Program-made: the position numbers and the translations under genes
The notes under the pieces: model-generated
The model's input: only the letters and a program-made list of their open reading frames with translations
Databases searched by the model: none
What the model was told of the DNA's origin: nothing
DNA from: Streptomyces nigrescens
GTDB lineage: Bacteria; Actinomycetota; Actinomycetes; Streptomycetales; Streptomycetaceae
Direction of reading: 5' to 3'
Assembly (NCBI GenBank): GCA_024349765.1
Contig: AP026073.1
Span: 4,030,001 to 4,094,000, forward strand
DNA: 64,000 nt
Part shown: positions 1-64,000 of the stretch, one piece after another
How the letters are laid out: each line of letters begins with the position of its first letter
Position numbering within the stretch: the stretch's first letter is position 1

Positions 1-53
1 GACCGGTATGCCGGTTCGCGGTCGTACCAGGGGCGGCGGCCGCGACCAACGAC

Positions 54-60
54 GAAGGAG
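54..60 (+). promoter_or_regulatory. RBS of lasso precursor gene
   Basis: GAAGGAG lies five bases before the ATG at 66. It supports translation of a gene only 36 codons long. Confidence 0.75.
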
Positions 61-65
61 ACGTC

Positions 66-176
66 ATGAAGAAGGCTTATGAGGCACCGACCCTCGTCCG
101 GCTGGGGACGTTCCGGAAGAAGACCGGGCTCCTGAACAGCTCCGGCAACGACCGTCTGATCCTGAGCAAGAACTGA
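66..176 (+). CDS. lasso peptide precursor, citrulassin-like
   Basis: This 36-residue ORF has the lasso leader pattern: Tyr5, Pro8, Leu10 and Gly14 in YEAPTLVRLG, which the RRE protein recognises, and Thr20 at the penultimate leader position. Cleavage after Gly21 would release LLNSSGNDRLILSKN. Asp8 of that core is placed to form an eight-residue isopeptide ring with Leu1. The GNDRL-x-LSKN ending matches what I recall of the citrulassin family, in which Arg9 can be converted to citrulline by a deiminase encoded elsewhere. No deiminase gene is visible here. Cyclase, RRE, protease and exporter genes follow on the same strand. The alternative cleavage before Gly21 would give a nine-residue ring, but the Thr(-2) rule favours Leu1. 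Confidence 0.93.
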   Translation: MKKAYEAPTLVRLGTFRKKTGLLNSSGNDRLILSKN

Positions 177-209
177 CGGCGGACGGCTGACGGATCGCTG
201 CCCAGCACC

Positions 210-2087
210 ATGGCTGATTCGCATGAGAGCAAGGGACCGGGTCCCGGCGACGCGCATTTCGCGGTCTTTCCCGACCGTGCGGATGCGGCCGCCGTGGCCC
301 GCTCCTGCTCCTTCTCACGCCCAGGAACACGCATCCTGACGCACGCCTCGGGGCGGCCCTGGCTGGTCGGGCACTGGAACGACGACGAGATCGTCACCGC
401 ACGCGCCGGCCGGGCGGCGCTCGCCGTCGTCGGATGCTGCCCGGTCGACACCTCCGAACTGCAGCGCCACGCCGCCAAGTTGAGCGATCTGGCCAGGCTC
501 GACGAGTTGGCGCGCACACTGCCCGGGAGCTTCCACCTCGTCGCCGCGCTCGACGGGCAGCTCAGGGTGCAGGGCACCGCCTCGGGTCTCCGGCTGGTGT
601 TCCATGCCGCCGTCGACGGTGTCCAGACCGCCGCCACCAGCGCGGACGTCCTCGCGGACGCGCTCGGCGCCGGTCCGGACGTGGCGCAGCTGGCCGTTCG
701 GCTGCTGTGGCCGGTTCCCCATCCGTTGTTCGAGGCCCCGATGTTTCCGGGGGTCACGGCCGTGCCCCCAGAGGACGCACTGACCATCGCGGCGGACGGG
801 CGGACCGTACGGCGGTCCCGCTGGTGGACACCGCCCGAACCCGCACGGGCGCTCGCCGACGGCGCACCCGTCGTACGGGAGGCACTGGCCGCCGCCGTCG
901 ATGCCCGCACCAGGCAGGGCGGCGTGGTCAGTTGTGACCTCTCCGGCGGGCTGGACTCCACCTCGATCTGTTTCCTGGCGGCGCGGTCGTCGGCCCGGGT
1001 GGTGGCCAGCACCTGGCCCGGACGCGATCCCGCTGACACCGACCTGCACTGGGCGCAGCAGGCCGCCCGCTTCCTCCCGGACCTCGACCACGTCATCTGG
1101 GACGCCGAAGCCTCACCGCTGGTCTACACCGACCTACTCGACATCGACGACCTGCTGGACGAACCGACCATCGGCGTGATGGACCGCGCCCGGATGCTGC
1201 ACCATCTGCCGGGGCTGGCGGAACGGGGCAGCCGGCTGCATCTGACCGGTATCGGCGGCGACCATGTGGCGTGGTGTTCCGAGGCCTACTACCACCGGCT
1301 GCTGCGGACGCGTCCGCTCTTCGCCCTGCGCCAGCTCCGCGGGTTCCGGGCCCTGTGGCAGTGGCCGCTCGGCGGCACCGTGCGAGCACTGGCCGATTCC
1401 CGGCCGTACGGCAAGTGGCTGGCCGACGCCGGCCGCCGGCTGCGCGGTCCGCTGCCGCCGTCCGTCGCCGGCAGTCTCGGCTGGGGCATGGCCCCACGGC
1501 TGTTCGACTGGGTGAGCCCGGAAGCGGAACGGATGGCAGGGGAGGCGTTGCGCGCGGCGGCCGGGCAGGCCACACCCCTGCACCGGGACCGTGGGCTGCA
1601 CACTGACCTGGAACAGATCCGTTCCTGCACCCGCATCATCCGGCAGTGGGACCGGATGGCTGCCCGGGCCGGGGTTCCCATGGCGTCGCCCTTCTTCGAC
1701 GACCGGGTGATCGAAGCCTGTCTCGCGGTCCACCCCGGTGAGCGCGTGACGCCCTGGCGCTACAAACCCCTGCTGGCCGCCGCCATGCAGGGCGTCGTAC
1801 CCGAAGCGTGCCTGCGGCGCGGCAACAAGGCCGAGGCCTCGATGGACGCCTCGAACGGACTACGGGAGCACCGCGGCGACCTGATGGCGCTCTGGGAGGA
1901 CTCCCGGCTGGAACAGCTCGGCCTGGTGGACGGCGACGCCCTGCGCCGACTGGCCCGGCGCCCCTCCGCGCCCGGACTGCGCGACGCGATCCTGTACTCG
2001 ACCATCGCCTGCGAAGTGTGGCTGCGCGGTCTCGCCCGCGCCGGCGAGCCCCGCACCACCAACAACGCGGTCTCCCCGGCCTCTTGA
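210..2087 (+). CDS. lasso peptide cyclase (asparagine synthetase-like)
   Basis: This 625-residue protein belongs to the asparagine synthetase B-like lasso cyclases (LarC/McjC type). It adenylates the ring-forming Asp side chain of the core peptide and couples it to the new N-terminus. The ATP-binding PP-loop SGGLDS is at residues 245-250, after a degenerate glutaminase-like N-terminal domain. No N-terminal Cys2 is present, as expected for an enzyme that uses a peptide amine rather than glutamine. It begins 33 bases after the precursor stop, and the RRE gene follows 39 bases after its stop. Confidence 0.93.
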   Translation: MADSHESKGPGPGDAHFAVFPDRADAAAVARSCSFSRPGTRILTHASGRPWLVGHWNDDEIVTARAGRAALAVVGCCPVDTSELQRHAAKLSDLARLDELARTLPGSFHLVAALDGQLRVQGTASGLRLVFHAAVDGVQTAATSADVLADALGAGPDVAQLAVRLLWPVPHPLFEAPMFPGVTAVPPEDALTIAADGRTVRRSRWWTPPEPARALADGAPVVREALAAAVDARTRQGGVVSCDLSGGLDSTSICFLAARSSARVVASTWPGRDPADTDLHWAQQAARFLPDLDHVIWDAEASPLVYTDLLDIDDLLDEPTIGVMDRARMLHHLPGLAERGSRLHLTGIGGDHVAWCSEAYYHRLLRTRPLFALRQLRGFRALWQWPLGGTVRALADSRPYGKWLADAGRRLRGPLPPSVAGSLGWGMAPRLFDWVSPEAERMAGEALRAAAGQATPLHRDRGLHTDLEQIRSCTRIIRQWDRMAARAGVPMASPFFDDRVIEACLAVHPGERVTPWRYKPLLAAAMQGVVPEACLRRGNKAEASMDASNGLREHRGDLMALWEDSRLEQLGLVDGDALRRLARRPSAPGLRDAILYSTIACEVWLRGLARAGEPRTTNNAVSPAS

Positions 2088-2126
2088 TACAGGTCCTCAC
2101 CGGACCTCGGCAGAAAGGCTCTCACC

Positions 2127-2381
2127 ATGGCACTGCGGTTCGGCGCCGATGTCTCCACGGCGGAGACCGACTACGGCACAGTACTTCTCGACGAGCGCAG
2201 CGGGGACTACTGGGAGCTCAATCCCTCCGGCACGCTGGTGGTCAAGACCCTGCTGGGCGGCGGTGAGGAAGGGGACGCCGTCGACGCGCTGGTCGCGCGG
2301 TTCGACATCGACCGGGCACAGGCGACTCAGGACGTTGCGGCCCTGGTGCAGGAACTGCGGGCATCCGGACTGGCCGCATGA
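2127..2381 (+). CDS. lasso RRE protein (B1, PqqD-like)
   Basis: This 84-residue protein is a stand-alone RiPP recognition element of the PqqD fold. It binds the leader peptide and presents the precursor to the protease. Family features are the early strand pattern VLLDERSGDYWELN, a Gly-rich turn and a C-terminal helical DIDRAQATQDV segment. AGAAAGG lies upstream of the ATG. Its stop overlaps the B2 protease start by ATGA at 2378-2381, so the two halves of the split B protein are probably translationally coupled. Confidence 0.92.
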   Translation: MALRFGADVSTAETDYGTVLLDERSGDYWELNPSGTLVVKTLLGGGEEGDAVDALVARFDIDRAQATQDVAALVQELRASGLAA

Positions 2382-2812
2382 CGACCCCGAGCGCACTGGA
2401 CCGGCCGACCGGCGTCCCGTTCATTCGACGGCTCGCCGCCCGCAGCGTCCTGCTTCCCGCCCTCGCCCTGTCCCTCCTGCCGCCGCGCCGGCTTCGCGCG
2501 GTCCTCTCCCTCGCCCGCCGCGGCGCCACACCCGCCTCTACCTCACAGGCCGCGGCAGCACGTGACGCGATGTGCGCGGCGAGCCTGCGCTGCGCCGGCC
2601 CCCGCGGCTGTCTGCCACGCTCGCTGGGCGCCGCCCTGCTCTGCCGGCTCCGCGGCACCTGGCCCACGTGGTGCACCGGGGTGCGGGTGGTGCCCCCGTT
2701 CACCGCGCACGCCTGGATCGAGGCGGAGGGCCGTCCGGTCGCCGAAGGGCTACCGGACGGCTACTTCACCCGCCTCATGGTCGTCGCCCCGGTGAGCCGG
2801 ACGGACCCATGA
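2378..2812 (+). CDS. lasso leader protease (B2, transglutaminase-like)
   Basis: This 144-residue protein matches the B2 (McjB C-terminal) family, a transglutaminase-fold cysteine protease that removes the leader. The likely nucleophile is Cys78 in the GPRGCLPRSLG motif and the general base is His111 in AHAW. The acidic member of the triad is probably Glu117 or Glu123. The N-terminal helix (about residues 20-45) is hydrophobic and Arg-rich. It overlaps the RRE gene by four bases upstream and the exporter gene by four bases downstream. Confidence 0.9.
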   Translation: MTTPSALDRPTGVPFIRRLAARSVLLPALALSLLPPRRLRAVLSLARRGATPASTSQAAAARDAMCAASLRCAGPRGCLPRSLGAALLCRLRGTWPTWCTGVRVVPPFTAHAWIEAEGRPVAEGLPDGYFTRLMVVAPVSRTDP

Positions 2813-4758
2813 CCGCAACCAGCAGGGAGGTGCCGACCTCGCCGGGCGAGGCGCGGTCCTCGCCCCGCGGCGACCGGTCCACGCGGACCGCGGTGGCCAC
2901 GCTGTTCCGGCTCACCGCAGGCCACCGGTCCTCGATCGCCGTCGCGACCGCGCTCACCATGGCCGGCTCCGCCCTCGGCCTCGCCCAGCCGCTGGTCGCC
3001 AAGCACATCGTGGACAAAAGCGGCCAAGGCCCGCTCGCATGGCCGCTGTTGCTGCTGCTCACCGTGCTCTTCGGGGCCGAGGCCGCGACCGGTGCGGTGG
3101 GACGCTTCCTGCTGGAACGCACCGGGGAGGGCGTGGTGCGCGCACTGCGCCACGGCCTGGTGGCGCGGCTGCTGCGCCTGGAGATGAGGGAGTACGACCG
3201 GCACCGCAGCGGTGATCTGATCTCCCGGGTCACCGCCGACACCACCCTGCTGCGGGAAGTGGTGGCCCAGGCGCTGTCGGACCTGGTGTCCGGGGCGCTC
3301 GTCGGGGCGGGCGCGCTGGTGCTCATGGTGTGGCTCGACCCGCTGCTGCTGCTTCTGATCGCACTGACCATCGCCGCCGCGGCGGGGGTCGTGGCCTCGC
3401 TGCTGAAGGGCATCCGGGCGGCCTCGGAACGCATGCAGAACTCCGTCGGCGCGATCTGCGCCGACCTGGAGCGTGCCCTGGGCGCCCTGCCGATGGTCCG
3501 GGTGCACCGTGCCGAGGACCGCGAGGCGCGGCGCATCGGGGAGCGGGTCGAATCGGCGTACAGCGCGGGCGTACGGACCGCGAAACTGGCGTCGATGATG
3601 AGCCCGGCGGTCGAGCTCGCCGTCCAGGGTTCGTTCCTACTCGTCCTGGTCATCGGCGGCCTGCGGGTGAACGGCCGGGCCAATTCGCTCGGCGACCTGG
3701 TCGCCTTTCTCCTGTACGCGTCCTATCTGGTCCTGCCGCTGTCCTCGGCGTTCCGGGCGGTGGGCCTGATCCAACGTGGCATGGGTGCGTACCAACGGAT
3801 CGAGCAGGTGCTGGCCCTGCCCGTGGAGCCCGCAGAGCCCGAGGAGTACGGGGAGTACGGGGAGTACGGGGGGTGCGCGGAATCCGCCGACCGCGGACAG
3901 TCCGCGAAGCCCGTGATGCGGGAGACGACGGCCGTTCGGGAGCATCCACCCCGACGGGCGGAGGAATCCGGCAGGAACGAGCACTCCCGGAGAGGAGGGG
4001 CCCCGGCACTCGTCCTGCGTGACGTCCACTTCGGCTACGACCCGCAACGCCCGGTGCTGCGCGGCGTCTCCTTCGACGTCCCCCACCGCCGGCAGGTGGC
4101 CCTGGTCGGTCGGTCCGGGGCGGGCAAGAGCACCCTCTTCGCGCTGGTGGCCAGATTCTACGAACCGGACGCCGGAACCCTGCTCTTCGGCGGCCGGCCG
4201 GCCACCGTACTCGGCCGCGCGCAGTGCCGGGCCCGCATCGCCGTCGTCGACCAGAACACGCACGTCATGCACGGCAGTCTGCGGGACAACCTCACCTACG
4301 CCGACCCCGATGCCGATGAGCACCAGGTCCGGCGCGTCATCGAACTCACCCAGCTGGAAGAGGTGGTGGCACGACTTCCCGGAGGACTGTCCGGTGCACT
4401 CGGTGAACGTGGCAACACGCTGTCGGGCGGGGAACGGCAACGGGTCGCCCTGGCGCGTGCCCTGCTCGCCCGACCGTCGCTGCTGCTGCTCGACGAGCCG
4501 ACCGCGCATCTGGACGCCCTCAACGAGGCCGCCCTGACCCGGGTGATGAAGGACGTCGCCCAGGAGTGCGCGGTGCTGGTGATCGCGCACCGGCTCTCCA
4601 CGGTCCAGCACGCCGACCGCATCGTCGTGCTCGAAGACGGCCGTACCGTCGCCTCCGGCCACCACGAGGAACTCCTCATCACCAGCCCCGTCTACCGCCG
4701 CCTGGCCGCCGGCCAGATGCTGCGCGCGGCCGCCACGACACCGCCCGGCACGCAGTGA
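2809..4758 (+). CDS. lasso peptide ABC exporter (fused TMD-NBD)
   Basis: This 649-residue ABC half-transporter has an N-terminal six-helix membrane domain (about 40-330) and a C-terminal ATPase. Walker A (GRSGAGKST) is at 434-442, the signature LSGGERQ starts at 538, Walker B ends at Asp562, and the H-loop is IAHRLS. The ATG at 2809 is chosen because it overlaps the B2 stop as ATGA; longer upstream extensions read through the B2 gene. Its place as last gene of the lasso operon points to export of, and immunity to, the mature peptide. The linker between the two domains (about 340-400) is unusually long and polar and contains a three-copy Glu-Tyr-Gly repeat. Confidence 0.93.
   Translation: MTATSREVPTSPGEARSSPRGDRSTRTAVATLFRLTAGHRSSIAVATALTMAGSALGLAQPLVAKHIVDKSGQGPLAWPLLLLLTVLFGAEAATGAVGRFLLERTGEGVVRALRHGLVARLLRLEMREYDRHRSGDLISRVTADTTLLREVVAQALSDLVSGALVGAGALVLMVWLDPLLLLLIALTIAAAAGVVASLLKGIRAASERMQNSVGAICADLERALGALPMVRVHRAEDREARRIGERVESAYSAGVRTAKLASMMSPAVELAVQGSFLLVLVIGGLRVNGRANSLGDLVAFLLYASYLVLPLSSAFRAVGLIQRGMGAYQRIEQVLALPVEPAEPEEYGEYGEYGGCAESADRGQSAKPVMRETTAVREHPPRRAEESGRNEHSRRGGAPALVLRDVHFGYDPQRPVLRGVSFDVPHRRQVALVGRSGAGKSTLFALVARFYEPDAGTLLFGGRPATVLGRAQCRARIAVVDQNTHVMHGSLRDNLTYADPDADEHQVRRVIELTQLEEVVARLPGGLSGALGERGNTLSGGERQRVALARALLARPSLLLLDEPTAHLDALNEAALTRVMKDVAQECAVLVIAHRLSTVQHADRIVVLEDGRTVASGHHEELLITSPVYRRLAAGQMLRAAATTPPGTQ
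3844..3870 (+). repeat. 9-bp tandem repeat in exporter linker
   Basis: Three exact copies of GAGTACGGG encode EYG three times in the linker between membrane and ATPase domains (from about residue 346). The repeat length is a multiple of three, so copy changes would keep the frame. Confidence 0.85.
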
Positions 4759-4967
4759 TGTGGCCCCACAGCCGACCACCCATCACCCGTTGATTCACAG
4801 GTATCCCATCCCCGCCGGGTGCGCCGGGTCCGGTACGTTCGTCACGGTCCAGCCACCGCCGCTGGTCAACGCCACCAGCACTTAGAGCTCCTAACAGAAT
4901 GCTCTGGACACACTCAAATAGGTCACTCGGTTGAGCGGGGCGGACGCGGTGGGTGCGAGTGAGAGCC

Positions 4968-6260
4968 TCAGGGGTGTTCGTTGATCAGCGCGAGGAGATG
5001 TTCCAAGACGGCCCCGTTGCTGGTGCGTAGGCCGTCGTGTTGGTACTCATCGGTGAGCCAGGGCTTCAGGCCGTGGATGATCTGGGCGGTGCTGAGCGAC
5101 AGGCCACGGTCGAGGTACATATCGTCGTGGTAGATGGCGGCGGCGACGGGAACGGTGTTATTTCGCAGGCGATCGATGTCGTAGAGCGCAGGCCAGGCCG
5201 GGCGTTCGGCGATCAGGTGGGCAGCCGGGCGGAACGGCTGCAGCACCGGGTCGGTATCGAACATCCAGGGGTAGATCATCTCCCCGGTGAACAGGATGGG
5301 CGCGCCTGAGCCGAGCGCGGCTTCGGCGTCGAACGCGGGGAACTCATCTCGGATGCGCTGAGCCGACCAGCGAGTGGCTGCCATTCCTTGCGCGTATGTG
5401 GCCTCGTGCAGCAGGTAGTACAGCGGTCCGCCGGCTACGTCGGCCAGTTCGCGCTCGACCTGGTACAAGAACGCCTCTGACGGTTCGGTTCCGCCGGTGA
5501 AGGGGTCTTCGAGAAGATAGTGCAGGCGAAGGCTTCCATCGGTGCCGCCAAGCATGTTGCCCAGGGCCTGGAAAGTTTTGACGGTCAGCGGTCTGCCGCT
5601 CGGCAGGATCACCCGGTGGTCGTGCAGGTATCGGGCGACGGCTCGGGCTTGGTCGACGTCGCCTGGGAATCGGTCGTAGTGCTCGGTGTTCTTGAGGGTG
5701 ACTGTGGGATACAAGGCACGGTAAACCTCATCCGCGGTCGCGCACACGCCGGGCAGTCCTCCGGTGATGAATGCCTGGGCGAGCCCGTGCGGAGCGAAGG
5801 ACAGGTAGGTGATCGTGCACAGGCCGCCGAAGCTCTGGCCCAGTACGCTCCAGGGCCGGTCCCCTATGAGCGTCCGGCGGATGATCTCGGCATCCCGCAC
5901 GATCGCGTCCGCGCGGAAGTGCGACAGGTAGTCTGCCTGTGCGCCGGGGTCTCGGATCTGGGCCAGAAGGCGGCGGTCGACAGGAGTGGAGCGGCCGGTG
6001 CCGCGCTGATCCAACATGAGCACGCGGTAGTCCCGAAGGGCGCGATTTATCCAGCCTTCACCGCCGAATGGGCGAGGGCTGGCCGCTCCGGGGCCGCCTC
6101 CCAGGAACAACAGCCAAGGAAGGTCGCGGCCGGCCTGACCTGTTGCCTGTATCTCACGCGCATATACCTGGATCTGTTGGTCATCGGGCCGGTTGTGGTC
6201 GAGGGGAACCGTGAAGGTGTGGTCGACGTGCACCGTGCCGAGGTGGCGGGACGTAGTCAT
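4968..6260 (-). CDS. alpha/beta hydrolase, proline iminopeptidase-like (S33)
   Basis: This 430-residue protein resembles the S33 proline iminopeptidase group, which removes N-terminal residues, often proline, from peptides. Visible motifs are the oxyanion segment GGGPG at 54-58, DQRGTGRS around 84-91, and the nucleophile elbow GQSFGG with Ser143. The acid and histidine probably lie in the C-terminal third. No signal peptide is seen, so it is probably cytoplasmic. It points away from the lasso operon. Its 5' end abuts an IS5-type remnant. Substrate cannot be deduced. Confidence 0.8.
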   Translation of the reverse strand: MTTSRHLGTVHVDHTFTVPLDHNRPDDQQIQVYAREIQATGQAGRDLPWLLFLGGGPGAASPRPFGGEGWINRALRDYRVLMLDQRGTGRSTPVDRRLLAQIRDPGAQADYLSHFRADAIVRDAEIIRRTLIGDRPWSVLGQSFGGLCTITYLSFAPHGLAQAFITGGLPGVCATADEVYRALYPTVTLKNTEHYDRFPGDVDQARAVARYLHDHRVILPSGRPLTVKTFQALGNMLGGTDGSLRLHYLLEDPFTGGTEPSEAFLYQVERELADVAGGPLYYLLHEATYAQGMAATRWSAQRIRDEFPAFDAEAALGSGAPILFTGEMIYPWMFDTDPVLQPFRPAAHLIAERPAWPALYDIDRLRNNTVPVAAAIYHDDMYLDRGLSLSTAQIIHGLKPWLTDEYQHDGLRTSNGAVLEHLLALINEHP

Positions 6261-6278
6261 GTCGTCATCCTTGGGCCT

Positions 6279-6745
6279 TCACGCCTCGATAGCGGAATGA
6301 TTTTTGAGGCGACGCCAGCAGATGAGGGCACAGCCGCGGGTGAGGAAGGCTTCGTGGATGTCGTCGCGTATCTCCCAGCGGATCCGCAGGCGGCGGAACC
6401 AGTGCAGATGGGCGAACGCACGCTCCCCGACCCAGCGTTGGATGCCCAGGCCGGAGCCGAGCTGGGTGCCCCGGCGGGCAATCAGCGGCTTCACACCGAG
6501 ATCCCAGACCAGCCGGCGGTACTTGTCGTGGTCGTAGCCTCGGTCACTCAGCACCACATCTGGGCGGCGCCGGGGCCGGCCTCGCTTGCCTCGCACCGGC
6601 GGCACCGCGTGGTAGGAGCGGGATCAGCTGGGTGACGTCGTTGCGGTTGCCGCCAGTCAGGGTGGCGGCCAGAGGGATGCCGGTGGCATCGGTGATCAAG
6701 TGGTGTTTACTGCCTGTCCTGCCCCGGTCAACAGGGACACGGCCT
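6279..6745 (-). pseudogene. IS5-family transposase remnant
   Basis: Two overlapping minus-strand frames together give the central and C-terminal parts of an IS5-type DDE transposase. One carries a GSKHHLITD segment followed by LTGGNRND; the other carries LSDRGYDHDKYRRL and a typical C-terminal ERAFAHLHWFRRL. The join is a frameshift near 6580-6605 and the N-terminus is missing, so the element is dead. It lies between the S33 peptidase gene and a truncated glycosyltransferase gene. Confidence 0.75.
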
Positions 6746-6747
6746 AA

Positions 6748-6884
6748 GCGATCACGTTCAGAAGGACTTCGCCGACTACGGTCTGAGCCCTGAACAGGTA
6801 GCAGACCTGCGCACTTGGGCCCTGCCCTGGGCCAGCGACCTCGATACCCGGCTCCACGCCGGGGAAGACCTGAACGACAACTGA
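6748..6884 (+). pseudogene. C-terminal stub of an unidentified gene
   Basis: An open plus-strand stretch ending at TGA 6882-6884 reads like coding sequence (DHVQKDFADYGLSPEQVADL and onward, ending LHAGEDLNDN) with good third-position GC, but it has no start. It is probably the tail of a gene cut by the neighbouring IS remnant. I do not recognise the family. Confidence 0.35.
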
Positions 6885-7007
6885 CCCCCGCCAAGTGCGT
6901 TGCGCTGCTGGCTCCTTATACCGCGGCAGCAGGACACGGTGTTCGGCGGCTCATGCAGTTACTACCACTGGCGCCTGAGCGCCCGCCTGACCGAGCCCGA
7001 ACCGGCA

Positions 7008-7822
7008 TGACTATTTCCCCGACCGCCGGACCGGCCGTCTCGTTGTCGGAAGGCGGCCTGCCGAAGGGCCTGTCGGGCATCCCGGGCCTGCCTGGTGCTC
7101 CCGGTGGCGGCAAGGGCACAGGTGGCAACCGGCCCTCGGAAACGCCGTCGAGGACTCCCTCGACGATGCCCTCCGGGATGCCGAAGGAGATGCCTTCCGG
7201 GATGCCGAAGGGGCTGCCCAAGGACATGCCGAAGGGGCTGCCCACAGGCATGCCTGGTTTTCCAGGGCTGCCCGGCACCGGCAGCGACACCGGCGCTGGC
7301 GGCGGCCGTGCCGCTTCCGGCGGCACGGATGTCGGCGGCGCGGGATTCGACCTCATGGCGAACCCCTCACTCACCCGCGACCAGCGCAGGATCCTCGACT
7401 ACGCTGTGCGGCACGCTCCGGCCGCGCGGATCAAACTGGCGATGGACGGCGGCGCGATGACCGCGGCCCCGGTCATCCTGGAAAGCGACGACACAGTGAT
7501 CGCCATGGGCGGCTTCCTGGGCAGCGACAACGCTCCCTCCCTGCGCCAGCTGACCGCGTGGACGAAGAGCGGGGAACTGCGCTACGTCCTGGCATCCGGC
7601 TTCAGTGGCCGCATGGCAGCGATGATGCCCGGCCAGGGCAAGGACAGCCCGGCCGCGCAGCGCTCGGCGTGGATCAGCGAACACTGCGCCAAGGTGCCGG
7701 CCTCGACGTACGGAAGCAGCTCGGGCGGCAGCGACCCGGGGGCCGGCGGCAAGGTGAGGCCAGGGGGCGGCACCCTGTACGACTGTGCCCCTGAACACCG
7801 GAAACAGCCTGATGGCCGGTAA
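7008..7822 (+). pseudogene. C-terminal fragment of a GT39/ArnT-like glycosyltransferase
   Basis: From 7008 the frame encodes a Pro/Gly/Met-rich linker with repeated SGMPK, KGLPK and KGMP-type units, then a soluble domain (from about LTRDQRRILDYAV). To my recollection this is the extracytoplasmic C-terminus of Streptomyces membrane mannosyltransferase-like (GT39, YkcB-type) proteins. The multi-pass catalytic N-terminal half is absent; IS debris lies immediately upstream. In related genomes such a gene sits directly before a response regulator and a HAMP kinase, as here. The fragment has no membrane helices and is unlikely to be active. Confidence 0.55.
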
Positions 7823-7848
7823 CGCAACGGACGGAGCCAGAGAGCGTC

Positions 7849-8588
7849 ATGGTCGAGCAGCGCGCAGACGGGACGGGGCCCAAGCTCCTCGTGGTGGAGG
7901 ACGAGCCCAGCATCCGCACCCTGTTGGAGTCCACATTGCGGCTGACCGGATACGAAGTGCTCAGCACCGGCACCGGACAGTCAGCACTGGTGGAGGTCGA
8001 ACGGTTCGCCCCCCATCTGCTGCTGCTCGACGTGATGCTGCCCGACCTCGACGGATTCGAGGTGACGCGGAGGCTCCGGACCGCAGGCAACGACACCCCG
8101 GTGTTGTTCCTCACCGCGCGCACCGAACTGTCGGACCGCATCACCGGCCTCAGCGCCGGCGGCGACGATTACGTCTCCAAACCGTTCAGCATCGGGGAGG
8201 TGCTGCTGCGCATCCAGGCGATTCTGCGCCGCACCGGGCAGGATGTCCCCGCCGATTACCAGCGGGGCATCCTTCGCTACGCCGACCTGGAGCTGGACGA
8301 GGACGCCCACGAGGTGCACCGCGCGGGCCACTACATCCCGCTCTCACCGACCGAGTTCAACCTCCTCGCGTACCTCATGGCCAATGCGAACCGGGTCGTG
8401 AGCCGGGTCCAGATCCTCGACCATGTCTGGCACTACGACTTCGCAGGTGACGGCCGTATCGTCGAGACGTACGTGAAGTATCTGCGAAGAAGATCGACCG
8501 CTTCGACCCGCCGCTGATCCACACGGTCCGGGGCGTCGGCTACTGCCTGCGGTTGCCGCGCACACCCGCCGGGAAGGGCGAGCGGTGA
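7849..8588 (+). pseudogene. OmpR-family response regulator, frameshifted near its end
   Basis: The receiver domain is complete, with acidic pocket EDE near residue 18, phosphoacceptor Asp61 in LLLLDVMLPD, and the conserved Lys in SKPF. The winged-helix domain runs normally to ETYVKYLRR. Then the reading frame shifts: 8485-8489 supplies five bases where six are needed, and translation ends at a premature TGA (8515-8517). The other frame restores KIDRFDPPLIHTVRGVGY and ends at TGA 8586-8588, overlapping the kinase GTG at 8585, as expected for an intact pair. The last helix and wing of the DNA-binding domain are therefore lost, unless the missing base is a sequencing error. Confidence 0.8.
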
Positions 8589-10150
8589 GCAGGTTCATTC
8601 TCTCCCGGCCCGCGTCGCTGCGCCGTCGCCTGATCCTGGGGATCACCGTGCTGGCCGCCCTCGCGGTGCTGGCGTCCCAGGCGATCGGCTTCGTGGTGCT
8701 GCGTTCCTGGCTGATGGACCGTGTCGACCAGCAGCTCAGGGACTTCAAGCCCCCGTCCCGCGCATTTCTCGACGCCGTCTCCCGAGGGGGGATTCCCGGT
8801 CTGGAGAAAGCCCCCGCAGTGCTGCCCTCCGACTTCCGCGTGTACTTCTACAACTCCGGCGGCCGCCTCTTGCACAGATCGCTCGGAGCCGGCGGCAGAC
8901 CCGGCCCCCGGCTTCCCACCACCCTCGGCGAGGTCGGGCTGGGCGGCGGTCACCCCGTGACGCTCCCCGCGGTATCGGGGGACGGCCACTGGCGAGCGCT
9001 CCTGCAGCCCGGCCCCGGCCGGTTGAACGGCGTGGTCGTCCTGCCGCTGGACACCGTCGACGGTGCGGCCTCGAAGATCCTCTGGCTGAACGCCATCCTT
9101 CTCGCGGGTACCGTGATCGGCCTTGTCGGCGTCGCCCGCTGGGTGGTGCGCCTGGGGCTGCTCCCACTGACCCGGATGGAACGCACGGCGGAGACCATCA
9201 CCGCGGGCGATCTGAGCCGGCGGCTGCCCGACACCGATCCGCGCACTGAGGTCGGACGGCTCGGGCGGGTCCTCAACACCATGCTCGCGCGCCTTCAACG
9301 GGCGATGGCGGAGCAGGAGGCGTCCGAAGCGCGGCTGCGCAGGTTCGTCGCGGATGCCGGCCACGAACTCCGTACGCCGCTCACCTCGATCCAGGGCTTC
9401 GCGGAACTCGCCCTGCGTCACGAAGGGCGGCCGGCGGACGAACAGCGGGAAGCCAACCGGCTGATCGCCCAGAACGCGGACCGGATGAGACTGCTCGTCG
9501 ACGACCTACAACTGCTCGCCACACTCGACGAGGAGCCGACCTACCGAAGGGTGGCGGTGGACCTGCTCTCCGTGGCCGCCGACGCGGTCAGCGACACGGC
9601 CGTGCACAGTCGCTCCCACCCATTGGACCTCGGTCCGCTGCGCACTGTGCGCGAGCCGGACGGTACCGAGGAATTGGAACTGGTGGAGACCGGGGGAGAC
9701 GGACACCGGCTGCGGCAGGTCGTCGCGAACCTGGTGTCCAACGCCGTCACCCACACGCCACCGGGCACACCCGTCCACGTGCGCGTCGGCTCCACCCTGG
9801 CCGGCCCCAGGACCGGCGGGACCGACCGTCCCGGCCGTACCAGTTCCTCCCCGCCCCTGCCGAGGGGAAGTACCATCTGCGTCATTGAAGTCGCCGACGA
9901 AGGCCCGGGCCTCGACCCACACAAGGCCGCCCACGTCTTCGACCGCTTCTACCGGGCCGACCCCTCCCGCTCTCGCGCCCACGGCGGCAGCGGACTCGGA
10001 CTGGCGATCGCCACCGCCATCGCCCAGGGCCACGGCGGCCGTCTGGAACTCGACACCCACCCCGGTCAGGGCTGCACCTTCCGGCTCGTCCTCCCCGTAT
10101 CCGCTCCTTACGACCTCGGGAGGAATAGTCGGGGGCGGAGGGGGCCGTGA
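8585..10150 (+). CDS. HAMP-domain sensor histidine kinase
   Basis: This 521-residue kinase has a GTG start overlapping the restored stop of the upstream regulator. Membrane helices lie at about 16-38 and 165-187 and flank a periplasmic sensor loop. A HAMP region follows, then the H-box DAGHELRTP with His260, an N-box (NLVSNAVTHTPPG), DEGPGLD and the GSGLGLAI ATP-lid motif. It would phosphorylate the adjacent OmpR-type regulator. The linker near 415-435 is Gly/Thr/Pro-rich. Its stimulus is unknown. Confidence 0.9.
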   Translation: MSRFILSRPASLRRRLILGITVLAALAVLASQAIGFVVLRSWLMDRVDQQLRDFKPPSRAFLDAVSRGGIPGLEKAPAVLPSDFRVYFYNSGGRLLHRSLGAGGRPGPRLPTTLGEVGLGGGHPVTLPAVSGDGHWRALLQPGPGRLNGVVVLPLDTVDGAASKILWLNAILLAGTVIGLVGVARWVVRLGLLPLTRMERTAETITAGDLSRRLPDTDPRTEVGRLGRVLNTMLARLQRAMAEQEASEARLRRFVADAGHELRTPLTSIQGFAELALRHEGRPADEQREANRLIAQNADRMRLLVDDLQLLATLDEEPTYRRVAVDLLSVAADAVSDTAVHSRSHPLDLGPLRTVREPDGTEELELVETGGDGHRLRQVVANLVSNAVTHTPPGTPVHVRVGSTLAGPRTGGTDRPGRTSSSPPLPRGSTICVIEVADEGPGLDPHKAAHVFDRFYRADPSRSRAHGGSGLGLAIATAIAQGHGGRLELDTHPGQGCTFRLVLPVSAPYDLGRNSRGRRGP

Positions 10151-10189
10151 CATGAGGGCGGCCACGCAGGCTCTCAAGGTGTGCATCAC

Positions 10190-11040
10190 GAGCTACTCCG
10201 CGTGGCCCTGTCTCATCCTGCCTTCACCGGCATCTCCGCCAACACTTCGGCGAGTTGCTCGAAGAACTCGCGCCACGCTGGGAGTCGGCCCGTGAGTCCG
10301 ATCGCGCCGGGGAACGCGGCGGTCACCGCCAGCGGGCACGTGGTGCCGGACGCAAGCCGAAGCTGGTCTTCACCGACCGGCTGCTGGTCACCTGGTCTGC
10401 CTGCGGCTGGGACTGCCCCACGAGGCCATGGCTGAGCTGTACGGAGTCGACCGCTCCACCGTCTCCGGAGCCGTCCGCCAGGTCAGGCCCCTCCGCGCAG
10501 CCCGGGGCTTCGCCATTCCGGACCAGCCCGGCCTGCGCATCCGCACCCTGGAGGACCTGTTCGCCTACGCCCAGCACGAAGCTGTCGAGCTCTGCGTCGA
10601 TAGCACCGAAGTCCACGTACGGCGCCCTCGCGCCGGCCGTCCGGGGCGCAAGGCGTTCATCTCCGGCAAGAAGCAGCAGAACACCATCAAGACCACCACG
10701 TTCAGCGACCGGCAGGGACGAGGGTTACCGGGGCCTGGCGAACGAGTTCCCCACCCAGCTCGGTGCCCCGCCCAAGAAACCCGCCGACGACGCCTGCGAA
10801 GGCGGCAAGCGGGCCTGGCGCGAAGCCCGGCGCCGCCAGTCCTCCCGCCGGATCTGTGTCGAGCACACCAACGCCGAGTACAAGCAGTGGCGCCCACTCC
10901 AGCGGTTCACCGGACGACGCGACGCCTACGCCGAAACCCACCTGGCAATCGCCGGACTCGTCTCCGACCGCTCAGCCCGCAGGCCCACACGCCACCGTTA
11001 CAGCACCGAGCTGGTGCCCCTCCGGCCGACGGCCTGCTGA
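10190..11040 (+). pseudogene. IS5-family (DDE_4 type) transposase pseudogene
   Basis: Three reading frames must be combined to recover a DDE_4-type transposase. The HPAFTGIS segment is at about 10210, then GRKPKLVFTDRLLVT, then AELYGVDRSTVSGAVRQV from 10431 in another frame, then DEGYRGLANEF and EHTNAEYKQWRPLQ from 10720 in a third. At about 10710-10722 the sequence jumps from TTFSDRQGR straight to DEGYRG, so about 35-40 codons, including the usual WSGAAxPG region, are deleted. It is inactive. Confidence 0.8.
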
Positions 11041-11200
11041 TCACCCACCAGCCGAACCCCAGGCCCGCACGCACGGAAGTCAATGGGTGCGGCTCCCTCT
11101 GAGGGACTGCTCCGGCCAGGCATGTCACTTCTGAAGGCGCTGACTCGTCCGAGAGGGCGGATATCCAGCGGTCGTTCCCCCGAAGAAGAAGGAAACTTTC

Positions 11201-11557
11201 GTGTTCACCACCTACCTCGTGGTCACCCTGCTCACCTCGACTGTCAACGGCCTTGCCGCCACCGCCAACTTCATCGGCCACGAGTACCCCAAGAGCCAGG
11301 CGGACAAGTTGCGCGTGCCCCGGTCCTGGATGCGCCCGCTGGGCACACTGCTGGCGGCGGGCGCGCTGGGACTGCTGGCCGGATTCGCCGTGCCGGTCCT
11401 CGGCACGCTCGCCGCCGCCGGTCTCGTGCTGTACTTCCTCGGTGCGCTCTGCACCCACCTGCGGGTCCGTGACTACCAGTTGGCCCCCTGGGCCGTGTTC
11501 TTCTGCCTGCCTGCGGCCGCACTGGTCGTGAACCTGGCCTACCACGGCTCCTGGTGA
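11201..11557 (+). CDS. small DoxX-like membrane protein
   Basis: This 118-residue protein has four hydrophobic segments (about 3-20, 42-60, 62-82, 92-112), the size and topology of DoxX-like proteins. These are often associated with thiol or quinone redox chemistry. It starts at GTG 11201 after AGAAGGAAA. It stands alone: a transposase pseudogene lies upstream and degenerate sequence downstream. Confidence 0.7.
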   Translation: MFTTYLVVTLLTSTVNGLAATANFIGHEYPKSQADKLRVPRSWMRPLGTLLAAGALGLLAGFAVPVLGTLAAAGLVLYFLGALCTHLRVRDYQLAPWAVFFCLPAAALVVNLAYHGSW

Positions 11558-11947
11558 CCCAGTGGTGAATCGGGACCCGTCCCTCAGGAGGAGCTGCACC
11601 CGAAGTCAATTCCTCCCAGGTCGTTACGACACAGCACCCTGAACGACGGGGGCTGCTCGACGGCCCGCGCACGACTGTGCCCGGCCGACCGGCTTTGCCG
11701 CCGCCCCGGCCTGGGCGGTGTCCCACACTCGGTGCTGGCGGAGTTGATCGCGCGTGCGCGGATTCCGGCCCGCGCGGCTATCTGGACCTGACTGCGTTCA
11801 ACACGGGTGGCGTGACCGAGGTCGCGCCGTATCTGGGCGCCACCTCGCCCTGGCTCGACGCCGGGTGAACGCCGTGTGGGTCCTGATCCGTGGCGAACGG
11901 TGCCAGCAAGGCGGCCTCCCGCCGACAACGGCAGCTTGACGACGCCG
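11558..11947. other. intergenic, degenerate
   Basis: No complete gene is seen. A short plus-strand stretch ending at 11868 (GYLDLTAFNTGGVTEVAPYL and a few more residues) has coding-like composition but no start and no family I recognise. Confidence 0.4.
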
Positions 11948-12801
11948 TCAGGCGCTGAGCGTGTCCTTGACAGTCTGGGCGAGTGGTGTGGTGGGGCGGC
12001 CGATGAGGCGGCTCAAGTCTCCTGTTGTGAGGGCGAGTTCACCTCGGCTGACCAGGTCGTCGGCGTCGAGGAGGGCATCGGCGAGATCCTTGGGCAGGCC
12101 GTTGTCGAGGAGGATTTGGTGGTAGTGGTCGGCGGTGAGTTGCTGGTAGGCGACGGATCGGCCGGATTGCCGGGATGCCTCGACGGCGTACTCGGCGAGG
12201 CTCCAGGCGTGGTCGCTGCTGAGCTCGTAGACCGTGTTGTCGTGGCCTTCGCGGCATAGGACCGCGGCGCGGCGGCGGCGTAGTCGGCGCGAGTGGCGGA
12301 GGCGATGCGACTGTCGGGAGCGGCGGCGCCGAGGAGGACGCCGTGTTCCAGCATGGTGGGCAGCTGCGCGGTGTAGATCTCGGTGTACCAGCCGTTGCGC
12401 AGGAACGTGTACGGCAGGCCGGAGTCCTGGATGGCTTGTTCGGTGGTGTGGTGGGCGGCGAACACCGTCCGGCCGGCCCCGCCGCCGAGGATGGAGGTGT
12501 AGGCGAGCTGTGCGACGCCGGCGGCCTTGGCGGCCTCAATGACCGCGAGGTGCTGGGGCACGCGGCGTGCGGTGTCGTTGCCGGAGATCAGCAGGACCCG
12601 GTCGCCGGCGCCGAACGCGCCGGCCAGGGAGTGGGGCTTGTCGTAGTCGGCGGTGCGGAGCTGGATGCCGCGGGCGGCGAGATCGGCCGCCTTGCCGGGG
12701 TCGCGGACCACGGCGGCGACCTGGTCGGCCGGGACCAGTTCCAGCAGGTGTTCCACGACAAGGCGGCCGAGTTGTCCGGTCGCCCCGGTGACGATGAGCA
12801 T
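11948..12801 (-). pseudogene. NmrA-like NAD(P)-binding oxidoreductase, frameshifted
   Basis: The N-terminal two thirds is a clear NmrA/QOR2-type atypical SDR. It has the nucleotide motif TGATGQLG at residues 5-12, then ISGNDT, AYTSILGG and LRNGWYTE. These proteins usually bind NADPH and act as quinone reductases or redox sensors. After ASATRADYAAAA the frame is lost through one missing base in a GCC/GCG run near 12255-12262. The original continuation (AVLCREGHDNTVYEL, later DADDLVSRGELALTTGDL) ends at TGA 11948-11950. The in-frame version ends at 12013 with a Ser/Thr/Pro-rich tail that does not resemble the family. It could be a real mutation or a sequencing error. Confidence 0.75.
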
Positions 12802-12861
12802 GACGTGTTCCTTGATCGGTGGGTCGACGGGCCGTTCGCCCGAAGTGAGATTGACGGTGGG

Positions 12862-13233
12862 TCAGAAGTGGTGGGGCCCGAAGCGGCCCCAGGCCACGAC
12901 GGCGGCGAGGATGAGCAGCAGGATGTTCATGCCGATGACGCTGTTCTCCTTGCGCCGGGCGTGGACGACGACGGCACCGGCCATGGTGAGGGCCAGTCCG
13001 GTGGCGGCGAGCGGGGTAAGCGCGGTGGCGGTGCCTATCGCGGCGGGCAGGATCAGCCCGAGGGCGCCGAGGAACTCGACGGCGCCGATGGTCTTGACTG
13101 CGCTGGGGGAGAAGTCCTCGACCCAGGGCAGGCTTTTGGCGAGCTTGGTCGTGGGCTGGGTGGCCTTCATCAGGCCGACCATGGCGAAGAAGGCGGCGAG
13201 CAGGCCCTGGAGGATCCACAGGAAGATGTTCAT
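12862..13233 (-). CDS. DoxX family membrane protein
   Basis: This 123-residue protein has four membrane segments and the typical DoxX opening NIFLWILQGLLAAFFAMVG with a following TK-rich loop. The ATG at 13233 is used because the family begins there; upstream codons in frame are Thr/Arg-rich and unlike protein. It lies between the NmrA-like gene and the DODA-type dioxygenase gene on the same strand, an arrangement suggesting a small redox or aromatic-stress operon. Confidence 0.8.
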   Translation of the reverse strand: MNIFLWILQGLLAAFFAMVGLMKATQPTTKLAKSLPWVEDFSPSAVKTIGAVEFLGALGLILPAAIGTATALTPLAATGLALTMAGAVVVHARRKENSVIGMNILLLILAAVVAWGRFGPHHF

Positions 13234-13309
13234 GCTGGGGTTTTCCGTTCTGGTGCTGGTGCTGGTGGTCGTGCGGCGGGGTGGGTTGAGGTAGTCGGGT
13301 GCGGTTCGG

Positions 13310-14035
13310 TCAGCCGATCTGGACGGAGCGCATCGAGTTGCCGAACCAGAAGCCGTGATGGGGGAAGGTGACGGCATCGTCGTCGACCGCCGCGCCGAGG
13401 GCGACGAACAGCGGGACGAAGTGCTCGTGGGTGGGCAGCGCCTTGCGTACGCCGGGGGCCTGGGTGCGGTAGTCGAGCAGGGCGTTGGTGTCGCGGCGGG
13501 TGAGGGCGTCGCCGAGCCAGGCGTCGAAGTGGGCCAGGACCGGGTCGGGGGCGGCGTCGGGGTTGGACATGTCGGGGATGTTGAAGGTGTGGGTGAGCAG
13601 GCCGGTGGCGAAGATCAGCACGCCCTCGTCGCGCAGGGGCGCCAGTCGCCGGCCCAGGTCGTACAGGCCCTTCGGGGCGGGGGTGGGGAGGGAGATCTGC
13701 AGGACGGGGATGTCGGCGCCCGGGTACATCAGCATCAGCGGGATGAACGCGCCGTGGTCCAGGCCGCGCCCGGGGTCCGCGGTCGGGGCCTTGCCCAGCA
13801 GGGCGGTGATGCGGTCGACGAGGCCGGGGTTGCCGGGGGCGGGGTAGGTCAGGCGGTAGAACCGCTCGGGGAAACCACCGAAGTCGTACAGCAGCGGCAT
13901 CGGGCTGGTGGTGGCGCCGTGGGCGAGCGGGCTGGCCTCCCAGTGGGCGGAGATCACCAGGATCGCGCGCGGGTGGGGCAGGGCCTTGCCCCAGGCGGCG
14001 AGCTCGCTACTCCAGCGGGGGTGGTCGATCAGCAT
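13310..14035 (-). pseudogene. DODA-type (LigB-like) dioxygenase, N-terminus lost
   Basis: The protein matches the YgiD/4,5-DOPA extradiol dioxygenase family, a class III extradiol enzyme with a metal-binding His set. It has ISAHWEAS, DHGAFIPLMLMYP, TGLLTHTF and a C-terminal THEHFVPLF. Family members normally start with about 15-20 more residues, including an N-terminal SHGAP-like motif with a metal-ligand His. Here sequence begins abruptly at LIDHPRW, next to the truncated TetR gene on the other strand. The first metal ligand is therefore probably lost. The ATG at 14035 may still allow translation of an inactive product. Confidence 0.7.
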
Positions 14036-14543
14036 CGACGCTGTACCGGCACTTCCCCACCCGCGTGGCCCTGGTGGAGGAACTGTTCGCCGAGAAATTC
14101 CAGGAATGGCTCACGGCCGGCGAGCAGGCCCTGGCCATGGACGATGCCTGGCAGGGCTTCTGCTCCTACCTGGAGAAGTTCTGCGAACTGCAGGCGCGCG
14201 ACCGCGCGTTCAACGACCTGGCCTCCATGCGCCTGCCCACCGAAGCCCTCACCGGGCAGGTCCGCGCCCGCAGCTACGACCTAGCCTGCGAGATCTTCGC
14301 CCGTGCCCAGGAACAGGGCACGCTGCGCGACGACGCCACCCCCGAGGACCTCGCCTTCCTCATCTGGTCCCCCGCATCATCCAGGCCACCCGGACCATTG
14401 CGCCCAACGCCTGGCGCCGCCACCTCGGCCTCACGCTCGATGCCTTCCGCGCCGACAAGGCCCACCCCCTGCCCGAACCCCCCATGACACCCGACGAGGT
14501 CAGTCGCGCCATGACCACCCTTGGGGGCTCGTGCGCCGAATGA
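14029..14543 (+). pseudogene. TetR-family regulator, 5'-truncated and frameshifted
   Basis: The plus-strand frame begins within the DNA-binding domain at STLYRHFPTRVALVEE, where TetR proteins finish the helix-turn-helix, so the first 35-40 residues are missing. The ligand-binding domain continues to EDLAFLIWS. It then shifts frame near 14372 and continues as RIIQATRTIAPNAWRRHL to the stop at 14541-14543. Divergent to the dioxygenase, it would have been that operon's regulator. It is now presumably non-functional. Confidence 0.75.
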
Positions 14544-14867
14544 TCCGCTGAACCGTCCGCCCGGCGTGGGCCGGCTTCGGCAGCACGCGCACGACGACCG
14601 GCCACGGCGCGGGAACCCCCACAGGGCTCGACGCCGGCTGACATACGGGCATGCGGGCGCGGGCCACCGGCGAGGAGCGGCAGACGGCCGTATCCGGCGA
14701 CCAGGCAGAGAACCGAGTGCCCTCACGGCGAGTGAAGCCGGCCGTCCGACAATGGGGGAGGGCCGGCTGCCGCCCTCGCGGCCGACGGCGAACGGCACGA
14801 CAGCGGTGTGGCACAGCACGCCCAGCGGCACGCCCACTCGAGCCCGGGGGGGGGAAGACGGCTGCCG
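14544..14867. other. intergenic, no gene seen
   Basis: GC-rich sequence between the TetR remnant and an IS256-type remnant. No ORF here has a start, RBS or recognisable family. Confidence 0.4.
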
Positions 14868-15775
14868 CTGCTCTATTTGCACGCCTGTCCTCGGGCGATT
14901 TCGTCCCGGCACTGGAGCAGTTCCTCGGCGCCGCGGCCGGGCTCTCCTCGGCCACCGTCAACCGCCTCACCCAACAGTGGCAGGCCGACCACACCGCCTT
15001 CATGGACCGACCGCGACCTGTCCGAAGTCGACTACGTGTATGTATGGGCCGACGGCATCCACCTCATCGTCCGCCTGGAAGAGGCCAAAGCCTGCGTACT
15101 CGTCCTCGTCGGGGTGCGCGCCGACGGCAGCAAGGAACTGGTCGCACTCAAAGACGGCTACGTGAATCCGGCGAGTCCTGGGCGGACCTGCTGCGCGACT
15201 GCGTACGCCGAGGGATGCGCGCCCCGGTCCTGGCGGTCGACGACGGCGCTCTCGGCTTCTGGACGGCCCTGGCTGAGGTCTTCCCCGCCTTCCGGCATCA
15301 GAGGTGCTGGGTTCACAAAACCGCCAACGTGCTCAACGCTCTGCCGAAGTCGGCCCAGCCCGACGCGCCCGCAAGGCGCTTCAGGACATCTACAACGCCG
15401 AGGACCACAGCCTCGCGGTGCAGGCGATCAAGACGTTCGCCCAGCTCTACGGCGCGAAGTTCCCCAGGGCCGTCAAGAAGATCACCGACGGCGAGGCTGA
15501 GCTGCTGGCGCTCTTCGACTTCCCCGCCGAACACTGGATCCACTTGCGGACCACGAATCCCATCGAGTCCGCCTTCGCCACCGTCCGCCTGTGAACAAGG
15601 TCACCCGCGGGGCCGGCTCTCGCACCGCGGCCCTGGTCATGGTGTTCAAGCTCATCGAGTCCGCCCAGCACCGATGGCGGGCGGTGAACGCGCCCCATCT
15701 CGTCGCCCTCGTCCGTGCGGGAGCCCGCTTCGAACGCGGCCGCATGGTCGAGCGCCCCCAGGCGGTCGCGGCATG
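14868..15775 (+). pseudogene. IS256-family (Mutator) transposase pseudogene
   Basis: Nearly the whole length of an IS256-type transposase can be read, but only by moving between frames. The pieces are LSSGDFVPALEQFLGAAAGL, DLSEVDYVYVWADGIHL, GMRAPVLAVDDGALGFW, RCWVHKTANVLNALPKSAQ, EHWIHLRTTNPIESAFATVR and TRGAGSRTAALVMVFKL. Frameshifts occur near 15008, 15160, 15350 and 15592. The last creates a TGA directly after TVRL. The catalytic DDE positions can be recognised but the gene cannot be expressed as one product. Confidence 0.85.
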
Positions 15776-15807
15776 ACCGGCCCAGGGGCCAGCCCTTTCG
15801 GTGGCCG

Positions 15808-16250
15808 TCAGTCGACGTTCAGGCGGCTGCCCCAGGCGTGGCTCCAGCCGCCACGCCGGATGGTCAGTCCGGCGAAGGTGAAGGTGCAACCGACGCCGAC
15901 GCCCCAGTCGTCGCCTTCGTACCGGACGCTGGGACCAGCCAAGGCGGAGCAGAGGCTGCCGATGGGGATCACGGTGAAGGCGTCGCTGTCCGTGTCGGGG
16001 TAATGCTGGACCTCGATCCAGTCATCACGGACAAAGGGGGCTAGAACCAGGACCACCACCGGTAGACGCCGCGCCCCCTGCGCCGCGCTGGAGAGCGCCG
16101 GGCAGCAGCCGCTGTTCGTCGAGACGCTTCTCGACGAGTGTGAGCCGGAGTGGCTGCCGCGCCACCGGCCGGTGGTCGACGTACGGGGCCTGGACGACTG
16201 GCCGCGGGGTGCAGCGTGAGCACTTGCCCGGCCGCCGTGCGTCTCGCGGA
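15808..16250 (-). pseudogene. hypothetical protein, probably frameshifted
   Basis: The C-terminal part (RDDWIEVQHYPDTDSDAF and on to GSRLNVD, stop at 15808) has strong third-position GC and looks real. The preceding part reads best in a different frame (QPLRLTLVEKRLDEQRLL), with the switch near 16070. I do not recognise the family. It may equally be an intact short protein that starts at one of the internal GTG codons. Confidence 0.35.
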
Positions 16251-16543
16251 GACACTGGTGCCCGGAACAATCAGGTCGTGAAGTCGCCACCACCGGCAGT
16301 GATAGTCATAGCCGATGGGGGCACAGGAGTGTCGAAGCCTGTAGCCGCGACGCAGAAGAACGAAATTCCGATCCCGGACCCTACGCTGTGCGGTGTGCCG
16401 AGGGTGAAGGTGTTTTGCCCGTCTAGTACTCCAGCCGTAGATCGTCATCTCGGTGGTGAGGGGCGCCGAGGCAGCAGGTGGCCAGCGTCGATCATCTCGC
16501 CCGAGATCGCCCACGCCGTCGCGGGCGTCGGCTCCTTCTCCGT

Positions 16544-16948
16544 CTACCCGAGTTCACCGAGACGGAGGGCATCCCTTATCCCGCTGAGCTTCGCGGTCGT
16601 GGCCGGGGTCCGCTCCTGCGCTTGTTCAGCGAGTCGGAGGGCGTCGTCAATCTCGCTGAGCTTCACGGAGGACAGGACGGCCGCCCGCTCTATCAGGTCG
16701 TCCCGGGACACAGTGGTCAGCCACGTGCACGGGGTGAAGCCTGGACGCGGGAACGCGAGCCGCAGCACGCCTTCGAACGGCAGTCCTTCACCGGCGCCGA
16801 CCGTCACTTCGATGCCCAGACCGCTGATGTCGACGCCCGCCGGAGCGACAACCTGCATCACCCGGATCCCGGACGTGTCGTCTCCCGACAGCAGTACGAC
16901 CAACCTCCGCTCGTCGAACTGGACCCACCAGACTTCGCCACGTTGCAC
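16544..16948 (-). CDS. MazF/PemK-like protein, orphan
   Basis: The opening QRGEVWWVQF, followed by VVLLSGD, FTPCTWLTTVSRDDLIERAAVLSS and an acidic helix, matches the PemK/MazF fold, whose best-known members are ribosome-independent mRNA endonucleases. The GTG at 16948 is chosen because GGAGGA precedes it by three bases; longer starts add Arg/Ala-rich sequence. The 134-residue product ends with two related segments (KLSEIDDALRLAE and KLSGIRDALRLGE), an unusual internal duplication. No antitoxin gene is next to it; an IS701-type fragment lies on its 5' side. Activity is uncertain. Confidence 0.6.
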   Translation of the reverse strand: MQRGEVWWVQFDERRLVVLLSGDDTSGIRVMQVVAPAGVDISGLGIEVTVGAGEGLPFEGVLRLAFPRPGFTPCTWLTTVSRDDLIERAAVLSSVKLSEIDDALRLAEQAQERTPATTAKLSGIRDALRLGELG

Positions 16949-17036
16949 AAGTCCTCCAGACACATGACGGCAGACAGACGCTGCGCGACCCTGACGCGCT
17001 GTGGAGACGGGTGCGGCCACCGTTGATCATCGGTGT

Positions 17037-17318
17037 GTGAAGACTGAGGATCACGCGGTGGCCGCAGGTCACAGCGTAGACCCTGCCCGCTGGCAGGAGG
17101 CGTTCGAGGACCTGATGGCCCAGATCGCGGGCCGGTTCGCACGGGTCGAACCCCGACGTCGGGTCGGGCGGTTGGTGCTCGGGCTGCTGTCGGACCTGCC
17201 GCGCAAAAACTGCTGGACCATCGCAGAGTGGGCCGGAGAGAGCGCCCCGGACGGCATGCAGCACCTGCTCGGGCGGGCCAAATGGGAGTCGCTCGCTGCA
17301 CTCGATGCCTTTCGGTGA
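17037..17318 (+). pseudogene. IS701-family transposase, N-terminal fragment
   Basis: From GTG 17037 the frame reads the start of an IS701-type transposase (WQEAFEDLMAQIAGRF, VGLRLVxGLLSDLPRKNCW-type segment with WTIAEWAGE, and HLLGRAKW). It breaks at about 17287 with unrelated residues and a stop. The catalytic domain is missing. It abuts an IS5-type fragment on the other strand, so the break point is probably an old insertion or recombination junction. Confidence 0.8.
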
Positions 17319-17700
17319 TTCGGACTCCGATGCGCTTGCTGCGTAGCCAATTCCACAGGTCTGGGCGGCCATATGCTTTGCCCCCATGCAGGCGTCCGGG
17401 CTTTTTGAAGCAGCAGCCGCGATCCGGGTTGTGTCTCGTTTGGTGACCCGACACCGCACCATGGTCTTCAGGCCTTCGCTGTCGTGGGTGTTGCCGGCCA
17501 AGACGCCGACGACCAGGGCACTCCGTTCGCGTCCGACAGGACGTGCATCTTGGAGCCCGGCTTGTCCCGGTCCACACGGCTCGGAAATGTGGTCGACGGT
17601 ATCCTGGTCTACGACCTTGCTCCGCACTTCCACGAGATGGGGCCGGGCGGCGAAGTACGCGAGCCCGCTTGGCCCCGGGAGATGTTCGCCAACTACTTGA
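17290..17700 (-). pseudogene. IS5-family (IS112/IS1647-like) transposase fragment
   Basis: Minus-strand frames combine to DKPGSKMHVLSDANGVP, then VVGVLAGNTHDSEGLK, then RPDLWNWLRSKRIGVRI. This is the central DDE region of an IS112-type transposase. One base is missing after NGVP and further shifts follow. Both ends are absent. Confidence 0.75.
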
Positions 17701-17744
17701 CGGGCTCGCGCCGTTGATGTTCGTCAGTGGCCGGTGAAGCTTGA

Positions 17745-18839
17745 TCACGGCCAGTTGTCGCGGCCGTATTGGACAAGGCCCCCAAACGCCGGTCCGCCAG
17801 CCGCGATGTTGTTGTCCTCGCCGCCGATGCCCAAGGGCCCGCTGACCTTTTCGTATCCGGTTTCGGTACCAATCGCTAGCCGATGGTCATCCCATCTGCC
17901 CCAGAACGGCGCTCCCGAGGCTCCCGGCTGGCCGTCGCCATGGTGCTCAATTTCCTGACCGTCTCCGTCCTCGTCGTCATCGCGGACGGTAATGCCGCCT
18001 TGCCAGCTCGGACGCTCTCCAGAGAAGATGTCGCTCGGGTAACCGGCCATATTCCAGTAGGCGCCACCCTGCATTGCGCTGTCATACGGATGGGAACCGA
18101 AGTATCCCAGCCAGTTCCCCAAAGGGTCGCTGAGGCGAAGTATCGCCATGTCATGTGCTGTGACACTCTGCCCGGCATAGCCGTGCATAGAGGTTGCCCA
18201 CGACCATGCGCCGGGGCCAACGCTCGATGTCCCGTCGTAATACCCGGCAGCGAACTGCACCTTGGCGTTTGTAGAACCCCAGGGGAGTACGTGAGAGACA
18301 GTCATCACGGTGCGCGGACCGACGAGGAAGCCCACCGCCGCGTGATCCCACGTGGGCAGGCTGACATCGCTATACGAGAATACCTTACCAATGCACACAA
18401 ACGGAAAGCCGGTTGGATAGTAGGCCTGCCGAGGAGCAAACTCTCCGTAAAGCCCGTCTGCGGTTCCGATAACGGGTGAGCCGTTCATCCGGCTGAGTGT
18501 TGTCTGCGAGGCTTCTCCGGCAGAGCGGGGGTAGTCAAGGAGGGGTTGCCAAGGTGGGCAGTACGACGACAGTAGCTCCTTGGGTGCTTTGAGTGAGCCG
18601 AATTCGTGAAGTTCGGTCGATTCCAGCGGCAACCCGACGAAGGCTCCTTCAGGTAGAGCCACGCTCCCCCCTTGCTCAACCAGCAGGTGCTCACTGCTCG
18701 GGAGCGTGATCATTGTTCGGCGCGTCGCAAGAGCACGTCGGACATTCTCCGGTTGGCTCTCCGTAGCGGGCTGGTCGGCCAGCCGCGCCACTTCGTCGAG
18801 AGCGAGCGGACGGGACGTGTCCGGAGGGGCGCTGTCCAC
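17745..18839 (-). CDS. trypsin-like serine protease
   Basis: This 364-residue protein has a chymotrypsin/V8-like peptidase domain in its C-terminal two thirds. The inferred triad is His183 (TVSHVLPW), Asp230 (AHDMAILRL) and Ser308 (GASGAPFW). About 140 residues precede the domain; they have no signal peptide or membrane helix and could be a propeptide or partner-binding region. Its codon use is less GC-extreme than its neighbours, which suggests independent acquisition. It is flanked by IS fragments. Substrate and localisation are unknown. Confidence 0.75.
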   Translation of the reverse strand: MDSAPPDTSRPLALDEVARLADQPATESQPENVRRALATRRTMITLPSSEHLLVEQGGSVALPEGAFVGLPLESTELHEFGSLKAPKELLSSYCPPWQPLLDYPRSAGEASQTTLSRMNGSPVIGTADGLYGEFAPRQAYYPTGFPFVCIGKVFSYSDVSLPTWDHAAVGFLVGPRTVMTVSHVLPWGSTNAKVQFAAGYYDGTSSVGPGAWSWATSMHGYAGQSVTAHDMAILRLSDPLGNWLGYFGSHPYDSAMQGGAYWNMAGYPSDIFSGERPSWQGGITVRDDDEDGDGQEIEHHGDGQPGASGAPFWGRWDDHRLAIGTETGYEKVSGPLGIGGEDNNIAAGGPAFGGLVQYGRDNWP

Positions 18840-18913
18840 GACTGATCACCTACTTCTGCTAATCGCTGATAGGGAAACCAGGGCTCCATTCCATGGTCTG
18901 CGCAGGCGGCACC

Positions 18914-19264
18914 TCAGGCCACTGGAAACGGGTGCGATCTCCCACTTCGGTGGACCGCACGCCGATCAGACTCGAAACGGCCCCGGGTATGCCGCCGTGC
19001 CCCAAACGCGGCTGCTGATAGCCCGAGCGCCGGAACCGCCGCCACGAACGCCGACTGACACGGCTCGCACGGCTCCTCGCGGAGCAGCCGGTGCAGATGC
19101 GCGCCCGACGCCGTCCCGCCGTCCGGGTGCGCGTGCTCGGCGTCCAGCCGGCGGCGCGGGTCCGCGGCGAGGCAGGGCGAGCAGCGTTCCTTGAGCGCGC
19201 GGTGCTGCCTGAGTGCCTTCCCGGTGCCGCAGGGCTGGCGGATGGTGCCCGGGTGTCGAGCCAT
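18914..19264 (-). CDS. small Cys-rich protein of unknown function
   Basis: This 116-residue product from ATG 19264 has two CxxC-containing segments, RQPCGTGKALRQHRALKERCSPC and EEPCEPCQSAF. They recall the CGT-x(n)-RH-x(n)-CxxC pattern of small Streptomyces proteins often found near mobile elements, probably a zinc-binding knuckle. Expression and function are unknown. A short IS5 remnant lies just upstream on the other strand. Confidence 0.45.
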   Translation of the reverse strand: MARHPGTIRQPCGTGKALRQHRALKERCSPCLAADPRRRLDAEHAHPDGGTASGAHLHRLLREEPCEPCQSAFVAAVPALGLSAAAFGARRHTRGRFESDRRAVHRSGRSHPFPVA

Positions 19265-19319
19265 GTGCCGTCGAAGTGGGTGCGCTGCCACCGCTCGTTG
19301 GGGGTGAGGCCGCCTCGGA

Positions 19320-19465
19320 CTCCGAACAGCTCGAGCCGGTCATGGAGCGCATCCGGGTGCCCCGACTCGGGCCGGGGCGCCCGTGCAGCGCACCGGACAG
19401 CGTGAGCGCCGACAGGGCCTACAGCAACCGCCGGACCCGCTGGTACCTGCGACGACGAGGCATCT
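19320..19465 (+). pseudogene. short IS5-type transposase remnant
   Basis: The frame reads RIRVPRLGPGRPCSAPDSV followed by SADRAYSNRRTRWYLRRRGI, the region around the second catalytic Asp of an IS5-type transposase. Nothing before or after it belongs to the family. Confidence 0.6.
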
Positions 19466-19496
19466 TGATGCAGGTGGCCTCACTCCTTCACAGCTG

Positions 19497-20909
19497 CTAC
19501 CGGGCGCGGTGTAGCGGTGGGTCAGGGCGTAGGTGGATTACCGCGTCGAGGCCGCCGGTGGAGTGGGGGTGGAGTTCGATGGTGCCGCCGCTGGCTTGGG
19601 CGAGTTGGCGGGCGATGGTCAGGCCGAGTCCGGTGCCACCGGGGGGCGTGTTGGGTGCGCGCCAGAAGCGGTCGAAGGCGCGTTCGCGATCAAGGGCGGT
19701 CATGCCGGGGCCTTGGTCGATGATGTGCAGTTCCACAGGGGCGACGGTCCGGTGGTACGGGGCGCGGGCCGGGATGCGGTGCACGGTAACGGTGCTTCCG
19801 GGAGGTGTGGCGCGCAGCGCGTTGGCCAGGAGGTTGTCGAGGATCTGTTCCAGCGCTCCGGGAACGGCTTGGACGCGGCCGACGGGTTCGCCGGTCAGGC
19901 TGAGGGTGACGTCGTGGTCGGCGGAGAAGGCGGACCAGGTCTCGACTCGGTCGTTCAGGATGGCGTCGGCGTCTACGGGGGTGGGCGCAGTGGGGTCTTC
20001 TTCCAGGCGGGCGAGGGCGAGGAGTCCGTGCACCATGCGGACGAGTCGGTCGGTTTCGGCGATGGCGTGGTCGAGGTGGTGCCGGGCGTCGGGTCGGATG
20101 TCGGGTTCGAGGTTCTCCAGCCGGAGGCGGAGCGCGGTCAGTGGCGTCTTGAGCTGGTGGGAGGCGTCGGCGGCGAATCGGTGCTGGGCGCGGAGGAGGT
20201 GCTGCAGGCGCGTGGCGGTGTGGTTGAAGGTGGTGGCGAGGCGCCGGAGTTCGAGCGGTCCGATGTCGGCTGCGGGTGGTTTCGTCAGAGTGCCGTCTGC
20301 GAGCTGGGCGGTGGCGTGTTCGAGCTCGCGTACCGGCAGGGTGGTCCAACGGGCGAGGGCGAGACCTATCACGGTCATGGCGGCGAGAACGGCGAGCCCG
20401 GCGCCGGCCAGCAGGGCCCAGGCGGTGTGGATGCGTTCCGTGGTGCCGCGGGTCGGCGCGCTGATGCGGATGGCTCCACGGACGGTGGGCCCGGAGGCGG
20501 CGGGCACGGTGGTGTAGCGGTCGTCCTCGCCGGAGCGGGAGTGGTGTCGGACGCCGTTGGAGGGGTGGTTGTGCAGTGCGGCGATGATGTCCGGTGCGCC
20601 GGCCAGGTGCTGTGCGGTGACGGGCACGTCCGTCGGGGTGGCGGCGAGGACGGTGCCGTGACGGTCGACGACGACGGCCTGGATGTTGTTGCCTCGGATG
20701 TAGCTGCGCAGCAGGTGGGGCAGGGCGCGGGTGTCTGCGTTCTCGATGTACTCGTCGGCGAGTTCGGCCAGGACGACGGCGTCGCGTTCGAGAGTGGTGG
20801 TGAGCGCGGAGGTCTGGCTGCGGGCGTAGAGGATGCCGAAGGGAATCTCCAGGGTCAGCAGGACGAGCAGGGTGAGCGTGAGATAGCTGAGCAGGATGCG
20901 GTGGATCAC
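19497..20909 (-). CDS. sensor histidine kinase
   Basis: This 470-residue membrane kinase has an N-terminal membrane helix at about 8-28 and a second at about 164-186, flanking a periplasmic loop. HAMP-like sequence follows, then H-box DASHQLKTPL with His251, an N-box (NLLANALRATPPG), DQGPGM and GTGLGLTI. Its ATG overlaps the regulator stop as ATGA, so the pair is co-translated. The pair lies directly downstream of the siderophore exporter gene and may respond to envelope or metal state, but no direct evidence shows the signal. Confidence 0.9.
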   Translation of the reverse strand: MIHRILLSYLTLTLLVLLTLEIPFGILYARSQTSALTTTLERDAVVLAELADEYIENADTRALPHLLRSYIRGNNIQAVVVDRHGTVLAATPTDVPVTAQHLAGAPDIIAALHNHPSNGVRHHSRSGEDDRYTTVPAASGPTVRGAIRISAPTRGTTERIHTAWALLAGAGLAVLAAMTVIGLALARWTTLPVRELEHATAQLADGTLTKPPAADIGPLELRRLATTFNHTATRLQHLLRAQHRFAADASHQLKTPLTALRLRLENLEPDIRPDARHHLDHAIAETDRLVRMVHGLLALARLEEDPTAPTPVDADAILNDRVETWSAFSADHDVTLSLTGEPVGRVQAVPGALEQILDNLLANALRATPPGSTVTVHRIPARAPYHRTVAPVELHIIDQGPGMTALDRERAFDRFWRAPNTPPGGTGLGLTIARQLAQASGGTIELHPHSTGGLDAVIHLRPDPPLHRAR

Positions 20910-21628
20910 CGGGGGTGATCCCCTCCGTCGGCGGAAACGGTCAGCCGGAAGCCGACTCCGCGGACAGTCTCGATCCAGGTGGGGTTGCCCAGTTTGCGGC
21001 GCAGGGCAGCGATGTGCACATCGAGGGTCTTGCTGGGGCCGAAGTAGTTGGGGTCCCAGACGGTGTCGAGGATGTGCTGGCGCGAGTAGACGGCGCCGGG
21101 GTCCTCGGCGAGGAGAGTGAGGAGGTCGAACTCCTTCGGGGCCAGCGCGACTTGTGCGCCTGCGACGTGGACTTTTCTGGTCCGCCGGTCGATGAGGAGG
21201 TCTCCGAGGCGTTGCGGTGTGCTGCCGTTTGGCGCCGTCTCGCCGGTGGCGGGCATGCCGGGGGAGATCGTGTCGGTCAGTCGGGCGCGGCGGGTCACGG
21301 CGCGCATGCGGGCCACGAGTTCCCTGATTCCGAAGGGTTTGGAGAGGTAGTCGTCGGCGCCCAGTTCGAGCCCCACTACGCGGTCGGTCTCGTCGCCCCG
21401 TGCGGTGATCATGATGATGGGGACGCGGGAGCGGCCTCGCAGGGTACGGCAGACGTCGATGCCGTCCATGTCGGGCAGCCCGAGGTCGAGCAGGACCATG
21501 TCGGGCGCCGGTGCGGCGAGGGCGGCCGCTCCGGTGCCGACGCGGTCGATCGCGAAGCCGTAGCGGCGCAAGCCCTCGGCAAGGGGCTCGGCGATGGCAT
21601 TGTCGTCTTCGATGAGCAGCACCCGCAT
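20906..21628 (-). CDS. OmpR-family response regulator
   Basis: The receiver domain has the acidic pair at residues 8-9, phosphoacceptor Asp48 in LLDLGLPD and the conserved Lys in SKPF. A short Thr/Gly/Pro-rich linker precedes an OmpR-type winged helix (FDLLTLLAEDPGAVYSR, ending in ETVRGVGFRL). The ATG at 21628 begins exactly at the family start (MRVLLIEDD) and falls ten bases after the exporter stop. A start at 21646, overlapping that gene, is also possible. It is co-translated with the kinase gene. Confidence 0.9.
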   Translation of the reverse strand: MRVLLIEDDNAIAEPLAEGLRRYGFAIDRVGTGAAALAAPAPDMVLLDLGLPDMDGIDVCRTLRGRSRVPIIMITARGDETDRVVGLELGADDYLSKPFGIRELVARMRAVTRRARLTDTISPGMPATGETAPNGSTPQRLGDLLIDRRTRKVHVAGAQVALAPKEFDLLTLLAEDPGAVYSRQHILDTVWDPNYFGPSKTLDVHIAALRRKLGNPTWIETVRGVGFRLTVSADGGDHPR

Positions 21629-21638
21629 GTCCGCAGGG

Positions 21639-22937
21639 TCACACATCGCCCGGACCGGCGGTGACGGGATCACGGGAGGCTTCCCCTTTCGGGTGAGTGG
21701 ATGTCACGGACGCCGCGGCGGTCCCGCTTGCCAGCAGGGCGGCCGTGCCGCCGAGGACGAGTCCGTACCGGGCGCCGAAGGTCTGGGCGATCCAGCCGAT
21801 CAGGGGGGCGCCGAGGGGGGTGCCACCGAGGAGGACGAGGAAGTAGACGGACAGCACGCGCCCGCGCATGTCTGGGGCTGTGGTGAGCTGGACGAGCGTG
21901 TTGGCCGTGGTGGTCACCAGGACGGCGGCGGCACCGGTCGGAACCAGCACGACGGCACACGCGAGGGGAGTGGGCATGACGCCGGTTGCGGTTTCGAGCA
22001 GACCGAACGTCGCGGCCCACCCCACGAGCAGCCGCAGTGAGGGCGGGCGGCGGCGGCCCGCGCCCCGCAGTGCCCCGAGCAGACTGCCCGCGGCATAGGC
22101 GGAGGACAGCGCACCGAAGGCTGCTGCGCCGGTGTGGAATTCGGTGGTGGCCATGAGGGAGACCGTCACTTGGAAATTCAGGCCGAACGTGCCGATGACG
22201 GCGGTCAGGAGGAGCGTGCGGCGCAGCACGGGGGTCGTGCGGATGTGCCGCACTGCGTCGGTCAGCCGCACGTCCTTCGCCGCGCGGCGGGGAGCAGAGG
22301 TGAGCTCGCGGGGCCGCATCGTTGCCAGCCCGGCAAGGACCGCCGCGTACGACACGGCATTCAGCAGGAAGACCCAGCCATTGCCGACAGCGGCGATGGT
22401 CACCCCGGCGGCTGCGGGCCCGAGAATACGGGCGGCGTTGAACTGTGCTGCGTTCACGCTGACCGCGCTGGGCAGCCGTTCACGGCCGACCAACTCGCCG
22501 ATGAAGGCGTTGCGCGCCGGTCCGTCCAGGGCAGTGGCCACCCCAAGGGCCAGGGCCAGGGCGTGCACGTGCCAGATGCGCACGGTGTCGCCGAGCGTCA
22601 GTACTCCCAGGAGCAGGGCCTGACCGGCCATGAGGCTCTGGGTGGTGAGCAGCAGCGTGCGTTTGGGGTAGCGGTCGGCGATGACCCCGCCCCACAGGCC
22701 GAGCAGGCTCTGGGGGAGGAACTGCAGTGCGGTCACGATGCCGACGGCGGTTCCGCTGTGTCCGGTGAGCTGGAGGACCAGCCAATCCTGCGCAGCCCTT
22801 TGCATCCACGTGCCGGTGTTGGACACCAACTGGCCGGCCACGTACCGGCGGAAGACGCGGACGCGCAGGGCATGCTGCGCGGGTCGGCCGGGGGGCGGTG
22901 CCTCCGCTTGCGGTGCGTCAGCCGCCGTGCTGGACAA
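21639..22937 (-). CDS. MFS exporter, EntS-like, probably siderophore efflux
   Basis: This 432-residue protein has about twelve membrane helices. It matches the EntS/MFS_3 type, with NTGTWMQRAAQDWLV and the loop motif GGVIADRYPKR. Its start overlaps the decarboxylase stop by about 20 bases, and a response regulator follows ten bases after its stop. Placement after two IucA/IucC genes makes siderophore secretion the likely role. Confidence 0.85.
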   Translation of the reverse strand: MSSTAADAPQAEAPPPGRPAQHALRVRVFRRYVAGQLVSNTGTWMQRAAQDWLVLQLTGHSGTAVGIVTALQFLPQSLLGLWGGVIADRYPKRTLLLTTQSLMAGQALLLGVLTLGDTVRIWHVHALALALGVATALDGPARNAFIGELVGRERLPSAVSVNAAQFNAARILGPAAAGVTIAAVGNGWVFLLNAVSYAAVLAGLATMRPRELTSAPRRAAKDVRLTDAVRHIRTTPVLRRTLLLTAVIGTFGLNFQVTVSLMATTEFHTGAAAFGALSSAYAAGSLLGALRGAGRRRPPSLRLLVGWAATFGLLETATGVMPTPLACAVVLVPTGAAAVLVTTTANTLVQLTTAPDMRGRVLSVYFLVLLGGTPLGAPLIGWIAQTFGARYGLVLGGTAALLASGTAAASVTSTHPKGEASRDPVTAGPGDV

Positions 22938-24183
22938 CGCTGCCTCCCCTGGACGGCTGGGGGCTCACGGCGGGCTGGAGCGTCTCGCAAGCTGTGCGTG
23001 CGGAATCGGGGGAAGCGGCGTCCAGGTAGTGGAACCCGGGTGCCGGGTGCATGAGGAAGTCGTGGTGGGAGATGTTCCAGGCGTACGCTCCGGCCATCGC
23101 GAATGCCACGCGGTCGCCCGCCCGCAGCCGGCCGACGGGTGCCCGCCGGGCCAGGACGTCCTTCGGCGTGCACAACTGCCCCACCAGCGTCACCGGCTCC
23201 CCGGCGACGGCCGGCCGTTCCCACGCCCACGGCCACACGTCGGTGGCCAGGATTTCGAAGGGCTGGTCGTGGTTCTTGGCGGCTGGGGTACGCAGATGGT
23301 GGGTGCCGCCTGCCAGCACGGCGAACGCCTCGCCCTGGCTGTGCTTGACGTCGAGTACCTGTGTCACGTACCAGCCGCAGTACGCGCTCACCGACCGGCC
23401 CGGTTCGATGCGCACCGTCAGCCCGGGGTGGTCGTCCAGGATGCGGAGCAGCCCGGTGCCGAAAGCCCGCCAGTCGAAGAGACGGTGGGGATCGGCGTAG
23501 TCGACGCCCATTCCTCCCCCGACGTTGACTTCGTCCAACGGGATCCCCCGGGCCCGGGCCCACTGTGCGGCCCAGGTGAGGAGGTGCTCGATGACCCGCA
23601 GCTGTTCCGTAGCGTCCAGGCCGGAGGCCAAGTGGGCGTGCACGCCTCGCAGCTGGATGCCGGGGTGGGCGGCGAGGAGCCGCAGACAGGCGTCCAGGCA
23701 GGTGGGGTCGATACCGAAGGGGCTGGGCCTTCCGCCCATCGCCAGCGGCACGTCGCCCAGGCCGATGGGCAGATTGACGCGCAGAAGCACTTCTACGGAG
23801 CGGCCCGCGGCGAGTGCACAGAGCATCCGCAGCTCGTGCTCGCTCTCCACATGCAGCCTTTCCACCCCGGGTTCCAGGGCCTGTGCCAGCTCGGCCGCCG
23901 CCTTGCCCGGCCCGCCGAAGGCGAGGCGGGCACCGGGCAGCACCTCTCGGGTATGCCGGAGCTCGCCGCCCGAGGCGACCTCGAAGCCGTCGACGACGTC
24001 CCGCAGGACCTCAAGCAGCCGGGGATCGGGATTTGCCTTGGCCGCGTAGAACAACTCCACCCGCTCGGGCAGCGCATCCCGGATCGCCTGGGCGTGCCGT
24101 CGCAGGCCGGACAAGTCATAGACGTACGCCGGTAGTTCGTCGTGGGGGAGGTGGCGCAGGTGGTCTTCCAGGTGTGGCTTCAT
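22918..24183 (-). CDS. PLP-dependent decarboxylase (DapDC/ODC fold type III)
   Basis: This 421-residue protein belongs to the alanine racemase-fold decarboxylases (diaminopimelate/ornithine decarboxylase-like). The PLP Lys is probably Lys49 in YAAKANPD. GGxGV-type glycine motifs (NVGGGMGVDY), EPGRSVSAYCG and a C-terminal GAYAWN support the assignment. In other NIS clusters (SbnH, AcsE) such enzymes decarboxylate an amino-acid building block or a citryl intermediate; that role is inferred here. Its ATG overlaps the stop of the preceding synthetase gene as ATGA. Confidence 0.85.
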   Translation of the reverse strand: MKPHLEDHLRHLPHDELPAYVYDLSGLRRHAQAIRDALPERVELFYAAKANPDPRLLEVLRDVVDGFEVASGGELRHTREVLPGARLAFGGPGKAAAELAQALEPGVERLHVESEHELRMLCALAAGRSVEVLLRVNLPIGLGDVPLAMGGRPSPFGIDPTCLDACLRLLAAHPGIQLRGVHAHLASGLDATEQLRVIEHLLTWAAQWARARGIPLDEVNVGGGMGVDYADPHRLFDWRAFGTGLLRILDDHPGLTVRIEPGRSVSAYCGWYVTQVLDVKHSQGEAFAVLAGGTHHLRTPAAKNHDQPFEILATDVWPWAWERPAVAGEPVTLVGQLCTPKDVLARRAPVGRLRAGDRVAFAMAGAYAWNISHHDFLMHPAPGFHYLDAASPDSARTACETLQPAVSPQPSRGGSVVQHGG

Positions 24184-25883
24184 CGCGTCACCTGCCGGGT
24201 GAAGTCGTCGGACAGGGGGCTGGGCAGCGGTACGTAGGTGGCATGACGGTCGGGCTGGCGGGCCCAGCGCAGCATGAGGTTGGCTTTGGCGGGCAGCGGT
24301 ACCCCGGACAGCAGGGCCCTGAGCCGCGGTGGGTTGCCCGCGTCGGCCGCGTAGGCCGCGATGTGGTCGTGGACCAGCCCCCACAGGGCCGCCTCCAGCG
24401 CGGGCGCGGTGTCGGCCAGCGCACCGGCCATCTCCGCGACGTGGTTGACCAGCAGGCAGTACGCGACACGGTCCCAGCCGCGGGCGGCGCTGTAGGTCAG
24501 CGGATCGCGTACCTCCTCGTCCAGCGCCTCCAGCGTCTGTTGGTGGCGTTCGGGGACGAGCTTGGTGCCTTCCAGGTCGCGGAAAAGGATGTGCGTGGGC
24601 ATGCCGTCCGCGCGCACGCCGACGAGCACGTTCTGCAGATGCGGCTCCAGGACGACGCCGTGCTCGAAGTACGCGGCCAGCACCGGAGGCAGCAGCAGCC
24701 CGAGGTAGGCGTCCCACCAGGCGAGCGGGTCGGTTCCCCGACGGGCGAGGAGACGGGAGATGTGCGCCGGGCTGTTGGGGTACTCGTCGGCAACGGCAGC
24801 GGCCAGCAGCGGGGTGACACCGGGCGGCAACAGCCGGCCGAAGCCCTCGCGCACAATCAACCCGAACCCCTCGTGGAGGTCGCGGCTGCCGTCGAGGTCG
24901 AGACTGCGATAGCCCGGCTCGCCCAGGAGGGCGCACCCCGGGTACCGCTCGCGCAACGCCGCGAACACCGGCTGGACGACCCCGTTCAGGACGACGGCGC
25001 CGGAGAGTTCGTAGACGGAGTTCTTCCGCACACAGTTGGTCAGACGCACGTTCAGACTGAATTTCAGGAACACGTCCGCACCCGGCTCGTACACGGTACG
25101 CACCGATGCCGTCGGCGCCACCGGGGGACCGCCGACACCGAGATCGTGCACATCGCCGCGAGTCAGCGCCGCACGCAGGGCACGGTGTCCGGACAGCATC
25201 CGGTACTGCCATGGGTGGACGGGCAGGACCACGCGGTCCGGCCGGACCGGCCCCAGGCCGTCCAGGGCAGTGCAGTCGCCCTCCGCTCGCAGCAGTTCAG
25301 GGCGTACGGCGAGATAGCGCAGCGGAAACCGTGCGCCGGTTTCCGGCCCGTGCTCCAGCCACTCACGCGGGTCTCCGGTACGGGACTTGGGGGTGGGGTG
25401 GAAGCGGTGCCCGTAGACGAGGGATTGCTCGGAGTCGAGATAGGTGTCAGGAGACGGCTGGTGATCGCGCCGGGCGTGCAGAACGGTGCGGATGGTGGCA
25501 CGGCTGGCGGCAACCTGGGAGATGAACTCCTCGTTGTCCGTGCCGGTGCGCAGGGCGAGTTCCTCGTGGATCAGATCGGCCAGCGCGTCCGAGCCGAGCG
25601 GGGACCAGTCAGGGCCTTCGTTGCGCTCGGGTGGTCCGCTGAAGCGGTGAGCGCCGATCAGCGAGAGACGGCGCAGGGCCACCCGCAGCAGCACTCCGCG
25701 CCGGGGCAGGCGCACCAGCAGGTGGCCACCGGCGACGGTTGCCTGGTGTTCGGGGCCGGAGACCTCGCGGATGAGGCAGTTGAGCAGGGTGTGAGCGGTC
25801 ACCCTGTCCGCGGTGAGGCCCTCGGCGTCGGTAGCGGTCTCGGTGGTGGCGGCGGCCGGCGTGCCGAGCGTCGGAGAGGTCAT
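24180..25883 (-). CDS. IucA/IucC-family NIS siderophore synthetase (second)
   Basis: This 567-residue ligase condenses a carboxylate such as citrate or a derivative with an amine or alcohol using ATP. Family motifs are VVLPVHPWQ, KFSLNVRLTNCVRKN and the ferric-reductase-like end with HGVVLEPHLQN. Start and stop both overlap neighbouring genes by ATGA. Two synthetases in one operon imply two successive condensations. No N-hydroxylase or acyltransferase gene is present, so the product is more likely a carboxylate than a hydroxamate siderophore. Confidence 0.88.
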   Translation of the reverse strand: MTSPTLGTPAAATTETATDAEGLTADRVTAHTLLNCLIREVSGPEHQATVAGGHLLVRLPRRGVLLRVALRRLSLIGAHRFSGPPERNEGPDWSPLGSDALADLIHEELALRTGTDNEEFISQVAASRATIRTVLHARRDHQPSPDTYLDSEQSLVYGHRFHPTPKSRTGDPREWLEHGPETGARFPLRYLAVRPELLRAEGDCTALDGLGPVRPDRVVLPVHPWQYRMLSGHRALRAALTRGDVHDLGVGGPPVAPTASVRTVYEPGADVFLKFSLNVRLTNCVRKNSVYELSGAVVLNGVVQPVFAALRERYPGCALLGEPGYRSLDLDGSRDLHEGFGLIVREGFGRLLPPGVTPLLAAAVADEYPNSPAHISRLLARRGTDPLAWWDAYLGLLLPPVLAAYFEHGVVLEPHLQNVLVGVRADGMPTHILFRDLEGTKLVPERHQQTLEALDEEVRDPLTYSAARGWDRVAYCLLVNHVAEMAGALADTAPALEAALWGLVHDHIAAYAADAGNPPRLRALLSGVPLPAKANLMLRWARQPDRHATYVPLPSPLSDDFTRQVTR

Positions 25884-27529
25884 CGCCGGCCCTCCGCTCG
25901 GGCGCTGCCGACGTGGGGGGCCACCGGGTTCGGCACGGCCACCCATTGCGCCGTGCCGGGGGTGTCAGCGAGCCGCATCGCGGTGGTGGCCTTCAGCGGC
26001 CAGCTACCGGCGAAGAAGGCTTCCTCGTCGCCGTCTTCGGCCCGCAGTGCGCCGAAGACCCCCCGCGCGACACCGGCGACCACGGCCCACAGGGTGTCCG
26101 GGTCGGCCCCGCGCGCCCGGGCCAGTACCGCCACCAGCTCACCGAACACGCCGCTCAGCAGCGCCCCGAACAGCTTGGCCCGCAGCGCGAAGACGTCCTC
26201 CCCCGCGCGGCTCCCGGCCAACTGCGGCAGTTCAAAACCGCACGCGGCCAGCCGTCGTCCGCTCACCCGCACACCGTCCAAGTCCCGGTACAGCACGCGT
26301 ACCGGGCGGCCCTGCCGCAGCACCACCAGTGTGTTCTGGCCGTGCGCCTCCAGCGCGATGCCCATGGACAGCAGCGTCAGCGCAGGCGGCAGCACCAGTT
26401 CCGCGAACTCCCCGAGCCACTGCACCGGGTCACCGGTGATCAGGGCGGCGCCGGTGGCGTATACGGCGGTCAGGGGAACGGCGATCTCGCCCGTGCCCGT
26501 GTACCGGTCGGCCGCCTCCCGCACCATCGCGGCCAGACTCGGGCACGGCCGCCCGTCCACGCGCACGGCCCCGCCCCCCAGCTCCCGCAGCACGCTCAGC
26601 CGGTCCGCGTGGCCGGACTTGTCGACGACCGCCGCCACCAGGTCGGACAGCACGGGGCCGTCGGCGACCTCGGCCGGAGCGATGGTGCGCCGGTAGTTCG
26701 TCACCTGCACGTCCAGAGAGGTCTTGACATGGCAGCCCGGCAGCACGCCCAAAGGAGCGAGAGTGCGCAGGGACATCAGCGGACGCGCCCTGACCGACCT
26801 CCCGGACAAGGACAGGCCCTCGAACCGCGGGCGGACATGCTCACTCTGCCAGGGATGCAGCGGTACCAGCACGGTGTCGCCGTCGCGCAGTTCCTTCGGC
26901 CACGCACCGGCTTCCTGCCACCGGCGGGCGGGAACGGCCAGCAAGGGCACATCGATCACAGGCCGGTGCTCGGGCGCGTAAGCCAGGACCTCGGCGGGCG
27001 ACAGGCCGGTACGGGTCCGGCAGCACGGGTGCTGGGGGTGGCCGTCGACCACGACCTGCTCGGCATCCACGCTGTCGCGCACCACATGGGGGCGGATATC
27101 GGCGGCGGCTCGGGCCAGGGCCAGGTTGGACACGCTGTTGGCCAACTCCGCGGCCAGTGTGCGGGCCGCGGGGGTGGACAGGCCCAGCGCGGAAAGGAGC
27201 CGCGTCGGGTCCGATACCGGGCCCACGGGTGTTTCCACGGTGAAACCGGAGGATGCCTCGGCGAACCGCTCGGCGTAGGCCGCGTCTCCCACCAGGGACC
27301 CACCACCCCCCAACGACACGGTCAAGGTGCCGCCTGCGCGCCGCCGGTGGGAGATTCCCGGCAGTGGCTCGCGGGCGAACGCCCCCCACAGGCGGCCCAG
27401 TACCGTGGCCCGCGCGCCGGGCAAGGAGTGTAAGAACGGCCGCGCCAACGGTGTGCGGATCGTTCGTACGTCATCGATCACCGCCTGGATCGGATCGTCG
27501 TGCTGCATGGACGGGCGCAGGTCCCGCAT
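25880..27529 (-). CDS. IucA/IucC-family NIS siderophore synthetase (first)
   Basis: This 549-residue protein carries VLVPLHPWQ, HVKTSLDVQVTNYRRT, LEAHGQNTL and a C-terminal FERIC reductase-like segment. It is the first gene of the operon. The ATG at 27529 is preceded by AAGGGA at a proper distance; longer in-frame extensions toward 27838 are Arg/Ser/Pro-rich and unlike the family. Its sequence differs clearly from the second synthetase, so the two probably use different substrates. Confidence 0.86.
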   Translation of the reverse strand: MRDLRPSMQHDDPIQAVIDDVRTIRTPLARPFLHSLPGARATVLGRLWGAFAREPLPGISHRRRAGGTLTVSLGGGGSLVGDAAYAERFAEASSGFTVETPVGPVSDPTRLLSALGLSTPAARTLAAELANSVSNLALARAAADIRPHVVRDSVDAEQVVVDGHPQHPCCRTRTGLSPAEVLAYAPEHRPVIDVPLLAVPARRWQEAGAWPKELRDGDTVLVPLHPWQSEHVRPRFEGLSLSGRSVRARPLMSLRTLAPLGVLPGCHVKTSLDVQVTNYRRTIAPAEVADGPVLSDLVAAVVDKSGHADRLSVLRELGGGAVRVDGRPCPSLAAMVREAADRYTGTGEIAVPLTAVYATGAALITGDPVQWLGEFAELVLPPALTLLSMGIALEAHGQNTLVVLRQGRPVRVLYRDLDGVRVSGRRLAACGFELPQLAGSRAGEDVFALRAKLFGALLSGVFGELVAVLARARGADPDTLWAVVAGVARGVFGALRAEDGDEEAFFAGSWPLKATTAMRLADTPGTAQWVAVPNPVAPHVGSARAEGRR

Positions 27530-27950
27530 GGGGTGTCCCTTCGAGTCGGGTGACCACGGGCATGCGTCAGCCAGAGCCGCCGCGAACTCCCATGGCTTCA
27601 GTTCTTCAAGCCTCGATAACGCTACGCAGCCGGAAGTGAACACAACGCCAGCAAAGGGAGAGGGGACGGACAGCGCCAAGCCAAGAAACCGATCCCGGTC
27701 CGCAGGCAATGGGGCGGCCTGCGGGGGGCTGGGGGCGGGAGCGGCGTGATGGCGGACAGGCCTTTGCCCCGGACATCGCCGATCATCACGCGAACGCGAT
27801 GGCGTTGATGTACTCCTGCACAGGTCCATGTGGCCCATGGTGGTCCTCCCGCGAGCCCCCTCTGCTGCGGGCTCGGCCGCTTGCGGCCAAGCGTCAGGTG
27901 GCTGATCAGGGCAGATGGAGAACTGGGACGGGAGTATCTAGGGTCAGCTC
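27530..27950. promoter_or_regulatory. divergent intergenic region, siderophore operon and response regulator
   Basis: About 420 bases separate the siderophore operon from the divergent response regulator, so promoters for both must lie here. No clear match to the actinobacterial iron box (TTAGGTTAGGCTAACCTAA) was found by eye. A short ORF with a GGGAGG site on the minus strand near 27820-27838 is the only other feature noticed and is not supported as a gene. Confidence 0.4.
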
Positions 27951-28604
27951 GTGGCTTTCATCTTGGTGTGCGAGGACGACGCGGCGGTCCGCGGCGTCCT
28001 CAAGCGCGCCCTGGAGCACGACGGCCACACCATCTCGGTCGCCGCCACGGCCGACAGCCTGCTGCGGCAGCTTGCACCGGCGCCCCATCTGGTCGTCCTG
28101 GATCTCGGGCTCCCGGATGCCGACGGCCGCGACGTCTGCCTGGCCCTGAGGGCTCGCGGTGTCGACGTGCCGGTGCTGATGCTCACCGCGTTGGACGGCC
28201 TGCATCACAAGGTGGGCGGTTTCGAGGCCGGCGCCGACGACTACATGACCAAACCCTTCGACATCCCGGAACTGCTGGTCCGGGTCCGAGCCCTCCTGCG
28301 CCGGGCCACCGTGGCGCCCGCACCGCGCGAGGTCGTCCTCGATCCGGCGAAGCACGTGGTGACCTGCGATTCGGTGAGCGAGAGCCTGACCCCGACCGAG
28401 TTCCGGCTGCTGGGCCGCCTGATCGCCTCGCAGGGCGATGCGGTACGCCGCCACGCCCTCATCGCCGCTGGCTGGCCGCACGGAGCCCAGGTCAGCGACA
28501 ACACCCTCGACTCCTTCGTGCGCCGGCTGCGGACCAAGCTCGGTCCGCTGGGTGTGGCCGAGCGCCTGGCGACCGTCCGCGGGGTGGGCTACCGATGGCA
28601 GTGA
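27951..28604 (+). CDS. OmpR-family response regulator
   Basis: This 217-residue regulator starts at GTG 27951. The receiver has acidic residues EDD at 8-10, Asp51 in VVLDLGLPD and the conserved Lys in TKPF. The winged helix follows (LTPTEFRLLGRLIASQG, ending TVRGVGYRWQ). The kinase ATG lies inside its last codons. The gene is divergent from the siderophore operon and heads a three-gene unit with a COG4705-type membrane protein. Confidence 0.9.
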   Translation: MAFILVCEDDAAVRGVLKRALEHDGHTISVAATADSLLRQLAPAPHLVVLDLGLPDADGRDVCLALRARGVDVPVLMLTALDGLHHKVGGFEAGADDYMTKPFDIPELLVRVRALLRRATVAPAPREVVLDPAKHVVTCDSVSESLTPTEFRLLGRLIASQGDAVRRHALIAAGWPHGAQVSDNTLDSFVRRLRTKLGPLGVAERLATVRGVGYRWQ

Positions 28605-29863
28605 CGGGATTCCGTAAGCGGGTCGTCGCGCTCACTGTGGTCATCGCCACCGCCGTGGTGGCGATATTGGTCGTGGTCTCGCACGTGCTGCTAAGCCAGG
28701 TGACGGACGCCGACGCGCACGATCTGGCGCGTACCCGCGCCGAGGCGGTAGCGGCGAACGTCACCACCGTGGGCGGCCGTGTCGTACTGACGGAGAACAG
28801 CAGCGAGGCGCTGGACGAGGTTGCCTGGGTGTATGCCGACGGCCGTCTGATCGACGGGAACGTACCGGCGAGCGTGGTCGGGCGCGTCGAGAAGCTGGCG
28901 GACTCGGGGCGATCGCAGACCGCGACCGTCGGCGACTACTTCCTGTACGCGCGGCAGGTCCCGGTCGACGGCCACCACGTCATGGTGATCGTCCGGGTGG
29001 ACCTCACGCCCTACGAGACATCCGAGCAGCGCAGCCTGACCTTGTCGCTGGTCCTGGGCGGCCTCACGATCCTCCTCGCGGGCGGTGTCGCGCACCTCGT
29101 GGTGCACCGCGCGCTGCGGGTCGTGCACGAGATGGCCGCCCTCGCCGACGACTGGGGTCATCACGAACCCGGGCGCCGCTTCAACCTCGGAGTCCCGCGC
29201 GACGAGTTCGGGGAGCTGGGACAGACCCTGGACCGCCTTCTGGAGCGCGTCGACAACGCGCTGGCGGACGAGCGCCGGCTCACCTACGAGATCGCCCACG
29301 AACTACGGACACCTCTCACGGTCCTGCGGGGCGAGGCGCAGCTGGCGCAGCTGTCCGGCGAGCCGGTGGTGCCGGAGGCGGTGCTGAGCGAGGTCGACCG
29401 CCTCGATGCGGCGATCACGACGATTCTGCGGGCCGCACGCGCACGGACGGACGAGGGGACCCGGTGCGATCTGCGCTCAGCCGCGCGGCGGGCGATCGGC
29501 AGCCGCGCGGTCGAGGTCGCCTTTCCGGCGAAGGTCGAGGTGGCTGTGGCGCCCGATGTCGCCGTGTCGCTGCTGTCGCCCCTGCTGGAGAACGGCCTGC
29601 GGCATGCGAAGTCCCGTGTGTGGATCACCGCGCGCAACCAGGGCGAGGCCATCGTGGTCGATGTCCTGGACGACGGCCCAGGGTTCGATCCCGACGAGGT
29701 CGACCGGGTCTTCGAAGCGGGTGTGACCGGCGGCGCCGGGTACGGGCTGGGGCTGCCGGTGGTCAGGCGCGTCGCCGCCTCGGCCGGTGTGGAGGTCCGC
29801 GCGATCGCGGACGGCCGTGGCCACGTCGAGGTGACACTCCCGGCCGCACGCGCGGCCACGTAG
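28595..29863 (+). CDS. sensor histidine kinase
   Basis: This 422-residue kinase overlaps the regulator gene by ten bases. Membrane helices lie at about 10-34 and 148-170. The periplasmic loop between them is about 115 residues. The H-box is YEIAHELRTPLTVL with His235, and the ATPase domain has DDGPGFD and a GYGLGLPV lid. The N-box (LLSPLLENGLRHA) is slightly divergent. The adjacent membrane-protein gene is a likely target or partner. Confidence 0.9.
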   Translation: MAVTGFRKRVVALTVVIATAVVAILVVVSHVLLSQVTDADAHDLARTRAEAVAANVTTVGGRVVLTENSSEALDEVAWVYADGRLIDGNVPASVVGRVEKLADSGRSQTATVGDYFLYARQVPVDGHHVMVIVRVDLTPYETSEQRSLTLSLVLGGLTILLAGGVAHLVVHRALRVVHEMAALADDWGHHEPGRRFNLGVPRDEFGELGQTLDRLLERVDNALADERRLTYEIAHELRTPLTVLRGEAQLAQLSGEPVVPEAVLSEVDRLDAAITTILRAARARTDEGTRCDLRSAARRAIGSRAVEVAFPAKVEVAVAPDVAVSLLSPLLENGLRHAKSRVWITARNQGEAIVVDVLDDGPGFDPDEVDRVFEAGVTGGAGYGLGLPVVRRVAASAGVEVRAIADGRGHVEVTLPAARAAT

Positions 29864-29901
29864 TCAGGTTGCTTGCAGGTTCCCCGCGCAAACCTCCCTG
29901 C

Positions 29902-31173
29902 ATGACAACGACAACGGAAGCACGCACGCGCAGCGGGCGCCTCATGCTCAACAAGGTGCCCGAGGTCACCATCTGGTTCTGGGTGATCAAGATCCTGTGC
30001 ACGACGGTCGGTGAGAGCTTCGCCGACTGGATCAACATGAAGCTGGGCGTCGGCCTGGTGAACACGGCCTGGATCTTCACCGCGGTCTTCGTGGTGGTCC
30101 TTGCCGTCCAGCTGCGGCTGAAGCGGTACGTCCCGTTCCCCTACTGGCTGACCGTGGTCGTTGTCAGTGTCACGGGCACCCTGTACACCGACATCCTCAC
30201 CGACCAGCTCAACGTGCCGCTGTGGATCAGCTCCGCGGTGTTCTCGGTGCTGCTCGCGGTGGTCTTCGGCGTGTGGTGGCTGCGCGAGCGCACCCTCTCG
30301 ATCCACTCGGTCACCACGCTGCCGCGTGAGTCGTTCTACTGGCTCGCCGTTCTCGTCACCTTCGCGCTCGGCACCGCGACCGGCGACTGGACCCTCGAGC
30401 TCACCGGCTGGAGCCCGGGCGCCTCGGTGCTGCTGCCGCTCGGCCTCATCGCGGCGATCACGGCGCTGTGGAAGTTCGGCGCGAACCCGGTGCTGTCCTT
30501 CTGGCTCGCCTACATCCTGACCCGCCCGCTGGGCGCCAACATCGGCGACTGGCTCGCCTCCCCGAAGGTCGCTCAGCCGGGCGAGCCGACCGGCCTCGAC
30601 CTGGGAACCTTCACCACCAGCCTGATCTTCCTCGGCCTGATCCTGGCGACCGTGGTCTACCTGACGGTGACGCGCTCGGACGTGACCGAGACCTACGAGG
30701 CCGCCCACGCCGCACACGCCAGCGGCGGACCGCGCAGGGAGCGCGTCGGGCTGGCCGGCTTCTGCCTGCTGGCCGTCGCGACCACGGGCCTGCTGGTCTG
30801 GGCCCACGGTCAGCCGCACACCGGTCCGGCGCCGGAGGAGGACAACACCTCCGCCGTCCAGATGGCTCCCGGTGTGGCGGTGAAGAAGTTCCCGCCCGCC
30901 AAGGTCGCCGCGCTGAAGAACCTCGCCTCCACCTCGCTCAAGGACGCACGCTCGGGGAACGCGAAGGGCGCACACGCGGCCGCCCAGTCGCTGCGTGACC
31001 TGTGGGATGCCGACCAGGCATCGCTGCAGCCGCTGGACAACACCGGCTGGACCTCCATCGACGCCCAGATGGACAAGGTGCTGGGGACTTTCGGAATCGA
31101 CCACTCGAACCCGCCGATGCCGGCTGCGCAACAGGAGAAGGAACTCAACGCCCTTCTGACGGACATGGGCTGA
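29902..31173 (+). CDS. COG4705-type membrane protein
   Basis: This 423-residue protein has two similar blocks of hydrophobic helices. The first begins with LNKVPEVTIWFWVIKIL and contains TTVGESFADWI; the second contains FALGTATGDWTLE and later LTRPLGANIGDWL. The repeated GE/GD-containing helix pattern is characteristic of the COG4705 family, whose function is poorly known. A soluble tail of about 110 residues (VKKFPPAKVAALKNLA and on), probably extracytoplasmic, ends the protein. It starts 38 bases after the kinase stop and is probably controlled by that two-component system. Confidence 0.75.
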   Translation: MTTTTEARTRSGRLMLNKVPEVTIWFWVIKILCTTVGESFADWINMKLGVGLVNTAWIFTAVFVVVLAVQLRLKRYVPFPYWLTVVVVSVTGTLYTDILTDQLNVPLWISSAVFSVLLAVVFGVWWLRERTLSIHSVTTLPRESFYWLAVLVTFALGTATGDWTLELTGWSPGASVLLPLGLIAAITALWKFGANPVLSFWLAYILTRPLGANIGDWLASPKVAQPGEPTGLDLGTFTTSLIFLGLILATVVYLTVTRSDVTETYEAAHAAHASGGPRRERVGLAGFCLLAVATTGLLVWAHGQPHTGPAPEEDNTSAVQMAPGVAVKKFPPAKVAALKNLASTSLKDARSGNAKGAHAAAQSLRDLWDADQASLQPLDNTGWTSIDAQMDKVLGTFGIDHSNPPMPAAQQEKELNALLTDMG

Positions 31174-31646
<473 letters not shown>

Positions 31647-31661
31647 GTGCGGACGACGGAG

Positions 31662-32116
31662 GTGACTTTGGAGGCCACAGTCGAGGACCTCGCCGGTGAC
31701 CAGCTTGCCGTCGATGTCCCCGACACCTACGACCTCAAGACCGGCACCCTCTTCGGCCGACGAGCCGTTCGGCACCTGTGGGTCACCGTCCCCACCGGCC
31801 GGCAAGCAGCAGAACCCGCTGACCGGCAATCCCCGCCGGCCAACCCCGGCCACGACCCGTTCGTCCCCACCGCCTGCACGCGGCAATCCTTGCCGGTCTC
31901 GCCGTGCAACCCGTCACCGAACGCGTCCTGTGGCGGACGGAAAACAACACCCCCCACCGCACCGAAATCCTCGTCCTCACCGAAAGCCGCCCCTCCTGGC
32001 AGCACCTTGTAGACGAAGCCGGCTGGCCCGGAGCCGACGGCGGCCAACCGCTCATCGCCGACTACGCACCGCTGCTCGAATGCATCGCGCTCGGCAGGGA
32101 GTTCGGCTTCGACTGA
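31662..32116 (+). pseudogene. small hypothetical protein, frameshifted
   Basis: The first frame encodes EATVEDLAGDQLAVDVPDTY and RRAVRHLWVTVPTGR. Near 31874 one base is missing. Coding continues in the next frame (HAAILAGLAVQPVTERVLWR) and ends at 32116 with ALGREFGFD. Both halves have strong third-position GC and read naturally as one protein of about 150 residues that I cannot name. The start is uncertain (GTG 31647 or 31662). Confidence 0.55.
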
Positions 32117-32261
32117 CCGCCAACCCCGTCCAGAGCGTGCGCCGCCCCACAAAGCCGAGCGAGCAGCAAAACGCCCGCCTCAAAACTCACGGAGAAGAGC
32201 CCCACGCCGCCGGCCACCGCCCGCGTGGCTTCCGCGTGGCCCACCGAACCGCAGCTCAGGC

Positions 32262-32781
32262 CGACCGGCTCAAGCACAACGTGGTGGCGCTGGCCAAGGC
32301 GGCGACGGTCCTGGGTATCCTGCTCGTCGTGACCACCACTTCGGCCGACAGCATGTGGGGGCCGACCGCCCCTGAGCTGGTCGAGGCGCTGCCCGCCGGC
32401 CAGGAGATCATCGACCGCAGCACGGTCAACGCCTGGCGCGACGACCGCGTCCGCGAGGCCATCGAGGCGACCGGCCGACCGAAGCTGATCTTTGCCGGGG
32501 TGTCGCTGGAGGTGTGCGCGGCGCTGCCCGCTTACTCCGCCACGGTCGGCGGATACGACACGTACGTCGCCCTGGACGCCTCCGGAACCTTTAGCCGGGC
32601 CAAGCGGCAGGCGGGGCTGGTGCGCATGCAGCAGGCGGGCGTCATCGTCAGCGACTACGCCACCCTCATGGTCGAGGCCCTGGCCGACAACGCGGCACCC
32701 GAGTCCGGCGCCGTCTACGCCGCCCTCGACATGCCGTTCGCCGTCCTGGTCGGCCAGATCTCCGCGGCCCACCAGGCGTAG
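32262..32781 (+). pseudogene. isochorismatase-like hydrolase (YcaC type), N-terminus lost
   Basis: From DRLKHNVVALAKAA the frame matches YcaC-like cysteine hydrolases: VVTTTSADSMWGP, DRSTVNAW, and the nucleophile region LIFAGVSLEVCAALPA. The family's first 25-30 residues, which contain the catalytic Asp (DxQ), are missing. The upstream in-frame residues are basic and unrelated. It is therefore probably inactive. Confidence 0.65.
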
Positions 32782-33333
32782 CGCCCCTGACCGGTTCCCG
32801 ATGACGGAGCGGGTGGTACGGCGCAGGGGGCGTTGCGCATCCCGAACGGCCCGACATCCGGCGGACACGGCGACGACGCGCCGGCGGTCGCTCCGTCCGC
32901 CGCATACTGGGCCGGATGACCCCTCAGCGCCGTGATGAGGAACGGGTGGTGTCCGCACCCACGTCTCCACCACGGAGGTCACCCGTATCCTGAGCGGCGT
33001 CAAAAGGGCAGGTCTTGTCCGCCCTGGCAGCCCCTGGATCGACCACACATGGTCGACGACGTCACCACAGCGCCGCACGCGACATGCCCGGGTCGTCGTC
33101 CACGGTCAGGATGACGGTCGCCGCCGGACCGGCAGCCGATCCCTGGGCACCCCGTTCCCGGGCCACTTGCCCTTCCGTACCAGCTGCACGTGCCTGACCG
33201 GCACGCCAGCGCGTCAACGGTGTCCACTTCATTGGTGATCATCATGATTTGATACACAAGATCGTGGCCGACAGCGCTTCGCCGGGCCACGGAAACGACG
33301 TTCGGGCGTGTCGGAACGCAGGAGTTGATGATC
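32782..33333. other. intergenic region with a small gene fragment
   Basis: Mostly without recognisable genes. At about 33062-33170 on the minus strand the frame reads ATVILTVDDDPGMSRA. This resembles the start of the response-regulator/thioredoxin-reductase-like fusion proteins of actinomycetes, cut off after about 20 residues. The region also contains the gnd promoter and RBS. Confidence 0.35.
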
Positions 33334-34770
33334 ATGGCTGGGCAGGCGGACATCGGCGTGACCGGGCTCGCGGTGATGGGCCGAAACCTCGCCCGAAATT
33401 TCGCCCGCCACGGGCACACCGTCGCGCTCCATAACCGCACCGAGGCCCGCACCCAGGCGCTGATGGACGCATTCGGCGACGAGGGGAACTTCGTGCCCAC
33501 CGGGTCGGCGGAGTCGTTCGTCGCCTCGCTGGCACGGCCGCGACGGCTGATCGTGATGGTCAAGGCGGGGGCGCCCACGGACGCGGTCATCGACGAGTTC
33601 GCGCCGCTGCTCGAACCGGGCGACATGATCGTGGACGGGGGTAACGCGCACTTCGCGGACACCCGGCGGCGTGAGGCCGCGCTGCGGGACCGGGGGCTGC
33701 ACTTCGTCGGCACCGGCGTGTCCGGCGGCGAAGAGGGTGCGCTTCACGGCCCGAGCATCATGCCCGGTGGCTCGGCCGAGGCGTACGCATCGCTCGGCCC
33801 CCTGCTGGAGGACATCTCCGCCAAGGTCGACGCCGCGCCGTGCTGCACACACATCGGGCCCGACGGCGCCGGCCACTTCGTGAAGATGGTGCACAACGGC
33901 ATCGAGTACGCCGACATGCAGCTCATCGCCGAGGCTTACGACCTGCTGCGCCGGGCGCTGGGCATGGATCCGGCCCGCATCGCCGAGGTCTTCCGGACCT
34001 GGAACCAGGGCCGGCTGGAGTCGTACCTCATCGAGATCACCGCCGAGGTCCTGGGCCACACCGACGCCGCCACCGGCAAGCCGTTCATCGACGTGGTGCT
34101 CGACCAGGCGGAGCAGAAGGGGACGGGCCGCTGGACCGTGCAGACGGCACTGGACCTGGGCGTACCGGTGAGCGGAATCGCCGAGGCCGTCTTCGCCCGC
34201 TCACTCTCCGGCCACGCCGACCTCCGCGACGCCTCGCAGGGACTGCCGGGCCCGTCCGGCCGACGCCTCGGCGGGTCGGCGGCCGAGTCCTTCACCGACG
34301 ACGTCGAGCAGGCGCTGTACGCGTCGAAGATCGTCGCGTATGCACAGGGCGTGCACCAGATCCAGGCCGGCAGCCAGGAGTACGGGTGGGGCATCGACCC
34401 GGGAGCCGTGGCGAAGATCTGGCGCGGCGGCTGCATCATCCGGGCCCGCTTCCTGAACCGGATCACCGAGACCTACAGCGGCCCGGACCAGCCGGTGACG
34501 CTGCTGACCGCGCCCTACTTCCGGGAGGCATTGGAGGCGGCGCAGGACGCCTGGCGGCGGGTGGTGTCCTCGGCGGCCGAACTCGGCCTTCCCGCCCCCG
34601 GATTCTCGGCGGCGCTGGCCTACTACGACGCCCTGCGTTCACCGCGGTTGCCGGCGGCGCTCATCCAGGGCCAGCGGGACTTCTTCGGCGCACACACCTA
34701 CCGACGCACCGACCGTGACGGGGCCTTCCACACGCTCTGGGGCGGCGACCGCACCGAGCACTCCGCCTGA
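33334..34770 (+). CDS. gnd: 6-phosphogluconate dehydrogenase, decarboxylating
   Basis: This 478-residue enzyme oxidatively decarboxylates 6-phosphogluconate to ribulose 5-phosphate in the pentose phosphate pathway. The N-terminal nucleotide fold begins GVTGLAVMGRNLA. The NRT segment that favours NADP follows the second strand. The signature VSGGEEGALHGPSIMPGG and the catalytic Lys in FVKMVHNGIEY are present. ATG 33334 is used because AGGAG precedes it by nine bases; ATG 33328 is also possible. The full length is normal. As a central-metabolism gene among debris it may be a second copy. Confidence 0.95.
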   Translation: MAGQADIGVTGLAVMGRNLARNFARHGHTVALHNRTEARTQALMDAFGDEGNFVPTGSAESFVASLARPRRLIVMVKAGAPTDAVIDEFAPLLEPGDMIVDGGNAHFADTRRREAALRDRGLHFVGTGVSGGEEGALHGPSIMPGGSAEAYASLGPLLEDISAKVDAAPCCTHIGPDGAGHFVKMVHNGIEYADMQLIAEAYDLLRRALGMDPARIAEVFRTWNQGRLESYLIEITAEVLGHTDAATGKPFIDVVLDQAEQKGTGRWTVQTALDLGVPVSGIAEAVFARSLSGHADLRDASQGLPGPSGRRLGGSAAESFTDDVEQALYASKIVAYAQGVHQIQAGSQEYGWGIDPGAVAKIWRGGCIIRARFLNRITETYSGPDQPVTLLTAPYFREALEAAQDAWRRVVSSAAELGLPAPGFSAALAYYDALRSPRLPAALIQGQRDFFGAHTYRRTDRDGAFHTLWGGDRTEHSA

Positions 34771-35107
34771 CGGCCACCCGAGCCCGCGGCGCGGCGCCCA
34801 CCCGCGGCGCCGCTTCAGCGGACGCGGGATCAGCAGAGCACGCGACGTGCCGAGTCCCGGCACCCGCCGGATGGTCGCCGGTGGTTGCACGAGTCCGTGG
34901 TTGCGTCGAACGACTGCTGTTCCACCAGGCGTTGGACGAGCCGACCGGCGTTGTCCTCGATCCGCGGGGCGACTCCTTTCAGGGCGGAGTTGATCCAGTC
35001 GTTCATCACCGTGCCCTGGGCGGACGAGAAGACCTACATGATCGGTTCCGGAGGCCGCCGAACGAATCCATCGCACTGCGGCATCGGCCGCTACGCGCCC
35101 GGGTGTG
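34771..35107. other. intergenic, no gene seen
   Basis: A GC-rich, partly palindromic stretch directly after gnd (about 34780-34810) could act as a terminator, but pairing is imperfect. No supported ORF. Confidence 0.3.
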
Positions 35108-35598
35108 AGTAACCGGTTGCTGCCTCCCAGTGTCTCGGTGCTGGCCCGGCAGGTGTCGGAGGCGTGGACGGCGGCCGAGCGGCGGCTGCCCGAGGCGGTG
35201 GCCCGCGCGGCGCACCGGGCCGATCCCGGGCTCGCGCCGACGCTGGCTCAGCTGTTGGTGGTGCCGAAGGGCAGGCGGGTCTCAGAGCTGGAGCGGCTGC
35301 GCACTCCGCTGGTGAAGTCGACGTGCACCGTGATGGTGCGGGCGATGGAGCGGGTGGAGGAAATCTCGGCATTCGCGCTGGGGCAGGTGAGCCTGTCGCG
35401 GGTGCCGGTGAATCGGCTGTTGACGCTGGCCTGGTACGGGCAGCTGAGCAAAGCCAGACGATCGAGCGGACGCCGGAGCTGCGGCGTCCCGCGTTGTTGA
35501 CGGCAGTGGTGCGTCAGCTGGAGGTCCAGGCGGTCGATGACGCGCTGGACCTGTTCGCGGTGCTGATGGCGAACGGGCAGAGGGCTGGCCTGGCTTGA
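35108..35598 (+). pseudogene. Tn3-family transposase fragment
   Basis: The frame reads APTLAQLLVVPKGRRVSELE, MVRAMERVEEISAFALGQV and RVPVNRLLTLAWYGQLSKA. After a frameshift near 35455 it continues as IERTPELRRPALLTAVVRQL and DDALDLFAVLMA. These belong to the N-terminal part of Tn3-family transposases of actinomycetes. The catalytic C-terminal domain is missing. It is followed directly by the tail of another transposase. Confidence 0.75.
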
Positions 35599-36100
35599 CC
35601 ACGACAGTCCGCTTCCCATCAACGAGGGGACAGTCATCCGCCTGGTCGTCGAGAAACTACCGAGCGGCGAGATGAACAAGCCGGTCTGGATGTGGTGGTC
35701 GGGCACCGCCGCCACCGAAGCGGCCCTCGACCACTGCTGGCAGTCCTTCCTACGACGTTTCGACAATGAGCACACGTTCGTCTGTTCAAGCAGACGCTTG
35801 GGCGGACCAAGCCCCGGCTTCGCATCTCGCAGGCGGCTGACCGATGGACGTGGCTGGTGATCGCCGTTCACGCCCAGCTCCGGCTCGCCCGAGCGCTGGT
35901 CGGCGACTTGCGGCGCCCCTGGGAGAGGCTGGCCGACCCAAACAGGCTCGCACCTGCCCGTGTCCGGCGGGGGTTCAGGAACCTGCGTGCGAAGACCGGC
36001 TCGCCGGCCGGTGCACCGAAACCGTCCCGTCCCGGGCCCGGCCGGCCGCCTGGCTCGAAGAACCGCCACCTCAGTCGTGTACCACTACTCGCAAGATCTC
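35599..36100 (+). pseudogene. NF041680-type transposase, C-terminal half
   Basis: The sequence begins in mid-protein (LDHDSPLPINEGTVIRLVVE, then KPVWMWWSGTAAT and SFLRRFDNEHTF). It shifts frame by one missing base at about 35778 and continues as RLFKQTLGRTKPRLRIS, RWTWLVIAVHAQLRLARAL and PGPGRPPGSKNR. To my recollection this is the C-terminal half of a transposase group common in Streptomyces. Fusion to the Tn3 fragment marks an illegitimate junction. Confidence 0.7.
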
Positions 36101-36552
36101 GACGCCGCGCTCATGCGTGTTCGACGTCTTATGGCCGTTCGACCAACTGAGGGAACGGCGGGAATCGATCCGGAACGCCCACCCGGTCCGGCGCGGCGAA
36201 CTGGAGGAGGCTGCAGCGACGATGACGATGGGGCCCTCCCTCAGGTCACCAGGGGTGATGGCCGCTGATTCCGGTGCTCTTGCGTTGCGTGAAAGTTGGA
36301 CGACCAGCGCCTGCCGAGCGCTCGTCGAACATGGAGACCGGCTGGGCACCCGCGACGACCTTCACCCTGATGGCCCAGTTCCCTCGCGGCGGTGATTTGG
36401 GCCGGACAGCTTGACTACGAGTCTGCTCTCGCATTCCGGGCTTAGCCGACCAGAGGCCCGAGGCTATGAGCGAGCAAGCTGAAGAAGGGTGAGGTGATGG
36501 CCGGAGATCTTTTCATCCTGGGTAAGCCGTGTCTGTGCGGTAGGAGGTAGAC
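36101..36552. other. leader region duplicated upstream of a paralogous gene
   Basis: From about 36290 the sequence is recognisably similar to 40735-41019 upstream of the second gene copy. Shared elements include the GACTACGAGTCTGCTCTCGC block (36413 onward), the GAGCGAGCA block and the GTAGGAGGTAGACATG start region. No ORF is supported in it. Confidence 0.6.
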
Positions 36553-37197
36553 ATGTCGGGTGAGCAGCTTTCCTCCGGGGTGGAAGGTGTACAGAATGAC
36601 CAGGAACCAAGGCCCGGGATATGGAAGTGGGCGCGTGAGCTCAACTCGGATCGCGCCATCTAGACTGTCGGAGGAACGCCGATCGCAATTCTTGGGGGAT
36701 TTTCGCTCAGCAATGCGGTGGTAGCGGCGGACGAACCGCAAGGGGGGTGGCGTGAGATAGCCATTGCGTGCTTCGGGGTCGCCGTCACCTTTTTGATCTC
36801 TGCCCTGCTGTTCATTCTCATGGCGACGCGCTATACCTCCAGTCCCGGGGAGCGGCTGGAGTGGGAGCCGGAAGCCAGATGGCAGTCGAAAAAGATGGAA
36901 GATATTCGGAGGTATCAGCGTCAAGACAAATGGTTGCTCGAACACTACTTCAGAAATATCGCTTGGGCCACCACCATCGGAATCGCGGGTGCCTTACTGG
37001 GAATGGCTGCGCTGCTTATCTCCTCCCATATCTCCTGGGCGGTCATTTTCGTGGTGTTCCTGCTGTGTTCATGCTCTGCCCTTGCGGTACTTGCTAATTT
37101 TCAGCGGCCGCGGCGGATCTTTCCGCGCCCGGAAAACGCTCCGGATGATCCACTGCCTGGTCTCACCCCTGAAGAATGGGAATGGGTTCGCAAGTAA
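36553..37197 (+). pseudogene. duplicated membrane protein gene, copy 1, amber stop at codon 37
   Basis: Starting at ATG 36553 behind AGGAGG, the gene aligns with copy 2 (41020-41664) throughout its 214 codons, with about 22 differences by eye. One is TCG to TAG at 36661-36663, which ends translation after 36 residues. The rest of the frame is intact, including hydrophobic segments around residues 40-58, 68-92, 137-158 and 160-180. The gene is a recent nonsense pseudogene or is read by suppression or re-initiation. Family unknown. Confidence 0.85.
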
Positions 37198-37741
37198 CCG
37201 CTGCCGCTCACGGTCTCCCGTGCCCCGCCGCTCACTCCTCCAGGCTATCGACCAGGGAATCCCCGACCGTTGCGATCCGCTGGAGATGGAGGTTCTTGGT
37301 CGATACCCCAGCAGCGGGCACGCAACGCTGGCCACAGCATCGCCCAAGAGCGCCTGGATCAGCCGTTCCCGGCCGACGAGTCGGTTGGCGTGGAGGAGCA
37401 GCACCGCCGCAACGGCACGTCTGCGCGGGCTGCCTAGGTCCAGTTGTCAGTCTCGGCGCCAGGCTCGTATCGGATCGTCGCTAGCACCGCTGGGGTTACC
37501 CGGGGAAGCTGAAGTGGGTCACGAAGTGTTGATCTGAGCGGTGCCGCAGACGTCGTGTTCCTTGCGGCCTCTCGGGCCGCAGGGGATCACGTCGTCTCCG
37601 CGCCCCCGCGATGTGGCTGGGGCTGGCCCAGGCAAGGGCTGGAATGGGCGATGTGTCCGTTCGGTTGCGTCAGGTACACCTACGGCGCGTAGGCCGGAGG
37701 GGCAGCGCGAAGGCAGGTCCGTCCGCCTTCTCTCCATGTCG
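37198..37741. other. intergenic, no gene seen
   Basis: No supported ORF between the copy 1 pseudogene and the convergent flavoenzyme gene. Short frames lack coding bias. Confidence 0.45.
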
Positions 37742-39118
37742 TTACTTCGGCGCATCCTCCGAGACGTTGGCGGCCGGTTCGGGGCGGCCGAGCCAGGAGA
37801 TGAAGAGCCCGTCGGGATCCCATGTGGTGCGGAGGTCGTCGAGGCGTCGGAGGTTCTCGTCGGTCAGGAAGCGGTAGGGGCGGTTGATCAGGTTCTCGTC
37901 GGCCAGTTGGATACCGGTGGCGTACGGCTCCCAGGCTCGCATGTGCTCGGTCACCCAGTCCGTGTACCGCCAGTCCTCGGCCGGATCGGACCAGGCCGCG
38001 TACAGCCCGTAGTACAGCTCGTCCTCCACCGAGAAGGCCATCGGCGGACGTTCGGGCTGTCCCTCGTATCCTCCCCAGTTGTACAGCACCATGTGCGAGG
38101 GCGCCGGAGGCCAGGTCCTCAGCATGGCCTGGAAGTTGGGCCACAGGTCGTCGAAGGACGCGTGAGTCCACATGTTGTCGGCCAGGTAGCGCTTGGTCTC
38201 GTCGTAGTGCGGATCGGTGCCGAGCCGACTCAGGGTGCCGGTGTCCGTCACTTCGTTGAGCCGAGTGGTGAGCACCCGCCCACGCGCCGGGCAGGACTCG
38301 AAGATCGACAGCTGCTCCCTGGCCTCCTCCTCGGTGTCGGTGAAGGCGGTGGCATTCAGGGAGATGAGCGGCTCGTCGTGCGTCATCGGATCCCGGTTGC
38401 ACATGAGGTTGATCTCCGCAGGCGTCCGACGGCCGATCTCGTGCACGAAGCCGTAGACGTCCCGCGCGGCCGAGGCGGGCCAGAAGTAGCCGCTGTTCAT
38501 CGTGATGCGCTTGCGCGGGTAGAGCTTGACGTGGAACCGGGTGACGACGGCGAAGAAGCCGGGACCGGCGCCTCGGGCGGCCCAGAGCAGGTCGGCGTTA
38601 TGGGTCTCGTCGGCGTGGATCCGCTCCCCGTCGGCGGTGACGGCCTCGATGCCGGTGACCGACATACAGGCCGGTCCATAGTGCCGCCCGGCCCAGGCGA
38701 ATCCGCCTTGCAGCAGATAGCCGCCGATGGAGACGCCCGTGCAGTGCCCCGTGGGAAAGAACAGGTTCTTCTCCGCCAGCATTGAACTGAGTTCGGACCC
38801 TTTGATTCCGGGCTGCGCAGTGCCGGTCATTGCCTCGGGGTCGACGGACACATGGCGCAGATTCGAGAGGTCGATCAGCAGCGTGCCGTCGCGCAGATGC
38901 GAACCGGACCAGCTGTGTCCCCCGGAACGCACCGCGATGCGCAGGCCTTTCTCCCTGGCCAGCTTCACTGCTCCGACGACATCGTCCTCGTTGTTCGCCA
39001 ACACGATCACCTCGGGGTGTCGGTCGGGGACCCCCGCGTGCCAGCAAGCCTGTCTGCGCAGGCTCTCGTAGCGGTAGTCACGGCGCTGCAGCACCCTGCC
39101 CTCGATATGGTTCGCCAT
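37742..39118 (-). CDS. FAD-linked oxidase, berberine bridge enzyme-like
   Basis: This 458-residue flavoenzyme has the PCMH FAD-binding domain and a C-terminal BBE segment (NLINRPYRFLTDENLRRL). His68 in RSGGHSWSG and Cys126 in TGHCTGVSIGGY match the two residues that attach FAD covalently in bicovalent BBE-type oxidases. Such enzymes oxidise alcohols, sugars or aromatic secondary metabolites and pass electrons to O2. No signal peptide is seen. It lies downstream of, and on the same strand as, the PhlG-type hydrolase gene, 73 bases apart, so they probably form one operon. Confidence 0.88.
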   Translation of the reverse strand: MANHIEGRVLQRRDYRYESLRRQACWHAGVPDRHPEVIVLANNEDDVVGAVKLAREKGLRIAVRSGGHSWSGSHLRDGTLLIDLSNLRHVSVDPEAMTGTAQPGIKGSELSSMLAEKNLFFPTGHCTGVSIGGYLLQGGFAWAGRHYGPACMSVTGIEAVTADGERIHADETHNADLLWAARGAGPGFFAVVTRFHVKLYPRKRITMNSGYFWPASAARDVYGFVHEIGRRTPAEINLMCNRDPMTHDEPLISLNATAFTDTEEEAREQLSIFESCPARGRVLTTRLNEVTDTGTLSRLGTDPHYDETKRYLADNMWTHASFDDLWPNFQAMLRTWPPAPSHMVLYNWGGYEGQPERPPMAFSVEDELYYGLYAAWSDPAEDWRYTDWVTEHMRAWEPYATGIQLADENLINRPYRFLTDENLRRLDDLRTTWDPDGLFISWLGRPEPAANVSEDAPK

Positions 39119-39191
39119 GTCCGCTCCCTTCGCGGAATCGATCGGTATCGCCTGCCGCCCGGTCCCCGGGACCGCAGGACGTCGGGCCGGT

Positions 39192-40043
39192 TCACTGTGA
39201 TCCGCTGCGTGGGAACTCGTCGAAGAGTTCAGGGAGGAACACGGCGAGGTGGTTCATTTCCTGCGCGCAGTGCACGACCATGGCGCGGGCCTGCGCGTCC
39301 CCGAGATTTCTCACCCCTTCGGCGACCCTTTCGAGTTCACCGGTCGGGGAGGCTCCGCCGCGGGGGGCGACGTGGCATCCGCCCATCCAGAATCGCGAAC
39401 GCATCTCGGCGCCACCGTCCACCCGCCGCACGTAGTGGACCAGATGGCCCCAGTCGAGCGGGACATCCGAGAAGCCGACCCTCGCGCAGACCGCTGTCGC
39501 CTTCAGTGGATCGAGCCTGCCCTCGTCGAATCCCAGACTGCGGGGACGGACGAAACGAATGGCGAGACGGCCGGGTACGTTGCCGACGTACTCGTCCACG
39601 AACGACGTGCCGTCGACGTACCTCTCGCGATAGGGAGCGCTCTGTTCCCCCGCACCACCGGGCCGTTCCGCGTACAGGTGGGCTCGTGGATACCACAGCT
39701 TGTACCGCTGGGTCTCCGTGGCGTGCCACCAGAACCACCAGTCCACCATCTCGGGGGAGACCCCGGGCATGTAGGTGAGCGTGGCGACGTGCATGGAACC
39801 GTCGTCGAAGAGGCTGTATCCGTTCTCCAGCTCCTGGTATGCGGCCTCATCCAGTGCTCTTGCGTCGTCCAGGCCCAGACACAGCGGAGGTGCCTGCGGA
39901 CCGAGACTGAGCGCCTCCTTGATGTGCTCCGGCAGTGGAGCCATCACAGGGTTCCAGTACTTCGCGTACCACTTGCCGTCCAGTTCGCCGGGGCGCATTC
40001 CCAGATGGGTCTGACGGGCGGGATCGGGACGTGGCTCGGTCAT
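39192..40043 (-). CDS. DAPG hydrolase (PhlG-type C-C hydrolase)
   Basis: This 283-residue protein resembles 2,4-diacetylphloroglucinol hydrolase PhlG and phloretin hydrolase. These are zinc enzymes that cleave a C-C bond between an acyl group and a phenolic ring. Candidate zinc ligands are His122 (PRAHLY), Glu151 (DEYVG), His258 and Glu262 (VVHCAQEM), with spacings close to the known His-Glu-His-Glu set of PhlG. The segment DWWFWWHATETQRYKLW is also characteristic. No phloroglucinol synthase (phlD) or acyltransferase gene is nearby, so the substrate is probably imported or made elsewhere. Confidence 0.82.
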   Translation of the reverse strand: MTEPRPDPARQTHLGMRPGELDGKWYAKYWNPVMAPLPEHIKEALSLGPQAPPLCLGLDDARALDEAAYQELENGYSLFDDGSMHVATLTYMPGVSPEMVDWWFWWHATETQRYKLWYPRAHLYAERPGGAGEQSAPYRERYVDGTSFVDEYVGNVPGRLAIRFVRPRSLGFDEGRLDPLKATAVCARVGFSDVPLDWGHLVHYVRRVDGGAEMRSRFWMGGCHVAPRGGASPTGELERVAEGVRNLGDAQARAMVVHCAQEMNHLAVFLPELFDEFPRSGSQ

Positions 40044-40053
40044 GGGTCCTCTT

Positions 40054-40430
40054 TCAGCGGGACGAGCTCATGACGTCGGAGGACATGAGGACATGCCCTT
40101 CTTCGTCCAACGCCTTGACCCGGCCGTACGGCCCTGGGGCGTCCCTCGGGGCCGCCGTCTCGAAGCCGGTCCGCCCGGCGTGCCAGGAGGAGCTCGGGTG
40201 GGGGACGAAGGCGAGGTCGCTCTTCGGTCCGGCCGGACACCGCGGTGCCGACCGCAATGGGGCCGACGAAGGTCGTGCCGCGGGCCGTGCCCGGACGCCT
40301 CGTCGTCAGCGTGACCCGCCGCGGATGCGGGCCGGGCCCGGAGACGAAGCTCCCCACACCGCTGCCCAACGGGATCGGCGAAGCGTTGACCGCGCTGCCG
40401 GATGGCGGAGCGGGCCAGGTCGCGCACGGC
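40054..40430 (-). pseudogene. decayed gene upstream of the hydrolase
   Basis: Coding-like pieces with strong third-position GC occur in different minus-strand frames: TAVRDLARSAIRQRGQRFAD, RGTTFVGPIAVGTAV and KSDLAFVPHPSSSWHAG, ending EEGHVLMSSDVMSSSR at 40054. They could be the remains of one protein disrupted by two or more frameshifts. The family is not recognised. Confidence 0.35.
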
Positions 40431-41019
40431 CGTGGCGAACCAGGTCGCGCCACGGCGGTGGTGGGCCCGGTCGCGAGCCGGCCGGGGCGAGGCACTGCCA
40501 TGTCCCGTCTCCTCACGGTCCTGTCTCCGTCTCCGCCCACGTCGCTTGAGCTGTCGCCCCTGGCGAAGTTAGGCGCCACCGCGGGCCTGCGCCTGTTGGA
40601 TGCCACTGCAGTGGGCCATTGGGATGCTCTGGTGGCACCACACGGAAAGACGAGAGGGCCATTGCCCCTGGCCGGACCCTGACCGAGGCCCGGGTTCTCC
40701 GTCCTCGCTGCCGTCGCGACCGCCAACGATGAAGGTCGGACGACCGGCGCGGCTCTGCCGAGTGCTCGTCACGCGCGGAGACGGCTGGGCGCCCATGACG
40801 GCGGCCTTCACCCTGATGGCCCCACTGTGCTCGCGGCGGTGCTTTCAGACAGTTAGCTTGACTACGAGTCTGCTCTCGCATTCCGTGCCGAGCCGGCCAG
40901 AGACCCGAGGCCATGAGCGAGCAGGCTGACGAAGGGGGAGGTGCTGGCCGGGAGACCTTTTCGTCCTGGGTTCGTCCTGGGCAAGCAGGTGGTCCGTGCC
41001 CGTGCGGTAGGAGGTAGAC
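40431..41019. other. intergenic; right part duplicates 36290-36552
   Basis: The left part holds no supported gene. From about 40735 the sequence is the second copy of the leader region described upstream of copy 1, ending in the same GTAGGAGGTAGACATG start signal. Confidence 0.55.
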
Positions 41020-41664
41020 ATGTCGGGTGAGCAGCGTCCCTCCCGGCCGGAAGGTGCACAGAAGGACCAGGAACCAAGGCCCGGGGTATGGAAGTGGGCC
41101 CGTGAGCTCAACTCGGACCGTGCCATCTCGACTGTCGGGGGAACGCCGATCGCGATTCTGGGGGGATTCTCACTCAGCAATGCGGTGGTAGCGGCGAACG
41201 AACCCCAGGGGGTGTGGCGTGAGATAGCCATTGCATGCTTCGGGGTCGCCGTCACGTTCTTGATCTGTGCCCTGCTGTTCATTCTCATGGCGACGCGCTA
41301 CACCTCCAGCCCCAGGGAGCGGCTGGAGTGGGAGCCCGAAGCCAGATGGCAGTCGGAGAAAATGGAAGATATCCGGAGATATCAGCGTCAAGACAAATGG
41401 CTGCTCGAACGCTACTTCAGGAATATTGCGTGGGCCACCACCATCGGAATTGCGGGGGCCTTGCTGGGCATGGCCGCGCTGCTGGTCTCCTCCCATATCT
41501 CCTGGGCGGTCATTTTTGTGGCATGCCTGCTGAGTTCATGCTCTGCCCTTGCGGTACTTGCCAACTTTCAGCGGCCGAGGTGGATCTTCCCCCGCCCGGA
41601 AAACGCGCCGGATGCTCCACTGCCTGTTCTCACCCCTGAAGAATGGGAATGGGCGCGCAAGTGA
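41020..41664 (+). CDS. membrane protein of unknown function, copy 2 (intact)
   Basis: This 214-residue protein starts at ATG 41020 behind AGGAGG. A basic/acidic N-terminal region of about 38 residues is followed by hydrophobic segments at about 40-58, 68-92, 137-158 and 160-180. Between the second and third lies an acidic, aromatic cytoplasmic loop (ERLEWEPEARWQSEKMEDIR). The Pro-rich C-terminus ends in LTPEEWEWARK. It is the intact paralogue of the nonsense-mutated copy at 36553-37197. I recognise no family. Confidence 0.7.
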   Translation: MSGEQRPSRPEGAQKDQEPRPGVWKWARELNSDRAISTVGGTPIAILGGFSLSNAVVAANEPQGVWREIAIACFGVAVTFLICALLFILMATRYTSSPRERLEWEPEARWQSEKMEDIRRYQRQDKWLLERYFRNIAWATTIGIAGALLGMAALLVSSHISWAVIFVACLLSSCSALAVLANFQRPRWIFPRPENAPDAPLPVLTPEEWEWARK

Positions 41665-41799
41665 CCGCTGCCGCCCACGGCCTCCCGTGTCCTGCCGCGC
41701 ACTCGCCACCGCCGCAGGCCGCCGGCGGGCGCCGGGGCGGAGGGAATGCCTACGGACTGCCGCGCCCGGGCGAGCCGTGACCGGATGTCTCGGCCCCGG

Positions 41800-42410
41800 T
41801 CAGGCCGACGGCACGGCCCCGCCGCGGAACTCTCCTCCGGCATTCGGGTCCCGGTGGACGCAGCTGCCCGGCCGGGCTGGGCTGCAGAACAGCACTCGCC
41901 CCTCCGCGTCTGTCAGGACCATCGACTTCACGGCATTCTGCTTGGTCTTTCCGGAGACGAACTTGTCCCGGTCCTTTCGGCCTGCGGCCGGGCGTCGCAC
42001 GCGGATCTCCGTACCGTCGATGATCCCTGTCTGATCACTGGCTCCCAAGTGCTCGATGACTTCCGCGAGAGTGCGCAGCCTGATGCCTCGTGCGACGGTG
42101 CACCCTCGTTGCGCCAGCAGTGGCCGCACCTCGCCGATCGCACGCGTGACGGTGGAGCGGCCCATGCCGAACCAGCAGGCCAGCACGTCGTGTTGGTGCC
42201 ATGGCGCAGATTGACCAGTGTCGCCAGCAGGCGGTCGACGAAGACGAACTTGTGCTTCGCCCCGCTCCTACTGCCCGCTGCCGCGGGCGAGTCGCGAGCC
42301 GAGCGTGATGCTGCTCGTGCCACAACGGCCCCACCTCAGCAATGAGTTCTACGATTACCTCCGGCGACAGTCCAGTGACCCGGTATCCGCCACGATCAAC
42401 TCACGCGCAC
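41800..42410 (-). pseudogene. IS5-family transposase N-terminal remnant
   Basis: Minus-strand frames read YRVTGLSPEVIVELIAEVG and GPLWHEQHHARLATRPRQ. They continue as KFVFVDRLLATLVNLRHGT and, after a shift, VLACWFGMGRSTVTRAIGEV, TEIRVRRPAAGRKDRDKFVS and NAVKSMVLTDAEGRVLF. This is the N-terminal half of an IS5-type transposase with at least two frameshifts. The sequence after the first catalytic Asp region is replaced by unrelated bases. Confidence 0.75.
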
Positions 42411-42584
42411 CGGCCCCCATCATGGACAGTTCAACGAGCTACCTGGGCGCCGAGCCACGGCCAACCGTGCACGAGGTCGTTAGGTGTATTGATCACGAGC
42501 GTTGTTAACAGCTGCTCGGCTTGATCAATGGCGAAGACCTCCCATGTGGTGGAGGTGTCTACGCGTCGCCACACGGAGGTCTTC

Positions 42585-43070
42585 GTGTCCCACCGTAGTG
42601 CCCGGCTGACTGTGCACGGCAGGCGGCTGCTGGTCGAACGTGTCCGATGCGGACGGCCCGTGGTCCACGTCGCCGCCGAAATGGGCACGTCGTGGCCCAC
42701 CACCCACAAGTGGATGCGACGATGGCTGGCAGAAGGCGACACCGGCCTGCAAGACCGCTCCAGCCGCCCGACAGGACCCGTACACCGCACGGCGCCTGTG
42801 TCGAAGACCATGTCTGCACGCTGCGGCAAGCCCGCACGCTGGGTCCGGCCAGGATTGGCGCGATCCTGGGCCTGCCGGTCTCGCCCGTGCATCGGGTCCT
42901 GACCCGCCGTGGCCTGCACCGGCTGGCCGACCGGTGAGCCGATCCGCCGCTAAGAACGAACCATCCTCGGCGAGATGACGGCAGAGTCGAATGCTTCAAC
43001 CGCACCCTGCTCGACGAATGGGCCTGCACCGCCCGTCCCATTGTTGAAGAGTTTGGCCGGCACCCGAGCC
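42585..43070 (+). pseudogene. IS481-family transposase with internal deletion
   Basis: GTG 42585 behind GGAGG opens the typical IS481 start SHRSARLTVHGRRLLVERV, followed by the helix-turn-helix (HVAAEMGTSWPTTHKWMRRW). A frameshift near 42800 leads into VCTLRQARTLGPARIGAIL and HRVLTRRGLHRLADR with a stop. Further on, GRVECFNRTLLDEWACT at about 42968-43020 is the family's C-terminal motif. The catalytic core between them is deleted. Confidence 0.75.
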
Positions 43071-43245
43071 CGAGCCGAGGAACCGGACAGGGCCGGCTGA
43101 CCACTCCAGATTGCCGCTCGACGCCCCGCCGCCCGCCGGGGGCCGCCGCGCCTGGCCTGCCGCACTCAGCAGCTGTTCGGTGGCGACAGCGACAGGCGGG
43201 GGACGTTGCACCCCCTCACCGGAGTCGCTGTCACCGCGACCCTGG

Positions 43246-43830
43246 TCAGCCTCCGTTGCCCACGCAGGAATCGATCCATGTGCACAGCTCCTCAAGGGCG
43301 GCCTCAGCGCGTTCCTTGTCCCCAGTGATGAGGTAATCGCTCTGCAGGCTCGAGAAGCCGCTGTTGAGCAGCGTCGCCTTGATCAGGGCACTGCTTTCGG
43401 GCAGGCCGCGGCGAACCAGGCACGAGGCGACAAATTCGGCACGACCTCGTACGAACGCGGCCCCGGGAAACGGTAGGCGGCCAGCGGCGGCGAGCCCTTC
43501 GATCTCCCGGAAGAGCCGGGTCATGGCGAGCTCGTCGGGGCCGAGGTTGCGCTCCCAGGCCGACCGCACGAGGTGGCCGACCTTGACCTCGGGGTCATGC
43601 CAGCCCGGCGTCGACCGCAGCGCCACCTGCTGGCGTTCGTCGAGCCGCTCAAGTACGGCCGCGAGAAGGGCCTTCTTGTCGGCGAAGTGATGGGTCAGCA
43701 CACGGGTGCTTTGGCCGATCCCCGCCGACAGCGTGCGTAGCGAGAAGCTCCCGATCCCTGTGTCCGCGAGCTGGTCGATCACGGCATCGATCACCTCGCG
43801 CCGACGTTCCGGGCTGGCCGGTCTGGGCAC
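43246..43830 (-). CDS. TetR/AcrR-family regulator of the adjacent MFS gene
   Basis: This 194-residue regulator has an N-terminal TetR DNA-binding domain (REVIDAVIDQLADTGIGSFSLRTLSAGIG and VLTHHFADKKALLAAV) and a helical ligand-binding domain containing FREIEGLAAAGR. The GTG at 43830 starts at the usual family position. It is transcribed away from an MFS efflux gene, and the palindrome at 43876-43893 between them is its probable operator. By analogy it represses the transporter until a drug binds. Confidence 0.88.
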   Translation of the reverse strand: MPRPASPERRREVIDAVIDQLADTGIGSFSLRTLSAGIGQSTRVLTHHFADKKALLAAVLERLDERQQVALRSTPGWHDPEVKVGHLVRSAWERNLGPDELAMTRLFREIEGLAAAGRLPFPGAAFVRGRAEFVASCLVRRGLPESSALIKATLLNSGFSSLQSDYLITGDKERAEAALEELCTWIDSCVGNGG

Positions 43831-43875
43831 TCCAACGCACCTCTCTCCTCGTCGTCATACTCTGACACACCGTTG

Positions 43876-43893
43876 GGGTAACGACTGTTACCC
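43876..43893. promoter_or_regulatory. palindromic operator between TetR and MFS genes
   Basis: A perfect inverted repeat, GGGTAAC-gact-GTTACCC, lies eight bases before the MFS ATG at 43902, within the 71-base divergent intergenic region. Arms of seven bases and this position suit binding by the adjacent TetR protein over the transporter's promoter or RBS. Confidence 0.7.
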
Positions 43894-43901
43894 TCATTTC
43901 C

Positions 43902-45131
43902 ATGAAGTTCTTAACCCGAGCCGGGCCGGTGTGGCTGTGGGCTCTGACACTCGCTGCCTTCGCCGTGCAGACGGACGACTACATCCTCATCGGTGTTCTC
44001 CCGGCGGTATCGCACACCGTCCAACTGTCCGAGACCGCTACCGGTCAACTGGTGACGGTGTACTCGCTCACCTACGCGCTCGCCGCCCCGATGTGGGCGC
44101 TGTTGCCGCTCCGGGTTTCCCGCAGACGCGCCCTGTGCGGAGCGCTCACCGTGTTCGGGGCCGCGAACTTTGCGGTCCTACTCGTGGACGAGTACGTGCC
44201 GCTCATGGCCCTGCGTGTTGTGGCGGCACTTGCCGCCGCTCTCGTCCTTCCCACCGCCCTGGCCGCGGCCGGCGCCGAGGCTCCACCGAAGCGTCAGGGC
44301 CGCTATCTGGCAACCGTCATGACCGGCCTGACCGGTGCGGTCCTGCTGGGTGTGCCCGCCGGTACGTGGATCGGCGCGCTCTTCGGCTGGCGGGCGACCT
44401 TCCTGTTCGGAGGGCTGCTGGGGGTGGGCGCGCTTCTCCTGCTCCTCCGTACCCTCCCGCGCGCCGAGGCGCACGCGGTCTCGGAGCGCACAAGCCTTCG
44501 CGTCATGCTTCGTCCGCTGCTCAACGGTGGCGTGACGGTGATCCTCGTCGTCACGATCCTGACCGTCGCAGGCAATCTGGCGTTCCAGACATACATCGCG
44601 CCCTTCCTCGCCGGCGTCTCCAGCGTGTCGCCGACAGTCCTCGCCGTGCTGCTGGTCTGCGCGGGGATCGGTGGCCTGCTCGGGACGCAGGCTTCCGGAC
44701 GCCTCATCGACCGCTTCACGCCGGGGCGGGTCTTCTCCCTCGTGAGCGTGGTGTTCTGCGGGGCGATGCTCGCCTTTGCGGGCCTCTGGCTCGTCAGGCC
44801 GGTCCCCGTCGCGCTTACAGCCGTGCTGCTGGTTGCCTGGTCGGCGGCGGCATGGGCGGTGCCGCCCAGCATCCAGTCCCTGATGCTCACTCGGGCGGGA
44901 ACGGAGGCGGCCGCGCAGGCGATGGCGGTCCAAAGCAGTGCCGTCTACGTCGGTGCGGCACTCGGTGGGGCGGTGGGCGGCGGTTTTCTCGCTGCCGACC
45001 AGGGCTTGATTCCGGCAGCCGCCGCGGGGCTGGCATTCCTGAGCCTCGTGATCATGGTCCCCGTCATGCGGAGCCGTACCGCCGACCTGAGTTCGAGCAC
45101 GAACCGGGATGTCGAGACGGAGACGGCGTAG
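43902..45131 (+). CDS. MFS drug efflux transporter (DHA1-like)
   Basis: This 409-residue protein has twelve predicted membrane helices. The first helix contains QTDDYILIGVLP, and motif-A-like RVSRRRALCGA lies in loop 2-3. A GVPAGTWIG segment in helix 5 corresponds to the antiporter motif. It is typical of the AraJ/YdhP-type proton-driven exporters. Control by the divergent TetR gene suggests a role in resistance or export of a small molecule. Confidence 0.87.
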   Translation: MKFLTRAGPVWLWALTLAAFAVQTDDYILIGVLPAVSHTVQLSETATGQLVTVYSLTYALAAPMWALLPLRVSRRRALCGALTVFGAANFAVLLVDEYVPLMALRVVAALAAALVLPTALAAAGAEAPPKRQGRYLATVMTGLTGAVLLGVPAGTWIGALFGWRATFLFGGLLGVGALLLLLRTLPRAEAHAVSERTSLRVMLRPLLNGGVTVILVVTILTVAGNLAFQTYIAPFLAGVSSVSPTVLAVLLVCAGIGGLLGTQASGRLIDRFTPGRVFSLVSVVFCGAMLAFAGLWLVRPVPVALTAVLLVAWSAAAWAVPPSIQSLMLTRAGTEAAAQAMAVQSSAVYVGAALGGAVGGGFLAADQGLIPAAAAGLAFLSLVIMVPVMRSRTADLSSSTNRDVETETA

Positions 45132-45789
45132 GTGGCGTCGCCGACTCTGCCGGTCTGCAGGCGGACGAGGTGATCTCAAGGCTTCTCCGCAGCACTTCCT
45201 GCGCTCCACCGCCACCGGCTGCGGGGCGGTGCGGTTCACCGCAGAAGAGCCGAGTGAACCGCACCGCCGCGGCGGCTTCCCTGCATGGGATGAACTCCAC
45301 CGGACTCGGAACGTGCCCTGTCGTGGGTCCTGGAGATCGGCAGCCTACGCGCGGTCGCCCCAGCGCCGACCGCGCGAAATAGGCCCCTCGCGAATCGCCG
45401 GCAGACCAGTGCGTCAAGGAAAGGTGGCTGACCTCCCGCGTAGTTAAAGACTCCGGAGCGGCGCAATACGAACGTCACAACCTCGGTGACCACTTGAAGC
45501 ACATGAGTAATACCTGTCACATGCGTTACGTGTGCACTGACTCAAAGATGGTGCCTGCATTAATTGACCTCGCTGGCACACGGATTGCAGACTGTGAGAG
45601 ACCGAGGTGATTTAGTGCACGACGACGGAGGCATATGGACGTTCGGCGTCCACACCTCGGCAGCTCCCTTTGTCTCCGCTTGGCCACTCGATCCGTGAGC
45701 CTTTCATTGGCGCCGCGAGTGAAGAGTGTATGCGCATTTCGGAGCAGAGGGATTGGTCGCTTCCGTTTTCTCGGAGATTGGAGAGCACC
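45132..45789. other. leader region upstream of the repeat ORF
   Basis: No confident gene in about 650 bases. AT content rises near 45530-45615, unlike most of the window, and a promoter-like pair lies at 45564-45593. Alternative in-frame starts for the repeat ORF occur at 45730 (ATG) and 45670 (TTG). Confidence 0.5.
45564..45593 (+). promoter_or_regulatory. candidate promoter of the repeat-ORF locus
   Basis: TTGACC (45564-45569) and CAGACT (45588-45593) are separated by 18 bases, close to the Streptomyces housekeeping consensus. They sit in an AT-richer patch about 200 bases before the repeat ORF. Assigned by inspection only. Confidence 0.4.
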
Positions 45790-45984
45790 ATGCGCAATGA
45801 GCGTACGGAATGGGCTCCGGCCGGTACGGCGTGGATGCCTGAGCGTACGGAATGGGCTCCGGCCGGTACGGCGTGGATGCCTGAGCGTACGGAATGGGCT
45901 CCGGCCGGTACGGCGTGGATGCCTGAGCGTACGGAATGGGCTCCGGCCGGTACGGCGTGGATGCCCGAGCGCACGCTCGCCTGA
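45790..45984 (+). CDS. repeat peptide, candidate multi-core precursor
   Basis: The ORF encodes MRN, then four copies of ERTEWAPAGTAWMP, then ERTLA: 64 residues, nearly all repeat. ATG 45790 has GGAGAG six bases upstream. An in-frame ATG at 45730 would add a 20-residue N-terminal extension (MRISEQRDWSLPFSRRLEST) that could act as a leader. The four 42-bp units are identical except for one synonymous change in the last. A sugar-nucleotide enzyme gene begins 78 bases after the stop, and a glycosyltransferase, a methyltransferase and a PLP enzyme follow. The setting suggests a multi-core modified peptide, but this is inference: five of six frames through the repeat are open, so the coding frame is not proved by openness. 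Confidence 0.55.
   Translation: MRNERTEWAPAGTAWMPERTEWAPAGTAWMPERTEWAPAGTAWMPERTEWAPAGTAWMPERTLA
45799..45966 (+). repeat. 42-bp tandem repeat, four copies
   Basis: Four consecutive 42-bp units begin GAGCGTACGGAATGGGC. They are identical apart from a final T to C in unit four (CCT to CCC), which is silent in the proposed frame. A fifth partial unit (GAGCGCACG) follows. Such identity points to recent expansion or gene conversion. Confidence 0.95.
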
Positions 45985-46062
45985 CCGTTGCACACTGCGC
46001 AGCCGTCGCCCAAGCGGCGGCTGCGCCCGGTAGAAAACCCACCCAACAGAAAGGGAACCGCT

Positions 46063-47064
46063 ATGTCGAAGAGGGTGCTGGTCACCGGAGGAGCGGGTTT
46101 CATCGGGCGCAACATGATCCGGGCCATGCTCGGCGACGGCTACACAATCACTTCCCTGGACAACTTCAAGATCGGCGGGTGGCAGCACGTACCTGAGGAC
46201 ATCCGTGATCACGTCGAATGGGTGCAAGGTGATACCCGGAACTTCGACCTGTTAATGCAGGTCACACGGCACAAAGAGGCAGTTATCCACTTAGCTGCAC
46301 CGTCCTCCTTCCTCATGTATGAGGAGGACCCGGTCGGCGGCGCCTCGGTGACAACCCACGGATTCATCAACCTTCTCGAAGCCATGCGCCGACAGGACAT
46401 CGGGAAGCTCGTGTACGCCAGCACGAGCGCCGTCTACGAAGGCAACGACGTTCCTTACCGCGAGGGAATGGAGCTGAACCCGCCGGACCTCAAGGCGCTC
46501 TCCAAGAAGTGGAACGAGGAGGTCGCCAAGCAGTATTCGGAGAGGTATGGCATCACGGCCATCGGGATGCGGCCTTTCAGCGTCTACGGCCATGACGAGT
46601 TCAGTAAGGGAGGATACGCCAACATCATTTCCCTCTTCGTGTGGGCGGTACTCAACGACGTCACACCCGTCGTCTGGGGCGACGGCAGCCAGACTCGCGA
46701 CTTCATCTATGTGGAAGACGCCGGGCGTGCTTTCCAGACCGCGTTGGAACGGGACCTGCCGACACAGGAATTCAACGTCGGAACCGGCATCGAGACCTCA
46801 TTCAATGAGGTTCTGAGCCTGATCGGGGAAGAGCTGGGAAAGGAGGTCAAGAAGGAGTTTGTTGAGATCCCGATCGCTATCTACGCGCAGCGGCTTCTGG
46901 CGAACGTGGAGCGTGCGGAAAAAGTTCTCGGTTTCCACCACGAGGTCGACGTGCGGGAAGGGATTCGTCGGGTGATCAAGGCCGCCCGCGGAGCACAGGC
47001 AACACAGCAATGGCCCGCCATCAGCAACGCACAGATGTACTTCGAGACGCTGCCCACCGGCTGA
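46063..47064 (+). CDS. NAD-dependent sugar epimerase-like SDR, atypical active site
   Basis: This 333-residue extended SDR resembles UDP-glucose 4-epimerases. It has TGGAGFIG at 8-15, GDTRN at 56-60, HLAAPSS near 76-82 and the Ser segment YASTSAVY at 118-125. The YxxxK position reads K144-ALS-K148, so the catalytic Tyr is replaced by Lys while the Lys and following SK-x(3)-E pattern remain. It may have altered chemistry or a binding role. AAAGGGAA precedes the ATG. Two TTA leucine codons (46252-46254 and 46291-46293) make translation likely to depend on bldA tRNA. Confidence 0.8.
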   Translation: MSKRVLVTGGAGFIGRNMIRAMLGDGYTITSLDNFKIGGWQHVPEDIRDHVEWVQGDTRNFDLLMQVTRHKEAVIHLAAPSSFLMYEEDPVGGASVTTHGFINLLEAMRRQDIGKLVYASTSAVYEGNDVPYREGMELNPPDLKALSKKWNEEVAKQYSERYGITAIGMRPFSVYGHDEFSKGGYANIISLFVWAVLNDVTPVVWGDGSQTRDFIYVEDAGRAFQTALERDLPTQEFNVGTGIETSFNEVLSLIGEELGKEVKKEFVEIPIAIYAQRLLANVERAEKVLGFHHEVDVREGIRRVIKAARGAQATQQWPAISNAQMYFETLPTG

Positions 47065-47139
47065 AGCCTCGGACGGGGCCCCGGTGGACGACGTCGGGGC
47101 CCCGTACTGCTTCCCTACGCCGCCAGAAGGAGCCGCACG

Positions 47140-48447
47140 GTGCCTAAGGTTCTCGCTCTCACCGATTCGTCCGAAGACATCAAGAACTTCTGCACGGAAG
47201 CGGACACATTATTCTTCCGGATCCGTCCATTGCCGGCCGCGGAGCACACATACGACCGCTTCCAGGAGATGTACCGGAAGCTCAAGGAATCCTGTGACCT
47301 CTCCTCGGTGGAGGTGGTCGTCGCTGAATACGTCGAAGCGGTGCCCCTCGTCTATTTCATGCGACGGGACGGTTATCACTGCCCGGCGCTGATGATCCCG
47401 CACAGTAACCCCTACCCCTTCAACCTCCTCTTCTACTTCTTGCTCCTCGCCGGGCACGCCCATCCAGCAGATCTCGTCATCTGCGGTTCACAGAATGCGG
47501 CACGAGCGTACGAACACTTCACGGGAATACCGGCCGCGAACATCTGCACGTTCGGGATCAAGGATGTCTACACCAGGCAGGACAAGACTGAGTGCCGAGA
47601 GCTACTGGGCCTGCCTCGGGACCGCGACATTCTGCTGTACACCGGCCGGTTTATGAACGACAAGGGCCTGTGTTCCCTGCTTTCCGGCTACCGCCGACTG
47701 CGAGAGGAGCGCCCGAGCGCCCTCCTCGTCATGTCGGTGACCCATATTGATCCCCCGTACTTCAACCGACTGGCGGCCCGGATGGAGGACGTGATCGTCT
47801 TCCACCGACTCGAGAAACGACAGACGGTCTCCCTCTACAACGCTGCCGACCTATTCGTCTCCGGCGCTACGAGCATCTTCGAAACCTATGGCAAATCCCC
47901 GTTGGAGGCGATGGCCTGCGGAGTGCCATCCGTAGTGCCCCGCTGGGACGGCTTTCCATACTTCATCAATGACACGAACGGCGCGCTCGTCGACGTCGAA
48001 TACCTCACACACAGCAACGACAACCCGTACGAGTTCGCCCGGATGTCCGAGAGTCACTTCGTAATGAAATGCCAGGAGGTGCTGAGCCACTCCGAAGCCT
48101 TTGCCCCACAGGTACCGGAGGGGGCCAGGTACGAGCGGACCATGGAAGTGTTGCCCGGTGTACTGGAACGCATGGCGGCGAAGCGCGCTGCCGGTCCCGT
48201 GCGCACCGGCTCCCAAGAGATCGACAAGAGTCGCTACCCCGAGTCCGTCGTCGCGGTCCTCGACCATTACGGACTGGTGAAGTGCGAGGACCTCCTGTCC
48301 AAGGCCGACCGCTTGGGGCTCATCGACCGGAGCACCCGGGGAGAGGAAACGCTCCTACGGAACCTGCACCACGACATGTTCATGGCGATGGAGTCCCATG
48401 TACCCGGACCGGCCTGGGGAGATGCGGATGACGGACGCACGGCGTGA
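47140..48447 (+). CDS. GT4-family glycosyltransferase
   Basis: This 435-residue GT-B enzyme has a C-terminal nucleotide-sugar site with YTGRFMNDKGL at 167-177 and the E-x7-E motif from Glu248 to Glu256 (ETYGKSPLEAMACG), typical of retaining GT4 enzymes. About 70 extra C-terminal residues follow the GT fold. It starts at GTG 47140 behind AGAAGGAG. A TTA codon occurs at codon 24 (47209-47211). Acceptor unknown; the repeat peptide and a small molecule are both possible. Its end overlaps the methyltransferase start by 20 bases. Confidence 0.85.
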   Translation: MPKVLALTDSSEDIKNFCTEADTLFFRIRPLPAAEHTYDRFQEMYRKLKESCDLSSVEVVVAEYVEAVPLVYFMRRDGYHCPALMIPHSNPYPFNLLFYFLLLAGHAHPADLVICGSQNAARAYEHFTGIPAANICTFGIKDVYTRQDKTECRELLGLPRDRDILLYTGRFMNDKGLCSLLSGYRRLREERPSALLVMSVTHIDPPYFNRLAARMEDVIVFHRLEKRQTVSLYNAADLFVSGATSIFETYGKSPLEAMACGVPSVVPRWDGFPYFINDTNGALVDVEYLTHSNDNPYEFARMSESHFVMKCQEVLSHSEAFAPQVPEGARYERTMEVLPGVLERMAAKRAAGPVRTGSQEIDKSRYPESVVAVLDHYGLVKCEDLLSKADRLGLIDRSTRGEETLLRNLHHDMFMAMESHVPGPAWGDADDGRTA

Positions 48448-49300
48448 GGCACAACGGATCTTCGACACGCTGGCCTCGGAGTACGACCGGTCAGGCGTCG
48501 ACTACTTCGGCCCGGTCGGCGAACGGCTCGTCGCCTTGGTGAAGATCGGCTCGGGCGAATCCGTTCTGGACATAGGTTGCGGAAGGGGAGCCGTCCTCTT
48601 CCATGCTGCCAGAGCGGTCGGAGAACACGGGCGGGTCGTGGGGGTCGACCTCTCCACGGCCATGGTTGAGGCAGTGCGGAAAGAAGCGCGGGCGAGCGAG
48701 ATGCCGCAGGTCGAGGCGATGGTGGGGGAAGGGCAGTCGCCACCCTTCCCCGAGCAGAGCTTCGATGTGGTGACCGGGGGGATGAGCGTACACATGCTCG
48801 CCGACATTCCCGCCGCCCTGCGGGCCTATCACCAGGTGCTGCGTCCGCGCGGACGGCTTGGCCTTTCCGCGCCCGCGACGGTCGAACGACCCGCGCCGGA
48901 GGTCTTCGGGCTGCGTTCCATCGCGCGGTTCTCCGCCGCCCACGACGCGGGAAGCGGAATCTACCCCTATACCGAGGCTTTCGGCGGTGCTCGGCGCCTG
49001 CGGGGCGACCTGCTGGCAGCTGGCTTCGAGGAGGTCGAGGTCCTGGAGGAACCGGCGTTCATCTGCACCGACTCCGCGGAGCGTTTCCTGCGCTGGACCT
49101 GGACCCACGGTATGCGCAAGCTCTGGGAACGGGTCTCACCGGATGAGCGACGCCGCGCAGAGCGTGCCATCACCACCGAAGCGCGAGCCCGCAGCGAGCG
49201 CACCGACCGCATCGTGCTGCGCACGCCGGTCATGTACGTCACCGCCGTCCGGCCGGCCCTCCACGCCACCGCCGGACCGTCAGACCGCGACCCCGCCTGA
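48428..49300 (+). CDS. class I SAM-dependent methyltransferase
   Basis: This 290-residue protein has motif I VLDIGCGRGA at 46-55, GRVVGVDLSTAMVEA as motif II, and a post-motif FDVVTGGMSVHML, as in UbiE-like methyltransferases acting on small molecules or peptides. ATG 48428 is used because GGGGAG precedes it by seven bases, while ATG 48422 is too close. It overlaps the glycosyltransferase gene, so the two are co-translated. The 114-base gap to the next gene carries no terminator by eye. Confidence 0.85.
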   Translation: MTDARREAQRIFDTLASEYDRSGVDYFGPVGERLVALVKIGSGESVLDIGCGRGAVLFHAARAVGEHGRVVGVDLSTAMVEAVRKEARASEMPQVEAMVGEGQSPPFPEQSFDVVTGGMSVHMLADIPAALRAYHQVLRPRGRLGLSAPATVERPAPEVFGLRSIARFSAAHDAGSGIYPYTEAFGGARRLRGDLLAAGFEEVEVLEEPAFICTDSAERFLRWTWTHGMRKLWERVSPDERRRAERAITTEARARSERTDRIVLRTPVMYVTAVRPALHATAGPSDRDPA

Positions 49301-49414
49301 CCGGTGGTGGCCTGGCCCCGCCTGAGCCGCCTGTGGGGACAGGCATCTCCCTCCGCGAGGTACCCCGGCAGCACCAGCACGTTCCGAGCCGACGTGATGT
49401 CACGGAAGGACGAG

Positions 49415-50692
49415 ATGAAGCACGTAAGCACTGATCCGCCACCCATCATCCCGGCACGGCCGGGTGAGAACCGCCTCTGGGAATGGGCCCGGGAACAATT
49501 CGATCTGGACCCTGGCTATGTGCACCTGGCGCTGTCGATGCTGGCCCCTCACCCCAGGACGGTACGTGAGGCCATTGCATACCATCGCACCGAATTGGAC
49601 CGAAACCCTGCCCTCCACTTCCATCAGCGGGACGAGCGCGTCCGGCGGGTGCTGGCAACGGCCGGTGCCTACCTCGGCGCGGATCCGGACTCGATCGCGC
49701 TCACCGAAAGCACCACCGCCGGCATGGCTGTGGTCTACACCGGCATGCGGCTCGGGCCCGAGGACGAGATCCTGAGTACCCGCCACGAGCACTACGCGGC
49801 TTCGGAGCTTCTACGCTTCAAGGCGAAGTCGAGCGGCGCCGGCCACCGGTGCATCAGCCTGTACGAGGACGGACCGACGGCTACGAGTGAGGAGATCGTC
49901 TCCTCCCTCGTCCGCGAAATACGGGACAACACCCGTCTCCTCGCCCTTACCTGGGTGCACTCGGGTACCGGGGTCAAACTGCCGCTTTCCCGCATAGGCG
50001 AGGCGGTGGCCGAGGTGAACCACGGCCGCCCTACCGACCGTCAGATCCTCATCTGCGTGGACGCCGTCCACGGCTTCGGGGTAGAGGACTTCACCGTCGA
50101 GGAACTTCGCTGCGACTTCTTCATGGCGGGCTGCCACAAATGGCTGTTCGGGCCACGCGGTACGGGTGTGGTGTGGGGGAGCGAGAGAGGATGGAACGCG
50201 GTCGAACCCATCATGACCTCGTTCGACGTCGAGGTGTTCTGGCCGTGGTACCTGGGCCGTACCCCCGACGCGGAAGCCCCCCGCGCCCGGCTGTGCACTC
50301 CCGGAGGATTCCCTGTTTTCGAACACCGTTGGGCTCTGGCGGAGGCCTTCGACTTCCAGCTCACCCTGGGCAAGAAGCCCGTAGCGATGCGCATCGCCGA
50401 TCTCAATGCCTACTGCCACCGGCGACTCATGGAGACAGCCGGTATCACCGTGCGTACCCCGGCGGACAGAGCGCTGCGGTCGGGCATGACCTGCTTCGAC
50501 GTCGAGGGCCGGGACCCCGGAGAGATCGCTGCCATGTTGGAGAAGCGGCGGATCATGGCAGGTCAAACTCCCTACCGAGACAGCGCAGTGCGCTTCGCTC
50601 CCGGCATCCTCAACTCGGTGGCCGACATTGACCGCGCCGTGGAAACGTTGGAACAGATCGTCCGTGCAGGGCCGCAGGAGCCCCCAGCATGA
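49415..50692 (+). CDS. class V aminotransferase-fold PLP enzyme
   Basis: This 425-residue protein has the fold of cysteine desulfurases and isopenicillin N epimerase (CefD). The PLP Lys is Lys242 in AGCHKWLFGPRGTG, and Asp216 (ICVDAVHGFG) pairs with the pyridine nitrogen. TESTTAGM near 98-104 binds phosphate. GGAAGGA lies four bases before ATG 49415. The family includes epimerases, lyases and desulfurases, so the reaction cannot be fixed. As last enzyme of the locus it may epimerise or cleave an amino acid of the product. Confidence 0.85.
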   Translation: MKHVSTDPPPIIPARPGENRLWEWAREQFDLDPGYVHLALSMLAPHPRTVREAIAYHRTELDRNPALHFHQRDERVRRVLATAGAYLGADPDSIALTESTTAGMAVVYTGMRLGPEDEILSTRHEHYAASELLRFKAKSSGAGHRCISLYEDGPTATSEEIVSSLVREIRDNTRLLALTWVHSGTGVKLPLSRIGEAVAEVNHGRPTDRQILICVDAVHGFGVEDFTVEELRCDFFMAGCHKWLFGPRGTGVVWGSERGWNAVEPIMTSFDVEVFWPWYLGRTPDAEAPRARLCTPGGFPVFEHRWALAEAFDFQLTLGKKPVAMRIADLNAYCHRRLMETAGITVRTPADRALRSGMTCFDVEGRDPGEIAAMLEKRRIMAGQTPYRDSAVRFAPGILNSVADIDRAVETLEQIVRAGPQEPPA

Positions 50693-51012
50693 ATACGGTG
50701 GGTCCGCTTGTCGCAGAGAGACCCCTTCCGGACTGCGCAGGCAGGGCATAGCGCCGGTGCGTTGGACTCCGCGCCGGATCCTGGCCGAGGAACAGCAATG
50801 GCGTGCCGCCCGAGGCCGAGCTGCGGACGGCAGGGCGCCCGCGCCGGAGGGGAGGATGTGCTGGAGCCGACCGCGCTCGCCCCGGTCAATCGGCAGCTGC
50901 GCAGGGCGTTCGAGGACGGCAAGAACGAGCCGGACGCCGCTGTTGCCGTTGCTAGCCAACGAGGGCTTGGGCGATTTGCCGGGTGGTCTGCGTAGTCGGC
51001 CGTCACTACTGG
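50693..51012. other. intergenic, no supported gene
   Basis: A 20-codon ORF (50689-50751) starts on the ATGA of the preceding stop, but nothing else supports it. The rest is flank of the ISL3 element; its end could not be delimited. Confidence 0.35.
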
Positions 51013-52614
51013 TTACGACAGCAGGACTCGTTTCCGGAGGAGTTGTAAGCCAGCCCGGCCGAACATTTGGCGCTTGAGCATCTTGATCCGGTTGACGTGC
51101 CCCTCGACCACGCCCGAGTTCCAGGGCAGCGTCAGACCGGCGATTACAGCGTCGCGGTCACGGTCGATGCCCGTTGCGAGGGTGTCAAGGCTCGGCAGGT
51201 CGTCCTGACGGACGGCGTCGGGCCATTCCAGGAGTCGTTCGCCCCGGCGCTCGGTGAGCATGTGTGCGAAGGGCCGGACGTGGCCTGTGAGGGCGTCGAG
51301 CTCGGCACAGTTGGGCAGGACGGCTTTGAGCCGGAGTTGTTCGATCTCGGTGAGGGATTCCGGGCGGCTGAGAATCCATCGGGTTACCACGCGAGGTGCC
51401 GGGGGCTGTGCGGTGATTGGCCGGGGTGACGTGCGCTTCTTCCGGATGTAGGCGCTGACAATGCCGTAGCTGCCCTTGTAGCCGAGCGGGACAATCTCCT
51501 CCCAGAGCTTCCAGACGCACGTGCAGCCCTCGCTCCAACGCTCGTCCAGGTAGGGCTTGTACTCGTCGAGGGCGGAGGTCCGGCTGTACTGCCACTGCCT
51601 GCGAAAGAGGTCCTCCGGTCTCGCGGCATCGGTGAGGCTTTTGACGGTGCGGTGGGTCATGCGGAGTTGCCGGCCGATGGAGCGGCGGCTGTGGCCAGCT
51701 TCGAGCATCGCGTGGACGGTGGCGTGCCTGGCCCGGATGCGGTTGGCGAACCGGTCGCCCCTCCAGGGCGATTCCGGGATCTCGTCAAAGGGTTCGGTTG
51801 TGTCGACCTCCTCCTTGACCGGTTCGGGGAGGAGGACGCGGAGGCACTGGCGGTGGCGGGCGACTTCACGCTCGGCGGCCTGGCCGAGGTTGTGCCACAG
51901 ATGCCACCGGTCAGCGACCTGGACCGCTTGGGGTGCACCGGCTGTGGCGCCTTCCGCGAAGAATGGGGCCCGGTCCCGGCAGACGACCTCGATGCCAGGC
52001 CGCTTCGCCAGCCACTGAGCCAGGCTGGACGCCTCCCGGTCCGGCAGCAGATCGATGGGACGGCGAGTCTCAACGTCGACCAGCACCGTGCCATAGACGC
52101 GGCCCTTGCCGTTTGCGTACTCATCGACGCCATCCGCCCGCGGGGACGGGGCGTCAGGTTCGGGCAAGGCCGCGAGCAGCCGCAGCACGGTGCTGCGGCT
52201 GACGGATACCCCGAAGACCTTGGCCGTCCGTGCCCCGGCCCGGCCTGCCAGCGCTAGGCCGACCGCGGCCAGTGCTGACCGCAGCCTTTCGGCCCATCGA
52301 CCGTGCCGTCGGGTCAGCCCCGGAATCTGCTCAGCGGATGTCCGTCGTCCGCACGAAGGGTCCGGACAGAAGAACCGGCGGATTCGCACGCACAGAAGCC
52401 CCTTTCGGCTGGCGCTGGGAACGTCGGCGGGAAACCGCTGGTAGGAGCTGTGTGGCCCACTCGATCGACTCCCACAGTCAGGGCAGTTCGCCCCGGTTGC
52501 CGTGCTGCAAACCTCAATGCGTATCGCCTCTTCGTCCATGCCCACCGACAGCACAGCGACATCCGCGATCGATGGGAACAACAGCTCCTCCAGCCGGAAC
52601 ACCGTCTTCTCCAC
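51013..52614 (-). CDS. ISL3-family transposase, apparently intact
   Basis: This 533-residue transposase has the N-terminal zinc-binding motif CPDC-x(n)-FFCPDPSCGRR and a conserved VDEYANGKGRVYGTVLVDVE segment with the first catalytic Asp. The family core HLWHNLGQAAEREVARHR and the C-terminal WNSGVVEGHVNRIKMLKRQ motif are present. Start is GTG 52614. No frameshift was seen, unlike almost every other transposase in the window, so it may be a recent and possibly active arrival. Terminal inverted repeats were not found by eye. Confidence 0.9.
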   Translation of the reverse strand: MEKTVFRLEELLFPSIADVAVLSVGMDEEAIRIEVCSTATGANCPDCGSRSSGPHSSYQRFPADVPSASRKGLLCVRIRRFFCPDPSCGRRTSAEQIPGLTRRHGRWAERLRSALAAVGLALAGRAGARTAKVFGVSVSRSTVLRLLAALPEPDAPSPRADGVDEYANGKGRVYGTVLVDVETRRPIDLLPDREASSLAQWLAKRPGIEVVCRDRAPFFAEGATAGAPQAVQVADRWHLWHNLGQAAEREVARHRQCLRVLLPEPVKEEVDTTEPFDEIPESPWRGDRFANRIRARHATVHAMLEAGHSRRSIGRQLRMTHRTVKSLTDAARPEDLFRRQWQYSRTSALDEYKPYLDERWSEGCTCVWKLWEEIVPLGYKGSYGIVSAYIRKKRTSPRPITAQPPAPRVVTRWILSRPESLTEIEQLRLKAVLPNCAELDALTGHVRPFAHMLTERRGERLLEWPDAVRQDDLPSLDTLATGIDRDRDAVIAGLTLPWNSGVVEGHVNRIKMLKRQMFGRAGLQLLRKRVLLS

Positions 52615-52837
52615 GACCCCGGACTGTCGACCACACCAAGATCATCACGGATCATTTTGAGGCAACCCCGAGCAGACCCTCCCGGCCGTCAACCGTCACA
52701 CTCCGTATGCGAAAGTTGAGCCACAACCACTATTGCTCGATAAAGCCATCGGTACGACGCGATTTCCGTCGTCGGGGTCCTTCCTTCATCGGCGTCCTGG
52801 CCGCAGAGGGTGAATGAGGAGCAGGGGAAGACGGGGG

Positions 52838-53060
52838 TTACGGATTGGGTTCCGGTGAGCTGTCGACTTCGCCGTGCGCGGTCCAGGTCTTGAGCACATG
52901 CTCGCGCCATCGGCCCTTTCGACGAGGCGGATGATTGCGTTCTCCCGGGTGCCATACAGCCCGACCCAACTGCCATAGGTGCGCAGGGCGGTGGCGTCGG
53001 CGGTCCACTCGCCGGTGACGGCAGGGGGTTCTCTGGGGTTGAGAGGTGCCGCGAACCAGG
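52838..53060 (-). pseudogene. small hypothetical protein remnant, frameshifted
   Basis: Minus-strand frames join to LNPREPPAVTGEWTADATAL, RTYGSWVGLYGTRENAIIRL, VERADG and then (after a shift near 52910) HVLKTWTAHGEVDSSPEPNP. These have coding character and resemble the tail of a small actinobacterial protein of unknown function. The start is missing. Confidence 0.45.
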
Positions 53061-53235
53061 TTGGTGCAGCTCAGCAGTGGTGTGGTTGAGCGCAATCAGT
53101 GCAAAGGTGTGGTGCCACCGCTGATTCGAGCGAACCGGCTCGCCCGTAACGGCCCCGGACTCCTGTCTCTGCTGAGAACCTGATACTCCTCGCCTGTGGG
53201 CGAAAGCAGGGTGGACACGAGACAGGGGCGGGCCG

Positions 53236-54087
53236 TTGGATACGGGCGACTTGATTTCTGCTGTCAGCGCACTTGTTGCCGCTATTGCGGCGGGGGTGGG
53301 CTGGTGGCAAGCACACAGCGCCAGACGCGCTGTCAAGGCGGCCGAGGAACAGGCCAACGCGATGCGCGACCAAGTCAAGGCGGCCGAGGAACAGGTCAGT
53401 GTGATGCGCGACCAAATCGTGCTGGAGCACATGAGGCCCCGCTTTGAAGTCACCCACGCTACGACGATGCTGCTCCCCCGCGGCGGAGGGCGACTGGTAA
53501 TTGAGGTTGCGCAGCTCACCGGTGTGCCACTCGATGACGTGAAGGTGGAGCTGCATGTCGGCAGCAGACAGGTCATGACCGATGGGGCGCACGACGGCGT
53601 CCACACCTGCCTGTACTCCGCGCCCGGCAGTAAGCTCACCTTTCGCGCTCACCTCGACGTAGAGGCCGCGCAGGCCCCGGCTGTCCGCGTCGAACTGTCC
53701 GGCACAGAGGCCCAAGGCACACGGCAGTGGGCTGAAAGACTCATCGCTCATCCGGTTCTCACGGACAACAGACTGCTCACTGAGGGGCGGACCGCTGCCG
53801 GACTGCCCCGGCGTGCTTCAAGCAGCCGCGACTACTCCGTGAACGACGAGCGGTGGCGGCAGGCCCCGCAGGTCTCCCGCGCCCCTGGCGACGTACGGGG
53901 CAGGCTGGCCAATCTGCGCCGGGGTATCCAGCAGGGTCGCAGTGTGGGAAGCAAAACGAAAGGTCAGGGGTCCGGTCCTGACAACGCCTCAAGGCAGGAT
54001 GCGAGACCTGGTGGGACCACGTCGGGGGGCGTGGCCCCGGATGCCGCCGGCAACGACACCGACCCTGAAGATGATTCGAGCCGTTGA
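53236..54087 (+). CDS. hypothetical protein, membrane helix and coiled coil
   Basis: This 283-residue protein probably starts at TTG 53236. Residues 6-24 form a hydrophobic helix (DLISAVSALVAAIAAGVGWW), followed by a short coiled coil in which a 14-residue segment occurs twice (VKAAEEQANAMRDQ, then VKAAEEQVSVMRDQ). A beta-rich middle domain (LLPRGGGRLVIEVAQLTG and on) is followed by a polar, Gly/Asp/Ser-rich C-terminal tail. I recognise no family. The topology suggests an inner-membrane-anchored cytoplasmic protein. Confidence 0.55.
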   Translation: MDTGDLISAVSALVAAIAAGVGWWQAHSARRAVKAAEEQANAMRDQVKAAEEQVSVMRDQIVLEHMRPRFEVTHATTMLLPRGGGRLVIEVAQLTGVPLDDVKVELHVGSRQVMTDGAHDGVHTCLYSAPGSKLTFRAHLDVEAAQAPAVRVELSGTEAQGTRQWAERLIAHPVLTDNRLLTEGRTAAGLPRRASSSRDYSVNDERWRQAPQVSRAPGDVRGRLANLRRGIQQGRSVGSKTKGQGSGPDNASRQDARPGGTTSGGVAPDAAGNDTDPEDDSSR

Positions 54088-54129
54088 TCGCATTCCCTCT
54101 CCGTGACGTCCTCTGAGACTGGAAGGCTC

Positions 54130-54279
54130 CTTGAGCGCCTTCGTCGTCAGCTCCGCCCGGTCCCGCCCGAACCGAAGATTCCGAAGCCACCGGTCAGCGA
54201 CCGGGACGACCTCCAGATCGTCGTCGAGAACCGTCCAGTATTTCTGCCCGGACGGCAACACCACGGGAAACGCCCGCAT
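54130..54279 (-). pseudogene. tyrosine recombinase (integrase) N-terminal remnant
   Basis: From ATG 54279 the minus strand reads MRAFPVVLPSGQKYWTVLDD, then LEVVPVADRWLRNLRFGRDR and ELTTKA, matching the start of a Streptomyces tyrosine recombinase family. It then diverges; the core-binding and catalytic domains are absent. It may mark an old integrative element. Confidence 0.6.
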
Positions 54280-54605
54280 TCCAAGCTCCTGCCACGAGTT
54301 GTGCAACAACCCGCCGCGGCCCCCCGAGAACGAGCCCCAGGGCCTCAACGAACCCGCCTCATACCAAGTCACACCGCACGCATCCCACCCCCAGAGAACG
54401 GGCCGCCCTCCTCGAATTGGAGGAGCGCGAGGTACTGGGTGGTCACCGGGCGGGCTCCTGTTGATCCGCCGTACGCGAGCACCAGACGTGACGTTGATAC
54501 GCCGCGGCAAGGAGGGCCGGTGGCTGCGCCGTTTGATAACCCCTGCACGGACGAAGGCCAAGGCCTTGAGTCTGCGCACCCCGCGCCGCTGGGCATTAGG
54601 TCCCG

Positions 54606-54965
54606 TCAGCAGCCCCCTTTGACCGCGCGGACGCTGACGGAGTTGATTGCGCACCTCGACCAGTCCAGATCGCCAGCGGCTCCGAGTTCATCGAGGATGA
54701 CGCGGTGCAGTCGGGCCCAGACACGCTCCTTGGACCACTGGGCGAAGCGTCGGTAGACGGTGGGCCAGGCCGGCCCGAACACAGGAGGCAGCTGCCGCCA
54801 GGAGCAGCCGGAGGTAGCGACGAAGATGATCGCTGCCAAACACTCATGATCTCCAGCTCGCCGACGCCCACCACCCTGCGGGCGTGTGACCACCGTCTCC
54901 GGCACCACTCGCCGAAACAGCACCCACAACTCTTCAGACGCAATCCGCTCAGCAAAGCCGGTCAT
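54606..54965 (-). pseudogene. IS5-family transposase N-terminal fragment
   Basis: The 119-codon frame (ELWVLFRRVVPETVVTRPQG, then FVATSGCSWRQLPPVFGPAW and VYRRFAQWSKERVWARLHRV) is the DUF4096-type N-terminus of IS5 transposases. It stops after SVRAVKGGC. In the next frame LTGPNAQRRG continues for a few codons before homology ends. The catalytic domain is lost. Confidence 0.75.
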
Positions 54966-55057
54966 GCTCAGACCAACGAGTCACATCGCCGAACGAAACG
55001 AGTCGGAGCCAGGGGCGGTGGGAACTCAGGTGCGGCATCGCACGGGCATCGCGCAGG

Positions 55058-55450
55058 ATGGCCGGCGTGATACTGACCTTCCCGTGCGTGTGCTGCGGCC
55101 ATCTGACCCTGGGCGAGCCGCCCGGCTCCTATGAGATCTGCCCGGTGTGCTTCTGGGAGGACGATCGCGTGCAGTTGCGCTGGCCCAACTGGGCCGGCGG
55201 CGCCAACCGGCCTTCACTGATTGAGGCTCAGGCGAACTTTATGGAGTTCGGGGCGTGCGAGGAACGGTTCGTGACCAAGGTCCGCCTGCCCCGGGATGAC
55301 GAGCCGCTGGATCCGAACTGGCGCCCCATCGATCCGGAGCAGGACCACTTCGAGCCCCGGGGCACACAGGAGGCGCCGTGGCCCGACGACTGCACGGTGC
55401 TGTACTGGTGGCGTTATCGCGACACCGGATCCTGGCCTCGTGGCGGTTGA
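55058..55450 (+). CDS. CPCC-type cysteine-rich protein
   Basis: This 130-residue protein has FPCVCCGHLTL and YEICPVCFWEDD near its N-terminus, the paired CxxC arrangement of the 'cysteine-rich CPCC' family, presumably a zinc ribbon. The rest is rich in Trp, Pro and acidic residues (APWPDDCTVLYWWRY). Homologues are often lone genes of unknown function, some near contact-dependent toxin systems. ATG 55058 is used; GTG 55067 is an alternative. It lies among transposon debris. Confidence 0.75.
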   Translation: MAGVILTFPCVCCGHLTLGEPPGSYEICPVCFWEDDRVQLRWPNWAGGANRPSLIEAQANFMEFGACEERFVTKVRLPRDDEPLDPNWRPIDPEQDHFEPRGTQEAPWPDDCTVLYWWRYRDTGSWPRGG

Positions 55451-56503
55451 GATGAGCTGGCTTGCTCGTCGAGACAGGTCCGGCTCAACCGCCGTAATAA
55501 GCGCACGCCGGAAAGCTTCCTTGCACTCGCAGCCATAGCCACCAGCCTGATCAGCAACCGAAGACTCACCAAGTGAAACGACGTCTCACTCACGACTCGG
55601 CGAGCAAGCCCTCCCGCAGCCTTTGCAGGCCCGGTTCAACAGCCGGGAGATGTGCATCTGGGAGAGGTTGAGCTCCTTGCCGATGTCGGCTTGCGTCATC
55701 TCCGCCCCGAACCTGAGCTGGAGCAGCTTACGTTCGCGCTCGACGACTGGCTGGCTCCGCGGGTGGCGAAGGCCCGCTCAACCCTCGAAGCGGGGCGCTG
55801 CCGGCGTTTCTCGCAGATCTTGCCACCGCCGCGCCCGCGCTCGGACGCCCCACCGGGCACATCACCAGCCTCCCCATGCGTCCCTCCGCACTCACCCTGC
55901 GCACGTCCCCCGAGGTCCTCACTGCGGCCTTGCCGCAACTCAGCCAGGCCGGTCTGCTCACGTACACCTATGACGGCGACTCGGATGCCCCATATGCCAC
56001 GACCACCCAGCTCCCTGGCGGCGCGTCCCGCCCGGCGTGCCGCGCGACGCTATCCAGCCCTTCCTCGGCTTCTCAGGGCTCTTTGCTGTGGCGCTGAAGG
56101 TGCCCAGTCGCGAGACGCCCTCAAGACCCGTTGGCAACGGCTGAAATGACGCCATGGGTGTATCGGGTGGGCTTGTCGCTCAGAACGCGTGCTGCGCATG
56201 CTCTTGCTGCAGGAGAGCGCTCCCAAGGGGGAGTTCGCGTTATGGGGGCGGTGTCGGGGTTGCGTGGCTGGTGCGGTGAGACGGCGCCTTGACCGTCGTG
56301 GTGGCCGGTGTCGCGTGCGGCGCTGGACTGTATGCGCCGAGCTGTCTGTCAGGAGCCTGGCTGCATCGCAACATCTGGCCATAAGGGGTCTTTTTCAAGA
56401 CGACTGCCTAAATACGCACTTCACGCGAATTCCGTGACCAGTGAACTGATTGTCGGCTCTGTGCGTAGAGCGGTGCACGACGGTCGGCGATCGGGAGGGG
56501 CTC
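55451..56503. other. intergenic region with gene fragments
   Basis: Apart from the sigma-factor fragment at its left, this kilobase holds no complete gene. A plus-strand stretch at about 55800-56030 (FLADLATAAPALGRPTGHIT and following) has coding-like composition but no start and no recognised family. The right part contains the LAL regulator's promoter and a GGGAGGGG RBS at 56493-56500. Confidence 0.4.
55590..55742 (-). pseudogene. SigB/SigF-type sigma factor, C-terminal fragment
   Basis: The minus strand encodes ERKLLQLRFGAEMTQADIGK and ELNLSQMHISRLLNRA, region 4 of a group 3 sigma factor. One base is missing near 55628; with it restored the end reads LQRLREGLLAES and stops at 55590-55592. 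Regions 2 and 3 are absent. Confidence 0.65.
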
Positions 56504-59368
56504 ATGGCGCTCGGGGAGATCGGCCGCAGGAGCGAGAAGGCGCGGCTCCGGGCCGTGCTCGAAGAGTCCCGCAGGGACCGAGGCCCCGTCGTAGCGGTCG
56601 TTCGTGGCGAGCCGGGAGCGGGGAAGTCGACGCTGCTCGACGTTTTCGGAGCGGAAGCGTCCGCGGCAGGGTTCCGCGTCGCCACGGTGCGCGGGACGGG
56701 AGCGGAGGACCGTCCGTACGCGGCAGCCAACCGGCTCATCGCCCAACTACGAGCCGGCGGTGGGAAACTCGTGGAGATCCAGCACCGGACACCGCCCGGC
56801 GATGGTCCCGGGGGGCTGATCGCCGCCGTGCCGACGGAACGGGACGTCCCGGTCGCTCTCTGCGTGGACAACATGGCTCAGGTCGACAGCTGGTCACTGC
56901 GGTGGTTGCTGGATCTTTCCCGGACGTTGCCGCCCGCGCCGCTGGCGATCGTGCTCACGGTCAGGATCTGGGGCGCCGGGGTCGAGGCCGTTTCCGGCCC
57001 TGTGGATGGGGCCTGGGGCGAGCCCGGCACCGCGCTCCTCGCCGCTGCCGAGCTCATTGACCTCCCGGGGCTGCTGACGATCGATCTGCCCGAAGCTGCC
57101 GCCGCACGATGCCGCGTCCGCCTCGACACACGCACCGCCGCGGTGTGCGGTGAGCTCACCGGCGGCAACCCCGCCCTCCTGCACGCCCTGCTGGCGCCGC
57201 ACACCGGCAGCGCTCCCACGGCCGACGCGCTGCGCACCACCGCCGCGTCGGGCGCGCTGGCAGGAGCTGACCGGTGGCTGGCGCCGCTGAGCGCCTCGGC
57301 CCTGGCCCTGGCGCGGGCCGTTGCTGTGCTCGGCGGCGGCGCTGAGGTCGTGGACAGCGCCGAGTTGGCCCGGCTGACGGTCGAGGAGGCGCTCGGTGCC
57401 GTTGACCAGCTCGTCGACGCCTGCCTCCTCGCCAATCACACCCCGCTGGCGTTCCGTCATCCACTCCTCGAAACCATGGTTCTCGGCCGAATCGCCGCCG
57501 GCACCCGGACCGCCTTACATCTGCGGGCGGCGGCCCTCCTACGTGACCGGCAGGCGGCTACGACGACTGTCGCTCACCACCTGGTCGCCGCCGGCCCAGT
57601 GGGAGAGGAGTGGGCGATGCGTTGTCTGTGGCTGGCCGCACGCCAGCTGGAGCAGAAGGGCAGGCCCCAGGACGCGGCCCGCTGCCTGCGCGCAGCCCTC
57701 CGCGAACCCCTGCGCCCCCATGAAAAGTTGGCCGTGCGGCGGGAACTCGCCGAGCTGGACGCCTTTGTCGACCCGGAGCGCGCCGTACGCCTCCTGGACG
57801 CAGCGCGCTGCGAGTCCCAGGACCCCGGCGTCGTACTCGAATACGCGCTGGCACTGGCCGCCGTACTGGCCGAGTGCGGCCGGGCCGAGGACGCCGTCAC
57901 CGTGCTCGACGATGCCGCGGCCCGCCTCGGGCGGACACCGGGGGACGGTTCCTGGCAGCTGCGGTTGCGTCTGCACAAGGCGTTCGCCTGCCGTCGTGGT
58001 CCCCTGTGGCTGGCGCAGGCTGCGGATCCGCTGGGCAACCTGACCTGCCGGACCCCGCACCGCGGGAACGCGGGCCGCGAGCTCGCGGCGCTGCGCGCGG
58101 TACAAGCAGTCGACGCCGGGGCCGACCGGGGGGCGGCCGTCCGGTACGCCCGGCAGGGCCTGCCCCGGGCTGAGGGGGATGGCTCGGCCACCCTGGTGTG
58201 GCGCACCTGCGGTGCACTTGTGGCGGCCGGCGAAGTAGCCGAAGCGTGGACGCACTGCGGCCGCGGGCGCCAGGTTGTCGGCGCCCGCCCTGGCCGCTGG
58301 GACCACATAAAGGTCGAGCTGCTGCGCGCGGCGGTCCTGCGGGCCCGGGGGGACCTCCACGGCGCCGACACCACCCTGACCCCCATGGCCGACCACCTGC
58401 TCGCCTTCGCAGCCACCGGTCACCCCTCGGCCGTGACCGGCGTGGCCGCTCTGGTCGAGGTGCACGTCCTGAAGGGCCTGGTCGACTCAGCGCGTTCCCT
58501 GCTGGCCGAGAGCGGCCTGGACCGGGGCCCGCTGCCGTGGCGGCGGGACTCGGCGTACGCCCTGGCCGCGCGAGCGGCGGTCCACGAGAGCGACGACCCC
58601 GCCCGCGCCCTGGAGGACCTGCTTGCGGCAGGTCGCCTCCTGGAGGAGGTGGGGGTGCGGAACCCCGCGGTGCTGCCCTGGCGCTCCCGAGCTGCTCGGC
58701 TCCTAGCGGCGCGGGGTGAACGCAAGGAGGCCGCCGAACTCGCAGGCGCCGAGGCGGCGGACGCCCGCCGCTGGGGCACACCGGAGTCCATCGGTACCGC
58801 ATTGCACGCACTGGCCCTCACCGAGTCCGGGGAGCGGCGCATCGACCTGCTGACGGATGCGGCCGGGATGCTCGCCCGCTCCTCGGACCACCTGCACCAT
58901 GCCTTCGTGCAAGCAGACTTGGGAGCCGGGCTTGCCGAGCTCGGCCGCGGGGAGGCGGCCCGTGCCGAGTTGCTCTCGGCCCTCCGGCTCGCCCGCGCGT
59001 GCGGCGCGGAGCCGCTGGCACGGCAGGTCCAAGGCGCCTGGAGGTCGCTCCGGGAGGCGGGCCGGGGACCATGGGCGCTCCCCGGGGCCCCCAGAGCCGC
59101 GCCCGATCCTGCGAGCGTGGCGGGGTCGTCCGTACCCCCGGAGTCCGCCGTTCACGCCGCCCCGCACTCCGCCTCTCCGCTCCTGGACTGCCTGACGCCT
59201 CAGGAACGGAAGATCCTCCACCTCGCCAAAGACGGACACTCCAACCGCGACATCGCGGGCCGGCTGTTCGTCGCCGTACGCACCGTCGAGTTCCACCTGT
59301 CCGGTGCGTACCGCAAGCTGGGCATCAGCGGCCGCCGACAGCTCGCTCAGGTCTTCAGCGGCGGCTGA
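56504..59368 (+). CDS. LAL-type LuxR regulator
   Basis: This 954-residue large ATP-binding LuxR regulator has Walker A GEPGAGKST at 35-43 and CVDNMAQVDSWSLRWL as a Walker B-like segment. A long TPR-like helical middle follows, then a C-terminal LuxR helix-turn-helix (LTPQERKILHLAKDGHSNRD, TVEFHLSGAYRKLGI). GGGAGGGG precedes ATG 56504. A TTA codon lies at 57515-57517 (codon 338), so its synthesis is probably bldA-dependent. It converges on the split LanB genes, 24 bases from the nearest stop, and is the likely activator of that cluster. Confidence 0.92.
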   Translation: MALGEIGRRSEKARLRAVLEESRRDRGPVVAVVRGEPGAGKSTLLDVFGAEASAAGFRVATVRGTGAEDRPYAAANRLIAQLRAGGGKLVEIQHRTPPGDGPGGLIAAVPTERDVPVALCVDNMAQVDSWSLRWLLDLSRTLPPAPLAIVLTVRIWGAGVEAVSGPVDGAWGEPGTALLAAAELIDLPGLLTIDLPEAAAARCRVRLDTRTAAVCGELTGGNPALLHALLAPHTGSAPTADALRTTAASGALAGADRWLAPLSASALALARAVAVLGGGAEVVDSAELARLTVEEALGAVDQLVDACLLANHTPLAFRHPLLETMVLGRIAAGTRTALHLRAAALLRDRQAATTTVAHHLVAAGPVGEEWAMRCLWLAARQLEQKGRPQDAARCLRAALREPLRPHEKLAVRRELAELDAFVDPERAVRLLDAARCESQDPGVVLEYALALAAVLAECGRAEDAVTVLDDAAARLGRTPGDGSWQLRLRLHKAFACRRGPLWLAQAADPLGNLTCRTPHRGNAGRELAALRAVQAVDAGADRGAAVRYARQGLPRAEGDGSATLVWRTCGALVAAGEVAEAWTHCGRGRQVVGARPGRWDHIKVELLRAAVLRARGDLHGADTTLTPMADHLLAFAATGHPSAVTGVAALVEVHVLKGLVDSARSLLAESGLDRGPLPWRRDSAYALAARAAVHESDDPARALEDLLAAGRLLEEVGVRNPAVLPWRSRAARLLAARGERKEAAELAGAEAADARRWGTPESIGTALHALALTESGERRIDLLTDAAGMLARSSDHLHHAFVQADLGAGLAELGRGEAARAELLSALRLARACGAEPLARQVQGAWRSLREAGRGPWALPGAPRAAPDPASVAGSSVPPESAVHAAPHSASPLLDCLTPQERKILHLAKDGHSNRDIAGRLFVAVRTVEFHLSGAYRKLGISGRRQLAQVFSGG

Positions 59369-59392
59369 CGCCTGGGCAGGCCGGGGCGGGGC

Positions 59393-60583
59393 TCAGCGCG
59401 TGCCCTCCGCCCACTCGGCGCCGATCCGCCGCCAGGCGGGCTCCTCGCTCCCGTCGGGTTCGGCGACGTACCGGGCGAAGCTGGCGGACGCCGACGTGCC
59501 GTGCAACGACTCCACGGTCCGCGACGCCAGATGGCACAGCAGCCCGCGGTCCACGGGCGCCAGCCCCAGCCGGTTGAGGTGAAGGTAGAGGTAGTTCATC
59601 ACCAGGCGGAACGACGCGAACCATGCGTCCTCGACGAGGAAGTCCCGGTGCCCGTGGTCGGAGAGCAGGAGCTGGTGGAATTCGCTGGTCTTGCGTGTCG
59701 GCATGCGCGGCGCCAGCGCCGCCCCGCCCATCGACACCTCGCCCGAAGCGAGCAGCGGCTGCGCGATCCGTTGGTGCCGGCGCACGGCTCGCGCCCACTC
59801 CCCTACGAATGCCATCCCCGAGCCCGGCGGGGGATCGATGCCCTCCGGCTCCGCGAGTGCCGCTTCCACCTCCCGCAACCGTGCGCCAAGGGCAGCTTCC
59901 TGCCGGTGGAACCGCTCGTCGAAGCGGGCGCGGTAGGCCACCGGATCGTTGGTGCGGGACAGGAAGGCGTCCGCGTGCGAACGCAGGGACAGCACGCCCC
60001 GCTCGATCGGGGCTCTGCCGTCCTCGAACGGGATCGCCGCCGCGGCCGCCGTGGTCCACATCAGGTCCAGGGCCAATACGGGCAGCGGGGCGGTGCGCAG
60101 CTGCTCGTACATCCGGAACGCGAGGTCGGTGGTGTCGGAGAGAAACCCGGCCAGCAGTTCGCTCGCTCGGAGCGAGCCGAGTACGTGCAGCCGGTGGTCG
60201 TACGGACGCTCCACGACGGTGTTGTCCGCCACCCAGGGACGGAGCGGCCCGGTCTCCATCTCCAGTTCGGCGAGCCGCTCGTGAACGGGCGCGAGTGCGG
60301 CGGAGTCCAAGCGGACGGTGGAAGGGCGAGCCCGCAGGTAGTCCGTGACGATTTCCAACACCTGGGGGCGCACCTGCGCATGCCATGTTGACGCCTCTGT
60401 AAGGAAGTTGAGGCGCAGATGCGGTCCACGCAGCCAGTGCCGGCCGAACCAGGCGCCCTGCACCCAGGTGCCCACCGAGGCGAACGCCGGCCGGACGGCC
60501 CCCAGGATCAGCTCCGGCTCCGCTGCTTCGTCATGGTGGTGGACATGCAGGCTGTACCAGGACGCCCCGGCGGATCCGGTCAT
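59393..60583 (-). CDS. SpaB_C-like RiPP enzyme (thiopeptide-type), 396 aa
   Basis: The protein has the SpaB_C / 'thiopeptide-type bacteriocin biosynthesis' fold: SWYSLHVHHHDEA at the start, then FGRHWLRGPHLRLNF and a C-terminal RLVMNYLYLHLNRLGLAPVD. In split systems one SpaB_C protein eliminates glutamate from glutamylated Ser/Thr, and a second one (TbtD-like) forms the pyridine by formal [4+2] cycloaddition. With another SpaB_C gene directly upstream, this is a candidate for the second type, but sequence reading alone cannot decide. Its ATG overlaps the upstream stop as ATGA. Confidence 0.8.
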   Translation of the reverse strand: MTGSAGASWYSLHVHHHDEAAEPELILGAVRPAFASVGTWVQGAWFGRHWLRGPHLRLNFLTEASTWHAQVRPQVLEIVTDYLRARPSTVRLDSAALAPVHERLAELEMETGPLRPWVADNTVVERPYDHRLHVLGSLRASELLAGFLSDTTDLAFRMYEQLRTAPLPVLALDLMWTTAAAAAIPFEDGRAPIERGVLSLRSHADAFLSRTNDPVAYRARFDERFHRQEAALGARLREVEAALAEPEGIDPPPGSGMAFVGEWARAVRRHQRIAQPLLASGEVSMGGAALAPRMPTRKTSEFHQLLLSDHGHRDFLVEDAWFASFRLVMNYLYLHLNRLGLAPVDRGLLCHLASRTVESLHGTSASASFARYVAEPDGSEEPAWRRIGAEWAEGTR

Positions 60584-61611
60584 GCGACGCCCTGCGCCTC
60601 GGGCAGCTCGGACAGCACCCGCCCCACGAGGAACCGCAGCTGGTTCTCCTGCCACAGAGTGAGTCCGAGCCGGTTGTTCACCAGATGGGCGCAGCGCAAA
60701 AGCACCAGACTGGTGGCCGGGTGGGCGGTGGCCGCCAGGTCCAGAGGCTCTGCCAGAGGGGAGTCCGCCCAGTCGGCGACGAACTGGCCGGTCTCCTCCA
60801 TGTGATGCAGCTCGTCGCGCAGTCGCCGTACCGAAGCCAGCCAGTATCCGCGCTGGTCGTTCCCGGGTGGGCGGCCCGCGAGCTCCCAGGTGCGCCGGGC
60901 CCGCGCGTGCAGCTGCTCCCGCTGGGCGTGGTAGCGCGGTTCGACATCGGCCGCTTCGGGGCCGCTCCCGAATGGCAGCGGCGGCCCACCATGGCGCGCC
61001 CACCGGTCGCGGACCTCGTCGCACAGCGCGAACACGCCCACCACCAGGTCGAACGCGAGCAGCGCCCGCTGCTCCACCGAGGCGCCCGCCGACACCACCG
61101 ACAGTGCCAGCCGGCTGGACTCGCAGAAGTGCCGCTCCACGGCGGCGATGGCGGGCCCGCGGCCGTAGTCGGCGTGCTCACGTTCGTACGGCAAAATCTC
61201 CGCCGTGTTATTGGCCCGCACCGTGCCGTCATGGCCCGCACGGCCCTCCAACCCTGCCAGTCCCTGCGCGACTTGTGCGAAGCGGGAGCGGTCCACGACG
61301 TCCGGGGCGGGCGACTCCGCGAGAAAAGCGCCGAGGCGACGCTCTGCCACCTCCGCCACGCCGGCGCGGTCACGGGCACGGGAGGGGAGCAGCCGCAGGC
61401 GCACATGGGGGCCGCCCTCCCAGTAGCGCAGGAAGAAGTACCGCTGGATCAGTGCGCGTTGCTCCAGCTCGGTCACCAACGGTTCGACGCACCGTGTCAG
61501 CAGCGCGTCCTGGTCGGTGTCGTAGAAGACGTGCGCGCACACCCAGTCCGCTGCCTGTGCGGCCGCCGGGTCCAGGCGGGCGCTGTCGCCGAGCCCGTTC
61601 GTCATGGTCAT
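60580..61611 (-). CDS. SpaB_C-like RiPP enzyme, probable glutamate eliminase, 343 aa
   Basis: This SpaB_C-family protein opens with DWVCAHVFYDTDQDALL and contains RYFFLRYWEGGPHVRLRLL, close to the RY-x(n)-GPHLRLR motif of LanB elimination domains. The C-terminal LLRCAHLVNNRLGLTLWQEN is also typical. It would complete dehydration of Ser/Thr residues glutamylated by the upstream LanB-like protein. The ATG at 61611 overlaps that gene's stop as ATGA; another ATG lies at 61605. Confidence 0.82.
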   Translation of the reverse strand: MTMTNGLGDSARLDPAAAQAADWVCAHVFYDTDQDALLTRCVEPLVTELEQRALIQRYFFLRYWEGGPHVRLRLLPSRARDRAGVAEVAERRLGAFLAESPAPDVVDRSRFAQVAQGLAGLEGRAGHDGTVRANNTAEILPYEREHADYGRGPAIAAVERHFCESSRLALSVVSAGASVEQRALLAFDLVVGVFALCDEVRDRWARHGGPPLPFGSGPEAADVEPRYHAQREQLHARARRTWELAGRPPGNDQRGYWLASVRRLRDELHHMEETGQFVADWADSPLAEPLDLAATAHPATSLVLLRCAHLVNNRLGLTLWQENQLRFLVGRVLSELPEAQGVA

Positions 61612-64000
61612 CGTGTCCGTCCTTCGTTGATCTCGACGAGGAATTCGGTCACCCGGGGCCCGCTGCCGTCGTGATCCGGCATCTCGCCGGGGCCGGGCAG
61701 GGCCTCCTGGAGGAACACCACCTGGCCCGCACCGGCGGCGAGCAGCCGCTCGAAGACCCCGACGAGCAACAGGTTGGCGAAGTCCACGTACAACGGCTTG
61801 CGCGACTTCATCCGCCACACCTCCCCACTGACCACCGACTGCGGGTCCAGTGCGCGGACAAAGCACCGCTGCGGCATCCCGTGCTCCGCCAGCCACCCGA
61901 CCAGCCGTAAGAGGAGAGAACGGTCGCTCTCGCCCTTCTCCCGCCTCGGCACGGCGCCCGGCGGCAGCACCCACTGCCGGCGGCTGACCGTCGTACGGCC
62001 CACGACCACCCGCGGTTCCGCCAGGACCTCCCGCACCTCGGAGAGCGACGGGTCGCCGAACATCCGCCGCCCCGGGATCAGCAGGTTGGATGTCGCACCG
62101 AAGGTCTGCATCTGCAGGCGCAGCGCGGGCGGCAACCACAGCTCCGCGATCAGGTTGGGGTGGACGGGCCGTACCTCACCGGCGCGCCCCCGCGTGTGCA
62201 GGGCGAGCAGGCCGGGGCCGGGGTCGTGCCGAACGAGCAGGTCACCCAGGCGGATACGGTGCCCGGGGGGCCGCACGCTCAACCCTCCGGGGTACTCGAT
62301 CTCCGTGGCGACGGCGGACACCCGCAGCCCGACGTTGCTGCCGAAGTGACGGCAGGTGTCGGCATGGATGAGGCCCGGGGGCGAGGGAGCGGTGTCCACG
62401 GCCGTGTCCCGTACCGCGTCGAGCCCCGCCTGGGTGAGGAGTCGCCGGATGCGGTCCCGACCCCGGCCGTGCCCGGAGTTGACGGCGTTGACCACGAATT
62501 CGGGCGCGGAGCCGGTGCCGAGCGGCTGGCCGTAATAGGTCACCGAGTCCGGCGCCCGCATCCATGCGGGCCTGCGCTCCACCACCGAGAGCAGCCGCTC
62601 GGGGGCGACCCGGACGACGCCCTGCGCATCGGCCGGAACCGCGCGGACCACCTCACACAGTTCGTCCCGCAGCGCGGCAAGTTCGCCCAGCCGGGGCAGC
62701 CGGTGCTGGTGCATCGCCCGGTAACCATGGACCGCGACTGAGAGCAGTGAGGGCAACGCGGGCTCCTCGCGCAGCCACGTCTGGACCAGTCGGTGAAAGG
62801 TGAGGAATGGCACCGCCTCGCCGGGGCCGACGCGCTCGGCGAACAGATCGGCGATCGCGACCCGTCCGGGCAGGCCGGGGTCGAGTACGGCGTAACACTG
62901 CCGCACGGCATCCAGGTCGCGCAGGACCGGCCCCCAAGCGCGGCGATCCGGTCCGGGGAAGGGCGCTCCCACCAGGGCGTTTTCGATGACGCTGTTCTTG
63001 GCGGGCAGACTGATCCGGTCCGGACCGGCCAAGTCCCTGATCCGCCGCAGTGCCTGCTCGACGGCGCCGGTGGCGCGCACCCGCTGCGCCGGATCGGCCA
63101 GGTGGGGATAGGCGACCAGGGTGTCCGCGATGACGGCGAGTTCCCGCTCGACCCCGACGAGCTCAGTACTTGTCGCCCCGGCGAGCCAGGAGCGCACCTC
63201 GGCGACATGGTCGAGGGTCTGGTCGGCGAAGGGCCACTCGGCCTCCAGCAGTCCCAGCTCCTCCAGGCGCGCCAGGTACGCCGTGGCCGTGGCTTGGTCG
63301 CTCCCGGTGCGCTCCGCGAGGAGGCGAGCCGCCTCCTCGCGTGTGGGGCGGCCCTCGCGCACCACCTCCACGCACTCCCGCACCGCAGCCGCCACGGGCA
63401 GGGTGCGCAGCGGTTCCTCGGCTCCCGTCCCCAGGAACTCCCAGCGGCCGTCGGTGAGTACGGCACTCGGGTTGAGGCGCAGCCGCGCGCGCCCGGAGAG
63501 CTCGGGGCGGCTGCCGAGGGCGCGGACGACCTGTTGGACGACCCACACGTTCAGCTCGGCGACCGTGTGCACCCCAGGACAGGTGGACGCCCGGTCTCCT
63601 TGAACGCCGCTCCACGTTCCCAGGCCGCTGGCGGTGAAGGTGCTGAATGGGCTGGTCTTCATGCTGACCCGCGCAAGGTACTTGGCGAGCCGCAGCGCCA
63701 ACGAGCGTTCCGGCGCCCGCTCGTCAGGGAGCGCGAGCCACTTGCGTACCTCGGCGAGGAGCACCGGACTGCTCAGGACGAGGCCGTGCTGGAGGACGGG
63801 GTCGGAGGCTGCTTTGCGCAACAGCACGAGTTGGCTGCATATGTGGTGAGTGATCAGGTCGTCCAGCCGGGTCACCGCCTCCTGATGGCTGGCCCGCAGC
63901 TGTGCCCAGGCGTCCACCAGTTCGACGAGCGCCCGGGGGAGCAGCGTCCGAAGGGCGTCGTTCCAGTGACGCTCGGTGAGTGGACGGCGATTGTGAATGG
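61608..64000 (-). CDS. LanB-like dehydratase, glutamylation domain (5' end outside window)
   Basis: More than 790 residues of a LanB N-terminal (tRNA-dependent glutamyl transfer) protein are visible. Features are RLAKYLARVSMKTSPFSTFT near the start, NSVIENALVGAPFPGPD, VTYYGQPLG, HFGSNVGLRVSAVATEIEYP, a central LLVRHDPGPGLLALH and a C-terminal SRKPLYVDFANLLLVG. The reading frame stays open to the window edge. The elimination domain is not fused but encoded by the next genes, as in thiopeptide and some lanthipeptide-like clusters. A TTA codon lies at 61908-61910. The precursor and any cyclodehydratase would be beyond 64000. Confidence 0.9.
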   Translation of the reverse strand, partial: IHNRRPLTERHWNDALRTLLPRALVELVDAWAQLRASHQEAVTRLDDLITHHICSQLVLLRKAASDPVLQHGLVLSSPVLLAEVRKWLALPDERAPERSLALRLAKYLARVSMKTSPFSTFTASGLGTWSGVQGDRASTCPGVHTVAELNVWVVQQVVRALGSRPELSGRARLRLNPSAVLTDGRWEFLGTGAEEPLRTLPVAAAVRECVEVVREGRPTREEAARLLAERTGSDQATATAYLARLEELGLLEAEWPFADQTLDHVAEVRSWLAGATSTELVGVERELAVIADTLVAYPHLADPAQRVRATGAVEQALRRIRDLAGPDRISLPAKNSVIENALVGAPFPGPDRRAWGPVLRDLDAVRQCYAVLDPGLPGRVAIADLFAERVGPGEAVPFLTFHRLVQTWLREEPALPSLLSVAVHGYRAMHQHRLPRLGELAALRDELCEVVRAVPADAQGVVRVAPERLLSVVERRPAWMRAPDSVTYYGQPLGTGSAPEFVVNAVNSGHGRGRDRIRRLLTQAGLDAVRDTAVDTAPSPPGLIHADTCRHFGSNVGLRVSAVATEIEYPGGLSVRPPGHRIRLGDLLVRHDPGPGLLALHTRGRAGEVRPVHPNLIAELWLPPALRLQMQTFGATSNLLIPGRRMFGDPSLSEVREVLAEPRVVVGRTTVSRRQWVLPPGAVPRREKGESDRSLLLRLVGWLAEHGMPQRCFVRALDPQSVVSGEVWRMKSRKPLYVDFANLLLVGVFERLLAAGAGQVVFLQEALPGPGEMPDHDGSGPRVTEFLVEINEGRTR

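Follow-up and report, generated by a model that had tools for sequence, protein, structure and literature searches.

We found that a short tryptophan-repeat peptide encoded in Streptomyces nigrescens, with counterparts in five Pseudonocardiaceae genomes, is conserved, kept in frame, constrained at the amino-acid level and tied to a block of enzyme genes. Judging from the sequences, this suggests that the peptide may be a throw-away carrier on which Trp becomes a rare sugar-bearing indole antibiotic.

In the 64-kb window, i.e., the whole stretch of S. nigrescens DNA that was analysed, the gene of the candidate carrier/precursor peptide occupies positions 45790..45984 of the + strand (ATG 45790, TGA 45984, 64 aa). 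The peptide has the layout MRN-(ERTEWAPAGTAWMP)x4-ERTLA, where the four 14-aa units make up eight Trp heptads, four of them bearing Arg. At the DNA level, TRF detected a tandem array at 45798..45975 (+; 42-nt unit, 4.2 copies, 98% match, score 342), the top of 11 rows for the window. All four units encode the same protein sequence, with synonymous changes in the last copy, and are too alike for a pN/pS test. The peptide stop is separated by 78 nt from the ATG of the next gene at 46063. The ORF coordinates and the TRF data thus agree with the preliminary description, which had reported four ERTEWAPAGTAWMP units in a 64-residue frame 78 bp ahead of enzyme genes; the ribosome-binding site it had claimed is also present as a Shine-Dalgarno-like GGAGAG preceding the ATG (45780..45785, +). 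As to the WAPAG 14-mer taken there for the core, the repeat is better described as a Trp heptad (xxWxxxR).

The four downstream genes, all on the + strand, belong to the families named earlier according to Pfam/NCBIfam. The first encodes an extended SDR resembling NAD-dependent nucleotide-sugar epimerases (46063..47064), with Lys144 at the position of the catalytic Tyr in all six aligned homologues. It is followed by a GT4-type glycosyltransferase (GT) with a C-terminal extension (47140..48447), which carries a stretch with E248 and E256 that we take to be the E-x7-E motif. The GT structure model had a mean confidence of 59, with block means of 27–56 past residue 350, and an RRE-like domain was considered at the C-terminus, where the predicted structure is of low confidence. 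The third gene encodes a UbiE/ArsM-like class I methyltransferase (48398..49300, start probably 48422 or 48428), whose frame overlaps that of the GT; we propose it to be a uronate carboxyl O-methyltransferase. The last one encodes a class V PLP enzyme (49304..50692), where homology begins near 49478 and the start is uncertain. When compared to the PDB, it matched PvdN (5i90) with 305 bits vs. 68 bits for the next protein, and it retains the PLP lysine stretch HKWLFGPRGTG. The NCBIfam PvdN model gave 401.7 bits, under the 650-bit equivalog cut-off, so by sequence similarity the enzyme is a relative of PvdN and is not filed as PvdN. Upstream lie genes for an MFS exporter (43902..45131, +; best family Cmx/CmrA, under its cut-off) and, divergently, a TetR-family regulator (43246..43830, −), both of uncertain membership.

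Five Pseudonocardiaceae genomes were found to carry homologous blocks, which represent three lineages, or four counting the window (the two Saccharothrix are similar, and the enzymes of L012 and L013 are 90–97% alike). In each of the five, a Trp-repeat ORF is present, kept in frame and provided with a Shine-Dalgarno sequence; the ORFs comprise 5, 5, 6, 8 and 8 units vs. eight heptads in the window. Trp and Arg are present in 32 of 32 units; the units vary even within one relative's peptide (TEWLASR, TEWMSDR, TEWLTSR), only Trp and Arg being invariant. None of the peptides, in the window or in the relatives, has a leader, and all five relatives share the tail YELVS, encoded by differing codons, whereas the window peptide ends in ERTLA without it. 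The pN/pS values in the frame of the repeat ORF were 0.18–0.49, the lowest of the six frames in every relative. Antisense or other-frame coding was rejected on this basis, the closest case being L012 (0.30 vs. 0.40 in one antisense frame). A chance low-complexity repeat was ruled out as well, because the peptide tracks the enzyme block. Enzyme blocks lacking the repeat, or repeats that had lost their frame, had been named beforehand as evidence against a dedicated multi-core precursor accompanied by tailoring enzymes; neither was found, and that part of the preliminary description is borne out by the recurrence of 5–8 units beside the enzymes and by the comparison of synonymous and non-synonymous change it had suggested (pN/pS < 0.5 in the relatives).

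A profile built from six peptides, including those of the five relatives, ranked these relatives first among 390 genomes of the family (E 2e-22 to 2e-28). The next locus had E 7e-8, and 12 of the 390 genomes matched in all at E 1e-4; the seven others (L023–L029) had far lower scores and no block gene within 1.6–3.2 kb around. At E 1e-60, 5 of 390 genomes in the Saccharothrix family had the GT. Only the own genome was positive in the genus (199 genomes, E 1e-30), class (394, E 1e-40) and phylum (396, E 1e-60) samples; these overlap and include the own genome, and scoring was limited in each genome to the top 4 or 8 first-look candidates. A scan of genome contigs for exact matches to peptide patterns taken from the GT of the window gave three loci, and such patterns can miss diverged copies. 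Plasmids had no SDR match at E 1e-60, and viral contigs had no GT match.

A Trp-rich ORF might also serve as a Trp-sensing leader, where stalling of the ribosome at Trp codons would control, via a hairpin, an operon that consumes Trp. The order in the window alone would allow such an attenuator, as a 13-bp hairpin (45997..46026, +; z −3.56) lies between the ORF and the enzyme genes, and strong folds are also present in L013 (z −4.81) and L016 (z −2.40). However, the hairpin has no terminator-like T-run on the + strand, where no terminator-like site was found in the window, and there was no Rfam match. In two of the five tested stretches (L014, −0.73; L015, −0.40; L012 left out) the folds were no better than shuffles. 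Moreover, in L012 and L013 the peptide gene heads only the EamA and methyltransferase genes, with SDR-GT-P450 on the opposite strand and PP-loop-PLP-OMT upstream, and Arg, spacing and YELVS are retained as amino acids. Taken together, these data make attenuation very unlikely.

When 19.5–19.9 kb of each lineage were compared (representatives L012, L014 and L015), homology at E 1e-8 was confined to a nine-gene stretch encoding the peptide, a P450, an O-methyltransferase (OMT), an EamA exporter, the SDR, the GT4, a PP-loop ATPase, the PvdN-like PLP enzyme and a second methyltransferase. No peptidase or other extra cluster gene is shared, and the nine include neither a PEARL (peptide aminoacyl-tRNA ligase) nor a dedicated enzyme for 4-deoxygenation of the sugar. 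Of the 20 unlabelled ORFs in L015 and L012, ten flanking ones were compared with Pfam and gave no peptidase above its cut-off. The PP-loop ATPase bears SGGKDS and is weakly similar to WbuX, MnmA (E 0.0015) and QueC (E 1.8); its structure model was poor (pLDDT 42), so that the putative role of a nitrile synthetase is derived from the motif and pathway logic.

This gene set fits SF-2140, which is 4-methoxyindole-3-acetonitrile bearing an N-glycosyl 4-deoxyhexuronate methyl ester (PMC13430523) and whose producer Amycolatopsis belongs to the Pseudonocardiaceae. The two methyl groups of SF-2140 match the two methyltransferases, its single aryl oxygen matches the single P450, the nitrile matches the PLP enzyme plus the PP-loop ATPase, and the one sugar matches one SDR and one GT. 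As predicted from sequence, the enzyme families for aryl oxidation, O-methylation, amide and nitrile formation, N-glycosylation and uronate methylation are all present in the five relatives. The proposed product class comprises the actinomycete indole N-glycosides SF-2140/sugarnitriles A and B, neosidomycin and the kahakamides, and each enzyme family of the full clusters may be assigned to a step toward SF-2140; the paper on the latter (PMC13430523) describes the structure without a gene cluster, and no description of such a cluster was found in the open-access literature.

The chemistry of PvdN bears on whether the product is a peptide. PvdN, the nearest relative of the window enzyme with a solved structure, is reported to form an amide from the free alpha-amino-acid group of Glu (PMC6206403, PMC6411801); like Cap15, it is one of the amide-forming PLP enzymes that act on free alpha-amino acids (PMC6411801). 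A residue inside a chain does not offer this group, which makes a non-peptide product probable.

A conventional multi-core RiPP would be cleaved after Arg into mature heptapeptides or 14-mers with glycosylated (in the relatives also methoxylated) Trp, the PLP enzyme modifying a terminus. The terminal Arg of every unit in the five relatives, the variable copy number and a tail retained like a follower peptide are all compatible with this, and RiPPs are commonly tailored by GT, P450 and methyltransferase enzymes. Plant burpitides and fungal dikaritins are multi-core RiPP precursors with tandem cores in variable copy number, as here, but the present peptides are leaderless, consist of Trp-heptad units and stand beside unrelated enzymes. 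On the other hand, PvdN chemistry requires free amino and carboxyl groups on one carbon, the units of one peptide differ except for Trp and Arg, and the gene set maps to a non-peptide indole glycoside. We therefore regard mature peptides as unlikely; the possibly glycosylated and methylated peptide family proposed in the preliminary description is not supported in that form, and the nine genes shared by the relatives fit a small Trp-derived indole N-glycoside.

The best explanation, to which we assign about an even chance, is that a ribosomal multi-Trp carrier peptide would lead to an SF-2140-type indole N-glycoside in the full clusters and to a kahakamide-like amide in the window. Somewhat more tentatively, indole N-glycosides such as SF-2140 and the kahakamides would be ribosomally encoded, the GT4 glycosylating the indole nitrogen of Trp in a leaderless repeat peptide; after excision of this Trp, a PvdN-like PLP oxygenase, with or without the putative PP-loop nitrile synthetase, would turn it into indole-acetamide or -acetonitrile glycosides. 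That the peptide Trp is the substrate is our inference, as are the step order, the protease involved, the product and the functions given to the individual enzymes. Trp would be displayed many times over on the peptide, each copy set in the short recurring motif xxW-hydrophobic-x-x-R. The P450 of the full clusters would 4-hydroxylate the indole of the peptide Trp and the OMT would then O-methylate it. The SDR would shape a uronic-acid sugar, which the GT4 would attach to the indole nitrogen, and cellular proteases from outside the cluster would release the modified Trp. From the alpha-amino-acid group thereby set free, the PvdN-like enzyme would form a carboxamide (indole-3-acetamide), which the PP-loop ATPase may dehydrate to the nitrile; the second methyltransferase would esterify the uronate, and the EamA protein would export the SF-2140/sugarnitrile-type antibiotic. 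Points against this pathway include the missing peptidase and 4-deoxygenation enzyme among the nine genes, the SDR's lack of the usual catalytic Tyr, and the presence of free Trp in the cell, which leaves the need for a peptide unexplained.

Among these indole N-glycosides, kahakamide A is the amide, and neosidomycin has no 4-methoxy group. The full SF-2140-type enzyme set was not found in the window, which has only SDR, GT, methyltransferase and PLP genes: P450, OMT, EamA and PP-loop gave no match within the 64 kb, and no PP-loop relative was found in the genome at E 1e-3 in a search run without a positive control. These absences, together with that of YELVS, lead us to predict that the window either yields an amide of the kahakamide type or holds a diverged copy. 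In the former case, the peptide, SDR, GT, methyltransferase, PLP enzyme and perhaps the MFS exporter, which possibly replaces EamA, would yield an unmethoxylated, kahakamide-like indole N-glycoside amide. Alternatively, the window copy may be a decayed or incomplete remnant of a system that is real in the relatives, having lost the tail and four genes and perhaps making nothing. Downstream of the PLP gene, at a distance of about 320 bp, lies a gene for an ISL3 transposase; this and the solitary GT among the 199 same-genus genomes agree with such decay, but the four enzyme ORFs have no internal stops and retain their conserved stretches, the gene order is tight with overlapping GT and methyltransferase frames, and the repeat units are in frame and identical as protein. 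This makes a remnant distinctly unlikely.

The proposed carrier route would resemble several known systems in part. Pearlins and ammosamides are likewise small Trp- or Cys-derived molecules made on a ribosomal carrier peptide and later released (PMC11117183, PMC9303977, PMC9016710), whereas here Trp is encoded repeatedly in tandem and not added at the C-terminus. PvdN is periplasmic and acts on the Glu of pyoverdine, in contrast to the N-glycosyl Trp proposed here. Nitrilobacillins involve ATP-dependent nitrile formation in a ribosomal pathway, but through the asparagine-synthetase-like PesC of another enzyme family, giving a C-terminal peptide nitrile (PMC13060819), and the window has no PP-loop gene.

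The xxWxSDR repeats and the YELVS tail provide a simple signature for genome mining. If the model is true, the GT4 would be a candidate for the N-glycosylation of peptide-bound tryptophan, and a ribosomal carrier would encode a small-molecule precursor many times over, as opposed to its attachment by a tRNA-dependent ligase. It would also reveal the genes behind an antibiotic family whose first reports date from about 1979–1984.

The window belongs to a 9.3-Mb genome in two contigs. The repeat-peptide ORF (45790-45984), with a GGAGAG located 5′ of its ATG, encodes MRN-(ERTEWAPAGTAWMP)x4-ERTLA; according to Tandem Repeats Finder, a 42-nt unit recurs here 4.2 times at 98% match. Its stop is separated by 78 nt from the start of the SDR gene (46063-47064), followed by the genes for the GT4 glycosyltransferase (47140-48447), the methyltransferase (48398-49300) and the class V PLP enzyme (49304-50692). 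The preliminary description of this locus, from the four-unit ORF to the enzyme block, was right. Upstream of the block lie an MFS exporter gene and a divergent TetR gene; a search of 100 relatives at E 1e-100, scoring no more than 18 candidates in each genome, matched the MFS protein only in its own genome, and for this reason the exporter may be part of the locus. Further downstream, at 53332-53415, another tandem repeat of 42 bp occurs in 2 copies (90%), its unit being unrelated to the first.

The locus is rare. Among 199 sampled genomes of the genus, 396 from across the phylum and 394 from across the class, the GT match was confined to the genome of the window itself. A GT pattern scan of genome_contigs (84,980 species, one genome each) revealed three loci, two in Saccharothrix and one in Saccharopolyspora indica, and a GT profile search in Pseudonocardiaceae, the family of the Saccharothrix genome, returned 5/390 genomes at E 1e-60, comprising the three known and two further ones. 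The PLP gene is followed, some 320 bp on, by an ISL3-family transposase gene (51013-52614, minus strand); since this gene adjoins a block that is rare in the genus, this hints at a recent acquisition. A short minus-strand ORF at 41800-42186 presumably resembles part of an IS transposase, judging from its translation.

For the five Pseudonocardiaceae loci (L012-L016, three lineages), 19.5-19.9 kb of surrounding sequence was examined. In all five, tblastn placed an O-methyltransferase (OMT), P450, EamA, SDR, GT4, PP-loop ATPase, PvdN-like PLP enzyme and second methyltransferase next to the peptide. A frame-by-frame comparison of one locus per lineage (L012, L014, L015) showed homology only over this nine-gene stretch, the remaining flanks having none at E 1e-8. 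The two Saccharothrix loci also have flanks in common, with what we read as rpoC- and rpsG-like proteins nearby. In L012 and L013, gene order and strand are rearranged, the peptide heading only EamA and the methyltransferase, and yet the peptide is still kept. At L012 (genome G309), biosynthetic genes flank the cluster on both sides (3571-4281 and 14734-17162), encoding a thioesterase, a phosphopantetheinyl transferase and a ketoacyl synthase III C-terminal domain protein. P450, OMT, EamA and PP-loop proteins found no match within the 64-kb window, nor did the PP-loop protein in its whole genome at E 1e-3.

Recurrence of the repeat ORF with variable copy number, proposed earlier as a check of the multi-core reading, was borne out: in all five loci there is a Trp-repeat ORF that keeps its frame, has 5-8 copies and is equipped with a Shine-Dalgarno sequence of the GGAG type. 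The L014 peptide (VETTWLSDRTEWLASRTEWMSDRTEWLANR..., GTG start) and the L012 peptide (MEMNWVSDRANWVSDR...) have 8 Trp units each, L016 has 6, L013 has 5, and L015 (MVTTWVSDRAEATWFSDR...) has 5, spaced mostly by nine residues. In 32/32 units, Trp is accompanied by Arg four residues later; Trp is followed by V, L, M, F or I and then usually by Ser-Asp. The comparison of synonymous with non-synonymous change, also proposed earlier, pointed the same way, within-array pN/pS being the lowest of six frames in 5/5 relatives (L014 0.45, L016 0.49, L012 0.30, L013 0.46, L015 0.18), with one antisense frame of L012 coming close (0.40). Each of the five peptides closes with YELVS and one or two further residues, the codons for YELVS varying from lineage to lineage. 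Compared across lineages, the tails, including the variable residue before YELVS, differ by 2.5-3 synonymous changes and by 1-5 non-synonymous ones; the non-synonymous changes trace back to that residue and to serine codons of the TCN/AGC kind. YELVS is absent from the window peptide, which has perhaps diverged or decayed. The L014 units alternate as TEWL../TEWM.., making a 14-residue super-unit whose window counterpart is TEWAPAG-TAWMPER; we take this likeness as a hint that the two peptides are orthologous.

A profile built from the six peptides (that of the window and those of the five loci themselves) and searched in the 390 family genomes gave E-values of 2e-22 to 2e-28 for the five loci and 7e-8 for the next. 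Seven further genomes passed E 1e-4 (L023-L029), with repeats of another type and no block gene within the short surrounding stretch. One of them, L023 (genome G345), carries an array of WVPARIT heptads at 1318-1650, with no block genes found in 3.1 kb around it; the array may be non-coding or may encode a further peptide of Trp heptads.

The window PLP enzyme aligned with PvdN (5i90) at 305 bits, SufS being next at 68 bits, and shares HEHY, HGFGVED and HKWLFGPRGTG with PvdN; it scores under the NCBIfam PvdN cut-off and is therefore considered a PvdN relative. PvdN converts Glu to succinamide, with decarboxylation and with the amino nitrogen retained (PMC6206403, PMC6411801). Glycyluridine is turned into a carboxamide by Cap15 (PMC6411801), and a related oxidative deamination is performed by CcbF, a PLP enzyme (PMC11794154). 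The nearest solved structures to the SDR are epimerases. Its Lys144, conserved in 6/6 homologues (the window and five relatives), aligns with the catalytic Tyr position of 7ys8, Lys replacing the Tyr of the YxxxK motif at residues 144-148 (PPDLKALSKK); because of this replacement, the reaction may be non-canonical, perhaps linked to an unusual uronate. The window glycosyltransferase matches GT4. The PP-loop protein of the relatives bears SGGKDS and CxxC pairs and is weakly similar to WbuX, MnmA and QueC; ATP-dependent nitrile synthetases are described in several folds (PMC13060819).

From the gene content, we infer an SF-2140-type product for the full cluster. SF-2140 and sugarnitriles A and B, from an Amycolatopsis, are 4-methoxyindole-3-acetonitriles with an N-linked hexuronic acid. 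Two of the three have a 4-deoxy sugar and the other a 4-hydroxylated one; the uronate is a methyl ester in two and a free acid in one (PMC13430523). Amycolatopsis belongs to Pseudonocardiaceae. The P450 and the Methyltransf_2-type OMT would provide the 4-OMe group, the PvdN-like enzyme would turn the amino acid into an amide and the PP-loop ATP enzyme the amide into a nitrile, the GT and the sugar SDR would add the N-linked sugar, and the second methyltransferase would form the uronate ester. Every cluster gene can be assigned a role; 4-deoxygenation and a releasing protease are left without a gene. The window gene set would end at an unmethoxylated amide. Kahakamide A is the amide. In reviews, kahakamides are listed as N-glycosyl indoles, and by title they are "neosidomycin metabolites".

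PvdN chemistry requires an amino acid in free form. This would demand breakdown of the peptide to single residues, and it is therefore read as a putative carrier presenting Trp. Free Trp could itself be the substrate, in which case the peptide might be regulatory or a separate product. The proposed Trp carrier has a parallel in the Trp-based scaffold peptide of the ammosamide pathway (PMC11117183); unlike there, PEARL, the peptide ligase of pearlin/ammosamide pathways, is missing from the nine shared genes.

Searches of the open-access literature yielded no account of such a cluster. The conserved repeat-peptide locus is real and unusual, and its peptide would belong with the ribosomal carrier/precursor peptides.
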